A stretch of 64,000 nt of DNA, taken from contig CAMPDV010000141.1 of the NCBI GenBank assembly GCA_946699065.1, forward strand, positions 248,001 through 312,000. The letters run 5' to 3'. Made by a program: the position numbers and the translations under genes. The notes below the pieces were generated by a model. That model was not told the DNA's origin. It searched no databases and was given only the letters and a program-made list of their open reading frames with translations. Positions 1-64,000 of this stretch are shown in pieces (the first letter of the stretch is position 1; every line of letters begins with the position of its first letter). The DNA comes from Loxodes magnus (lineage: Eukaryota > Ciliophora > Karyorelictea > Loxodida > Loxodidae).

Positions 1-3000
1 AATCATAACTTCCCGATACGATGAACTCTGAATCACTGGATATAGCCACAGATGATACAGAATATTTGTGACCACTCATGGTCTTACAGGTACCTGTCTT
101 GACGTCCCATAGTCTCACCGTATAATCATAACTGCCCGATACGATGAACTCTGAATCACTGGATATAGCCACAGCAGATACATAACTAGTGTGACCACTC
201 ATGCTCTTACAGGTACCTGTCTTGACATCCCATAGTCTCACCGTCTAATCATCACTTCCCGATACGATGAACTCTGAATCACGGGATATAGCCACAGATA
301 ATACATAACTAGTGTGACCACTCATGGTCTTACAGGTACCTGTCTTGACGTCCCATAGTCTCACCGTATAATCATAACTTCCCGATACGATGAACTCTGA
401 ATCACTGGATATAGCCACAGATAATACATAACTAGTGTGACCACTCATTGTCTTACAGGTACCTGTCTTGACGTCCCATAGTCTCACCGTATAATCATAA
501 CTGCCCGATACGATGAACTCTGAATCACTGGATATAGCCACAGATAATACATAACTAGTGTGACCACTCATTGTCTTACAGGTACCTGTCTTGACGTCCC
601 ATAGTCTCACCGTCTAATCATAACTTCCCGATACGATGAACTCTGAATCACTGGATATAGCCACAGATAATACATAACTAGTGTGACCACTCATGGTCTT
701 ACAGGTACCTGTCTTGACGTCCCATAGTCTCACCGTATAATCTCCACTGCCCGATACGATGAACTCTGAATCACTGGATATAGCCACAGCATATAATAAC
801 TAGTGTGACCACTCATGGTCTTACAGGTACCTGTCTTGACGTCCCATAGTCTCACCGTCTAATCATAACTTGCCGATACGATGAACTCTGAATCACTGGA
901 TATAGCCACAGATAATACATAACTAGTGTGACCACTCATGGTCTTACAGGTACCTGTCTTGACGTCCCATAGTCTCACCGTCTAATCATAACTTCCCGAT
1001 ACGATGAACTCTGAATCACTGGATATAGCCACAGCAGATACATAACTAGTGTGACCACTCATGGTCTTACAGGTACCTGTCTTGACGTCCCATAGTCTCA
1101 CCGTATAATCTGCACTTCCCGATACGATGAACTCTGAATCACTGGATATAGCCACAGATAATACATAACTAGTGTGACCACTCATTGTCTTACAGGTACC
1201 TGTCTTGACGTCCCATAGTCTCACCGTCTAATCATAACTTCCCGATACGATGAACTCTGAATCACTGGATATAGCCACAGATAATACATAACTAGTGTGA
1301 CCACTCATGGTCTTACAGGTACCTGTCTTGACGTCCCATAGTCTCACCGTATAATCATAACTTCCCGATACGATGAACTCTGAATCACTGGATATAGCCA
1401 CAGCATATACATAACTAGTGTGACCACTCATGGTCTTACAGGTACCTGTCTTGACGTCCCATAGTCTCACCGTATAATCTCCACTGCCCGATACGATGAA
1501 CTCTGAATCACTGGATATAGCCACAGCATATACATAACTAGTGTGACCACTCATGGTCTTACAGGTACCTGTCTTGACGTCCCATAGTCTCACCGTCTAA
1601 TCATAACTTGCCGATACGATGAACTCTGAATCACTGGATATAGCCACAGATAATACATAACTAGTGTGACCACTCATGGTCTTACAGGTACCTGTCTTGA
1701 CGTCCCATAGTCTCACCGTCTAATCATAACTTGCCGATACGATGAACTCTGAATCACTGGATATAGCCACAGATAATACATAACTAGTGTGACCACTCAT
1801 TGTCTTACAGGTACCTGTCTTGACGTCCCATAGTCTCACCGTCTAATCATAACTTCCCGATACGATGAACTCTGAATCACTGGATATAGCCACAGATAAT
1901 ACATAACTAGTGTGACCACTCATTGTCTTACAGGTACCTGTCTTGACGTCCCATAGTCTCACCGTCTAATCATAACTTCCCGATACGATGAACTCTGAAT
2001 CACTGGATATAGCCACAGATAATACATAACTAGTGTGACCACTCATTGTCTTACAGGTACCTGTCTTGACGTCCCATAGTCTCACCGTCTAATCATAACT
2101 TCCCGATACGATGAACTCTGAATCACTGGATATAGCCACAGCAGATACATAACTAGTGTGACCACTCATGGTCTTACAGGTACCTGTCTTGACGTCCCAT
2201 AGTCTCACCGTATAATCATAACTTCCCGATACGATGAACTCTGAATCACTGGATATAGCCACAGCATATACATAACTAGTGTGACCACTCATGGTCTTAC
2301 AGGTACCTGTCTTGACGTCCCATAGTCTCACCGTATAATCTCCACTGCCCGATACGATGAACTCTGAATCACTGGATATAGCCACAGCATATACATAACT
2401 AGTGTGACCACTCATGGTCTTACAGGTACCTGTCTTGACGTCCCATAGTCTCACCGTCTAATCATAACTTGCCGATACGATGAACTCTGAATCACTGGAT
2501 ATAGCCACAGCATATACATAACTAGTGTGACCACTCATGGTCTTACAGGTACCTGTCTTGACGTCCCATAGTCTCACCGTCTAATCATAACTTCCCGATA
2601 CGATGAACTCTGAATCACTGGATATAGCCACAGATAATACATAACTAGTGTGACCACTCATGGTCTTACAGGTACCTGTCTTGACGTCCCATAGTCTCAC
2701 CGTCTAATCATAACTTCCCGATACGATGAACTCTGAATCACTGGATATAGCCACAGATAATACATAACTAGTGTGACCACTCATTGTCTTACAGGTACCT
2801 GTCTTGACGTCCCATAGTCTCACCGTCTAATCATAACTTCCCGATACGATGAACTCTGAATCACGGGATATAGCCACAGATAATACATAACTAGTGTGAC
2901 CACTCATGGTCTTACAGGTACCTGTCTTGACGTCCCATAGTCTCACCGTCTAATCATAACTTCCCGATACGATGAACTCTGAATCACTGGATATAGCCAC

Positions 3001-6000
3001 AGATGATACAGAATATTTGTGACCACTCATGGTCTTACAGGTACCTGTCTTGACGTCCCATAGTCTCACCGTATAATCATAACTGCCCGATACGATGAAC
3101 TCTGAATCACTGGATATAGCCACAGCAGATACATAACTAGTGTGACCACTCATGCTCTTACAGGTACCTGTCTTGACATCCCATAGTCTCACCGTCTAAT
3201 CATCACTTCCCGATACGATGAACTCTGAATCACTGGATATAGCCACAGATAATACATAACTAGTGTGACCACTCATGGTCTTACAGGTACCTGTCTTGAC
3301 GTCCCATAGTCTCACCGTCTAATCATAACTTCCCGATACGATGAACTCTGAATCACTGGATATAGCCACAGATGATACAGAATATTTGTGACCACTCATG
3401 GTCTTACAGGTACCTGTCTTGACGTCCCATAGTCTCACCGTATAATCTCCACTGCCCGATACGATGAACTCTGAATCACTGGATATAGCCACAGCAGATA
3501 CATAACTAGTGTGACCACTCATGCTCTTACAGGTACCTGTCTTGACATCCCATAGTCTCACCGTCTAATCATCACTTCCCGATACGATGAACTCTGAATC
3601 ACTGGATATAGCCACAGATAATACATAACTAGTGTGACCACTCATTGTCTTACAGGTACCTGTCTTGACGTCCCATAGTCTCACCGTCTAATCATAACTT
3701 CCCGATACGATGAACTCTGAATCACTGGATATAGCCACAGCAGATACATAACTAGTGTGACCACTCATGGTCTTACAGGTACCTGTCTTGACGTCCCATA
3801 GTCTCACCGTATAATCATAACTGCCCGATACGATGAACTCTGAATCACTGGATATAGCCACAGATAATACATAACTAGTGTGACCACTCATTGTCTTACA
3901 GGTACCTGTCTTGACGTCCCATAGTCTCACCGTCTAATCATAACTTCCCGATACGATGAACTCTGAATCACTGGATATAGCCACAGATAATACATAACTA
4001 GTGTGACCACTCATGGTCTTACAGGTACCTGTCTTGACGTCCCATAGTCTCACCGTATAATCATAACTTCCCGATACGATGAACTCTGAATCACTGGATA
4101 TAGCCACAGATAATACATAACTAGTGTGACCACTCATTGTCTTACAGGTACCTGTCTTGACGTCCCATAGTCTCACCGTCTAATCATAACTTCCCGATAC
4201 GATGAACTCTGAATCACTGGATATAGCCACAGATGATACAGAATATTTGTGACCACTCATGGTCTTACAGGTACCTGTCTTGACGTCCCATAGTCTCACC
4301 GTATAATCTCCACTGCCCGATACGATGAACTCTGAATCACTGGATATAGCCACAGCATATACATAACTAGTGTGACCACTCATGGTCTTACAGGTACCTG
4401 TCTTGACGTCCCATAGTCTCACCGTATAATCTCCACTGCCCGATACGATGAACTCTGAATCACTGGATATAGCCACAGCATATACATAACTAGTGTGACC
4501 ACTCATGGTCTTACAGGTACCTGTCTTGACGTCCCATAGTCTCACCGTCTAATCATAACTTGCCGATACGATGAACTCTGAATCACTGGATATAGCCACA
4601 GATAATACATAACTAGTGTGACCACTCATGGTCTTACAGGTACCTGTCTTGACGTCCCATAGTCTCACCGTCTAATCATAACTTGCCGATACGATGAACT
4701 CTGAATCACTGGATATAGCCACAGATAATACATAACTAGTGTGACCACTCATTGTCTTACAGGTACCTGTCTTGACGTCCCATAGTCTCACCGTCTAATC
4801 ATAACTTCCCGATACGATGAACTCTGAATCACTGGATATAGCCACAGATAATACATAACTAGTGTGACCACTCATTGTCTTACAGGTACCTGTCTTGACG
4901 TCCCATAGTCTCACCGTCTAATCATAACTTCCCGATACGATGAACTCTGAATCACTGGATATAGCCACAGATAATACATAACTAGTGTGACCACTCATTG
5001 TCTTACAGGTACCTGTCTTGACGTCCCATAGTCTCACCGTCTAATCATAACTTCCCGATACGATGAACTCTGAATCACTGGATATAGCCACAGCAGATAC
5101 ATAACTAGTGTGACCACTCATTGTCTTACAGGTACCTGTCTTGACGTCCCATAGTCTCACCGTCTAATCATAACTTCCCGATACGATGAACTCTGAATCA
5201 CTGGATATAGCCACAGCAGATACATAACTAGTGTGACCACTCATTGTCTTACAGGTACCTGTCTTGACGTCCCATAGTCTCACCGTCTAATCATAACTTC
5301 CCGATACGATGAACTCTGAATCACTGGATATAGCCACAGATAATACATAACTAGTGTGACCACTCATTGTCTTACAGGTACCTGTCTTGACGTCCCATAG
5401 TCTCACCGTATAATCATAACTTCCCGATACGATGAACTCTGAATCACTGGATATAGCCACAGATAATACATAACTAGTGTGACCACTCATGGTCTTACAG
5501 GTACCTGTCTTGACGTCCCATAGTCTCACCGTCTAATCATAACTGCCCGATACGATGAACTCTGAATCACTGGATATAGCCACAGCTAATACATAACTAG
5601 TGTGACCACTCATTGTCTTACAGGTACCTGTCTTGACGTCCCATAGTCTCACCGTCTAATCATAACTTCCCGATACGATGAACTCTGAATCACTGGATAT
5701 AGCCACAGATAATACATAACTAGTGTGACCACTCATGGTCTTACAGGTACCTGTCTTGACGTCCCATAGTCTCACCGTATAATCTCCACTGCCCGATACG
5801 ATGAACTCTGAATCACTGGATATAGCCACAGCATATACATAACTAGTGTGACCACTCATGGTCTTACAGGTACCTGTCTTGACGTCCCATAGTCTCACCG
5901 TCTAATCATAACTTGCCGATACGATGAACTCTGAATCACTGGATATAGCCACAGATAATACATAACTAGTGTGACCACTCATTGTCTTACAGGTACCTGT

Positions 6001-9000
6001 CTTGACGTCCCATAGTCTCACCGTCTAATCATAACTTCCCGATACGATGAACTCTGAATCACTGGATATAGCCACAGCAGATACATAACTAGTGTGACCA
6101 CTCATGGTCTTACAGGTACCTGTCTTGACGTCCCATAGTCTCACCGTATAATCTGCACTTCCCGATACGATGAACTCTGAATCACTGGATATAGCCACAG
6201 ATAATACATAACTAGTGTGACCACTCATTGTCTTACAGGTACCTGTCTTGACGTCCCATAGTCTCACCGTCTAATCATAACTTCCCGATACGATGAACTC
6301 TGAATCACTGGATATAGCCACAGCATATACATAACTAGTGTGACCACTCATGGTCTTACAGGTACCTGTCTTGACGTCCCATAGTCTCACCGTATAATCT
6401 CCACTGCCCGATACGATGAACTCTGAATCACTGGATATAGCCACAGCATATACATAACTAGTGTGACCACTCATGGTCTTACAGGTACCTGTCTTGACGT
6501 CCCATAGTCTCACCGTCTAATCATAACTTGCCGATACGATGAACTCTGAATCACTGGATATAGCCACAGATAATACATAACTAGTGTGACCACTCATGGT
6601 CTTACAGGTACCTGTCTTGACGTCCCATAGTCTCACCGTCTAATCATAACTTGCCGATACGATGAACTCTGAATCACTGGATATAGCCACAGATAATACA
6701 TAACTAGTGTGACCACTCATTGTCTTACAGGTACCTGTCTTGACGTCCCATAGTCTCACCGTCTAATCATAACTTCCCGATACGATGAACTCTGAATCAC
6801 TGGATATAGCCACAGATAATACATAACTAGTGTGACCACTCATTGTCTTACAGGTACCTGTCTTGACGTCCCATAGTCTCACCGTCTAATCATAACTTCC
6901 CGATACGATGAACTCTGAATCACTGGATATAGCCACAGATAATACATAACTAGTGTGACCACTCATTGTCTTACAGGTACCTGTCTTGACGTCCCATAGT
7001 CTCACCGTATAATCATAACTTCCCGATACGATGAACTCTGAATCACTGGATATAGCCACAGCAGATACATAACTAGTGTGACCACTCATGGTCTTACAGG
7101 TACCTGTCTTGACGTCCCATAGTCTCACCGTCTAATCATAACTTGCCGATACGATGAACTCTGAATCACTGGATATAGCCACAGCATATACATAACTAGT
7201 GTGACCACTCATGGTCTTACAGGTACCTGTCTTGACGTCCCATAGTCTCACCGTATAATCTCCACTGCCCGATACGATGAACTCTGAATCACTGGATATA
7301 GCCACAGCATATACATAACTAGTGTGACCACTCATGGTCTTACAGGTACCTGTCTTGACGTCCCATAGTCTCACCGTCTAATCATAACTTGCCGATACGA
7401 TGAACTCTGAATCACTGGATATAGCCACAGCATATACATAACTAGTGTGACCACTCATGGTCTTACAGGTACCTGTCTTGACGTCCCATAGTCTCACCGT
7501 CTAATCATAACTTCCCGATACGATGAACTCTGAATCACTGGATATAGCCACAGATGATACAGAATATTTGTGACCACTCATGGTCTTACAGGTACCTGTC
7601 TTGACGTCCCATAGTCTCACCGTATAATCATAACTTCCCGATACGATGAACTCTGAATCACTGGATATAGCCACAGCAGATACATAACTAGTGTGACCAC
7701 TCATGGTCTTACAGGTACCTGTCTTGACGTCCCATAGTCTACCCGTCTCATCTCTACTTCCCGATACGATGAACTCTGAATCACGGGATATAGCCACAGA
7801 TAATACATAACTAGTGTGACCACTCATGGTCTTACAGGTACCTGTCTTGACGTCCCATAGTCTCACCGTCTAATCATAACTTCCCGATACGATGAACTCT
7901 GAATCACTGGATATAGCCACAGATGATACAGAATATTTGTGACCACTCATGGTCTTACAGGTACCTGTCTTGACGTCCCATAGTCTCACCGTATAATCTC
8001 CACTGCCCGATACGATGAACTCTGAATCACTGGATATAGCCACAGCAGATACATAACTAGTGTGACCACTCATGCTCTTACAGGTACCTGTCTTGACATC
8101 CCATAGTCTCACCGTCTAATCATCACTTCCCGATACGATGAACTCTGAATCACTGGATATAGCCACAGATAATACATAACTAGTGTGACCACTCATTGTC
8201 TTACAGGTACCTGTCTTGACGTCCCATAGTCTCACCGTCTAATCATAACTTCCCGATACGATGAACTCTGAATCACTGGATATAGCCACAGCAGATACAT
8301 AACTAGTGTGACCACTCATGGTCTTACAGGTACCTGTCTTGACGTCCCATAGTCTCACCGTATAATCATAACTGCCCGATACGATGAACTCTGAATCACT
8401 GGATATAGCCACAGATAATACATAACTAGTGTGACCACTCATTGTCTTACAGGTACCTGTCTTGACGTCCCATAGTCTCACCGTCTAATCATAACTTCCC
8501 GATACGATGAACTCTGAATCACTGGATATAGCCACAGATAATACATAACTAGTGTGACCACTCATGGTCTTACAGGTACCTGTCTTGACGTCCCATAGTC
8601 TCACCGTATAATCATAACTTCCCGATACGATGAACTCTGAATCACTGGATATAGCCACAGATAATACATAACTAGTGTGACCACTCATTGTCTTACAGGT
8701 ACCTGTCTTGACGTCCCATAGTCTCACCGTCTAATCATAACTTCCCGATACGATGAACTCTGAATCACTGGATATAGCCACAGCAGATACATAACTAGTG
8801 TGACCACTCATTGTCTTACAGGTACCTGTCTTGACGTCCCATAGTCTCACCGTCTAATCATAACTTCCCGATACGATGAACTCTGAATCACTGGATATAG
8901 CCACAGCAGATACATAACTAGTGTGACCACTCATTGTCTTACAGGTACCTGTCTTGACGTCCCATAGTCTCACCGTCTAATCATAACTTCCCGATACGAT

Positions 9001-11912
9001 GAACTCTGAATCACTGGATATAGCCACAGATAATACATAACTAGTGTGACCACTCATTGTCTTACAGGTACCTGTCTTGACGTCCCATAGTCTCACCGTA
9101 TAATCATAACTTCCCGATACGATGAACTCTGAATCACTGGATATAGCCACAGATAATACATAACTAGTGTGACCACTCATGGTCTTACAGGTACCTGTCT
9201 TGACGTCCCATAGTCTCACCGTATAATCATAACTTCCCGATACGATGAACTCTGAATCACTGGATATAGCCACAGATAATACATAACTAGTGTGACCACT
9301 CATTGTCTTACAGGTACCTGTCTTGACGTCCCATAGTCTCACCGTCTAATCATAACTTCCCGATACGATGAACTCTGAATCACTGGATATAGCCACAGCA
9401 TATACATAACTAGTGTGACCACTCATGGTCTTACAGGTACCTGTCTTGACGTCCCATAGTCTCACCGCATTATCATAACTTCCCGATACGATGAACTCTG
9501 AATCACTGGATATAGCCACAGATAATACATAACTAGTGTGACCACTCATGGTCTTACAGGTACCTGACTTGACGTCCCATAGTCTACCCGTCTCATCATA
9601 ACTTCCCGATACGATGAACTCTGAATCACTGGATATAGCCACAGATAATACATAACTAGTGTGACCACTCATGGTCTTACAGGTACCTGTCTTGACGTCC
9701 CATAGTCTCACCGTCTAATCATAACTTCCCGATACGATGAACTCTGAATCACTGGATATAGCCACAGATAATACATAACTAGTGTGACCACTCATTGTCT
9801 TACAGGTACCTGTCTTGACGTCCCATAGTCTCACCGTCTAATCATAACTTCCCGATACGATGAACTCTGAATCACTGGATATAGCCACAGATAATACATA
9901 ACTAGTGTGACCACTCATGGTCTTACAGGTACCTGTCTTGACGTCCCATAGTCTCACCGTATAATCATAACTTCCCGATACGATGAACTCTGAATCACTG
10001 GATATAGCCACAGATGATACAGAATATTTGTGACCACTCATGGTCTTACAGGTACCTGTCTTGACGTCCCATAGTCTCACCGTATAATCATAACTTCCCG
10101 ATACGATGAACTCTGAATCACTGGATATAGCCACAGCAGATACATAACTAGTGTGACCACTCATGGTCTTACAGGTACCTGTCTTGACGTCCCATAGTCT
10201 CACCGTATAATCATAACTGCCCGATACGATGAACTCTGAATCACTGGATATAGCCACAGATAATACATAACTAGTGTGACCACTCATTGTCTTACAGGTA
10301 CCTGTCTTGACGTCCCATAGTCTCACCGTCTAATCATAACTTGCCGATACGATGAACTCTGAATCACTGGATATAGCCACAGATAATACATAACTAGTGT
10401 GACCACTCATGGTCTTACAGGTACCTGTCTTGACGTCCCATAGTCTCACCGCATTATCATAACTTCCCGATACGATGAACTCTGAATCACTGGATATAGC
10501 CACAGCAGATACATAACTAGTGTGACCACTCATGGTCTTACAGGTACCTGTCTTGACGTCCCATAGTCTCACCGTCTAATCATAACTTCCCGATACGATG
10601 AACTCTGAATCACTGGATATAGCCACAGCAGATACATAACTAGTGTGACCACTCATGGTCTTACAGGTACCTGTCTTGACGTCCCATAGTCTCACCGTAT
10701 AATCTGCACTTCCCGATACGATGAACTCTGAATCACTGGATATAGCCACAGATAATACATAACTAGTGTGACCACTCATGGTCTTACAGGTACCTGTCTT
10801 GACGTCCCATAGTCTCACCGTATAATCTCCACTGCCCGATACGATGAACTCTGAATCACTGGATATAGCCACAGCATATACATAACTAGTGTGACCACTC
10901 ATGGTCTTACAGGTACCTGTCTTGACGTCCCATAGTCTCACCGTCTAATCATAACTTGCCGATACGATGAACTCTGAATCACTGGATATAGCCACAGATA
11001 ATACATAACTAGTGTGACCACTCATGGTCTTACAGGTACCTGTCTTGACGTCCCATAGTCTCACCGTCTAATCATAACTTCCCGATACGATGAACTCTGA
11101 ATCACTGGATATAGCCACAGATAATACATAACTAGTGTGACCACTCATGGTCTTACAGGTACCTGTCTTGACGTCCCATAGTCTCACCGTCTAATCATAA
11201 CTTCCCGATACGATGAACTCTGAATCACTGGATATAGCCACAGCAGATACATAACTAGTGTGACCACTCATGGTCTTACAGGTACCTGTCTTGACGTCCC
11301 ATAGTCTACCCGTCTCATCTCTACTTCCCGATACGATGAACTCTGAATCACTGGATATAGCCACAGATGATACATAATGTCTGTGACAACTCATGGTCTT
11401 ACAGGTACCTGTCTTGACGTCCCATAGTCTCACCGTATAATCTGCACTTCCCAATACGATGAACTCTGAATCACTGGATATAGCCACAGATTATACATAA
11501 CTAATGTGACCACTCATGGTCTTACAGGTACCTGTCTTGACGTCCCATAGTCTCACCATCTAATCATAACTTCCCAATACGATGAACTCTGAATCACTGG
11601 ATATAGCCACAGATGATACATAATGTAAGTGACCACTCATGGTCTTACAGGTACCTGTCTTGACGTCCCATAGTCTCACCATCTAATCATAACTTCCCGA
11701 TACGATGAACTCTGAATCACTGGATATAGCCACAGCAGATACATAACTAGTGTGACCACTCATGGTCTTACAGGTACCTGTCTTGACGTCCCATAGTCTC
11801 ACCGTATAATCTCCACTGCCCGATACGATGAACTCTGAATCACTGGATATAGCCACAGCATATACATAACTAGTGTGACCACTCATGGTCTTACAGGTAC
11901 CTGTATTGACTT
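1..11912 (-). CDS. Giant WD40-repeat protein, partial (3' end outside window)
   Basis: The gene is read right to left and runs off the left edge. Each 123-bp unit encodes a 41-residue WD40 blade with [10 protein letters not shown], an SGH dipeptide site, [11 protein letters not shown] and SGS, so about 97 blades lie in this window, enough for many seven-blade propellers. In about half the units a TAG codon stands where the others have Tyr (YDYTV versus YD-TAG-TV), which fits TAG = Gln. WD40 propellers are protein-interaction platforms; the partner is unknown. Units at the 5' edge (11300-11900) are more diverged, as in other arrays homogenised by unequal exchange. Variation is confined to a few codons (HTSYV followed by LS, SA or YA; GS-Y/G/A/R-D; YTV, QTV, ETG or NAV). 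One unit near 794 lacks one base, which shifts the frame of everything downstream. The N-terminus is unresolved: a Lys-rich reading continues in frame to about 12339, where an ATG occurs, but the start cannot be fixed. Confidence 0.85.
1..11912 (-). repeat. Tandem array of 123-bp units (~97 copies)
   Basis: The units are head to tail with almost invariant length and near identity; each carries GGTACC once. Larger blocks are also duplicated: 3190-4180 recurs about 4551 bp (37 units) to the right, 5041-5530 recurs 3690 bp (30 units) to the right, and 1228-1593 recurs 861 bp (7 units) to the right. This points to recent unequal crossing-over or gene conversion. It is the coding array of the WD40 gene, not satellite DNA. 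Confidence 0.95.
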
Positions 11913-14040
11913 TTCTTATTTTATATCTTCTATTTAAATAGTTTTAGTCTTTTTAAGCTTTTTTACTTCATTAATTAATTTTTTTTTATTTCCGTTTTTT
12001 TTTTCTTTTGTCATTTTCTTTTAACAACTTTTTTTGTTTTTTTTCTATTTGATTAACAACTTTTTTAACTTTTACAATCGTTTTTTTTTAAATATTATTT
12101 TTTAGCAATTTGTTTTTTTAAGTTTTATGCTTTGATTTCATTTTTTATATTTATTTTTTATTTGTTAAATTTTCAGAGATATTTAGTTATTTTTATGATG
12201 ATTTACTTTTTTTATTAGATTTTAAAGGGTATTTTACTTTTTATAACGATAATTTATATGTAATTTTCTCGACAGATTTTAAAAACTCTTGAAATAATAA
12301 AAACTTTAAATTTTTTGTTCCATTACATTAGAGCTTCATTTTAATTAGATTGGATTGTTTCATGTTAGATACATTACAACGATTTTGTTATGTCATCAAG
12401 CTTGAAAGAGCCATATTTAGAGTTGTTGTATTTTGATTTTTTAAGTATTTAATTTTTAAAGACAAATTACTTTTACGGCTCAAAGCTTGCGTTTAAATAT
12501 AAACTTCGCTTTTAGAAGATTGATAGTGATTCTGATTCTTCTTATAAATCTGCAAAGTATCTTTAGGAACTAATAAGTGTAACTAATATCATATTTGTAT
12601 GATCTCACCAAATGATCAATGTTACTTAAACTGATGGGCTCTTATTTTTAAGTAACATAAAATGATGTTCCTTTAATTATGATTAGAAAATTAGGCATTT
12701 TTTAAAAGCAAAAAGTAACTTATTTAGGAGTGATTCTACTTCGGAAGAAGAGATTTAATTCCCATTGAAAAAAGTCAAAATAAGAATTATAACTGAAATG
12801 AAGAAGTTGCTTTTTAACTAAAGAGACATATGAGAGTTACTCCTTAACATTTTAAAATTTATGCAGACTTTTTACACTACCTAAAGCAGAATATGGATAA
12901 GAATTAATGCCATGAGGCATTTCAAAAGTAGCAACTGGAGTTCTGAAATAACTGGAATTAGTCATGAGATTGGGTTAAAGAAAAACATTTTAAGCAGCAA
13001 TTTCAATTTTAACGAGTCATGCTATATAGATTTAAACTGGTTACCTTTTAAACTAATTAGGCTATTAAGTTATCTAAATTCTAATATAAAATGAGATAAG
13101 AAACCATTTATTTTCCAAGCGACAATAGATTCTCTTTTTATTAGCAACTGGAAAATGATTTCAATACTATGATTAAGTTCAATAATTATAAGACTTTTAT
13201 AATATCGACCTGTAGAATTCCTAGGTTAGTAAAAATTTAAAAACCTTTACTAAATATATAAAAGACAAAATACAACCTTTTTTCTATTATACAGCTACTC
13301 AAAGGTTTAGGAGAATGAAAACAGCTAAAATATATACTGAGTAATTTGGTGATCTTTAGCAATCTCCACAAATACTTATACTAAGTTAAGCAAATGTTAT
13401 AGACGAGAAATTGTCAGTATATATAAACTTAGAGCCTAATCTTATCATTTTCATAAATATCTTTAGGATCGTCATTATTCTACTGATAATCCCTAATGCA
13501 TGTGAGGAGACTATGAGACATTTGTGTATATCTTTCATTAGTTGAATTATTCTAGTATAAGGGTTAACTATTGTAAAAGATTGGGAATAATGACTTTAAA
13601 CGTCTTATATTATATAGTTAAGGATTTATAAACTCCTTTCCATTGTCTTATTTGGGATATTTAGATTTATAAATCAAAATATTTTCTAAGAAGCTACTGA
13701 AAAGAAAATTTGTGTTCCTAGAAATGGAGAAAATAAAATGAAAGAAGTAAAGAAGAATAGAAAATAGGAGTAATGGAAGATAAATTATGAGATCAAGACA
13801 AGATTATAAGCAATTTAAAGCCTTTATTAACGACTATAATTGAAAGAAGCAATTCTTGCAATTATAGACGTCAAAATCTCTTTTAGTTAAATTTAAATTA
13901 AATAATTAAATTCTTGAATTGTAAAAATTAAAGTCTTAAATGTCTTTACCTCCTCACAACTTGAAATTTTCCTCTTTCTCACAGTCTTTTCCTCAGATAC
14001 TATCCACTTTTTATCCTTACTCAATACTATAGAATACATT
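11913..14040. other. AT-rich region with unresolved coding potential
   Basis: Several frames on both strands give protein-like translations under the altered code. The minus-strand frame continuous with the WD40 array gives a Lys-rich N-terminal extension. A plus-strand frame starting at 12362 gives a basic, helix-like sequence to about 13990. No domain or paralogue decides between them, so no gene is called. Confidence 0.3.
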
Positions 14041-14480
14041 TCTTGTCTATTCTTTAAAGAGTCTATATACATTTACCTGCATTAAAGTTCCATATGTTGG
14101 TTGTAGAGCCCGATGAACCAGAAAACAGAACACTTGAATCGTTACTAAGTTGAATATTACTTATAGTAGTTGTATGACCTTCCAGAATTCGAATAGCATA
14201 TATCCAATTCGAAATCCCATATTTTAATTAATTTGTCACAAGAATCGGAAATAATAATCTTTATTGTCCAGTGATAATATTACAGATTCAATCCAAAACT
14301 AGATCCCTGAAAGAGTTTTGAATAAACTAACCAGTTGATAAAGGTCAGAATTTAATCATTTATCTCCACTTCCCGATATAATTTATTTCTTGGCACTGGC
14401 TATTGCTACCGATAAAACTCAATCAGTATGTCCAATCAAAGTTCTCATGCAGTTTCCTTATTTTCACTTAATTATCTTAG
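14041..14480 (-). pseudogene. Decayed WD40-repeat gene fragment
   Basis: Reading leftward, at least three blades are recognisable: a piece with LIGHTD, a TGA, then VLSVAIAS and IISGSGDK; a piece with IKFWPLSTG; and pieces with IIISDSCDKLIKIWDFE, ILEGHTTTISNIQ and SGSSGSTTNIW. The Trp of the WD-equivalent dipeptide in IKFWPL and the Trp after GHTD are both TGA, where WD40 proteins commonly carry Trp. The blades are in different frames, with at least three shifts not explained by plausible introns, and the blades are far more diverged than those of the array at 1-11912. It is probably a broken relative of that gene, lying on the same strand 2 kb upstream of it. Confidence 0.65.
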
Positions 14481-14613
14481 ACCATTTTCGAAATCAGATT
14501 TAGAATAATTAAGCACACATTTAACTTCTTACTGAGTCGGGAGTTATTCATAAACCTTAGAAGATCTTACCATATTTATAGTTCCAGCATCATATAAAAA
14601 TGGAAATTTCTTT

Positions 14614-14925
14614 AATTAATTTCAACTAAAAAAGATTTTGGACCGGAAACTCCTTTCCGATTGCACGACCCGACGCTCTCTTTTTATGGAATAACGGGGA
14701 TAACCTGTTATGCTCCAGGCACAGCTGCTAGGGAGCTCCATTGCTATGAGCAGCCAGGCTTCAAGGCCCTACCAAGAGCGGATAATCTCAAAGACAATGT
14801 TCCCTTCAGAAAATGACTCTGACCAGGGACTTTCTCAGCGATAGGAAAGGAACTTGCTCCTAGCCATAAAACCAGAAAGTGTTGTCACGAAGGTCATTCT
14901 CAGCTCCCACCATCTTTTCAATTAT
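14614..14925 (-). mobile_element. GC-rich SINE-like insertion with 16-bp target duplication
   Basis: This island of about 312 bp is much richer in G and C than its surroundings and is flanked by the same 16-bp sequence, AAATGGAAATTTCTTT, at 14598-14613 and 14926-14941. It has no convincing ORF. In minus orientation it starts ATAATTGAAA, the same ten bases that begin the element at 25369, and ends ...AATTAATT. An inner stretch (GAAGGGAAC followed by TGTCT and GA-rich sequence) is shared with 26640-26825. Long target duplications suggest LINE-type retrotransposition of a small non-autonomous RNA. Its parent RNA is not recognised. Confidence 0.6.
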
Positions 14926-14941
14926 AAATGGAAATTTCTTT

Positions 14942-15760
14942 CTTAAAACAAAAGTTCAAAAAACTGAAATTAAGTAAGCAGCAAATATCATAATCGATTA
15001 ATTAGAAATAATATTTAACCAACTCGCAAAGGAATCAGAAAGCATATTCCTCTAAAAGATATCGATGAATGATCTGATGGATGTGGAAAACAACCTACGA
15101 TATATTATTTTCTCTATCGGAAAATAATTAGATGCTGATATTTAAAGAGGCCAGGACATAAAGTGTGAAATTGTTTCCAACTTAGAATAAAAGTAAAAAG
15201 AATCATAGAAAAATGGGAAATATCTTCTGACTTTATTGCAATTAAAAGGCAAAATATGCAGGAAAAAATACTAGAGCTAAACAAAGAAAATCCATATATC
15301 TAATATGCAGTTAATAAATTCATTAAGAAAGGAATAGGAATCAACCTATCGGAAACTATTAGAAAGAGCAAACTAAAAATTATAAGAATATGAATGACAT
15401 GATCCAAGCAAATTTGAAGTTAACGCTATATTCAACTTTAAACTTTAAATTCATGATGAACCAAATATAGGTGGAATTACATTAATTAATTATTATTACA
15501 AATTGCTTAGCAAGTCTGATAAACATACGATTTAACAAAAAAGCGGCAGCATTTTAGATTACATGATGAGCTTTAGCTTTTAAATCCACTTTTAGCATAT
15601 AGAGCACGCATAATCACTTAGCAAATCCTTTTACTGTTTAATCTGAGCTTAAATTACTACATCAATATTGTTTTTTTCTTTTACAGCTGTAACCTCTCTC
15701 CTCAATCCATAAAAACTATCTTTCGAAACTTAAAAAGCAAACATTCGTCTCTTTTTTTGA
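14942..15760 (+). CDS. Putative coiled-coil protein, multi-exon
   Basis: From 14954 the frame gives a regular, charged, helical sequence (VQKTEIKQAANIIIDQLE, then FNQLAKESESIF and NNLRYIIFSIGKQLD). The best frame then changes: EKWEISSDFIAIKRQNMQ and EKILELNKENPYIQYA in the next block, EYEWHDPSKFEVNAIFNF and NIGGITLINYYYKLL in the last. The first shift could be a 23-nt intron (GTG...TAG near 15166-15188). The last frame ends at TGA 15758-15760. The start is not identified; the right target duplication of the element at 14614 lies at its 5' side, so the insertion may have landed in or just before the gene. No family recognised. Confidence 0.4.
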
Positions 15761-16159
15761 ATCTTTTTCCTTCACTTATAACAATTCCTGAATCTTCAAA
15801 GCCAAGTTCTATGATTATAAGTTTAGTTTAAAAAAAGCTGAATTTTAATGGCCTTTTAAAATAGTAAATCAGGTGGATTTATAGGATCATAACTCACTTA
15901 AAAACAAATCCATTTACCTAGATTTTGAAGTTTAAATATCTGTCTATAATTCTATTTATCTATTCTTATTTATAAAAAAACGTTCATATTTTAGCTTTTT
16001 AATTAACTTTCTCTTTATTTCAAAATTATATAAAAATATTAAATTAGTTATACTCAATAATCAGCATAACTTTACAAATCAATTTCTCTTTTTTATATCA
16101 AACTAATATTTATTATATCTACTTTTGCAGCTATTTTTGTAAATTATCATTTAAGGTTA
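15761..16159. other. Spacer
   Basis: AT-rich sequence with pyrimidine-rich runs; no gene or repeat recognised. Confidence 0.4.
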
Positions 16160-16164
16160 ATTTA

Positions 16165-16215
16165 AAAAAACTTGGGTTATAGAGCGCGTAGCACCTCAGA
16201 AGTGTGCAGCTCTTT
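16165..16215 (+). repeat. Hairpin head of the TTATAGAGC repeat family (solo or truncated)
   Basis: The sequence TTATAGAGCGCGTAGCAC, then a short loop and GTGTGCAGCTCTTTAA, can fold back on itself (AGAGC...GCTCT). The same head occurs at 17095 (minus strand), 17484, 24092, 40522 and 47558. Here the usual body is missing; a pyrimidine-rich stretch (16216-16400) follows. Confidence 0.6.
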
Positions 16216-16636
16216 AATATTAATTTGTCTCAGATTCCCACACCCTATCTCTTCAAACACGCCTTTTGGAATTAGGAACTCTTCTTCAATCTCATCCATT
16301 TCTTCTTCTTCTATTTTGTTCTCTCATATTAATTATCTATCTTCCACCCACCCCCTTTTAAATAAATTTTAGCCTTGCTTTCTTTTGCCACATTTAGTTC
16401 CTCTCCTCACATTAAATTTACGATTTTACTATCATCACTTCTTGTGCTATTTATTCTATACTTATTATTAAAATATCAACTAAGAAAATTTTAAGCTTCT
16501 GAAAGGGGGAAATATTTTAAACTCCTTGTAGTAGTATTTTCGGAATTAATAAAGCAGAGCAATCTATAATATATGAGTTAGTATAAATATTAGTTTAGCT
16601 TATTTAAATTTCTAAAGCTAAGCTAATAGATTATTA

Positions 16637-17112
16637 TATATTTTTTAAAACCGCCATAGTTGTTCGAAGGTGAACAACAAGGGACATCTTCATCAGAGGT
16701 TGGGGAAGTTAAGTACCCATAATCGACTTTATGTCTTCCTCTGCTTTGGTTTGGCCTCGAGATATCTGTTAATTTGACCTTCGGCACTGGTTTATTTCAG
16801 TTTGTAATTCTGGAAATAAAAGGAAATTATTTTTGCGAGCTTCATCAGAGGTGGGGAATTTAAGTACCCATAATTGACACATGTCGTCCTCTGCTTTGGT
16901 GATGCAATGAGACACAATCCTGCCATGTCCTTGAACCTCCAACAAGTATTAAAGATTACGAGTATTCTGAATAATTATACCAGTATTGAACAAGGTTTAT
17001 CAGTATCTGATAATTTTATCAGTAATAAACATTCTTGTCAGTATGAAACATTTTTTAAAGAACCGCGCACCAACGAGAGTGCTACGCGCTCTATAATCAA
17101 ATTTATTTATTT
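16637..17112 (-). mobile_element. Hairpin-headed element, copy A
   Basis: About 475 bp. In element orientation (minus strand) it starts with an AT tail and the TTATAGAGC hairpin head, continues through a body with two direct copies of a ~55-bp module (CAAAGCAGAGGA...ATGGGTACTTAA...CCACCTCTGATGAAG), and ends TATGGCGGTTTTAAAAAATA. Each module can pair CAGAGG with CCTCTG. The A-rich end resembles a retroposed RNA tail. Short ORFs inside it are antisense shadows found identically in copy B. The family is not recognised. Confidence 0.65.
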
Positions 17113-17463
17113 AATTTACTCTTAGCATACTATATTCAATTAGGTTACTATATGATGCTGCAAAAATAAATAAAAGGAAAATTGAAAATAAGAAGAGAGA
17201 GGAAAATGCGAGAACACTTTTTAGAACTAATAAAGAAGAAATAAAAGAACAGGAGTAGGAAGAATTAACTAGAGGTTGATTATAAACTTATATAAACTCT
17301 ATACTTAACATAATTAGCATGAAGTATAACTATAAGTAGGGTAATTATGTCCAATACTCAAAGCATTGAAACTTTTTTATTTTATTAATACTATTAGGCT
17401 ACTATTATTCTTATAGATTATTGATAGTATTAAACATTTCTTCACATCATAGTTTATAAATAG
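17113..17463. other. Spacer between inverted element copies
   Basis: About 350 bp of AT-rich sequence with no gene seen. It would form the loop if the two flanking copies paired in RNA. Confidence 0.5.
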
Positions 17464-17937
17464 AATAAATAAATTTGATTATAGAGCGCATAGCACTCTC
17501 GTTGGTGCGCGGCTCTTTAAAAAATGTTTCATACTGACAAGAATGTTTGTTGCTGATAAAATTATCAGATACTGATAAACCTTGTTCAATACTGGTATAA
17601 TTATTCAGAATACTCGTATTCTTTAATACTTGTTGGAGGTTCAAGGACATGGTAGGATTGTGTCTTATTGCATCACCAAAGCAGAGGACGACATGTGTCA
17701 ATTATGGGTACTTAAATTCCCCACCTCTGATGAAGCTCGCAAAAATAATTTCCTTTTATTTCCAGAATTACAAACTGAAATAAACCAGTGCCGAAGGTCA
17801 AATTAACAGATATCTCGAGGCCAAACCAAAGCAGAGGAAGACATAAAGTCGATTATGGGTACTTAACTTCCCCAACCTCTGATGAAGATGTCCCTTGTTG
17901 TTCACCTTCGAACAACTATGGCGGTTTTAAAAAATAT
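17464..17937 (+). mobile_element. Hairpin-headed element, copy B
   Basis: Near-identical reverse complement of copy A, with only a handful of base differences over about 470 bp. It has the same parts: hairpin head at 17480-17520, two CAGAGG/CCTCTG modules and an A-rich end after GGCGG. Copy C at 47550-48008 has the same orientation and is slightly more diverged. Confidence 0.7.
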
Positions 17938-20029
17938 AATAAACCATCAATTATTTGGTATTATACATTGCATAAGATAAACATATGAGATGACAACATA
18001 GTTCTAAAAATAAAGCGTTTTGGTAATTATATGGATTATAAAATCAAGTAGTTAAGAGTAAGCATTAATGTTCTATTATATAGAGAGAATAAAGTAGAGC
18101 TTGTTTAAATCTTCAATCCAATCCATTATTCACATATCTCAAGTCCTCCACTTATTTTAAATCTAAATGATGAATAGATTATAGTCTCCTTGTCCCCTTT
18201 ACTAACTCATATTTCGATTATTCTTGGCTACTTCCATTAGCTATTAACATAGTATACCTATATTCTCTGCCTTCTTTAAAAAATGAAGTTGCTGTAAGAG
18301 TGAAAAAATTCAGCAAAAGCAGTCGTAATAATACATACAAATACCAAATAGAATGGATAGTTTCATTTGAGTAGAGAAAGTTGCGAAGACTAAATTCCAA
18401 TTAGATAATAACAAGATCAAGTAGGAGAAAAAAGCACTGAAAGATAAAAAATGTCCATTACGTTTTTTATAATAGTAATTAATAAGTGCCCAAGATATAA
18501 CTATACCTCAGACCAGCAACCTTTTCGGAGATATTTTTAAGAATGCCTTTAAAGAAATGCAGTCATGTCGACAGTAAAAAGATATTTTGATTAAATAGAA
18601 ATTAATCAAAATATTTTCCCTTTAATAGCATACACTAAATAAAATAGATATCATATACAAGAAATTATTTCAATCTATAAACTAAGGATTATGCCTATAA
18701 TACTTAATACAAGCTGAATCAGTGATATGGCAAAATTTACTTCAATAAACTTTGTCTATGTTGATAGGAATTTGATATATAGAGCACATTTTCAAAATTA
18801 ATCTTTAAAGACATTTTTAAGACTTTTAATAAGCATAAAATAATTACTGGGAAAGATCGTAGAAGACTAATTAAGTATGCATAAAGTTTTTTATAATCAA
18901 TAGTTAAAAAAATAATATGATTAAAGTAGGTAAGTACAAAAACATATTCCGTAATAATTATTTTGAAGAAATGTAAAAATTTTAGTGACTATAGTAAAGA
19001 AAAAATAGATCCTATTGAAAGAAACCCAAAACAGATTTAATGAATTAATCAAGTCCTTATCAAGATGAGAGTGAAAAAGTACCAAGATTGAAAACTTAGA
19101 AACTTTTAAATTTAGCATAGTTTGCATGGTTACATAGCAAAAATTATGCAATTAAGTCTCAATGTTTCAAATATTGAAACTCCTATAGTTTATTATTATT
19201 ATTGTCAGTAACTTAGTACTTTAAGTTCTTGTTTTTTGTGATATCTGCATATGGAAAATCTTAGGTAGAAAATATATTTTTCTATAGGTTAATTTTCTAA
19301 AAAAAGAAATCTTTTAATACAAGCGTTGATTTTTCAACCAGTTTGAAGCTTATTAAGAAAATAAGATACTTGATTAAGAACTTCTTTCAAATTAAACTAA
19401 TTCGTCTCCATAAAGAATTAACTTAAGTGTTTTTCAAGTTACTTATTTGGTAATTTAAATACTTTTAAAAAACAGACCAAATTAGAATATTTTAGGAATA
19501 AAAGGAAAATATTTCATTTTTATTTTCAAAAAAAATGTCTATCATGAGACTCCAACGTGAGAAGTTATAAAATGAGCTCAGAATTTTTTATAGATAGAAA
19601 AAATCAAATAGCACTCATTTTTCTTAAAGTTTCATTTTAATACTTAATAAAGTGAGATAAAATTTTCAATATTTTGCAAAAGATAAGCTAAAGTAAAAAG
19701 CCAGTTTATTGTTAAATTTAAGGTAATAAGTCGTTCTAGCAGTATTTTTAAGTTTTAAATTTTATTGTTTTAGTAATTTTTATGATATTTATTATATTCC
19801 ATTTTCTTTTTCTTTTATTTAATTTTGCTATTTATTGCTTAGTTTTCCTTTTGTCTAAAAATTTATCTTTTAATTGTTTTCTGTTTTTTTTATTATTTTT
19901 ATAGTTATGTAAATTAGTTAAATAAAATAATCATTATTTTTATATGTTTTAATTAAGGATTATTATTAGAAAATATTAATAATAATAGGATAAATTAAGT
20001 TTTAGAAATTTTCGAGGATTTTCACCTCT
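17938..20029. other. Intergenic AT-rich DNA
   Basis: No domain, tRNA or repeat recognised. Short frames at 18218-18400 and 18921-19151 have no support. Confidence 0.4.
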
Positions 20030-20890
20030 TCATGCTGGACACCAGATTGCTCCGGTGTTAAAAATAAAGCTTTAAAAGTTTCTCTTCTTCTTCTCCCATT
20101 GCCCATGTTATTTCCAATTCTATTTTTCATTTCTAATCAGATTTTCTCTTTTAGATAAAACCTAGTTCATTTAAGTATAACTTTTCTCTGACTTGTCTCT
20201 ACTGGATTTTTTTTCTTCCTCTGCTGTGCTTTTATTCTTTTTTATTTATTTCAATACTACGTATTGTAATTTTGGAATTACTTCCAGCGTCTTCACAAGT
20301 GTTTTGTCGAATTACAGTAGTAGCAATACTTCACTACTTTTTGTGATTTAACTCTAGTCTTCATGTTGGTCTCTTCATTGGACCTCCCCTTTGTTCGTCT
20401 TGCCCCTTTTTAATTTTTCCAGTCTGTCACTCAAATCAGATTTTTTCTGAAACCAATTTCAGGATTATTTATTCTGGTCTTAGGGTATGTTTCAGAAAGC
20501 GCTTAGTTCTCTTTCTTAGCACATAAGTCTGGATTCTATTCCTTCCACTAGGCTGAGTTGTTCCATAAGCTTATCATTATACTTCCTCAATTTCCTAACA
20601 TCTTCCTAGAGGTTCAGTACCACTTTGATGAGTTACTCTATACTCATCAGGCATAAGAATTAAATTCTGACACCTCCTGATGATTAGCAGACTTCATCTA
20701 CTTCCTACCCTTTTCCCCCGATATAGTACTTATTGCATGAGTCGCTTTCTAGGATTTCTTCTTTTCGTCATATCCCTCTTGAATTCCAGGTTGTTAAGAT
20801 TAAGAAAAAGACCACTTGCCAAAATTAGATTCAGGTTTCCTCTCCAACTTTTTGTAGGTGATGTAGAAACCTCTTTTAGAATCCTTCCAT
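20030..20890 (-). CDS. Coiled-coil family protein, copy 1
   Basis: ATG at 20890 and TGA at 20032-20030 give 286 codons in one frame with TAR = Gln and TGA = Trp. The core, MSIEQLIKVVLNLQEDV then RKLRKYNDKLMEQLS, RLMCQERELSAFWNI and later VLLLLQFDKTLVKTLEV, aligns with genes at 27344-28580 and 55654-56479. Conservation across three loci, in the same relative order, supports this frame. The N-terminal 80 residues are not shared, so the true start or an intron may be missed. Predicted to be helical and charged; no known family recognised. Diverges leftward while the RING/ubiquitin-like gene at 21307 runs rightward, so the two could share the ~415-bp spacer as a promoter region. Confidence 0.55.
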
Positions 20891-21306
20891 TTTTTAGTTT
20901 TTTATAATTAAAATATTATCATTATTTTAATTATATCTTATAATCAAAACTATCCATATATTTAAAAAATCATTTATACCACTATTTTTATTTATTATTA
21001 ATCTTTTCTAATAGCTTTCCTTTATTTTTTGAAAGCAAATCGTTTTTTGATTTTCTTGGTTTGCTTTTTTTGATTCTATTTTTCAATTAAATTTATAGTT
21101 TAAGACTTAATAGTTCTTTTAGTAAAATTATCTTGAAAGTAAAATTTAATTTACTCGTTAACTCAAAGCGATATCCATTATTAAAAATGGTATTAAGTTT
21201 TTACGTCTTTTCTGTTTTTATTTTTTTGAATTTCCTTAATTTTTTAAACTTATTCTTTAGTGATTTTTTTTAAAAAGTGAGTCCTTTTATAAAAATAATA
21301 ATTGTA
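20891..21306. other. Divergent intergenic spacer
   Basis: 416 bp of AT-rich sequence between two divergently transcribed genes. It presumably holds both promoters; no motif is distinct. Confidence 0.4.
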
Positions 21307-22608
21307 ATGGAAATTTCCTAGATTGCTAAATGTTAATCTTGCTATGGTATTTTCGAACGCTAGATTAAAGTCCCAATGTTGCTACCTTGTAAGCATAACA
21401 TTTGCTATACCTGTGTTAATGAATAGTTCTAGAAAGATTTGAGTATAAGATGCTTCCTCTAAAACTGTCAATAGGTATTTAATATACATCCTTTAAAGCT
21501 GCAACCAAATAGTTAGCTACTCAAACTTATAGAGCAAAAGAGTGTTTTAGAAAGAATAAAAATGTGGAAAAATCAATCAGAAAGGTTAAATTAAGCCTAG
21601 GCTCAATTGGCTAAGGTCTATAGCAATTTCATCTTGTAGTTGATCAAGCACATCAGTTCCTATATTTTTAAGGATAATATCAGCTTATAGAAATAGTTGA
21701 GCTAGTTGGCAAATAATGTCCAAAAACAGTTAAGCTTTCTCAAAATGCAAAAGTAATTGATGGCTAAAAAAGAAGACAGCTATCAGTAGTACATCTAGTA
21801 AGATTAATTATTTCCATAGTTTGAACAATAAGTATAGAAATTGATCACTGATTCCTAGAGAATAATATAGTAGAACAATTAGGTATCAGACAAAGTCTAT
21901 GAGGAGTTAGACAGCTACAAGTTCAATCATGAAAAAGTGGTTTATGAAAATAACTAACTGAAGAATTAGTTGTAGTAATTGAATCTTTGGGTTCAAAATT
22001 AGTAATAGCAAGTAGCTCAACTATAAGGTTTGTTAAAGTAACAGTAATAATAAAAGCCTCAAGTAATACAACCTTAACAAACTTAATAGCCTCAAAATAT
22101 TTGCTAATAAACGAATCCTTAGGATATTTAGATAATAAACTAATAGTAATAAATTAAGCCGAAAGAAGTACGACCTTAGCAATCTTAAAGTACAACCCAA
22201 TAAATGAAAACTCAGGACATCTAGATAATTATTGCATCGCCAAATAGAAAATCAGTATCAGTATAAGTCAAATAGAAGACTACCATCAAATTTATAAAGG
22301 AATAAATCTAATTAAAAGCTAACCTATTTTCTGATTGTTTGAATCTAGTGAAGAATAATTTTATCTTGGAAGATAGTTAAACTATAGAGAGCTATAAGAT
22401 AGTGAATGGTGATCAGTTACAAATGATATTAAGTAAGTTAAAATTTAATTATCTAATAATATAGACTGTAAATAATTATAATGCTAATAAAGAGAAAGGT
22501 GAGTTTGAGATTTACTATGATTTATTAAAAGAATGTAAGCTTAATCTTAAGAATTTCTATTATAGGGAGTAATGCTAATGTTTAATATTATTAAAACATA
22601 GATAGTGA
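21307..22608 (+). CDS. RING / coiled-coil / Gln-rich / ubiquitin-like protein
   Basis: Single exon, 433 residues. A RING-type finger occupies residues 9-54: C9-x2-C12, C28-x-H30, C33-x2-C36 and C49-x4-C54, with the typical LPCKHNICYTC core; the last pair is spaced four rather than two. A long coiled coil follows (about 57-200), then a Gln-rich stretch whose Gln codons are largely TAA and TAG. A ubiquitin-like fold lies at about 304-378 (DIQIIIASPNRKSVSVQV, TTIKFIKEQI, LEDSQTIESYKIVNGDQL), matching the ubiquitin pattern of a beta hairpin, helix and LxDxxTLxxYxI strand. A RING and a ubiquitin-like domain together suggest an E3 ligase or ubiquitin-pathway scaffold. The stop is TGA at 22606-22608. 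The start is the first ATG before the finger. No in-frame TGA occurs earlier. Confidence 0.8.
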
Positions 22609-22632
22609 GTGAATATTCATCTTTTTAATTAT

Positions 22633-23556
22633 TTAGATTGTAAGTTTTTTTAAGGTGAAAATGAAGTTGGTAAGTTGAAGTTTAAAACGTAAATGAAGAA
22701 TGTAAGTCAATATAAGGTGAAATGAAGAATGTAAGTTGCAGTTTAGAGTGAAAATGAAGAAAGTAAGTTGCAATTTAAGGTGAAAATGAAGTTGGTAAGT
22801 TGCCGTTTAAGGTGAAAATGAAGAAAGTAAGTTGCAGTTTAAAGTGAAAATGAAGCTGGTAAGTTGCCGTTTAAAGTGAAAATTAAGAATGTAAGTTGCA
22901 GTTTAAAGTGAAAATTAAGAAAGTAAGTTTCAGCTTAAGATGAAAATGAAGAATGTAAGTTTTATTTTATGGCTAAAATGAAGATTGTAAGTCAGTTTAA
23001 GATGAAAATGAAGTTGGTAAGTTTCAACTTAAATGAAAATGAAGAATGTAAATTTCAGTTTAAGGTGAAAATGAAGATTGTAAATTTCAGTTTAAAGTGA
23101 AAATTAAGCGGGTAAGTTGCAATTTAAAGTGAAAATGAAGATTGTAAGTTTCAGTTTAAAGTGAAAATAAAGGGAGTAATTTTCAGTTTAAGATGAAAAT
23201 GAAGAATGTAAACTTTAGTTTAAAGTAAAAATGAAGAATGTAAGTTACAGTTTAAGGGGAAAATTCAGATTGTAAGTTTCATTTTAAGGTGAAAATGAAG
23301 AATGTAAGCTGCAGTTTAAGGTAAAAATGAAGAATGTAAGTTAAAGTTTAAAGTGAAAATGAAGATTGTAAGTTTCATTTTAAGGTATAAATAAAGATTG
23401 TAAGTTTCAGTTTATGGTATAAATGAAGAATGTAAGTTTCACTTTAAGATGAAAATGAAGAATGTAAGATGCAGTTTAAGGTAAAAATGAAGAGTGTAAG
23501 TTGTTTTTTAAGATGAAAACGAAGATTGTAAACATCAATTTAAAGTTATATTTAGA
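22633..23556 (+). repeat. Minisatellite, ~32-bp period, ~28 copies
   Basis: A diverged tandem unit close to GTGAAAATGAAGAATGTAAG plus TTGCAGTTTAAG repeats through the segment. The period is not a multiple of three and lengths vary, so it is unlikely to code. It begins just after the stop of the ubiquitin-like gene and may enter its 3' flank. Confidence 0.85.
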
Positions 23557-24087
23557 ACGTAATAGACTATTCTATTTTAGTATGTAATGAATCTTTATAG
23601 AATAATTATTTTTAGATCGTAACAAGTTTTTATCACTATCACATTAGGTGGTAATATTTGCTAATTGCTATTAAAGAATGTATGAGTATTTGAAAATATT
23701 TAAGGGGGTAGTTGCAATTTATATAAATCAGGACGTAAGGATTAATTCTATTGTTCTAGTGATCACTCGAGTGTGAGGAATGACTTTAAGACTTCGTTAA
23801 AACTCTACTTAATTTAAAAACGAAAAAATAATATTATAGTATATTTAAATTTATGATGAAAGATTAAAAGGAAGGATAAGCATTCATAATTTTAAGTATC
23901 AAAGTATATTATACAATTATAAACATATTTGATGCGTTTTACTTTTTAAGTAATTTATAAATGTTTGTTCAGTTCGATAGTATAACGTATGTATCATGTT
24001 TTGTAATCAATAAAGTTTAGAACTGAAAGTGAATAAATATTTGTCATCTATGGTTTAATAAGCTAGTAAAGAGTTGATAAAAAAACT
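23557..24087. other. Intergenic AT-rich DNA
   Basis: No feature recognised. Confidence 0.4.
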
Positions 24088-24400
24088 TGTATTATAGAGC
24101 ACGTAGTATCTCAATGGTGTGCAGCTTTTTATTTAAATGCTCAATACTGATAAATAAATACATCTTGAAAATGGAGTCATGGTAGGTTGCATCTCTTGAA
24201 ACTACCAAGGCAGTATTCACATGTCATCCCAAGTCCTATTTCAGGTTGCCACAGTCGAAGATCATTCCATTCCAAGGTTCCGAGGATAAGCCAAATTAAT
24301 GGAAGACATAGTCTATCATGGGTACTTTATTTCCCCAACCTCTGATGAAACTATCCTTTTCTTCATCCTTCCATTATGGCTTTAGTTCCTTCAGATGTTC
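24088..24400 (+). mobile_element. Diverged hairpin-headed element, copy E
   Basis: The head TTATAGAGCACGTAGTATC...GTGTGCAGCTTTT at 24092 and the tail ATGGGTACTTTATTTCCCC then AACCTCTGATGAAAC match copies A-C, but the body is only patchily similar. It appears older than A and B. Confidence 0.55.
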
Positions 24401-25354
24401 CACTCACTAAAGCAAGTTAAAGTTCGGGAACTTCCATCATAAAATCTATATATAATGAAAAATATCTTGATTAATTGCAGGGATTAATTAAAATCAGGGA
24501 AATATAAGCGACAGGAAATGAGTTTGCTCATTATCAATACATTCAGAAAGTTTGAGATGATAATTAACTTTAGATTCACACTATCTTTTAATTAACCAAA
24601 GCAAAGTATATTATAATATACTATGAGTGAGGAATAAAAAGGAGGCTTAAGAGTATAAAGAGGGATATGTTATCAAAAAAGGTGTAAAGTTTGTTTTTAA
24701 TTTGGAAAGCAGAATTAGTGTCAAGGTAAAAAAAGCTTTGAAAAGAAAAAATTAGAGAAGTGGATAAAAAATTTGTTCTGAAAAATGAAATTAAAAAAGT
24801 TATAGAAATAAAAATGTTTTTCCTACAGTTAAAAAGAGAAATAATTTAAAAATTGGTTTTTTTAATTTCAAAAAGCGAAAAATAAAAAAATTTAGTTGGA
24901 TTCAGATTAAAGAAAAAAAAATTCAAAAAACATATTTTTTATTTTTGTTCAGCATTTTACGCTATAGAAGATTTTTTGGAAATCATAAAAATTTTGAATC
25001 AAGTTATTAAGTCTAAAATAACTCTTATAAAGTAAATCATTTGAAGTAAAAAAATATTTTGGATGAGATAAAATAGAAAAGCTTAGAGTATTAAAAAATA
25101 TTTTCATAATTAAGTTTTTTTTCTCAGATATTTTTACTTTATGAATTTTAAGGACGACCAAGGAAAACTTTTAAAAGTAGATAAATATTAAAAAGAGTAA
25201 ATAACTTATGATATATTTTAATAATGTTATAAAAATTTCATTCAAAGTAAACTTTTCTATTATATCTCTCTAAGTTTTAATAAGAATAATTATTTAAAAG
25301 ATTGATACTATACAATTTTTAATTTGTTTTTAAATAACAATTATTAATTTTGTT
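24401..25354. other. Intergenic AT-rich DNA
   Basis: Poly-purine and poly-A/T tracts; no gene recognised. Confidence 0.4.
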
Positions 25355-25368
25355 ATATCTGCTAATTA

Positions 25369-25821
25369 ATAATTGAAATTAAAGAGGGTGGAAATGGAAC
25401 CTGAGATGCACAAGGGACTTGCGATGAAGATGCAATCCCCCCTGCTGAGAAATAAGCCACAGAAAGGCTTAAATACCTTCCCTCAACAACTTGTGTACTC
25501 TGTGATGCATTCATCCTTGGACTTCCCAACTAAGGGACTCAATTACACCTCCTACTAACTTTGACCGAGGTGCCGCCTTGGAGTGATCTCTCCACCTCTT
25601 AGGAGCTACCTAGGCAGATCGGCGGTTTCTGCCAGTTGAAGACGGACTGGATGGCGATATTCGCCTATAAAGCCGAGAAATGGGTCCAGGCGAGACGATA
25701 GGAAAGCCCAAAAAGACATAAACAAGAAGAAAAGATTAGTGATGATGTGCACTTAACACACATCAGGTAGGGATCTATTAAGATAACAGTCCCTTCCTTA
25801 ACACTTAATTTAATTAATTGA
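25369..25821 (+). mobile_element. GC-rich element with 14-bp target duplication
   Basis: A 453-bp island of high G+C flanked by ATATCTGCTAATTA at 25355-25368 and 25822-25835. It starts ATAATTGAAA like the element at 14614-14925 and ends ...TTAATTAATTGA. It contains obvious hairpins such as GGCGATATTCGCC and GATGTG...CACATC, and short inverted sequences AAGGGACT (near 25408) and AGTCCCTT (near 25790). A 61-codon ORF at 25373 has no support. It looks like a structured, probably Pol III-type or LINE-mobilised RNA element. I could not match it to SRP RNA, RNase P, 5S or a spliceosomal RNA. Confidence 0.65.
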
Positions 25822-25835
25822 ATATCTGCTAATTA

Positions 25836-26639
25836 GTATAGATAAGTATGCAAAATCTTATAAAAAGAAAATTAGAAAAAGATAAATATTTTCATGTTTT
25901 TTTACGAATTCAAATTACTAAAAAAGCAAATTATAACTCGACAAAATTACTTTTCTTCGAGAAATAAATTGATTATAAAATATTAAAAATCAGAAGAGAG
26001 AAAACATAAAAATAAAGAAATTTAAATCTTTCAGGTTAGATTTTTCAAATGTTTATTCATTCTTCAATAAAAACTTAAAATTTAACTTTTCTTATTTTGA
26101 AAAAGCAATTTATTTTTTAATCGAATTATTGCAAATTTTTTTGTTTTGGTATTCACTCATTCTAAAAAAGATTTTAGTATATTAAGTTAGAATATATTTA
26201 TTAACAAACACATAGCTTCCAAAATAAATTTCTTGCTATTTAGTTTTGTTCACGATAATATAAATTTTAGATTTTATAAATGAATTATTATTAACCCGAA
26301 TATCCCTCTTTCTACCGAAGCAATTTTAGATTTTATTTTAAAAGTAATTAAATTTTTTAAATTTTGCTAATAGAAATTCTTTTTAATCTATAGGACCAAA
26401 TTATTTTAAATATCGCCGATCCTTTTAGTTTGAACTATCTCTGCGGAGATTTATTCTCGTAACATAATAAAAAGTATCTATTTATTTGAAATTTAGATTT
26501 TTGAAAAAAGAGTTTTTGAAAATTTTAATTGTAAGAGATACTTTTTTACCTATAGAAGCTTGTGAATCTTTTATTAATTAATTATTAACTTTGAATGCTT
26601 GAGAAAAGTACTTTTCATCGTGCTGTTTTCTCATAACGG
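25836..26639. other. Intergenic AT-rich DNA
   Basis: No gene recognised. Confidence 0.4.
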
Positions 26640-26825
26640 AATTTTAATAGACATAACATGATATTCTTCTGATCGGTTTCTTTAAACAGAGAATATCTTG
26701 AGTAATGTATCTAAAATCGAAAATAATAGGCTTAAAACATTTGCCAAGACTAAATGATCTTCAGACACGTTCCCTTCAAGATCTTGGACCTCTCCAAAAT
26801 CAGAAATTTAATCGGACAAATAAAA
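26640..26825 (-). repeat. Partial relative of the 14614 GC-rich element
   Basis: In minus orientation it has ATGGTAGGAGCGAG near its start and CTTGAAGGGAACGTGTCTGA inside, matching ATGGTGGGAGCTGAG and CTGAAGGGAACATTGTCTTT of the 14614-14925 element at comparable spacing. No clear target duplication was seen, so its limits are approximate. Confidence 0.4.
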
Positions 26826-27343
26826 ATCTCGCTCCTACCATTTTTTTATTATGTTCTTAACTTTTAACTTCAACTTAAATCTTTCACACTCTTATTTTCT
26901 TGCTTCTTTTAATTCCTCTTCGTAGAAACATTTGAAGATCTACCCAATCATGTTTTATTTCCTTTTATGCATAGATAATTTTTCACCGGATATTACTACA
27001 AATATTAATCATATTGCAAACTATAAGAATCACTTCCGAACAAAAAGTTTTAGATTATTTCTTTCCTATTTCCATGTTAAGTTTACTATACTTAACCTAG
27101 AAAATTTCTAAATTCCTTCAAGCTTTCTAGGAACATTTATGGTAATTTGCATCTCTCAATAACACAAAGTGCTTCTTAATAAAGTTTTGTTCAAATTTTG
27201 TCTTCAATATAGTTCTCAATAGGAAGCTAACTTGAAATAATGAGTTGGTGTCTTTATTCATTCCTTAATACAAAATATCTTAAAGTTTATAAACTAATAA
27301 ACGGGTATCAATTATATTAAGATTATCTTTAAGCTACCCACAT
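26826..27343. other. Spacer
   Basis: No independent feature recognised. The 5' end of the next gene may lie here. Confidence 0.35.
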
Positions 27344-28580
27344 TTTTCTTTTTCAAGAGCATATAGAACGAACTATACTAGATACAGTGAGTTGAGCAAC
27401 TTAAAGATCTTCTTAGTAAAGTTAAAAATGTGGAAATGGTCTATCGTTAATTAAAAGAAAATATAAATTGTCTAGTTAAAGTTAAAATTTCAGACTGCTG
27501 AAGTAAAATAAATAAGTTTTATAAGAGTGTTAAATTAAATTAATTGGAGCGTCTTAGTTTATGAAGTTTTAACATGCAGTGAGAATAAAGTAAATCAAAT
27601 GAAATTTTGAAGCGAATTTAGAAAAATTAAGTTCGTATTGATTTAAGATAAATATTTAGATCAGCCTTTTGAAAAAGTTTCATATGAATAGGCAAAAAAG
27701 ATGGCAGGATTCATTGTGGCTCCAAAAAAAGCAGGAGTAAACGACATCCTAGAAAGGCTAGGACAAGGAAAAAGATATCAGCCTATAAGGAAGAGTCTCC
27801 CATCTTTGAAGAAAAGCCTAGGAAATAGACTAAATATATAATGCGCTCGGAAGTCTCGAATCTCACTACTTAATATTAAATAAGCTATGATTAGCTGATT
27901 AAAGTGGTGCTGGACCTCCAGGAAGAAGTCAAAAAGTTGAAAAAAGGCAATAAGAGTTTAATTAAAAATTTGAACTTTCAGAAAATATAATCGAGACTTA
28001 TAAACTAAGAAAGAGACCTTAAAGCATTTTGAAATATTTCAAAAAGACTAGAGAAGTTAATCACAAAACTAGCAATAGAGGCAAAAAAAAGGATCAATAA
28101 GTTATAAAAAGTAGAAGAAAGCCAGTACAAATTGCATCGTTAAATGGAGCTGAAAGAATAAAGGAATGATCCAATGATAATTGAAGATGAAAAAACTCAA
28201 TATTTCAACTTAAATGACACGCAAAATGATGTCATTACTGAAGCTCCCAAAAGTATCCGTGGAAAGGTGCTAAAAATTTTTCAATTTTAAGATAGAATAA
28301 TGAAACTAGTTGAAGTATTTGGAGAACAAAAAGAAGAGACAATAACAACTAAAAATAAAGAGAAATATTATATTGTAAAAATTTGTTGAAACTTACAGGA
28401 AAAAAGATATCTAGTATCTAGGTGAAAGAAGAATTCAAGGACAACATGCATGACAAGGAGAAGAGTTGTAGAGATTTTCATATTTTTATGTTTAGCCTAG
28501 AGCAATCTAGAGATTGGAGGGAAAGAGGTGAAATACCTCCAAGAACGCTAGAAATCAATTTCGTATTTGTGTTTGTATGA
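27344..28580 (+). CDS. Coiled-coil family protein, copy 2
   Basis: One frame runs from about 27344 to 28380 with strongly helical content: VEQLKDLLSKVKNVEMVY, a basic stretch SKKSRSKRHPRKARTRKK that could be a nuclear localisation signal, and the family core YDQLIKVVLDLQEEVKKL, RLINQERDLKAFWNI, VLKIFQFQDRIMKLVEV. The core matches the genes at 20030-20890 and 55654-56479. The last block (VKEEFKDNMHDKEKSCRD, PPRTLEINFVFV) is in another frame and ends at TGA 28578-28580, so at least one intron near 28370-28420 is implied. No start codon could be fixed; an N-terminal exon may lie upstream. Function unknown. Confidence 0.5.
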
Positions 28581-31500
28581 ATATCTAAAGCTCTAGTTTT
28601 TTGAGGCTATATCTTCTATATTAATTTTACTAAATTAGATTTTAAAACTTAATTCTCTTAAGACCATAATCTATTGAATAATAGCTAAGTTAAGGAATTA
28701 ATTTAAATTATTCTGGGTAATTTACTTACTAATTTAGCTAAAGAAAAGAGGATATAATAAGATTTAAACATTCAAAAGGAAAATAAAAAAACTGGCTTTT
28801 GATATAAATTTAGATAATTTGCTGCATTTTCAAAGAAAGATTAAAGAAGTATTTATCATAGCTGAAATTTAACTTGCTAGCAAATGATAAAAAGCAGAAA
28901 TAATGCTAGAAGGGATAGATAAAAAAAATTTATAATGTAGACAATTAATATGCCATAATTTGATAAGCTCTATTGTACTTTTTTAACTTTATTCAAGAAA
29001 AAGGTAGATCACTCTCTTCTTATTTTTAACTTAATAGATTTACCTATTTAAAATTTATATATTAGTCGAAGTAATTTCTTTCGTAATAATCTAACGATTT
29101 GGAAACTCTTAAATATAAAGGATTATTATTCATCAATAGAGTATACTTAAATATACATTATATTGACTTACTATCTCGCTTTAATTTAATTCGCTTACAC
29201 TTATGGATTCAAATTAAAAGTTTGCTCCTTTTAAATAAGGATTAATAGAGCTTTTAAACTTGGAAGTTACGTAATGCGATTTGAATAGTAGAAGTTCTTT
29301 TATGCAGCTAAATTTGTTATTCCGTAATTATTTATACCAAACTAGGTGATTTCTTGATAGCTATTTTTTAGTTTATCATTTCAGGTCAAATATGCATAGA
29401 ATCTTCTTATAAGTTAAATACCTTTTTTGATGCAAAACTTCTGAAAAAGTCTTTAAACTGAAGTAATGCAATCCTGGTTTTTTTCTTTGAAGCAGATAAG
29501 AAATTAACTTCACTCTTAAGTGAAACATTTTGAAAGAAAATTAAAGGGCCAAGATAACGATTTAGCTATGATTGGTAGTTCTTTTGAAAGATAGCAACAG
29601 ATGAGCATTCAGATTTAATGAGCTCGATAATTATGAAAAAATAGTTGAGTGATTATGTTGCGGAATGTTATCAATCAAAGATGACTTGAATTGAAAAAAA
29701 TGTAAAGAGTTCATAAACTAAATTTAGAAAAAGTTGCAATGGAAATTAGATTTTTATAACTATAATGCTTAGAGAATAAATCCTCTACATTTGTTTAGAT
29801 AAAAACAAATTAAAATACAAACTTTAGGATTGAAAAGTCAAGCAAATACTACTACGCAAAAATAATAGAGAACACTATCAATAAAAGACACCTAACTAGA
29901 TTGAAAGCAAACATGACAGAAGATTGATATTTTATTTTTTGGAAGCTGTTGAAGAGATTTTAAGCGAATTTTTATTTTCAAAACTTATAAACAGTCGTAT
30001 AAAAAGTACAATTTGTAAAGTATAGAAAAATCAAACGTTGACAAAAAGTTTAATAATTTAGTGAAAGAGAATACTTAAAAAAATCGATTTATGAAGCAAA
30101 GAAGAGATTATGGTCAAATATTTAGAAATTAGACCAATAAATAAAAGATTAAGCATAATATTTAAGTACAACTAATTTAACAAATCTTAAAGGAAAAAAG
30201 AATAAAATCTATTTCGAAATTTTTTTCCTTGATTAATTAGAGTTAATTTAGTCTTTTTTTCGAAGTTAGATAACAATAGAAATATTAAAGAAAAATAACT
30301 TAAACAGAAAGGAAAAAAATTCAGTGGTTTTATAATAAATGGGAAATATTCATAATAATTAGGTAGATCAGTTAGGGTTAATTTCTATTTTTCTGATCTA
30401 TAAGCGTTGACATCGAGATTGCTAAAAGATAATAAATTATAGAAAATTTAATATAATAACTACAGTAAAAAGGAAAGGGAGAAATCTAAAGATTGCTAAA
30501 CTTAAAAAAGAAAAAAATCACGATTTTAATAAGAACAAGAGTAAAAATTATAAAACGATGAGAAGCATAATTGATAGCTAATTCGTTCAGTATTACATCA
30601 TTCACATATATCAAAACATTTGAAAAAAAGTTAGGATAGATTTTCTATTTATCTATTAATTACACAGGCAGATTATACTAAAGAAAGGAGCTAAATTATG
30701 ATTACAGAGATAATTTTAATTAAGTTTACTAAATAAATACTTTACTTATATAGCATTCTAACTATTTATATTCGCTTATTAATTTTTAACTTTTTAACAT
30801 TGCTTAGACTTCAGAAAATTTCTTTTTTAAGTTCTATATTTTTTCCTCTCAGTCGTGGTTGAATTTTTAATAACTTTATCTAATTCAATTTTTTAAGTAC
30901 TAAAGTCGTTTTATTTAAAAAAGAGGAAATGACTAAGTTAATTTGGTTTATACAAAAAGGTGAGTTAAATGCATAAATAAAAGGAGTTTAGTTGTTAGGA
31001 TAATAGCATTATTTATTTCCTTCACTATACTTTAGATTTAAATTCTAATCTCTTACTAAAAGATGATAGCCAAATGTATGTTATATCTACATCTTAAAGA
31101 CCAGAATCTAAATCTTCTTTCTCAATATTTGTTTATTTGACACTCTGATTTCTGACACTTCTTTTTCCTTCACAAACCTACCGAGTAAACTATTTCCAAA
31201 AAATAAACAAAGCTAATAATTTAATTAATAAAAAGAGTTAAAGGTAAGAAAGTAAATAAGTGTTAATAAGGATGTATACTACAAAATAGATATGATTATT
31301 TAGATATTTTAGTTCCTAATTCATTTATTTATTATTAGTTATAAACTAATCTTTAAACTTTAAAGGACTCATATGAAATGTTCATTTGGCATTCTATCTT
31401 TAATTATTATTTAATACTCACATCGATGTACACTTATACTGCAAATTAAGAATTACTATAAAGCTTAAGAAATATCCTTTTTAAATTAATCCTTTATTAC

Positions 31501-32219
31501 TCTAGTTTAGTGGTAACGCTATTTAGTTTTCTTTTAAGACAGAAAATAGAAATGTTTGGTTTGAAATTTTCAGTTGAATCTATAAATTAGAGAAAGTCTA
31601 CTTTAGGATTTAAATTGTACTTCTATACGAAGTTGAGCAATTTCCAGTCATATAAAAAGACTAGCTTGATAAAAAGGAAAAAAAGGGGATAATTTTCAAT
31701 TGAAAATGTGCATTAATAACTTTACCTAGTTATTTATCAATCTTCAATTATACCCAATTAGTCTTATTTCAGATTAATAAATAAATACAATTCTTTATTC
31801 GATTATAAACATTCATTAGCAATAGCATCCTTAATGCTTATAGGCTAGTTTATTTCTAAGTTTAAATTAATAAAATTGAATCGAAAATTATTTATGCAAA
31901 TAGATAATAAATAAAGTTTCTGACTCGATAGATTCTAAGATAGAGTGATTAATGAGAAAGCTAATTATTACGTCTACATCAAATAAAAAATATATTATAC
32001 TAGCTTTTTATTCTGTAAATATAGGAGAAAACTATAGGAGATAGTTGGAAATAGACAACTATTCATTAAATATTTAACGCTAGTACTTTTATTTTTCCCT
32101 GAAAATCTTAATCTCGCTATAGTAATCTAAAAGAGTTTATTATAATAGTTCTTAGAAATTAGATTTTTATTTAAATATAGATCAAATGAATTTATTGTAA
32201 ATCTAATCTTTTTGTACTA
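28581..32219. other. Long gene-poor stretch
   Basis: 3.6 kb of AT-rich sequence. Some purine-rich runs could be exons, but no domain, paralogue, tRNA or repeat was recognised. Confidence 0.4.
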
Positions 32220-35200
32220 TCACTTAAAATCTTCACCACTGCTATTAGGAGACTAACTCTTCTACTAGACTTTTTTTTAATTTTTTAAACTATTTAAACT
32301 CTTTTTTTTAGCGTCTTTTCTTTTTTCCTCTCTGCTCTCTTCTACAGAATTCTCTTCAATTCCTTATCCCTTTCATTCTTGTCACTTTTCATTAGTTTTC
32401 TCAAATCTACTACTTTTACGTTTTGGACTTTATTATTATTCTTCGACTTAATGTTGTTTTTTAAATTCTTACTAAGTGCTTGCATCATAATTAAACGCTT
32501 AATGTTAATTACTATTATTTTCTAAGTACCTCCCTTCCTGCTTTTTTTACTTCTTTTATTAATTTTTTCATGCTTCATTATTTATTGGTGAAATATTTGT
32601 TTATTACTCATAAGTAGACGAAAAATCACCTTAATCAATACTTTGCATTTACTCATTTCCTTAAAATTATCCCTTTTTATATTAAAAGCTTGAGCTATGA
32701 TTAAAATTTGTAGCAGCTTTATTTGTTAGCATGGATTGTTGGATATTTTAATCATAAAAGCTGTCATTATCCTTTAAATGTTTATCCCTTAAAGACCTTT
32801 AGCTATATTTTCTTTATCGTAAAGGAGAATTAGATTATGGTGGTTAGTGTCTTTAGTTTGCATGATGTTAAATTGTTTCCCTATTATATTTCTAACTTAA
32901 ATTTATAGAAGGTAAAATTTCTCCCGAATTAGGATGGTTTCTTCTGGATTATCTACTACTTTGAACTAACTTCTTTAGTTCTCTAATTTCCTTATCTTTT
33001 TCTAGTAACTACAAATTCTAATCTTAAAGTTTCTTTGTTAACTATTAACTCACAACATTAAATAAGCTTTATTACATCTACTTATAGTTCTAGTTCTTTT
33101 TGACTTACTAAATAGGATTTCTCTAAAAATACTAAATAATTTCTTAGGCGTTGATAGCTTATTATTAATTAAGTTAATCTCGTAGTTTTTATTTCTAAAT
33201 GTCTTAATAATTACCTATTCAAGAATGCTATTTATTTAAAGCTAATTATCATTTTTCAAATTTTTTATATCATGCTAGAGTTGTATATTTTCTTCTGCTT
33301 ATGCCTCTAGCTGCTCCTTCAAATCTTTATTTTCTTAAATTTACTATTTTAAACTTTTTAAATGCTTGCTTAGCACACTTAAATTTTGATCTCCTTAACT
33401 AAGTTTGAACTACAAATCTCCTATTTCACTTTTTTTGTTTTAAACTTCTTAACTTAACTTTGCTATTTCTTTTTAGAGACTTTTGATCTAAAAAATGTTA
33501 ATAAATACCTTCATTTCCTTATTTTAAGTTTAGGATTTATTATCTTTCTGTATGCTGCTGATTTTTTATTCGTATTGCTTATTTTCACTAATTAGATTCT
33601 GGTTATTCGTCTCCAGCTAGTGCATTTTTTCTTACAGTTACATCTAATCTTTTATTTATTCTTCTTAACTCTTTAGAACAAATTAGAGATTTAAAAATTC
33701 AATTTACTTACTTTTCAGATCTTATATTGCCGTTTTAAGTTTATTTTCTAATTTATTTATCTAGCGAAAATAATTAACTTACCTTAAAATTTTTATTTTT
33801 TACTTATAGTTAGTGATCTAGCACTAGACTTTCAATTTAATGAAGTAGCGTGTTTTTTTCTTAGTTACTCTCTTTCTGTTCTTAATCATTAGCGTTATTT
33901 GTATCTTTTTATGTTTATATTAGCTCTTTTATTTGTTATAAATCAGAAATCTTTTATTCTTTTTCTTCAATAGTATCCTTTAATTTTTTGATCTCAATCT
34001 CTTGAGTAAATTTATAATCTTGCAGCTCTTTTATTTGATTCTCGTATTTTTTAATCTGAATATAGAAATTTACTTTTTTCTCTCTATTTTGCATTTACAA
34101 TTGATGGTCATTTATTAAACTGTTTATCTTCTAATCTTACTGTTCATTTATTTGATATTGCATTTCTTTTACTTCTTAAGTATTTTAGCTTTCAGTTTCT
34201 TATTTATTTTATTCATTAAGTTCATTTTGGTCTCTTCAAGCTTATTATTCCTATTCAAATTGGATTTTAAAGTCTTGTAACTCGCTTTCTTTATCTACTA
34301 AATCTTGACTTAGTGAGTCTATTTGCTACTTTTATCTTTCAATCTTTAGTAAAATAAAAAAATACCTTTTTATCCTTATTTTTCATCTAAGACTAATGAT
34401 CCACTTATAATCTATTTATTTACTCTTTATGCTACTGATTTTTCTCTTCCTCTTATGCTTTTAATTACTCAGCTTAATCTTATAACTCCTTGTTTCTCTG
34501 ATTTAGCTCCTAGTTTTCTTATAATAGTTCCTAGTTAATCTCATTCATTCTTCTCTCTTACTTTTATTAATAACTTGAAGTCTACGAGTTCATTTCTTCA
34601 ATTGTGTTTTTCAAGTTTCTAATTTCCTAATCTTTTTCAAAAATTTAAGCCTAAAACTGTAAATTTTATCTATTTAAGCCTTTAATCTGAAAGTAATAAT
34701 AATAAATTACCTTTTTATCTTTGTTATTTATCACACTCTTTTGATTCTTTTATTGATTTTAAACGATTTGGTACTATTTATCATTATCTTCTAATTATAA
34801 TCGCCTCTATTAATTCTGGTCTTCTAGTGCTTTTATGCTTTATTTAAGGTTTTCAATTTTGCTTCATAACTACTAGACATTATGAGTACTTTCTAGATTC
34901 CATTATGAGTTATAATCCTCTATGTTTGGTTATTCTAGTATTGCTTATAGTTCCGATTCAAGATTTTGAATAACTTCTTGAATTTATTCTTTTTAAGGAT
35001 CTTCAAATTATTTTATAATGGAAATAGATGCTTCGTATACTTTCAGCTTCCTATCATAATTTATATTTATCAACTCCGATTACTCATAACGCTACTAAAA
35101 CTATTACATTTACTCCTATTCAAGTTCTCTATCCGGTATTTCATTGTCCAATTAAGAGAACATAAAGTTATCTTATGTTTGATTTTACTAATCCAGACTC

Positions 35201-35985
35201 TAATTCTATTCCTTTCACTAACTAATCCCTTTTTCTAGTCTCTTAATTTTTTATCTAAGAGTATAGTTTTCTTTCTCTATATTGTTTCCTTCAGTAGGTA
35301 AATTTTCAAGTATTGACTCACTAATTTAGTGATCAGTTTATATTTGCTTTTTCTAACTTCAGTCATATTCACTGAGCGAAAGTTAACTATTTAGCTTTAA
35401 TAGTACTTCCGTTATAGTTTTCCCTAAGTTTTTTAGCTCTTTAACTATTATTTTTCCTCTTCTGTTCTCATCATTAAACTATTCTATCTCATTTCTTAGG
35501 TTTTACAACTCCTGCTGAGACTCAGCATTGGATGATTATTGAATCAAGCTTACCTTCGTAGTTATTAAAGAAGAAGCTTTAGATAGTTTTTGAATAGTTA
35601 GATTGCTGTTTGCAAATAAATCTTCGTTAAGAAGCTAATTGACTTCCTTACAAATGAAGGCTTATTAGTTTGATATCTCTTCCATTGTTTTCTTTATATC
35701 TTCCTTCAATCAAACTAGTCTACTTTCTACATCTTCAGTTTGCTATTCCTACTATTAATTTTACTGAGAGCATAACTTCTATATTATTCGATCGTCTTTC
35801 ACTAAATCATTAAGATCTACCTCACAAACTTTTTGACAAGTCAAGCACTAAATTTACTTAGCCTAATCATACAAGCTAGTTAAGCAAAAGTGGCAAAAAG
35901 TATGATCACATGTTAGCTTATAAGGATTTCTGTGGTACAAATCAAAACTAATATTACAAGAAGGGCAGCATGGAGATACTGACAT
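32220..35985 (-). CDS. RING-finger giant coiled-coil protein with six mini-introns
   Basis: Starts at ATG 35985 with a RING finger: C-C-P-S-C, then LTCDHTFCHFC and CLTCQKVC give the pattern C-x2-C, C-x-H-x2-C-x2-C, C-x2-C. A longer in-frame ATG at 36054 is possible but adds a hydrophobic stretch. About 1000 residues of Gln/Glu/Lys-rich coiled coil follow, then a polar basic tail (NHPNSGEILPSINLS, SSSFQYKKGQF) ending SPNSSGEDFK before TGA at 32222-32220. Six introns restore one frame: 34687-34710 (24 nt), 34344-34365 (22), 34056-34073 (18), 33761-33782 (22), 33488-33508 (21) and 33195-33214 (20). All begin GTA and end AG. The spliced length is 1213 codons. Internal TGA codons (for example RLVWLKE, EYDWSQK) read as Trp. 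Likely an E3-type or cytoskeletal scaffold protein; the substrate is unknown. Confidence 0.8.
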
Positions 35986-36189
35986 TTTTATAAAGGATAG
36001 GAAAATAACTAATTTATAATGAAAAATAAGCAAATCTAGTACTTTATTTCTCAAATCTGACTATACTATTTACTAACTTACCATCTCACTTTCCAGAATA
36101 ACTTTCACTTCAATATTCTCATGATAAGATATGGGATGAGGATTAAAGGGAATGGGAGTTTATGTACTTTTTATTTAGATTAGTAGTAA
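35986..36189. promoter_or_regulatory. Presumed shared upstream spacer
   Basis: About 200 bp between the RING coiled-coil start and the divergent tRNA-Ser gene. No motif is distinct; the role is inferred from position. Confidence 0.25.
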
Positions 36190-36271
36190 GACACTTTGGC
36201 AGAGTGGTTAAGGCGATGGCCTGCTAAGCCATTGGGAATTTCCCGCGTGAGTTCAAACCTCACAGGTGTCG
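36190..36271 (+). tRNA. tRNA-Ser (GCU)
   Basis: 82 nt, class II. Acceptor GACACTT pairs with AGGTGTC; D arm GGCAGAGTGG; anticodon stem-loop with loop CTGCTAA, anticodon GCT; long variable arm TTGGGAATTTCCCG; T arm GTTCAAAC; discriminator G. Followed at once by a run of six T, a Pol III terminator. Confidence 0.95.
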
Positions 36272-36977
36272 TTTTTTAATCCTAGAATGAAAAAACAATT
36301 TAATTAACTAGCTCTAGTCACTTTAAGAGCATCATACTATAATCTCAATAGATAAAGTATATAAGGCTTTACTTTAAGCAAGTATAGCTACTTGTTATGT
36401 TCATAAGGGATAGCTAAAGCTTGTTAGTCTGATTATAAAACAAATGCAAAGCTTGCTATCAACTTAAAGATGTATTGTCAGATCATAGTTTGCTAATTAA
36501 AGCTTTCCTTTCTAGTAAGTTATCTTTCTGAGCGTTCTCTATCGTTTGTATATCTAAGGATTCTTAAATCTGGCAAACTGGATATCTCTTTTTATAGGAA
36601 TTATAAGGATCTAGTGAAAACGAATCGCTGATGAGATCATAAGATTAAAGAATGAATCAAGGAAGAGCATTTAGATATATATTCTCTTAGTGATGCTACT
36701 ATCCCTTAATTTAACTGACACAGGGATCTCTAAAGTCTCTCAAGAAATCTGGAGATTTAATTAAAAAAAGCATATTAAGCCAATGTATACGAACTAGAAT
36801 GAAGGAAGAAGTACATTGAGATATTATAGCTAGTTTAGGTAAATGAGTACATTGTTGTCTCTTTTCTTCTAACATAATTTTCTTTTGCTAGTCAAGAGTA
36901 TAATATAAAAATAGTTAAGAAAGGATAATTATTTGCTATATCAATCTATTATCTTTCATATTCTCTAAGATACAAAT
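36272..36977. other. Spacer
   Basis: The T run just after the tRNA is its terminator. Nothing else recognised before the kinase gene. Confidence 0.4.
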
Positions 36978-38700
36978 ATGGAAAACATTAACCTAGAGTA
37001 TACAATAAATGATGTAGAAAAGCTTTTGGAAGATAATGGAGCTAGTCCAAGCTCTTAAGCTAGATTAAGGATATGATAGTGATAAACACTGGTGCCAAGT
37101 TATAAATTTTTAAATTAATTAGAGATAATAGGGAGAGGAGGATCTGCTATTGTCTATAGAATTGAAATTGAAGGTAAAGATTATGCTCTTAAGATAATAA
37201 CTCAGAAAAGAGGAATCACTTAGAAGTAGCAAATCAAAGATTTTTACTTAGAATGCTAGTCACTTTTAACTGTTAGTCATCCAAACGTTTTAAGACTTAA
37301 AGGAGTGTCCTTAGATACAAGTGACGAAGATGATTGTCTCTTAAGTACTATCACTAAATATCAATAGAAGGGAAATCTCTTCGAGCTGATATAAAGCAAA
37401 TAGCTTTTCAATAATGTTTAGGATAAAAAGGAAAAATTTTAAAAGAAGCTAACTTTGCTTTAGGAAATAGCAGAAGGATTGAAAGCTATTCATCAAGCAA
37501 ACCTAGTTCACAGGGATATGAAATCCTAGAACATTTTGCTAAACAAGCATGACAAGCCTAAAATAGCAGATTTAGGTCTTACTCGGAATTTTATCTAAAG
37601 CTTTACATCTAAAGGCAGAGGAACTATTTACTGAATGGCGCCCGAATAATTTGATTTCAAATTTTATTAATAAAGCGACATTTGATCCCTAGCTTGTATA
37701 GCTGTAGAAATCTATAGCGAAAAGCTACACTGGCCATAAGACTAAAGCTAAGAAAATATTAAAAAAATGATACTAATTTTTAAAAAAATTCCGGATTTTA
37801 GTGATGATATAACATAAAATAAAAGACTGGGAGATTTACTAAAATAATGCTTTAGTTGAAATTGAGAAGAAAGACCGAATATTAAAGAAGTTATATAAAT
37901 TCTGTCTGAAATTAAGTAAGAAAGCTTATTTAATTCTGGTGAAGACCAAAACTAAAAACAGCTTCAAGAAAATAAATAAAGATATATGTAATAATAGGTA
38001 TAGTAAATAGAGCTTGCTAACTAGCCTGATTCCACCTAAATAAATGTTAGATATGAAGAGAGTTAAAAAGAGCAATCTTGTTAAAAGTCTGGAGAGTAAG
38101 TAGTAGATTAAGACTTTTTCAATGGATAGTAGTGAAACGGAAGCCTGGTAGAGAGTTAAAATTTGGACACTTCTCAGATAAATTAAAAGCTCATTGCAAA
38201 TCAATAGAATCAGTAAGAAAAGAATCCATTTAAATGTGAAAGATGCCAATAATACTGAGATATCTAGTAATATAAGATATAACTGAACTGTGATTGTATA
38301 TTATGTTTAAACTGCCTTTAAAGATGATTAAAAGACTTAATAGACGAGGAAAAATACTAAATATAAGAGTTAATTTGTCCTTTTAAGCATTGCAACATAC
38401 CTTTAGAATGGAATAAAAATACATAAACTTGCGATAACTTCAAAATAATCGAAGCTAATTTAGACAAAAAATACGTCGAAAAAATAGAGAATTTAAGAAT
38501 GAGAAATAACTTAGGAGTAAAGGAATGTCCTCAGTGCAATAGATACTTTTAAAAAGATAATAAAGAATGAGAATTCAATAAAAAATATTCCTAAGTATGT
38601 ATTATTTGCTGCAAAAGCTAAATATAACAACTATTAAATAAAGCATATACTTTGAAAGGTTTTCAAGGCAACTGCGTTCTTTGGTAACTCTCTTTTAAGA
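36978..38700 (+). CDS. Protein kinase with C-terminal RING/IBR-like zinc fingers
   Basis: The kinase domain spans residues about 48-310. The glycine loop is GRGGSAIV (52), the ATP-binding Lys is in YALKII (72), the catalytic loop is HRDMKSQN (178), the metal site is DLG (198; DFG in most kinases), and GTIY-W-MAPE, SDIWSLACIAVE and ERPNIKEV follow. All catalytic residues are present, so it should be active as a Ser/Thr or dual-specificity kinase. The Trp residues at 219, 236, 294 and 296 are all TGA. A Gln-rich linker leads to a Cys-rich region from residue 420: CERC, CDCILCLNC and CPFKHC, then CPQC and CIICC, resembling a RING plus IBR pair. The 3' end is uncertain: splicing a 16-nt GTA...AAG segment (38684-38699) would create a TGA stop at 38700, giving 568 residues; without it the frame stays open. 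Confidence 0.85.
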
Positions 38701-40514
38701 TTAAAATATTTATATTTATGTCTTTTAAACCTTTAGTGATAACTACTTCAATCTTATTTGTCTAACTTAAGTTTGCTAGTATTCTAACATCTCATTAACT
38801 TACTTCTATTAAACTTCTTTTTTATACCATCGAAATAAAAATGATAAGAGCATGTATAAATAAAGTAAATATAAGACAACACTATGCTTATGCTATATTC
38901 TGGATAGATATGAACTCCTAAGAATATATTCGTACTATTTATTAATTAAACCTAATTTAAATTGAAAGAACTTAATCATACTTAAATAGTGGGCTATCGT
39001 TATCAGTTTGCATTATACCAATAGAATAAACTTTAGTCATCATCTCATGGTTAATAAAAGAAAAAAAAGATGCAAATGAGATAAAAATGAAAAGCATTGA
39101 ATAAGATAACTTTATTAAGTCTACTGAAGATGGTAAATTAAATATAAGTATGTATATATTTAAGCATTATATCTTCACTAGACTTTAATATTAATGAAGA
39201 TGCTTATAATGTTGGAAATTAATATTAACAGCTTTTAAAACTTTTAACCATTTAATGAGCTCTAAAAGTAAAATCATCTACTTATAAATTTCAAGCTAAA
39301 AAGCTAGTTCTTAAACATTCTTGGGAACCTTTATAATCTATTCAACTAAAAAAGGATTTTAGGAAAGCTTTATTCTAATTTTGGTTATAATTATAATCTA
39401 AATATACCTATTTTACTACTAGCTTTCATATAGAAATGTAAATAATACCTAAAAGCATAAATAGACTTACTAGCATATATATTCATCTTTCTAAAGCTTC
39501 TTATTCTAAATTAATATATTCAATATACACCTTCAAGCTACCTTATAGCCTATTATTAAGACTTGCTTGACTAAGTATTTTATAAGCCAATAGATTCATA
39601 GAAAATGGGTAGTTAAACTATAAACGGTTTCGTTTGATAAGGACTATATTTCGAAAGTTTTAGCTAAATTTATCTATTAGAATTAAGATTTTGAAAGCCA
39701 TATCAGCTGTAGATATATAGCATCATAAAGATAGTATCTAAGCTTTACTATATTTGTGAAAGGTAAGCTTTCTAGACGATTTAGATCTCTTCTATTGTAT
39801 ATTAAGTTAGGTAGTTTCTTTCTTAATTATCAATCTTAGTTAAAATATCCCTTGAATATAAAACTTTATTCAAGTCATAGAAGAAATTAGCAAGTATTAA
39901 TATTCCTATTAATAGATATATCTGAAAGAGTAGACAATGCTATAGTAGTAAAATCAAGCTTATACTATTTAGAGTTTTAGACAGTTTGATTCTATAATTT
40001 TGGAGTGTTAAAGCTAGCTTAGTAAAAATAATCTAACTCAGATAAAATAAATTTTATGGCTTATGTTTGTTTCACTTTCAGAAGGCTTTTTGCTAGCATA
40101 CTAAATTACATATTTAGTGGTAAAAATATTTTGAATGCACTGCTTCAAATTAACTTTCTGTCTTTTAAACTGCTCATAACCTATAGCTGAATCTTCTAGA
40201 TCTATTAGATATTATAATCACCATATAAAATACCTATTAGGTTTGGCTTATATCTGACTTTATAGCTTCTATTTATGGACTTAATTATACTTTTAAAAGC
40301 TAATTTATCTTGCTACCTACTTAGATTATTTTAGCCTTATAATATACCTATTATGTATATATTAATTCATAATTAAGAAGCTTAAATAGTAATTAGCAGT
40401 ATGTAAGCTTTTGATATTTATAAGTATAAAGAGCGTTGCAACTGGCTAATATAATATCATTAGGATTTGATTAGGTAACCCTTTTTCAGATCAAGATAAT
40501 TAAAATTTAATAAA
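38701..40514. other. Intergenic AT-rich DNA
   Basis: 1.8 kb with no domain or repeat recognised. If the last kinase intron is wrong, the kinase reading frame would extend into this stretch. Confidence 0.35.
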
Positions 40515-40850
40515 TGAATTGGATTATAGAGCCCGTAGCACTCTCGTTGGTGCGAAGCTCTTTAAATTAATTTTATTTAATGTCGAACAATTTTTTTATG
40601 TCTCTCTATCCTTGTTTTCTCTTCCTGCAGTACGTCCCTGATATTTTTCCTTCCAAAGCATAGGATGCAATAAGCGATTACGGGTACATTTCCCCGACCT
40701 ATGATGAAGAAAGTTTCCTCCTGGCATTCAGAGTTCTCCAGCTTGTCACATCTTCTTTCTCTTCCTCCGATTTATCCTCCGTCCGCGCTCATTTTTTTGT
40801 TATCTTGCTGGGCCTCCAAGCAGCATCTGAAGGAAAAGGCTTTCCACCCT
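40515..40850 (+). mobile_element. Diverged hairpin-headed element, copy F
   Basis: The head TTATAGAGCCCGTAGCACTC...GGTGCGAAGCTCTTTAAA at 40522 is close to copies A-C. The tail CGATTACGGGTACATTTCCC then CGACCTATGATGAAGA matches one body module, but the rest of the body (about 40560-40640 and beyond 40710) is unrelated or strongly diverged. Confidence 0.55.
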
Positions 40851-40880
40851 ATTTAAATTATATACATAGTAAAGATACAA

Positions 40881-41425
40881 ATACTTTTAGTTATCCAAGC
40901 ACTATAGAAAAAGTATAAGAAGCAGATTAAATAGAAAGCTTAATAGATTAAGGGATTTTAGATTTGACAAAGCTATATAATAATCAAAAGACTAATACTA
41001 CTTTACTAGTTATATCCCATGACTGTATTAATGCTTTCTATGAGTCAATCGTAACTAAAAAAGAGTGGATAAATAAAAGAAGGCTTATTCCTTTTAGTAT
41101 AAATGTATTATAATATTTGATGATTCATTTTATACGAAAGCTAGCTTTTGATATCTGATTGCTTCACTTGGAAGTTTTATAGTCAGCAGTTTAATTTTTA
41201 ATTATTTAAGTATGCTAATGTTCTTTCTCTATTCTAAAATAGAATACTTTTTCTGTCGTTGTGTACTGTTTTTTAAATATTGTTGAATCTAGACATATTC
41301 TGAAATGATTTATGATCTATCTAGTTGTAGTATATTATAACACTCCATCTGATAAAGGTAGATTTTAAGCATGTTAATAAGATTCTAGCAGGTTATAGTT
41401 TCAAAACTTCGAAACTTCTGAGTGA
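40881..41425 (+). CDS. Possible protein-coding exon, hydrophobic C-terminal half
   Basis: One frame reads NTFSYPSTIEKVQEADQI, LVISHDCINAFYESI and EWINKRRLIPFSINVLQ, then alternating hydrophobic stretches, and meets TGA at 41423-41425. The start is not found and no family is recognised. The code makes open frames uninformative, so support is weak. Confidence 0.25.
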
Positions 41426-42342
41426 ACTGCCTTAAACTTGTCTTTAAGATACAGTAAGATTAGAGAAGTTAGGATCCTTTAGTTATGATTCTCTAAGCCT
41501 TATATATTTCCTTTTTTTGTTGAAGTGTGTATCTTCATATGTTCTCAAACTAGCTTAATACCAAACTCATTAAACTCAAAAGTTTAAGTTGAGAGATAAT
41601 GCTTTTATATCCAAAGAGTGTGCAACTAACTTCAAAGTAAATGAAAAAAGCATTACTAATTAGTCTAAGCTAAATGGTTAGCTCATGCTAGCATTTAAAA
41701 AGGCTAACTTAATGCTATTCTTAACTTCCATTTAGAATAAAAAAGTAAGAAGTTGTTTCTATTTTGGCTTTTAGATTCTAAGCATTGTTTAATAAAAGTA
41801 TCAAGTAAGAGAGATAGAGAAAGTATGGTTTGCTTATTATAAAAAGAAAGAGTTTCAATCAGAGAATTAATAACCAAGGATAAAAGCTATAAGTACAATC
41901 CAAACTATACTAAGCATTTAATAGCTTCTAGAAAGGTTCTTTAAACTTAAAAAGTGATATTAAAGCTAAGCTGCTATTAGTTATAAGCTTTATTTAAGAT
42001 CCTAAAATTTAAGTAATTAGCCTTTATATTTATTAAGCACTTGAAATTAATAAATAGATACATCCAGAAAATTTTAACTAAAGTAGACTTTAGTCTTCTC
42101 ACAGCTGATTATAAATAAATAGAGAATTGCATTATAGTAATTATAAGACTCTTTGGAATATTGTTATATGAGACTAACTAAAGGAAAGAGAATAATCATT
42201 TGATAAAATATCATCTCCAAGTTTCCTTTTTTTTTGATGAGTTTCATACTGGAAGATGAGAATTCATTTCGTTTAGAGGAGAAAAGAAAAGAAAAGATAC
42301 TTTGCGTTTTTTTTATTTTCTAGAATTAAAATTAAACAATAA
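41426..42342. other. Intergenic AT-rich DNA
   Basis: No feature recognised. Confidence 0.4.
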
Positions 42343-42415
42343 TGGAGAACTTGGGTATCGATCCCAATGCCTCTCGCATGCTAAGCGAGCGCTCTACCAT
42401 TTGAGCTAGATCCCC
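42343..42415 (-). tRNA. tRNA-Ala (AGC)
   Basis: 73 nt. Acceptor GGGGATC faces GTTCTCC with one U-U mismatch; D arm AGCTCAAATGGTAGAGC; anticodon arm CTCGC-TTAGCAT-GCGAG with anticodon AGC; T arm TGGGATCGATACCCA; discriminator A. T-rich sequence follows. Confidence 0.92.
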
Positions 42416-43310
42416 TTTATATAATATACATTTCGCTTATATATAAACAATAAAACATAAAAAAGAGAAAACAAGAAGGTAAGCTCGTTTTGATTAAGTA
42501 GGAAAAACGAAAATAGCAACAAGATCTTATACCCCAAAATCTAGAATCGATTCATTAATAGAGAAATAAAAAGCAAGCAGACTATCTATCCTTTCTAATT
42601 ATTCGATAAGAGAAAATAGTATAAACATACAGAAGATTAAACATTTTTTATATTAAGGAAATTCTATTCCTTAAAGTGCGTAAAACTGAGATTAATTATT
42701 TATCAGAATATTGGAACTAATTTATGCAAAATCTTAGTTTTATTAGATGAGCTTAAAAATAAAAAAAGCATATTCTGTTTATTTTAAACCAATTTTGTAA
42801 ATGAACTTCACTTAAGAAATCAAAATGCTATGTTTATCCAAATTTCGAAAACTAACTTTACTCTATTAGAACTGGAAGTTTCCTAGTATTGTTTTAAGAC
42901 TGCTAAATTAATTTTTAGGCACAGAAAATTTAAAATCCCTTAGATTTATATTATAATTTTAAAGACACACAATCAAAATTTGAAGCAGTGAAAATAGCAA
43001 AGCAAGGACTATTAATAAAGGTAGTCTAATGATTAAAGGAAGGGAAAGTAACTTAATTTGTTTAATCTAAAGAGTGTACTTATTATCAATGATAGGCTCA
43101 CTATTTAAATCCAATTCTACTTAGTCTGCCTCTCTAGAGGACATAGCAGTCTTCAAAACTCAAACTTAATAAATTAAAAAGTATAAAATCCTGGTATTTT
43201 CACAAGGTTCTAGAACTGAAAATTGAAAGGGTAATAATTAAGTAAAAAGCTTAGCTTTTATTATGATGATAAGGATATATATATTTAATTGAATAAATAG
43301 TTATAATATA
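42416..43310. other. Intergenic AT-rich DNA
   Basis: Holds the upstream regions of the divergent tRNA-Ala and RING/PLAC8 genes. No motif recognised. Confidence 0.4.
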
Positions 43311-44435
43311 ATGGAAGAGTAAGATTAATAACCTTATGCATGCTAAATTTGCTTTTCAGAATATAACTCGAGCAAATACATTCCTAAATTACTACCTTGT
43401 GGACATAGCTTTTGTTTAGTGTGCTTGAAAGATATATTTAACTCTTAAAACAAGCAAATAAAATGTCCTTTTTGTAAAATGACTTTTGGTTCTTTTCCTG
43501 ATTAAATTCCTTCAGTGTACTAAATGATTAACAAATAGAATTAGAGCAAGTAGGATAAAGATTAAGACGATAGAAAAGCGATATAAAAGTGTCCGAAGCA
43601 TAAACTTAATTAAGAAGTTTGGTGTCTAAAAGACTCCAAAGAAATATGTATAAGATGCTTATTGAGTGGCAAGCATAAAAATCACGAATCTATAGATATT
43701 TAACTCTATAGATCACAGAATTTTTAGAAAAAGCTAGAACTTAAATAAGAGGAAAATAAATTTGAAAATGAATGAAATATTGGATTTTTTTAATGCTTCA
43801 AAGATTGCAAATAAGGATTTAATGTTGGATGTCCACATTACAGCTTATATATGTCAGAAAAAACATTTTATTATCTAAAGCATGAATAGAACACTATGCA
43901 AAAATGATTAACATGTCTTTTCCCTTGTATTTGATATAGTGTAAATAGATATAAAATTAGGAAAATTTTGAAAATAAAGGGATCAATTTGTAATGATTTT
44001 CTTGCCTAATGCTTTTGCCATTGATGTGCAATTTATCAAGAAAGAGAGGAAGCTTACCAATAGTATACGAAAAATAACCATTAGAATCATTTATAATACG
44101 TCTTCGATGGGAAGTGGAAGGTCGGATTACTTGAGTGCTTCAAAACTCCAAGAAGACTTTGAACTTACCTTTTATTTCCGTATATTTCAAGTGTCTGCAG
44201 AGCATAAACAGTTTCATTTATGTTGCAAGAAGAACGCTAATGTTTACAGTACTGCTTGATATGTTTTTTTCCGATTCCTTGCTTCTGTATAAGTCGATAT
44301 AAAGTAAGAAACCACTTCCAAATTTAAGGATCATTTTGCTAGGATTTTATCACTTAATGCTTCTGTCATTGTTGTGCATCAGTTCAAGAATTTGAAGAAG
44401 TCTTTAGAGTTTACGGAGAATATTACTACAAATGA
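43311..44435 (+). CDS. RING / B-box / double PLAC8 protein
   Basis: Single exon, 374 residues, ATG 43311 to TGA 44433-44435. RING finger at 11-55 (C11-x2-C14, C30-x-H32, C35-x2-C38, C52-x2-C55). B-box at 94-125 (C94-x2-H97, C105, C113-x2-C116, H122-x2-H125). PLAC8 domain at about 155-248: W155, the Cys-rich core, RYKIRKILKIKGSICNDF and QCFCHWCAIYQEREE. A second PLAC8 copy at about 262-370: WKVGLLECF, RYKVRNHFQIQGSFCQDF, QCFCHCCASVQEFEEV; its first half has lost several cysteines. Trp codons 155, 199, 208 and 238 are TGA. RING plus B-box is the TRIM start of E3 ligases. PLAC8 (Cys-rich) domains are found in membrane-associated regulators of cell size and metal handling. I know of no described TRIM-PLAC8 fusion, but could not search. 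Confidence 0.88.
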
Positions 44436-45900
44436 TAACAAATATAATTAATTTGGTGCTTGAATCCGTTTATTTCGATCACTTCACTGATTTTCTTTTA
44501 ATAATTCAATTAAAAGGTTTATCTTTACAAGTGATGTCACTTCACTATATTCTTAATTAGCTTATTTTACAGATAGTGCTTAACTAGTGTATAAACGCTA
44601 TTGATAGATCTTTATACTTTAAAAAGAAAATTATAGTCAAACTTATATTAATAAAAATACCGTCTTAATGAGCAGTTCAATCTAAATTAGTACTAGACTT
44701 CATTCAGTAAAGATGCTCTTCAACCTTTTAGTCTTTTAGTTAACGTGGAATGAAATGGCTTAAACAAGGATTATATTAAGTTGGCCTTTCTTATTCAATA
44801 TTATACGACTATCACTTGAGTATTAAAAGATAACCCTTCTTACAATCAAATTGATGCATATATATAGCTCTTCATTTAAATAAGGTAATAAGCTATTTTA
44901 AAACTAGTTGCTATTAATTTATGAAAATTAGTGCTCGCCCTTTTTCAATTTGGAATGCCTTTTATTTATAACCAAATATCGATATCTTTCTATTGATTTT
45001 TTTATATATTAAAAAGTAAATTTTCATTCTTCCTTTTGCAGCTCAATTTTAGATTATACTTTGAAAATCTTTCAACAGAACTAACGCAAATCTTTGTGGT
45101 GTACTGTTCTCCAAATGAATAAAGTTCTTATTCCTATTTGATCTTTTATAAGCATCCTGTATACTTTTAGTTAGAATATAAACTAGTCAACCTGCAATTT
45201 AGTTTTTGAATTATAGATATCTAAGTAATCACTAGGAAGATAGTTATCAACCCTTTTAATGCATGTACTATGTATAGTTTAATATTAGTTAGGAATTAGA
45301 TTTATATACATTTGACATATATACGATTGCTTAGTAAACTAGCGAAAGTTTATACTTGATTTCAGCATAGAAATACCAAATTTTTTTCACTTACTTACTT
45401 CCTAATGTACTTGGATATAGTTTCAATAATTGACTTTCATGAGAAAATATAAAGTTTTAGATAGTTCTATTTGATGACTCATCTCTATAATTTACGATTT
45501 AAAGTGCTTTTTTGGTATTAGTGGATATTTTCAAAACTAACTAGTTTAAGTTGAATTTTTTAGTGAAATCTCACTTTTTATAATTTTCTATTACTACGTA
45601 ATCAACATCCATCCCATAACTTTCTTAAATGATTCTTATTTCCTTTAAATTCTAAAATTCATTGTTATGGTAATTTTATTTCTAGCAAGGGTATGAATCA
45701 TAACTAGCGATGAAGTAATCATCTCTATATTTCTTAATGATAGAGACATTCTAATTAATTTGAACTTTCGCGTTACAATTTCGGATTTATTCGAAAATTC
45801 TCTAGTTCTTGAAATTAAAAAATGCTACTTGTTTGGTAAATATTTAAAGCTCTAAGGTAATGAAAAATAAAGTTTTTTATCTATTTAAATAACATAAAAA
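44436..45900. other. Intergenic AT-rich DNA
   Basis: A minus-strand frame near 44900-45125 looks mildly protein-like (ERYRYLVINKRHSK) but has no support. Nothing else recognised. Confidence 0.35.
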
Positions 45901-45973
45901 AGCCTCCACGCGGGTTCGAACCACGGACCTTTCGCTTACTAAGCGAATGCTCTGCCAACTGAGCCATAGAGGC
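45901..45973 (-). tRNA. tRNA-Thr (AGU)
   Basis: 73 nt. Acceptor GCCTCTA pairs with the TGGAGGC side; D arm GGCTCAGTTGGCAGAGC; anticodon arm TTCGC-TTAGTAA-GCGAA with anticodon AGT; T arm CGTGGTTCGAACCCGCG; discriminator T. A run of five T follows on the minus strand. Confidence 0.95.
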
Positions 45974-47549
45974 TTATAAGTAATTAGATATACTTTCCTT
46001 AAATATAAATAGAGCAATCCTTAGAATTAGCAAATGATTAAATTCAGAAAACTGATCTATTTTTACCGAAGCACATGAAATTCCTCTTCGAGACAATTTC
46101 TAATTAAATAAATAATAAATAAGCTTCTCCTTTCTATCAAATGCATTTAGCATCATTATTTGTTCATATCATAATCGAGATAATTACTCTAGTTTCTAAA
46201 GCTATTACAAATAACGAATCATCATCAGATTCGAAATTTAAAAATCGTTTTTTTGATTAAGAGATTTAAGGGATAAGTTTGACTAAAATTATCAAGTTAG
46301 ATGAAGCTATAAAACAAGCTTATAGATACTCTTAGTTTAATATTATTAATAATATGAAAAATGTTTACTCATTTGCATTTACTTTGATAACCATACATTC
46401 TTTTTTTAAATAAGATAGATCAAGATTAATATGTATTATAGTGGCCTTTCTTCTTATGAGAATGAAACGAGAGGAGTTTTGTTTTTTAGTATAAAATAGT
46501 GAGAGAAAGCCTGAACTAAATTTCTGAATTTGCTTTTTTAAAACTTCAAGGATGAAAGAAAAGCTTTATGCATTATCCATCTCCATTTATCTATTCTCCA
46601 AACCATTTAAGCACACACTTAACTTCTCAATCATCCTTTATCTTACCAATCCATAATTATTTTATTAAGTAGATGTAGTTAAATATCTCATTACTACATA
46701 ACGTGAGATCTATTAAAAAAGGAAACTTAATTATTAACTTTAATAAGTAAAGCTTTAGCTTTTATTTCATTATATACCTATCAAGTTAAAATCATGTTTA
46801 AAAGTATTCGCATATGCTTTTGGTGTAAGTATTAAGCAAATTAGATTATTGACTTTTTATTAATTTAGAATATGAAATTAATAGTTCTTATATAGAGAGA
46901 TTTATAATGAAGAATCGCTGCTTCGAAATAGTTGCTTTTACTAGAAATAAAGTTAGTCGAGGTTAAATCAAATTCTTTCAATATTCAATCAAGCTACTAT
47001 AGTTAAACTCTTTTTTCTCAATAAGCAAAAGTTGGGCAATTTATTATTTGCTCATTTAAGATTCTTTTTAAGTTAAATAAAAAGAGTATTTTGGAAATGC
47101 CAGTCTAACCTCTTATGATGCTTTTCAAGCAAATATTTTCGTATTTGATGACTATCATACTTTACTCTATACATCAGAAGCTTTCAGATTTTTTTCTCAG
47201 TGTCATGATCAAATTTTTCTTACTATAACTATTTCTGAATTTTGGACTTAAATTTTGCTTTAAATAGAAGAAATATTTCCCTTTATTTAAGTTTGTCTCT
47301 AGATCTCACAATTATTATTTTTAAATCAAGGAAGAAAACAAATCTTTATAACTAATTTATGCTTCCTAAAGATATTGTATAATAAGAACTTTATGATTCA
47401 CTTATTTGAAACTGATTAGATTTAAGCTTAGTTACCTAACTTTAGTGAAAATACGAAAATTAGATATCGATTTGAAAAACTTCCTTCTCCATGTAAATGA
47501 TAAAGCTTCTCTTCTAATTTGAAGAGAAAGGATTTTCATATAAATACAT
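45974..47549. other. Intergenic AT-rich DNA
   Basis: No gene or repeat recognised. Confidence 0.4.
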
Positions 47550-48008
47550 AAATTTTATTATAGAGACTGTAGCACTCTCGTTGGTGCGCAGCTCTTTAAA
47601 AAAAATGTTTCATACTGACAAGAATGTTTGTTACTGATAAAATTATCAGATACTGGTAGACCTTGTTCAATACTGGTATAATTTTAGAATACTCGTAATC
47701 TTTAATACTTGCTGGAGGTTCAAGGACATGGCAGGATTGTGTCTCATTGCATCACCAAAGCAGAGGAAGACATAAAGTCGATTATGGGTACTTAATTCCC
47801 CACCTCTGATTTAGCTCGCAATATTATTTCTTTTTCGTTCCAGAATTAAATCCAAATTAAGCCAGTGCCGAAGGTCTAAGAATCTTATGTCTCGAGGCCA
47901 AAGCAAAGCAGAGGAAGACATAAAGTCGATTATGGGTACTTAACTTCCCCAACCTCTGATGAAGATGACCTTGTTGTTCATCTTCGAACAACTATGGCGG
48001 TTTTTAAA
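47550..48008 (+). mobile_element. Hairpin-headed element, copy C
   Basis: Full-length relative of copies A and B: TTATAGAGACTGTAGCACTC...GTGCGCAGCTCTTT head, both CAAAGCAGAGGA/CCTCTGAT modules, and TATGGCGGTTTTTAAAAAAA at its end. AAATACAT occurs on both sides (47541 and 48010 regions) and may be a short target duplication, but A/T bias makes this weak. Confidence 0.65.
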
Positions 48009-49276
48009 AAAAATACATTATAAAGTAGATATTTTGCTTTTGATAAACTAATTTATTATACCATTTATTATTGCATCTGTAAATATTTATTCATTGTAAC
48101 TTGTCAGAGTGTAATTGAAAAATAAACACACAACCTGGTATTTTGATAGTTATACATTTTATCTAACAAAAGGGTAAACATTATTGTTGAACTTTCCCTT
48201 TTCTTAAACTAGATTGTCTTGTGATTTAAACTAAGGAGCTATTAGATAAATAGATCTTAGAAGTTTTAGCTCTTTTAAAATCCTATTCTTAGATAGAAAA
48301 TGATTATAATGGTTTTATTTCTATAAGGTAGCTATAACCTTTCAAACCTTAAAAAATCTAAATAACTAATTAATTTTATCAACTAGTAAATTAAGAATTT
48401 TGCTTCATAAAGTTGAATCATAAACGATAAAATAAAAAATTGAAGTCTCGTATAAAGAAAATCAAAATGGGAACTACAAAAGATATGAAGCAGTATAGTG
48501 ACTTTTAATTGTATAAGAGTCAACCATTTTGATGGAAAGGATTTAGTGCTTATACCCAAAATTAAGGGAACTTCTCATATTTGGAATGCTTTGAACAGCT
48601 TCATTTACAAATATTCTTCTTTATATTTCTATAATTCAAATTAGATTTAACTTGCTATCTCTCTATTTGAATGATGTTTAGATATATAAAAGAAAGAAAT
48701 GATAAAATATAACTGAATAAAAAGCATTAATAGCTAGAGAAGAGTGACAGTCTATTCATAGTTTCAAAGTTTAGTTCCTCATTTGAATGAAGAGAGTAAA
48801 TATTGGTAAAATAATAGATTGGATAAATCAGGTCAATTACTAAAAAGACACTATAAAGATATAAAAATAGAAATAACTGGCTAGGAAAGATAATAATAAA
48901 TAGCCTATTAGCAACTTTATTTTTAGATAGCTACTCCACCCTTATCAGTTTAGCTAAATAATTTACCCTTTTGCTTTTTCAATTTTTTTATAAACAACAG
49001 CTTTAAATAAATTCTAGAGATTCTTTCTAAACTAAGTTAAAATATAATAGAAAGGAGCAATAGTAATTTGCTACTTATATTTGGCTTTTAAGTACAATTT
49101 ATGAAGATTCGTATTTCAGGTCAAAGTACAATCTTTTAAAACTCTTTTTTTGTCTCATAAACACTGAGGCTATTTATACAAAAAGTCACTTGCTATTTTA
49201 ATTTATATCTTCGTTCTTTTTTTTATTTTTCAGTTAAAAATTGAAATTTTTAAAATAGAGATCAAAGTATAAAATA
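48009..49276. other. Intergenic AT-rich DNA
   Basis: No gene recognised. Confidence 0.4.
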
Positions 49277-51160
49277 ATGAAGAAAATGTAAAATTAAGGA
49301 TGAAGATTGGAAAAATAAAAAAATAAAGATCGAAAGCAAATAAAATTAGATGACCTAAAGGAGTAAAGCTTATTACAAATATCCAGCTCTAGAGTTTAAG
49401 CTATTTAAAATACTGGCACTGATATAGAGATAAAACTTTAGTCATAATAAGTAAAAGCAAAACAAAGCACGATATTATAAGAAGATACAAATGATCAAAA
49501 ATAATTAGATCCAAGTAAAATATTTCAAAATAAAAGAACTTTGGAAATTTTTAAGGACGAAGAGCAAGATTTACAATAAAGTTAAAAAAAGTAAAAAAGA
49601 GTCAAACAAAATATTTGAACAAATACATATATACAACAGCAAATATTTTAGTTTTTAAAGAGTAAAGATATATGTATTTTTCAGTAGGTTAACAAACAGC
49701 TCAAGAACTTCAAATATCATTTCAAAAAACTAACTATAAAAGAGTTTACTAATAATTAGCAATATTTAAAAAACAGAATTTAATGAACCCTCAAATAAAT
49801 CTAAAAATACGATATCAAAATACTAAACTTAAATTTAAGTTACTTGATGAAGAAAGATTTAAGAGATAAAATTTAAAATGCCTTCTTCAATAGTTTGCAA
49901 ATAAAATAAAAATAGCAAAGTTATTCGAAGGAAAGTTTGCCATTTTTAGAAGAAATTAAAATATCCAGGATTGATAAATTAGACGATTTAGATATAAAAA
50001 TTATAAATTTTTGCTTAAATTTGAAAAAATTATATCTATATGATATTGCATTGGAAGGAGATTAAAGTTTACATTTTTTGGAAAATTTAGTAAATTTGTA
50101 GGATCTTTTTATATGATGCGATTTCTATAGCGGTATAACAGGATCATTTCTCATCGATTACTGCACAAAAATGAACTTAAAAATATTAGAAATTAAAAGT
50201 ATCAAAATTAATTACAATTACATAGTACAATTCGTTAGAATAAAAGGAAGTAGCTTAGAAGAAATCACTATTAATAGTAATGAAAATTTCGACAAATATA
50301 TCGAGTATTGTCCAAACTTAAAAAGCATAAAAATCTTCATCGCATATTTTTTGAAAGATAAATTTTTATAATAGCTCAATATGAAAATAATCAAGCAATT
50401 TACAATCATACAAAATTAAAACTTTTCGCCTTGATAATTTAACTAAATATTCGATCATCAAAATCAATCATTAACAGACATTTCTTTAAACGATTGTGAA
50501 TGCTTTGATGATGATAACTTGACTCTTTTAATGAAAAACTTTCATAATTTAAAAATATTAACTTTGTATAGCTTACCAAGAGTTACTGATAAAGGTATTA
50601 TCTAAATAGGTATGCAAGGTAGAAATTTAGAACAAATAAGTCTTGACTGCTAGAAAGGAATTGAAAATATAACTTTGAGGTTCGTTTTCTAAAACTGTAT
50701 ACATTTATAAAAAATTTAGCTTTATTCCATGAAAAGCATCGATTTAAAAACTTTGATAGTAATATAGCAAAAATGCTTAAAATTAGCTAATTTAAGTTTG
50801 ATTTGCTGCTAGTTACCAGAAAAAAAATACATGAATGAGATCGTAAAAATAACAGGCTTATAAATATTGGAACTACAGAAATGTAGCATTTAAAACGAAG
50901 ACGTTAAGTTAATAGTAGCTAACTGTAAAAATATTAAATCATTAGATCTTTAGTTTAATGATAGGATAAAAGGCGAAGCTTTTCCTATTTATAACTAATT
51001 CAATCAAATATTTCCTTTTTATAACAAACTAAAATATTTAAAAATTAAAGAAACTTCTATAGAAGAGAAATGAATCATGATGTTTACATAGCAATTTTAA
51101 GGAATAATGATAGAATCTAGCTACTATGGAAGAAGGGAGGTCAATTTTAGTTTAAATTGA
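49277..51160 (+). CDS. F-box / leucine-rich-repeat protein
   Basis: Single exon, 627 residues, ATG 49277 to TGA 51158-51160. A polar N-terminus is followed by an F-box-like helix set at about 113-150 (IQQQIFQFLKSKDICIF, QQVNKQLKNF). About 450 residues of irregular LRRs follow: INFCLNLKKLYLYDI, MNLKILEIKSIKIN, CPNLKSIKIFIAYF, SLTDISLNDCECFDDDNL, RNLEQISLDCQKGIENI and CKNIKSLDLQFNDRIKG, the 24-28 residue type of FBXL proteins. The family acts as substrate receptors of SCF (Skp1-cullin-F-box) ubiquitin ligases. Two shadow ORFs at 50171-50409 are parts or antisense of this gene. The Trp before the F-box is TGA, a codon this gene also uses as stop. Confidence 0.8.
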
Positions 51161-51442
51161 GATAAAGGAGCATAAACAAATAAATAAAGCTTTATATTAA
51201 GACTAATTGAAGTTTTCTTTTCACTTAAAACGGTTTATTTTGATCATAACATTTTGTCATTCTCTTGCATATTTATTAATATAAGTATCTTAAAGTCAGA
51301 TATTTAATCTTTTTTATCGCTTTTTCTATTTTTGAGATGCACTCAATCTTTTATTCGGTTATATAACTACATTCTGATTTTTCTCTTTCAACGTAGCCTC
51401 ATTTATCTGAAAAAAGGAAACTTCGAACATTTTAAATTGAGC

Positions 51443-52480
51443 ATGGATAATTAACTTAGTAAGATGAGAAAAGAGATTGGTGATTGTGATAAAGCGTAAA
51501 ATTTAATTATTAGCTGACTATAGAAAATATTTAAATTAGAAGGGTTTTAGTGTATTATGAATAGAATACCTATGCTAGTAAAAAAAAGTTATCAAGGGCT
51601 GATATTGATTAAACTTATAATAGTCAGAAAAAACCAAATTAGTTTAAATAGGAAACCTAGTAAATCTAATAGGTCAGACTTAAAGTAGTTATATAAATTT
51701 GTTATGTGAAGGATTTTCTTTCAGTTCTTATGAACAAGAGATTTAGATGAAAAATATTATTTTTTGTTGTCTATGTAAAATAAGAATTTATGAAGATTAA
51801 ATAAAAGGGAAAAAATGGAATTTAATATTGGATAACAACATACCAAAGGAATTAGCAAAAAGGCTAGAAGAAAAACTATTAAGATTTATAAGTAAAAAAA
51901 ATTATATTACGTGAGAGTAAATCTGATCTTAGACTAAACTTCCACCATCTCAATATCAAGATTAATAAGAGAGTAAAAAGATCAAGGTACTCTCATTAAA
52001 AGAATAGATGATATTGAAAAAAATTATGAAAGAAACCACAAAGAACAATTAGCAGGAAAAAATGCAAATATTGTCAGTCAAGCTGACATTTAATTAAAAC
52101 TATAAAAATTTAAAAAGCTACAAAAACAAGAGGAATTAAAATTATTAAAAGAAATAACAAGAATCTCCATTTAAAAATCAGGAGTATTCAAAAAAAGTTT
52201 TTTTAAGGAATCTCATACGAAAAATAAGTTTCCAGATAATCTTTCTTACCAAAAAGACCGATGAAACCAGCCATGACAAAAAAAATGGACCACTTCAAAC
52301 AGGTTGTAAATCCTGCGAAGCAAAATCCTTTTTTAAACCTTAAGTAAATTATTATTATTATGAAGATTTATTCAAAAAGTAAAAAGAGAGTATATAAAAA
52401 AGTTTTAGAAAGAGCTTAAGGGAAATTAATCGAAAATAGTAAAAAAGTATATCAACATTTTACTAATTTAAAGACTAGAA
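51443..52480 (+). CDS. Possible multi-exon coiled-coil protein
   Basis: Blocks in different frames look coding: LSKMRKEIGDCDKAQNLI from ATG 51443; then IKRIDDIEKNYERNHKEQ and LQKQEELKLLKEITRIS around 51990-52170; then DETSHDKKNGPLQTG, CKSCEAKSFFKP and SIQKSFRKSLREINRK around 52255-52450. Mini-introns would be needed to join them (for example GTTTCCAG... near 52230), which I could not settle. The 96-codon ORF at 52482 was not supported. No family recognised. Confidence 0.3.
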
Positions 52481-54233
52481 GATGATATTTATCATATTCA
52501 TGTTAAAAAATTCTATATATATATGTATGGAAAACCTTATATATAAGTTTTATACATTCAATCTTAACTTTTACAAGCTTAAAAGCTTAAATAGAGAATA
52601 TGTATTTTATATTACTTGGTCGCTTCTCAGATTTAAAAGGTCAATTAGTTATATTATTAAAATGGGAGATTTTATTACTTTCTTGAACTACCTGAAAGTT
52701 AAGTTTGGAAAATCTAATTTAAAAAATAGAAAAAGAAAGGAAATAAGATTAAAGGATATTAGGTCTGTTTAAAATGATTGTAGATTAGAAATTTGAATTG
52801 ATATCTTATGCTTTTAAGATAGACCTTAATATAGATCTGAAAGCTTTTGAAATATTTCGTTCAGTAATACATTTCAGATAAATCTACCAAATGTATACAA
52901 AACTCTTTTTATTTGTTTGAAGCTTTGCTTTTATAGAGTATGAATGAAAATTAAATATATAGTTATCATGAGTTCAAGTAAAACTATGATAGGACTTAAA
53001 ATAGCTCCTTGATATTTCATATTGAACCTTAGTATATAAAACTAAAACTAGCTTCTGCTTATCTTTTTAATCTTAAATATAAGGAAATATAAATTATAGG
53101 AAATTAAATGAATAAAGGATGCTAATAATCTTATAAGCTTAAAAGACTTACTCAATCTAAATGGTCGCTTTGATTTCTCAACTCAGTGTATAAGATCAAA
53201 GTCTTAATTTTAGTTTTATTGATTTATATAGCTGTCTTTCAAATATTCGGTATATGAATATTAAGATTAAAATTTATCATAACAAGCTCTTAATGACTCA
53301 TCATATATTCTCTTTTCTAAGTATAGTTACTATTTCAATTGTTTTGAATATACTTTAATAATATCATTTCCTTTTATCATTTTGCTTATTAACAAGCTTC
53401 TCAAACTATTATAGAATATAATATTTTACCAATTATAAAGCCTATTTCATAGAAAATTTATACCCTAACATTTCCTTACGCTTGATTATATACCCCCATT
53501 AAAAATTGCGAAGATATACAACTAAAATTTTGTCTTCAGTTTGGCTATTGAAATGAAAGTCAAGATATAGATCTTTATTATCTTGAATCTTCATCTTTTT
53601 GTCTAAAATCTTAGACAAATGACTTACTAATTAACAATTGCTTTTATAACTTTTTTTATTCGAATGAAGCTATAGATACTTAAAGAAAACTAGCCTCCAA
53701 TTATTAAACTAAAAATTACAAAAAAATAAAGAAGTTTTAGCATTTTAATGGTACTAGGGTAGTCAAAATAATTAAAAACTAGAGTAGAAGTCGAAAAGTA
53801 AGAGTAAGCATTCATAATATATCTCATTTTACTTAATCAGGTTTTAACTATAAACTAAATAAACTGAACATTTCAAATCTACTTTATCCAAACAAAAATT
53901 AATAAGCTTCAAGGAAAGGAAATATATAAAATTAACCTAAATGGTTTAAGTTATAGTGATAAATCCCTAGAATTGATAATGAAACTAAATGTATATAATA
54001 AGTAATAAGCATGGTAAGAATATGAATGAGCTATATAAAAATAGTTAAAGTTCATATTCTAACTAAGTCTTAGTATAAAGCATGGCTAAGGAATCCATTT
54101 AAAATATTCTATTTGTTCATTAACTTTATTTAGGGTTGAGTTAAAAGGGAATTAAAAATTGTTCTATTAGAAAGATTTTTATTAATTTCTAAGTGTTAGA
54201 TATTTTAAATTTTTCAGTGATAATAATTTAACG
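52481..54233. other. Intergenic AT-rich DNA
   Basis: No domain, tRNA or repeat recognised. Confidence 0.4.
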
Positions 54234-55434
54234 ATGATCTAAAATCGATAAATTAAAAACAATACTGAGAATTTAGATTTAAAAAAGACTATCAGTAGCT
54301 AGTTGAGAGTAAGAGAAGCCTCTTAAGATGATGAACCGAAAGATTTAACTGCATGTAAGTCTTATTCTCTCGAAAATAATAAGTAAAAAATTACATTGAG
54401 GTAGATAAACCGAAATGTATCTAAAGTTGATAGACAAATATTAAATAAATATTGCATAACCGATTACTTGAATCGGAAGTAGAAAACTACTAAAATTTTC
54501 AAAAATTAGTTAAAATCTAAAGTAAGACAAATACATCAAAAGAATTTATTCGATAAAAATTAAGCAGACTAAGTATAAAAGACTTAATAATAAGAATAAA
54601 ATGATCAAGATAGACTAGAGTGATGTTCTTCTTAGAATAAAACCAACTAAGATAAATTTAATGAAAACTAGATTCTTTTAACTGAACAAAAGAGTCAACA
54701 AGTATAAAAAGAGAATTTTTAATAGTTTATTTTGGAATGCTCTTCAAAGTTTAAAAATTAAACTACCAAATAAAAAAATAAAAATACAAGATGCGAAGGA
54801 CTTACATAATGTTGCAAAAATTACTAATAAGTAGAAAATAAAAATTTCTAACCTATTTATGAAGAAAACAGCAGTTACGACTCAAATATTAGTTATGAGT
54901 AAGATAAATAGTAGTTTTAACAAACTGAAACAAAGCATGTATACGAATATGCGCTAATGCTAAGGATTAGCTTTCTTTTGGTAGCTGTAATATTTGGACT
55001 TTTTGGATATTCAGTTATCAAATCTTTCCGAGTTTATTTTCTTTAATTTTTTAAAGATTAATTTACGATTTCATGTGCCAAGTCTTTACAATTTTCTATT
55101 TGTTTTGATAATTTTAAAACTCATATCAATGCATATCAAAAGGTTCCAAAGTTAAAAGTTTATCATTTTTTTAATTTAAATTACTTTATCATATATCGGG
55201 TCTAATTTAGCGATTTTTAAGTAAACCTAAATTTCAAAATCTATTAAAGTCTCTAAACATTTAAAAATGGTAGAAATAGATAATTATACTAGCAATTCGC
55301 TGAAAAGTAGGTTTAACCTTAAAAGGTATTTCAAGCATTTTTACTACAATAAATTTCTCTTTTAATATCAAACTTTTTATGAATAATCATGTTATATCAA
55401 AGCGTCCCTAATTGGTAGATTAATTAGTGACTGA
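54234..55434 (+). CDS. Putative membrane protein with three hydrophobic segments
   Basis: ATG 54234 opens a long polar, Gln- and Lys-rich region (VSKVDRQILNKYCITDYL, QQQEQNDQDRLEWCSS, CEGLTQCCKNYQQVE, EENSSYDSNISYEQDK). A hydrophobic segment follows, ALMLRISFLLVAVIFGLFG. A 25-nt GTT...AAG intron at 55032-55056 fits best, because the joined frame then gives two further membrane segments (NFLFVLIILKLIS and FIIFLIQITLSYIG) and ends GRLISD before TGA at 55432-55434, 391 residues in all. Unspliced, the first frame would end at TGA 55380. No family recognised. Confidence 0.5.
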
Positions 55435-55653
55435 AATTTTATTTTTCTTAATTCTAAAATTTAGATTAGTTAACCTCTATAATATCATTATTAAAGATTT
55501 TATAATCAAATGATAAAAATCAAAAATGAATCCTTTTCTATATGAAAACACTTTTTATTATTTTAATCTTATTTCTTTTTAGCATTTATAGTTTATTCTA
55601 ACTTTAGCAAAATTTATAATTATTATCCACAACTGAGAAAAAATTATTAATTT

Positions 55654-56479
55654 TCATTTTCGTCTAATGTATATAGCTTATGTATTTGCCTTTAAATTAA
55701 TATTAAATCTTTAATTACTATCTATTATAGATTATTTAGCAGCAGATTTCATACCTGCAACTTAAAATAAGTTTTTAAGCTTGATTTCTCCTCCATTTTT
55801 TTAATCCTTGTCGTCTTCTTCCTATAGATCTTGTTAAAATCAGCCTCAGTGTTTCTTGATTCCCTTTTCTCCTATAAAATCCTCCTTCCCAATTGCAAAA
55901 TAGCCTTTCTTTTTCTTTTTTTTCCTCGAATCAATATTTTTCCTTGAATTAATAACATTTCTTGTACTATTTGTATAAGTGACCTAGTTAGCAATAGAAA
56001 TAGCATTTCTTTCTAAATCTAGTCTGAATCACTATTCTTATGTATATCTTGTTTCATTCCATTTTCTCAATCTCTATTTTGCAGTTTTAGTTAAATTTCT
56101 TTTCAGCTTGTTCGATTTTTTACTGGCTTTATATTTTAATTTCCAGCTATGTATTTTAACTCTATATCTACTATATCAAAGATTCGGTTTAGCTATTTTA
56201 CTCTTGTTAATATTTTCATAGATCATCGATCTCCCTCTCCTAATTAACCATTTTGAGACCATGTGTATCTTAAAGTCCGTTCTATGTTTACTCTGTCAGC
56301 TTAGCATTTTCCTTTCGGATTTTGTTAAATTCTTTTTGGAGGTTCAGTAGCATCTTAATGGGCTGTTCTATGCTCATCTCTCCAGAAATACCGAATCCTG
56401 TGAACTCTTGGTGTAAGGTGGACTTCGTTTATTTCCTTAGTTTCTCCTTCGAGATAGGCATTTTTACATCGTGATCCAT
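55654..56479 (-). CDS. Coiled-coil family protein, copy 3
   Basis: From ATG 56479 the frame reads MDHDVKMPISKEKL, FTGFGISGEMSIEQPIKM, LLNLQKEFNKIRKENAKL, VNQEREIDDLWKY, then LIQQIQSQNTQLEIKIQ and IEKMEWNK. MSIEQ-x-IK-x2-LNLQ and QERE-[LI]-x2-[FL]-W match the copies at 20030 and 27344. The final block is in another frame (FAIGKEDFIGEKGIKK, DLQEEDDKDQKNGGEIK), so one or two introns near 55920-55990 are implied. The proposed stop is TGA 55656-55654. In-frame sequence also continues upstream to about 56580, so the start is uncertain. Function unknown. Confidence 0.5.
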
Positions 56480-56571
56480 TTTCTGCAATTTTTTAGCTCC
56501 TCTAACTTCTGCTACGTTTCATGTTCCTTCCTGAGAGCGGAAAAGAATCTTTTTCTCAAGTTCGACATCTT

Positions 56572-58203
56572 TTTTTATATCTTACTATATATTATTTATC
56601 AATTTTTAATTTAAAAAGATAATAGACTCTCAACTTAGTTTGCCATTACTAAAATACATGTTCTATTTCAATTACTTGTATTTTCCTAAACTACCTAAAC
56701 TAAAAATAGTTATTAACTACTCTTTTACATTCTTAGATAATACTAATTTTATTCTTAATGACTACTGAATTTATTAATTTTCATTTTTGCTTCTAACTAG
56801 ATTTCGTAAATTTTGTTTTGATTTTACCTTTATGGCTATAATAGCAAATCCACCTTTACTCTTCATTAGCGTAACCACTATTATGAAGGAATGTATTTTA
56901 GTTTTTTAAATTTTAATCTAGAAATGTAAAAATTTAAGTCTTTAAAGAAAGACTAATTTAGTTTAAAAAGACCATCTTTATTTATTCCTGTGTAGTTTTC
57001 AACTTGTAGTTGAGTATCTTTCTTTACTATTTCGCTTATAAACTCTCGTATACTAAAACTTTCCTTAATTTTGAAAGATATTTTTTACATATAACATGAC
57101 TGAATCCTTTTATATGAGTAATTTTTTATTCTATTTACTAGAAGTTTGCATTGAAATATATAAAAAATAAAAAAGTGAGAAGCTAGAGTGGGGAATAAAT
57201 AGGAAGATAAAAGTAAGCATAAAAAAGGATAAACAGTGCAGGTTAAACAACTTAAAATGATTAATAAATTTAAAGGACTGAGACTAATTTTGTTGCCGTT
57301 TGGAAAAAGTTTCGTTCTTGGGATCTACAAGAAATAATTTAAGAGTTTTAAGGCAAAGATATATATTTTAAAAGGTTCTTGAAAAATGAAAAAGAGGAAA
57401 AAAAGTTAAAAAAGAAATGAAAATCTAAGTGTTGGTAGAAACATGAAAATACTAAATATTTAGATATAAAGGTATATTAAGCTTTAGAAAACATAAGCCC
57501 ATAAAAAAGGAAAAATTAAACTTTATTTTATAAATAATTTTTATAAGTTTATATAAATAGGAAAATGAAAGAGGTAAGAAGAAAATGCATTTCATTTTCA
57601 GAAGGTGCATTAAAAAAGTTTCCAATATTAAAATAAAAGGAAATTATTTAAAATAAAGAGGTCAAGATAATCTTATTTATTCAGATATATAAGACTTATA
57701 ACTAAAATGGTATAATCTGAAATGAAATGAAAAAGATCAAAAATAAAGTTTTTTATAAATGAGTAAGCTTATGATTTTTTTCTTTGTCTTAAAGGTGAGA
57801 TGGAAGTTAGATACAACTCTTTAAAATATTCAAAATACTTGTTTAATAAAGATGAAGATTATTTTTAGCAAAAATATATTAGAAATATTCCTTGATCTTG
57901 CTAAATTAATATCATTTTTATAATTTATACATTCTAAGATAATTTATTTTCAAGTTAATCCAGAAACTTCCCAAAGTTATTTTTTTATTTCAATTGACAA
58001 GATTTTTTATAGGCAAATTTTATTTTTTAACAGAGAAAGAAATCATTGTTCATCTGCTTTATGTAATTTTTACTTTTTTAATATGAATCGATTCTTGAAG
58101 ATAGTGAAGGTAAAAAGTTTTTAAGAAAATTAAATAAATTTAAGCATTGATCTGTTCAAATATTTAGCTAAATTTTTGTATTATATTTAAATAAAATATT
58201 CGA
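56572..58203. other. Intergenic AT-rich DNA
   Basis: No gene recognised; the 3' flank of the surface-protein gene lies at its right end. Confidence 0.4.
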
Positions 58204-59787
58204 TCAAGCTGGCTGTAAATTTTCATTTTCCATAAGTTTGTATTTTAGATTGTTTTCCATACTCTACTGCTACCTATTCCTTAAGAAAGCTATAAAACCT
58301 AGTAAAATCAAGAAAATAACTACATAGATTATAATTTTTAAAATTGATCCATCATCATTATCGGATAAATCGGTTGCTTCTGACGATTGTTCAGAAGAAG
58401 TTTCAGTTGTTGTTTCTGTAGGTTTATCAGCAGGCTATTCAGCTGGTTTTTCTGTCGTTGTTGTCTCAGCAGGCTATTCAGTTAATGTTTCAGTTGTTGT
58501 TACTTCAGCAGGCTATTCAGCTGGTGTCGTTTCTGCTGGTGTCTCTTCAGCTGGTGTTGGTGTTGTTTCAACTGGTGTTGGTTGAGCTTCACCAGGTGTC
58601 GTTTCAGCTGGTTATGTTTCAGCTGGTGTTACTTCAGCAGGCTATTCAGTTGGCGTTGTTTCCGCAGGCTATTCAGCTGGTTATGTTTCAGCTGTTGTTA
58701 CTTCAGCAGGCTATTCAGTTGGTGTTGTTTCAGCAGGCTATTCAGCTGGTTATGTTTCAGCTGGTTATGTTTCAGCTGTTGTTACTTCAGCAGGCTATTC
58801 AGTTGGTGTTGTTTCAGCAGGCTATTCAGCTGGTTATGTTTCAGCTGGTTATGTTTCAGCTGGTGTTACTTCAGCAGGCTATTCAGTTGGCGTTGTTTCC
58901 GCAGGCTATTCAGCAGGCTATTCAGCTGGTTATGTTTCAGCTGGTTATGTTTCAGCTGGTGTTACTTCAGCAGGCTATTCAGTTGGCGTTGTTTCCGCAG
59001 GCTATTCAGCAGGCTATTCAGCTGGTTATGTTTCAGCTGGTTATGTTTCAGCTGTTGTTACTTCAGCAGGCTATTCAGTTGGTGTTGTTTCAGCAGGCTA
59101 TTCAGCTGGTGTCGTTTCAGCTGGTGTTACTTCAGCAGGCTATTCAGCTGGTGTCGTTTCCGCTGTTGTTACTTCAGCAGGCTATTCAGTTGGTGTTGTT
59201 TCAGCAGGCTATTCAGCTGGTTATGTTTCAGCTGGTTATGTTTCAGCTGGTGTTACTTCAGCAGGCTATTCAGTTGGTGTTGTTTCCGCAGGCTATTCAG
59301 CTGGTGTCGTTTCAGCTGTTGTTACTTCAGCTGGTGTTACTTCAGCAGGCTATTCAGTTGGTGTTGTTTCCGCAGGCTATTCAGCTGGTGTCGTTTCAGC
59401 TGTTGTTACTTCAGCTGGTGTTACTTCAGCAGGCTATTCAGTTGGTGTTGTTTCAGCAGGCTATTCAGCTGGTGTCGTTTCAGCTGTTGTTACTTCAGCT
59501 GGTGTTACTTCAGCAGGCTATTCAGTTGGTGTTGTTTCCGCAGGCTATTCAGCTGGTTATGTTTCAACTGTTGTTACTTCAGCAGGCTATTCAGTTGGTG
59601 TTGTTTCCGCAGGCTATTCAGCTGGTTATGTTTCAACTGTTGTTACTTCAGCAGGCTATTCAGTTGGTGTTGTTTCAGCAGGCTATTCAGTTGGTGTCGT
59701 TTCAACTGGCGTTGTCGTAGTTTCACTTGAGGTATCTTGTGCAAACGATAAAGCTATCAAAGCTAAAATAATCACAGTTTTATTCAT
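58204..59787 (-). CDS. Mucin-like repeat surface protein, single membrane anchor
   Basis: ATG 59787 to TGA 58206-58204, 527 residues in one frame. Residues 1-17 (MNKTVIILALIALSFAQ) form a signal peptide. Residues about 20-440 are made of permuted short repeats such as TPTEQPAEVTPAETQPAE, rich in Thr, Pro and Glu. The Gln codons are TAG in EQP and TAA in ETQP, so under the standard code there is no ORF. A transition SSEQSSEATDLSDNDDGS leads to a membrane span ILKIIIYVVIFLILLGF (about 481-501) and a ~26-residue cytosolic tail ending ENLQPA. It is a type I surface protein, probably O-glycosylated, of the cell coat type; the repeats suggest length polymorphism. The two long + strand ORFs opposite it (420 and 382 codons, Leu/Gln- and Cys/Phe-rich) are antisense shadows. 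Confidence 0.88.
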
Positions 59788-62700
59788 TTTTATTAATTTA
59801 TTAATAAATTTTATGATATATTTCAATCATTTTTATTATCAAGTATACCTTTAAATTTTAAACCCTTAAAGTTTTTTTTATAACCTTAAGAAAAAAAAAC
59901 TTAATAGATAGAAAATTTAATTAACATTATACTCGAAAAAAATTGCTGTGAATTCATATTTATTCTACGAATAATTCCAACAATAACCCATTTCATTCCA
60001 TTAAGAGATTCTAGAGTTGACTAAACAGATTAATCTATAATCAAAGGGAAATAAAAATTGATTATGAATACTTTAGCTAATAAAAAAGAAAAAAGCGTAA
60101 AGCTTAATTTATATTTCTATGTGTTAGATTAATAGTAATTTATCTGGATTTTAAAGAAGTAGAATTCAACGCAAAAGGAATATAAAGTTATTTATACATT
60201 TTAGGAATTTTTAGTTCCTTCAAATCCTTTTTATAATTTAGCCTTCTACATAATTGAGATTATTAAGCCAATCAATATATTTGAGTGCTACCTTTGAGAT
60301 GAAAAACTGAGATTATTTTCTCTTATATTTGCTATTCTTTTTCAAAACTTGTTTTATAGGTATTATTTTTATAATTAACGGAGCTTTTTGGGTAGCATGG
60401 TGTTAACTAATGAACAATATAGATTACCTTAATTTGCTTTGTTTATTGATTGATATAGTAATTATATCTATTTTAGCTTAAAACTAAAACCTCTATAAAG
60501 GCTTTTATCTAATGAATCAAATTAAGAAATGTTGTGCTATTGATTAACTGAATCCTAATTAGCAAAAAAGGAAGAATCTAAAAAGGCAGTTTAGCTTTAA
60601 CTATTTTATATTCTAAGAAGTGTTATTATTATAGACTTTAAAGCTAGTTATTAAGTATCACAGTATAAATAAAAAAAATTAAAATAAAGAAGAACAAAGA
60701 AAGTTATTAGAAGATTATAAGGCTCAATAATCAAGAGCAACAATTGCTTTACTTTCATATGCTAGAATAAATTATTTCAAATGACTTCATTTTTTATTTC
60801 GCTTTGCTTAGTCACTTAAATTTTTTTAAAGCATATAATTAAAAAAAAATTTAAAACTGTTTGGAAAATATTTTTTCAGTCTTGTCAAAAGATTTTTCTT
60901 AAACTGGTAAAGTTGAGTTATTGGAAAAATTACTAGAGACGAATTTAAAATTTCGATTAAAAAAAAAGAAAAAAAGTAAATTCTAAGGACTAAGTTAAAT
61001 AAATCCCTTGTTAAAGAAATTTGAAAGCTTCAAATTTTAGAATTTTTATCTGCTTATACTCATAGAAATAATTATAAGGAAACTGCTGGATTTATTAAGA
61101 TCATAAAAAAGGTATATAAATTAAGATTTAGTTTTTATTTCATTAGCTAACAATGCTTAAACCTTTTTACACTGTATTAAATATTAGATGGTTATAAGTC
61201 TTAAGATATTTATTTGTCCTTGATAGAGACTAAATAAAAATAAAATTTGGTTTGACTTATTTAAATCTTAATGATAAAAGGGCATATTTTATAATCAAGG
61301 AAATTACGTAATTTTTGGTTATAAGAGATATATGAGAATTATAGGGATTAGAGAACTCAGATTTTATAGTGAAAAACTTTGAAAGAAAAAGGCTGAAAAT
61401 TTTCCACATTTATCAATAAAGAGGTTTAAATATCTTCTGTTAGTAGATTATTGTTGCTTTTACTTTTTTACTTTACCTGGCTTATTCGAAAGAAAATATT
61501 CAATAGTTATGAGGTTAAAATCCTTCTAATTATTAAAAGGATCTTAAAAAGTGAGTTTTAGTAGAATATCGTTAGCACTTTAAAAGAAGATTTACAGAAC
61601 TTGATAATTTTAATTCTGATAATCTATAAGAGTAAGTATTGAGATCTGGTTATACAACAGTTGTCAACTAAAGTACCTTAATTATATATGTTCAGGGTGT
61701 TATGAAATCAATGATAAAAGATCATGCTGGTTAGAAAGTAAAATATTTCTTTTTAATCTAGTAATTTCGGAAAAAGTTGATTAATAAAAATCTCAGATCA
61801 TTTATTAGTGGAGAGTAAGTCTGTTTAATACTTATTTATTTAGAAGATAAAAGAAGCCATCTCTACCATTAAGCAATCAAAATAAATATAATACTCTTGT
61901 AAGTAAACTTTACGCAATTTATATAAGTTTAATAAACTTCATAGTTAATCTTTTTTATAAAGTCCAATATTTATTTTCTAAAGGAAAGCCTTTAGAAAAT
62001 TTTGAAAAAAAAGAGAAAAAATCCATTCAATGAAAACTAAATTATTTTTCTTAATTAAATTTCAAATTTTTTTAATGGAAATAATTTTATTTATATTTAA
62101 AAAATGAAGCTTAATATATCTTAATTTCTTAAATTTATTTGAAATAAAATAAATAAATTTTAAAGTTCTATTTAAAACTAGTTTAATAAACACTTCTTTA
62201 TTTTGGTTACAATCTTTACTATATGAAATTTAAATATTAATAATCATTCCAGATATAAATAATAAAGTAGTAAAGGATTTTTTTAGTTATAAGATTGATA
62301 TTAAAAGTCTAGATAACTGTGAAAATTGGTAATAATAAGCACTATGGCTTTTTATTGAAAGATATTTAAAATAAAAAAACATTTTATTTGAATAAATTAG
62401 ATCTTCTTAAATCTTTTTCCATTTTTATAAAAAAATTATTTAAAAAATCATTTAACAAAAATTAGATCCAAAAAATCCAGAAAAAAATGTAAATTTAAAA
62501 ATTAAAATTAATAATAAATTTATTTTTCTTAGTTGTAGGATTTATAAAACAAACATTATGAGTTAGCGAAAAATTAAATAAAATTCCATAAAAAAAGGAT
62601 TTTAAATATTTGAATTTTTAAAATTAAAATAAGTTTTAGAATTTTAATTAAAGTTACTTCTAAAATTTTATAAACAAACAAACAAAATTTTCGTTTTTAA

Positions 62701-64000
62701 TGAAATATAAATAATCTATCATAATTTCATCATTTTTTTAATTTTAATTGTTTTATTAACTGATAATTAATTTCCAAATCTTTACTAATTTAAATCGGAC
62801 TTAATAAACTACAACAAAAATTAAAATTATTAAAACTTTAATCTTTATTTTTATATTTTTAAGCATCTTACTAAAAAACCAATTGCTAAAATAGTTTTTA
62901 TAATTTAAATATATAGAAAAAATAACTTCATTAAAAATCATAGAAATAGTTACTTATTAAAAAGAAAAAGTGTCTACATATAAAGTAAATTAATTAAAAA
63001 ACTAACTTAAAGTGGTCAAACTTTATTAACTTTAATTATTTTCATAAACTTCTTTTTAAAAAATTAAATTCATATTTTATTATTTAGAATCTTTGCTAGA
63101 TTTAACATATATTTGAAAATACAAAAATCAAAATTTTAATTCCAATCTGAATAAAATTAAATAATTTAGCATTAATTATTTTAATAAACATTTGTAAACA
63201 TAGCACTGCTAAAAATTTAATTATAACTACATTTTAAAATTTCAAAACTTTCTATGATTTACTAAGATATTTTTTTATTAATGAACATTCAGAAAAAAAC
63301 AATTATAGGCTTTTTTTTTAATTATAAAGAACTGATTCTTAAATATATTGCTCAGAATTTATTTTTTTTTAATCTAATTATAAAATTTTTGCTTTTAATT
63401 TTAAGAAAATTTTAACAACTTTTTTTAGATAATTTATGTTAAATTTTTTTTTTAATTTCAATTACTAAAATTAAATTAAATTTATAATGAAAAAATTAAA
63501 TAATGTAAAAAAAAATCTCTAGAAAGAAAATATTTTAAGCCAATTAAAATTAAAAAAGATTTTTGGTCAATGCGAAGATAATAAGTAGATCAAGCATTCA
63601 ATTCCAATATTCAAAAAAACAAAAAATGCTATAAAATAAGAAAAAATTCATGATGGTATGAAATTTATAAAGAAATATAAGAAAACTCAGCTCATGGCTT
63701 TATTATTAATTAAAAAATAAACACTTGTTTTTTTAAATGATATAAAATACTCTTAAATCTCATTCTCTTTTTTAAATAATTTTTTGATGATTGAGTTTAC
63801 AATTCAATTTTAAATTTTTCAATTTTATCGAAAAATTTAAAATTTAAATTAAAAAAAAAAAAATTTTTTTTAATTATTTTTTGACTAAAAATAATTTAAA
63901 TTATTAAAATTATATTTTTAAGCTTAAATCAATCAAAATTAATAATAAAAAGTATGATAAAATACTTCTAAAAATTTTATTTATTTTCATTAAATTTGAG
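59788..64000. other. AT-rich region without recognised genes
   Basis: 4.2 kb, the most A/T-extreme part of the window, with long A and T runs. It includes the upstream region of the surface-protein gene. No domain, tRNA or repeat recognised on either strand. Confidence 0.45.

Follow-up and report, generated by a model that had tools for sequence, protein, structure and literature searches.

Genes of the window and their in-frame stop codons

The window, a stretch of 64,000 nucleotides from Loxodes magnus (contig CAMPDV010000141.1, positions 248,001 to 312,000), carries the following features that bear on the reading of stop codons in this ciliate:

36978..38759, + strand: protein kinase gene, with a kinase domain followed by a Cys-rich part that matches RING weakly; TAR is taken as Gln and TGA as Trp
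37632..37634, + strand: in-frame TGA of the kinase motif GTIY-W-MAPE, at a place held by Trp in the alignments shown with EGFR, CTR1 and EphA2
37683..37685, + strand: in-frame TGA of the kinase motif SDI-W-SL, in a genome kinase column with 37 TGG and 28 TGA (n = 75)
37857-37859 and 37863-37865, + strand: in-frame TGA pair of the kinase motif CFS-TGA-N-TGA
42343..42415, - strand: tRNA-Ala(AGC), serving as copy-number control, with 177 exact genome copies of its first 72 bases
43311..44435, + strand: gene for a RING/double PLAC8 protein, 374 residues followed by a TGA stop at 44433-44435
43773..43775, + strand: TGA codon of residue 155, where PLAC8 copy 1 has its first, conserved Trp; copy 2 uses TGG there

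The kinase frame comprises 594 codons, among which TAR occurs 57 times, TGA 10 times and TGG 3 times; it is free of TGA from 38571 to 39194, and the 3' end of the gene was not located. A homology search with the protein returned 783 matches, the best having 29% identity across 46% of the query, and no close relative was found among the 120 matches listed. The domain itself aligns with the kinase profile over 274 columns without a single gap. The first-pass annotation had pointed to three motifs in which TGA falls where kinases would carry Trp, a claim that needs to be qualified. Trp is present at the GTIY-TGA-MAPE site in all five PDB alignments shown (EGFR, CTR1 and three of EphA2), and at the SDI-TGA-SL site in four of the five, CTR1 having Tyr. 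When 75 kinase domains of the genome are aligned, the former site shows Tyr in 74 of the 75 sequences and the two CFS-TGA-N-TGA sites lie outside the Trp columns; these are consequently weak examples. The column of the SDI site is shared by TGG and TGA.

In the RING/PLAC8 gene, where a B-box-like stretch can be discerned by eye between the RING and the PLAC8 copies, TGA occurs at residues 155, 199, 208, 238 and 284, and the stop, at codon 375, follows the last internal TGA by 91 codons. Residue 155 aligns with W269, encoded by TGG in the second PLAC8 copy, exactly as first noticed; the TGA at 199, 208 and 238 face Cys codons (TGC or TGT) of that copy, and the one at 284 aligns with TTT. Homology searching gave two weak matches for the whole protein (22% and 38% query coverage) and none for PLAC8 copy 1.

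A further example proposed at the outset, the WD40 motif IKF-TGA-PL near 14356 on the minus strand, is present in letters, and yet it carries no weight as evidence, because the WD40 matches next to it are weak and do not share one frame, two being involved.

Tests confined to the window gave values that are close to each other, namely a Pfam score of 152.5 for Trp and 150.2 for Tyr with the kinase, and Trp 74.0, Tyr 73.7 and Cys 68.9 with PLAC8. With profiles built from the genome, the four scored TGA of the kinase gave Tyr 3.4 and Trp -5.0, and the five of the PLAC8 gene Cys 3.4 and Trp -2.1. Given such close scores for Trp and Tyr, the window alone constitutes weak evidence on the meaning of TGA, and it is the genome data that decide.

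Placement of TGA across the genome

Of the 136 genome matches listed, 88 were used, and together with the window kinase they yielded 75 non-redundant kinase domains. Their TGA codons fall in three Trp columns in 62 of 84 cases, where 0.74 would be expected, and the column score strongly favours Trp (403.7 bits) over Phe (79.4) and Cys (-231.9). Once the window kinase is removed, the three Trp columns have TGA and TGG in a ratio of 61:75, and the remaining positions in one of 19:32 (Fisher p 0.41); with ratios so similar on and off the Trp columns, the kinases of the genome show no excess of stray TGA. For PLAC8, the first column of the 40 domains kept has TGG in 26, TGA in 11 and Phe in 3, and among the 31 matches that start late, all 20 that were fetched have TGA at the conserved first Trp. 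Away from that column PLAC8 gave no preference for Trp, since the 27 scored TGA, when pooled, have Tyr at the top and Trp outside the best six. Genome-wide, kinases and PLAC8 both confirm Trp as a meaning of TGA. The check by family alignment suggested in the first-pass annotation succeeds for the kinase Trp columns and the first PLAC8 column; the WD40 case adds nothing to it.

The kinase column method ranked Lys first for both TAA and TAG and did not recover Gln; it also read the control codon AAA as Arg, thereby failing its own control. Since this method is uninformative for TAR, the assignment of TAR to Gln rests on the genes for eRF1 and on what is reported in PMC11441545. There are two such genes, open over 436 codons, both ending at TGA, and their invariant Gln residues, including that of GGQ, are written TAR, which confirms TAR as Gln and TGA as stop. 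The four Trp in eRF1 are all TGG, without any internal TGA. The protein differs from PDB eRF1 at several stop-recognition motifs, with S70A, E55A and Y125F. As to gene ends, we have seen three, those of the PLAC8 gene and of both eRF1 genes, and TGA is the codon in each of these three genes, in line with the early remark that genes with a clear end finish at TGA.

Could TGA stand for Cys instead, either throughout the genome or in some genes such as that for PLAC8? The three TGA of PLAC8 copy 1 that lie opposite Cys codons of copy 2, together with the Cys score of the five TGA in that gene, speak in favour. Against this stand the negative Cys score in the genome kinases, where Cys leads the column at 0 of the 84 TGA, the uniform TGA at the conserved first Trp of late-starting PLAC8 matches, and a Cys value of -14.6 for the 22 scored PLAC8 TGA outside the window; we therefore judge this reading extremely improbable. 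In the euplotid code (table 10) UGA is Cys and UAR are stops. That code shares with the genome under study the use of UGA as a sense codon, but it does not apply here, as the kinase columns favour Trp, the Gln of eRF1 is written TAR and the first Trp of PLAC8 is TGA.

A different possibility is that both genes of the window are pseudogenes under an ordinary ciliate code, with TAR as Gln and TGA as stop only, their TGA being nonsense mutations. TGA makes up 15 of the 20 TGA plus TGG codons in the two genes, as against 80 of 187 in genome kinases (Fisher p 0.008), and its frequency is estimated to be near the random rate for an AT-rich frame; indeed, a random frame of the same composition would hold about as many, so that the bare presence of in-frame TGA proves nothing. 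It is the genome-wide placement of TGA, not its presence, that carries the proof: dozens of other genes have TGA at conserved Trp. Moreover, under a simple drift model some 700 substitutions (median) are needed before 10 TGA have arisen, and at an assumed indel to substitution ratio of 0.05-0.15 these would bring along 35-106 indels, whereas the kinase domain is ungapped. With the code of the species already published as table 27 (PMC11441545), the probability of such decay is negligible, and we discard it on the strength of the ungapped domain, the drift simulation and the placement of TGA.

It is almost certain, therefore, that the window belongs to a macronuclear genome which follows table 27 and that both genes are ordinary ones. 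In this code UAA and UAG are translated as Gln, and UGA is Trp within genes and the only stop at their ends; termination would be favoured at a UGA close to the poly(A) tail, a step that we take from the literature. The code of these genes is the one already published for Loxodes magnus, NCBI table 27, with UGA both as Trp and as only stop and with coding UGA depleted ahead of the stop, according to PMC11441545. The initial proposal of a karyorelict code, with TAR as Gln and TGA as both Trp and stop, is accordingly borne out by the kinase columns, PLAC8 and eRF1.

Tryptophan tRNAs and the decoding of UGA

A pattern search of the genome for tRNA-Trp produced 125 matches. Two contigs account for 115 of them, and nearly all of these belong to one or other of two tandem arrays, with 48 and 66 copies, one for each sequence type. 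Both types have the anticodon CCA and an anticodon stem of 4 bp, and the only non-standard pair in each is at 27-43 (A27.C43 in one, U27.C43 in the other). This route of UGA decoding by CCA tRNAs with a 4-bp stem has been published, Loxodes included (PMC13092985), and the same source ties the 27-43 mispair to UGA reading, with reporter work in other species. Lack of both a UCA-decoding tRNA-Trp and an equivalent near-cognate would have spoken against the first-pass annotation; the outcome favours it, as near-cognate CCA tRNAs with a 4-bp stem are what we found.

The simplest solution would be a dedicated cognate tRNA-Trp(UCA), such as found in ciliate mitochondria according to PMC4967479. We consider it very unlikely that such a tRNA decodes TGA here in place of the 4-bp-stem type, as the UCA version of the pattern had 0 matches in the genome, compared with 125 in all, though a UCA tRNA with another backbone would escape the pattern, and both CCA types carry the mispair associated with UGA reading (PMC13092985).

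The number of tRNA-Trp copies should not be taken as a special adaptation, given the 177 copies of the control tRNA-Ala(AGC), of which 27 among those listed sit in one 287-bp tandem array. Repeats of tRNA-Lys also occur in the genome. High copy number is thus general in this genome, not specific to Trp; what stands out, in comparison with tRNA-Ala(AGC) alone, is the concentration of the Trp copies in two arrays, which may be unreported so far. Tentatively, and at somewhat less than even probability, we propose that the tRNA-Trp supply is essentially all of the near-cognate CCA type with a 4-bp stem, held in two homogenised arrays, with neither 5-bp CCA nor UCA forms.

Comparison with other codes and implications

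Between the code of this genome and karyorelict table 27, described for Loxodes and Parduczia with the same TAR as Gln and UGA as Trp and only stop (PMC11441545), we found no difference. TGA density is 4.2 per 1000 codons in 74 genome kinases and 1.2 in Parduczia coding sequence (PMC4967479), but this is not a tested difference, since gene set and species differ. Condylostoma (table 28) also has all three stops as sense codons, while terminating at UAA and UAG too (PMC4967479); the three gene ends seen here are TGA. Blastocrithidia likewise reads UGA as Trp via a 4-bp-stem tRNA-Trp(CCA) and has an eRF1 changed at Ser70, which is Ala in our case, but it has UAR as Glu and UAA as stop in place of TAR as Gln and UGA as stop (PMC12153298). 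Amoebophrya sp. ex Karlodinium veneficum, a dinoflagellate relative, resembles our genome in having all three stops inside genes and a 4-bp-stem tRNA-Trp(CCA), without a UGA-cognate tRNA by that account (PMC12005148); its eRF1 stop-recognition motifs are described there as the same as in other Amoebophrya, whereas several differ from PDB eRF1 here.

In codes without a dedicated stop codon termination can be context-dependent, and the window offers a clear and checkable instance of this; what we add is an independent test of UGA as Trp on the whole genome, in two protein families. If the proposed tRNA-Trp supply is correct, one unusual tRNA would serve both UGG and UGA, and the copy number of its arrays could tune UGA readthrough against an eRF1 with S70A, E55A and Y125F. 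With the decoding tRNA in two large arrays, this dosage hypothesis becomes testable.

TGA in two genes of the window

The first-pass annotation, in which TAR (TAA or TAG) was read as Gln and TGA both as Trp and as the stop, concerned genes between 36978 and 44435, two of which are:

36978-38759, + strand, protein kinase gene (Pfam PF00069, E 5.2e-44)
43311-44435, + strand, RING protein gene with two PLAC8 domains

The kinase frame has 10 TGA, 3 TGG and 57 TAR over 594 codons, and the Cys-rich part behind its kinase domain has a weak RING match (E 0.032); the RING/PLAC8 frame has internal TGA at residues 155, 199, 208, 238 and 284, followed by a TGA stop at 375. That an open frame is rich in TGA does not in itself count as evidence, since about as many would be expected, by an estimate from base composition, in a random frame of similar make-up; the window's 2-kb bins have 23-31% G+C, two G+C-richer repeat regions excepted, and the last bin 14.5%. 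A pseudogene reading of these genes was rejected, given that the kinase domain is gapless over 274 columns and that a simple drift model (300 runs) takes a median of ~700 substitutions to reach 10 TGA.

What do these TGA codons stand for? When ten residues were put in turn in their place and both proteins scored, Trp ranked first by a small margin in the kinase (152.5 bits; Tyr 150.2, Phe 147.0, Cys 138.9) and likewise in PLAC8 (74.0; Tyr 73.7, Leu 72.9, Phe 72.8, Cys 68.9). The kinase places originally offered as Trp positions fared unevenly: in the PDB alignments shown, GTIY-TGA falls on Trp in five of five and SDI-TGA in four of five (Tyr in CTR1), but among 134 homologue domains matched in the kinase search the first place is Tyr in 107 and Trp in 2, the second Tyr in 100 and Trp in 18, and both TGA of CFS-TGA-N-TGA stand at places without Trp. 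The PLAC8 example was borne out, W155 (TGA) being aligned with W269 (TGG) of the second copy. Three other TGA of copy 1 (43905-43907, 43932-43934 and 44022-44024) fall on codons for Cys in copy 2, for which the closeness of Cys to Trp codons is a possible explanation; a fourth aligns with TTT in the sister copy. With scores so close and alignments so mixed, this evidence pointed in the right direction without being decisive.

The window also carries repeats. A 123-bp unit is repeated in tandem 96.8 times (95% matches, ~43% G+C amid AT-rich sequence) from the window's very first base to 11910; read from the minus strand, the array encodes WD40-like repeats that hardly differ from one another, with 91 TGG and no internal TGA in 3745 codons. 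At 58427-59713 lie G+C-richer tandem repeats, built of units of 27 bp and 84 bp, whose reading weakly matches the Pfam pentapeptide-repeat family.

Kinase and PLAC8 domains across the genome

The assembly searched, whose contig C141 carries the window at 248001-312000, comprises 705,730,643 bases, the L. magnus MAC assembly being given as 706 Mbp (PMC11441545). From at least 136 listed kinase matches 88 were fetched, making 89 domains with the window's own and 75 once those more than 90% identical were dropped. Their 19,221 codons include 108 TGG and 84 TGA, with at least one TGA in 49 of the 75 domains. Of these TGA, 62 stand in three columns, chosen from the same table as the test and occupied by TGG too, where random placement would put 0.74. 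Scored against the residues of other sequences, the kinase TGA give 403.7 bits for Trp, 79.4 for Phe, -31.5 for Tyr and -231.9 for Cys. The TGA share of TGA+TGG, window kinase excluded, is similar on the three columns (61/136) and elsewhere (19/51; Fisher p 0.41), so that genome kinases have no excess of stray TGA.

PLAC8 gave 107 matches, of which 40 domains were fetched; together with the two from the window they made 42, and 40 of these were kept. At the first conserved Trp column these had TGG 26 times, TGA once (the window's), Phe three times and a gap ten times, the gapped domains being matches that begin at profile position 2 to 5. For 20 of the 31 matches beginning there (our own table count) the 30 preceding bases were fetched: the column-1 codon was TGA in 20/20, one to four codons ahead of the match start, as predicted, although some are close paralogs and the 20 are not independent events. 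With all ten gaps filled, the column reads TGG 26, TGA 11, Phe 3. Away from column 1 Trp was not favoured: in the column score of the 27 scored TGA Tyr came first and Trp ranked below sixth, and in that of the window's five PLAC8 TGA Cys came first. The kinase columns and PLAC8 column 1 confirm TGA as Trp inside genes of two protein families. On contig C1690 (10674-29394), paired PLAC8 matches recur with a period of ~2153 bp, nine times among the matches listed.

Codon choice adds a nuance. In 74 genome kinases the A-ending share is 68-85% for six other A/G pairs and 43% (80/187) for TGA, as if UGA were disfavoured; the window's two genes have 15/20 (Fisher p 0.008, a small sample and a single comparison), as expected without such disfavour. 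Conserved genes may avoid UGA in a way that these two genes do not.

eRF1 genes, TAR and the stop

A PF03463 profile search of the genome gave three matches, one on contig C2 and two on C196, the latter being full and nearly identical eRF1 genes ~35 kb apart:

1456-2766 of L125 and 1456-2766 of L126 (stretches of contig C196), eRF1 genes

Each has 436 codons, with 20 and 21 TAR, 4 TGG and no internal TGA. Residues 9-430 of the L126 protein align with PDB eRF1 1dt9_A, presumably the human protein, at 530 bits. Wherever Gln matches Gln of 1dt9_A, including GGQ, GTLQGN, FNQAIEL and SQEGSQF, the codon is TAR in both genes, which confirms TAR as Gln. Both end at TGA, as does the RING/PLAC8 gene, so that TGA is also the stop. 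Each eRF1 stop is followed three codons later by a second in-frame TGA, and L125 adds a third five codons later. At stop-recognition positions, as listed in PMC12153298, the L126 alignment reads E55A, T58R, S60Q, S70A and Y125F against 1dt9_A, and L125 has the same letters.

The probable decoding tRNA-Trp and the karyorelict code

When the genome was searched with a tRNA-Trp 3'-half pattern that allowed CCA or UCA, 125 matches came up (reversed control pattern, 1); every one of the 100 listed has CCA, and their letters are the same throughout. The UCA-only form of the pattern had no match in the genome, nor had the CCA form with position 43 other than C. ARAGORN identified 48 tRNA-Trp(CCA) on C67:481700-491690 (period 187) and 33 + 33 on C148:155001-175000 (period 241), a further copy, seen in the letter count, straddling the border of the two C148 stretches. 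The two contigs hold 115 of the 125 matches: 48 form the C67 array and 66 the C148 array, which a lone copy adjoins in opposite orientation.

C67:482293-491213 (stretch L119), tandem tRNA-Trp(CCA) array, 48 copies of 187 bp, T run behind copies
C148:155434-173067 (stretches L120, L121), tandem tRNA-Trp(CCA) array, 66 copies of 241 bp, T run behind copies
C3:2233812-2241345, tandem tRNA-Ala(AGC) array, at least 27 copies among the matches listed, 287 bp
C103:669738-672972, tandem tRNA-Lys(TTT) array, 7 copies of 527 bp

As a copy-number control, the tRNA-Ala(AGC) of the window was searched by its first 72 bases, which have 177 exact genome copies; since other tRNAs are thus also high-copy and tandem, we claim no Trp-specific amplification. 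Each Trp array has one type, with A27 or U27 and C43 in both, and in Rfam alignments of two copies per type 27-43 is the sole non-standard pair, which leaves both types with a 4-bp anticodon stem. Hence the tRNA-Trp(UCA) proposed as a check was not matched, but a near-cognate CCA tRNA with a 4-bp stem was found, a kind already identified in Loxodes according to PMC13092985. We found no mention of the arrays in the literature consulted, 'tRNA' occurring 0 times in the main text of PMC11441545; a Loxodes tRNA preprint may describe them.

The initial observation and its interpretation hold, and the karyorelict code then named is the published one (NCBI table 27) and is not new for the species: according to PMC11441545, UGA is the only stop of Loxodes but means Trp where it lies at a sufficient distance upstream of the poly(A) tail, 3' UTRs are short and coding UGA is depleted over the ~20 codons ahead of the stop. 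From this anatomy and the literature we infer that UGA would be read as Trp by the near-cognate tRNA-Trp with the 4-bp stem, with a weakened eRF1 and the distance to poly(A) as the other probable parts of its reading.
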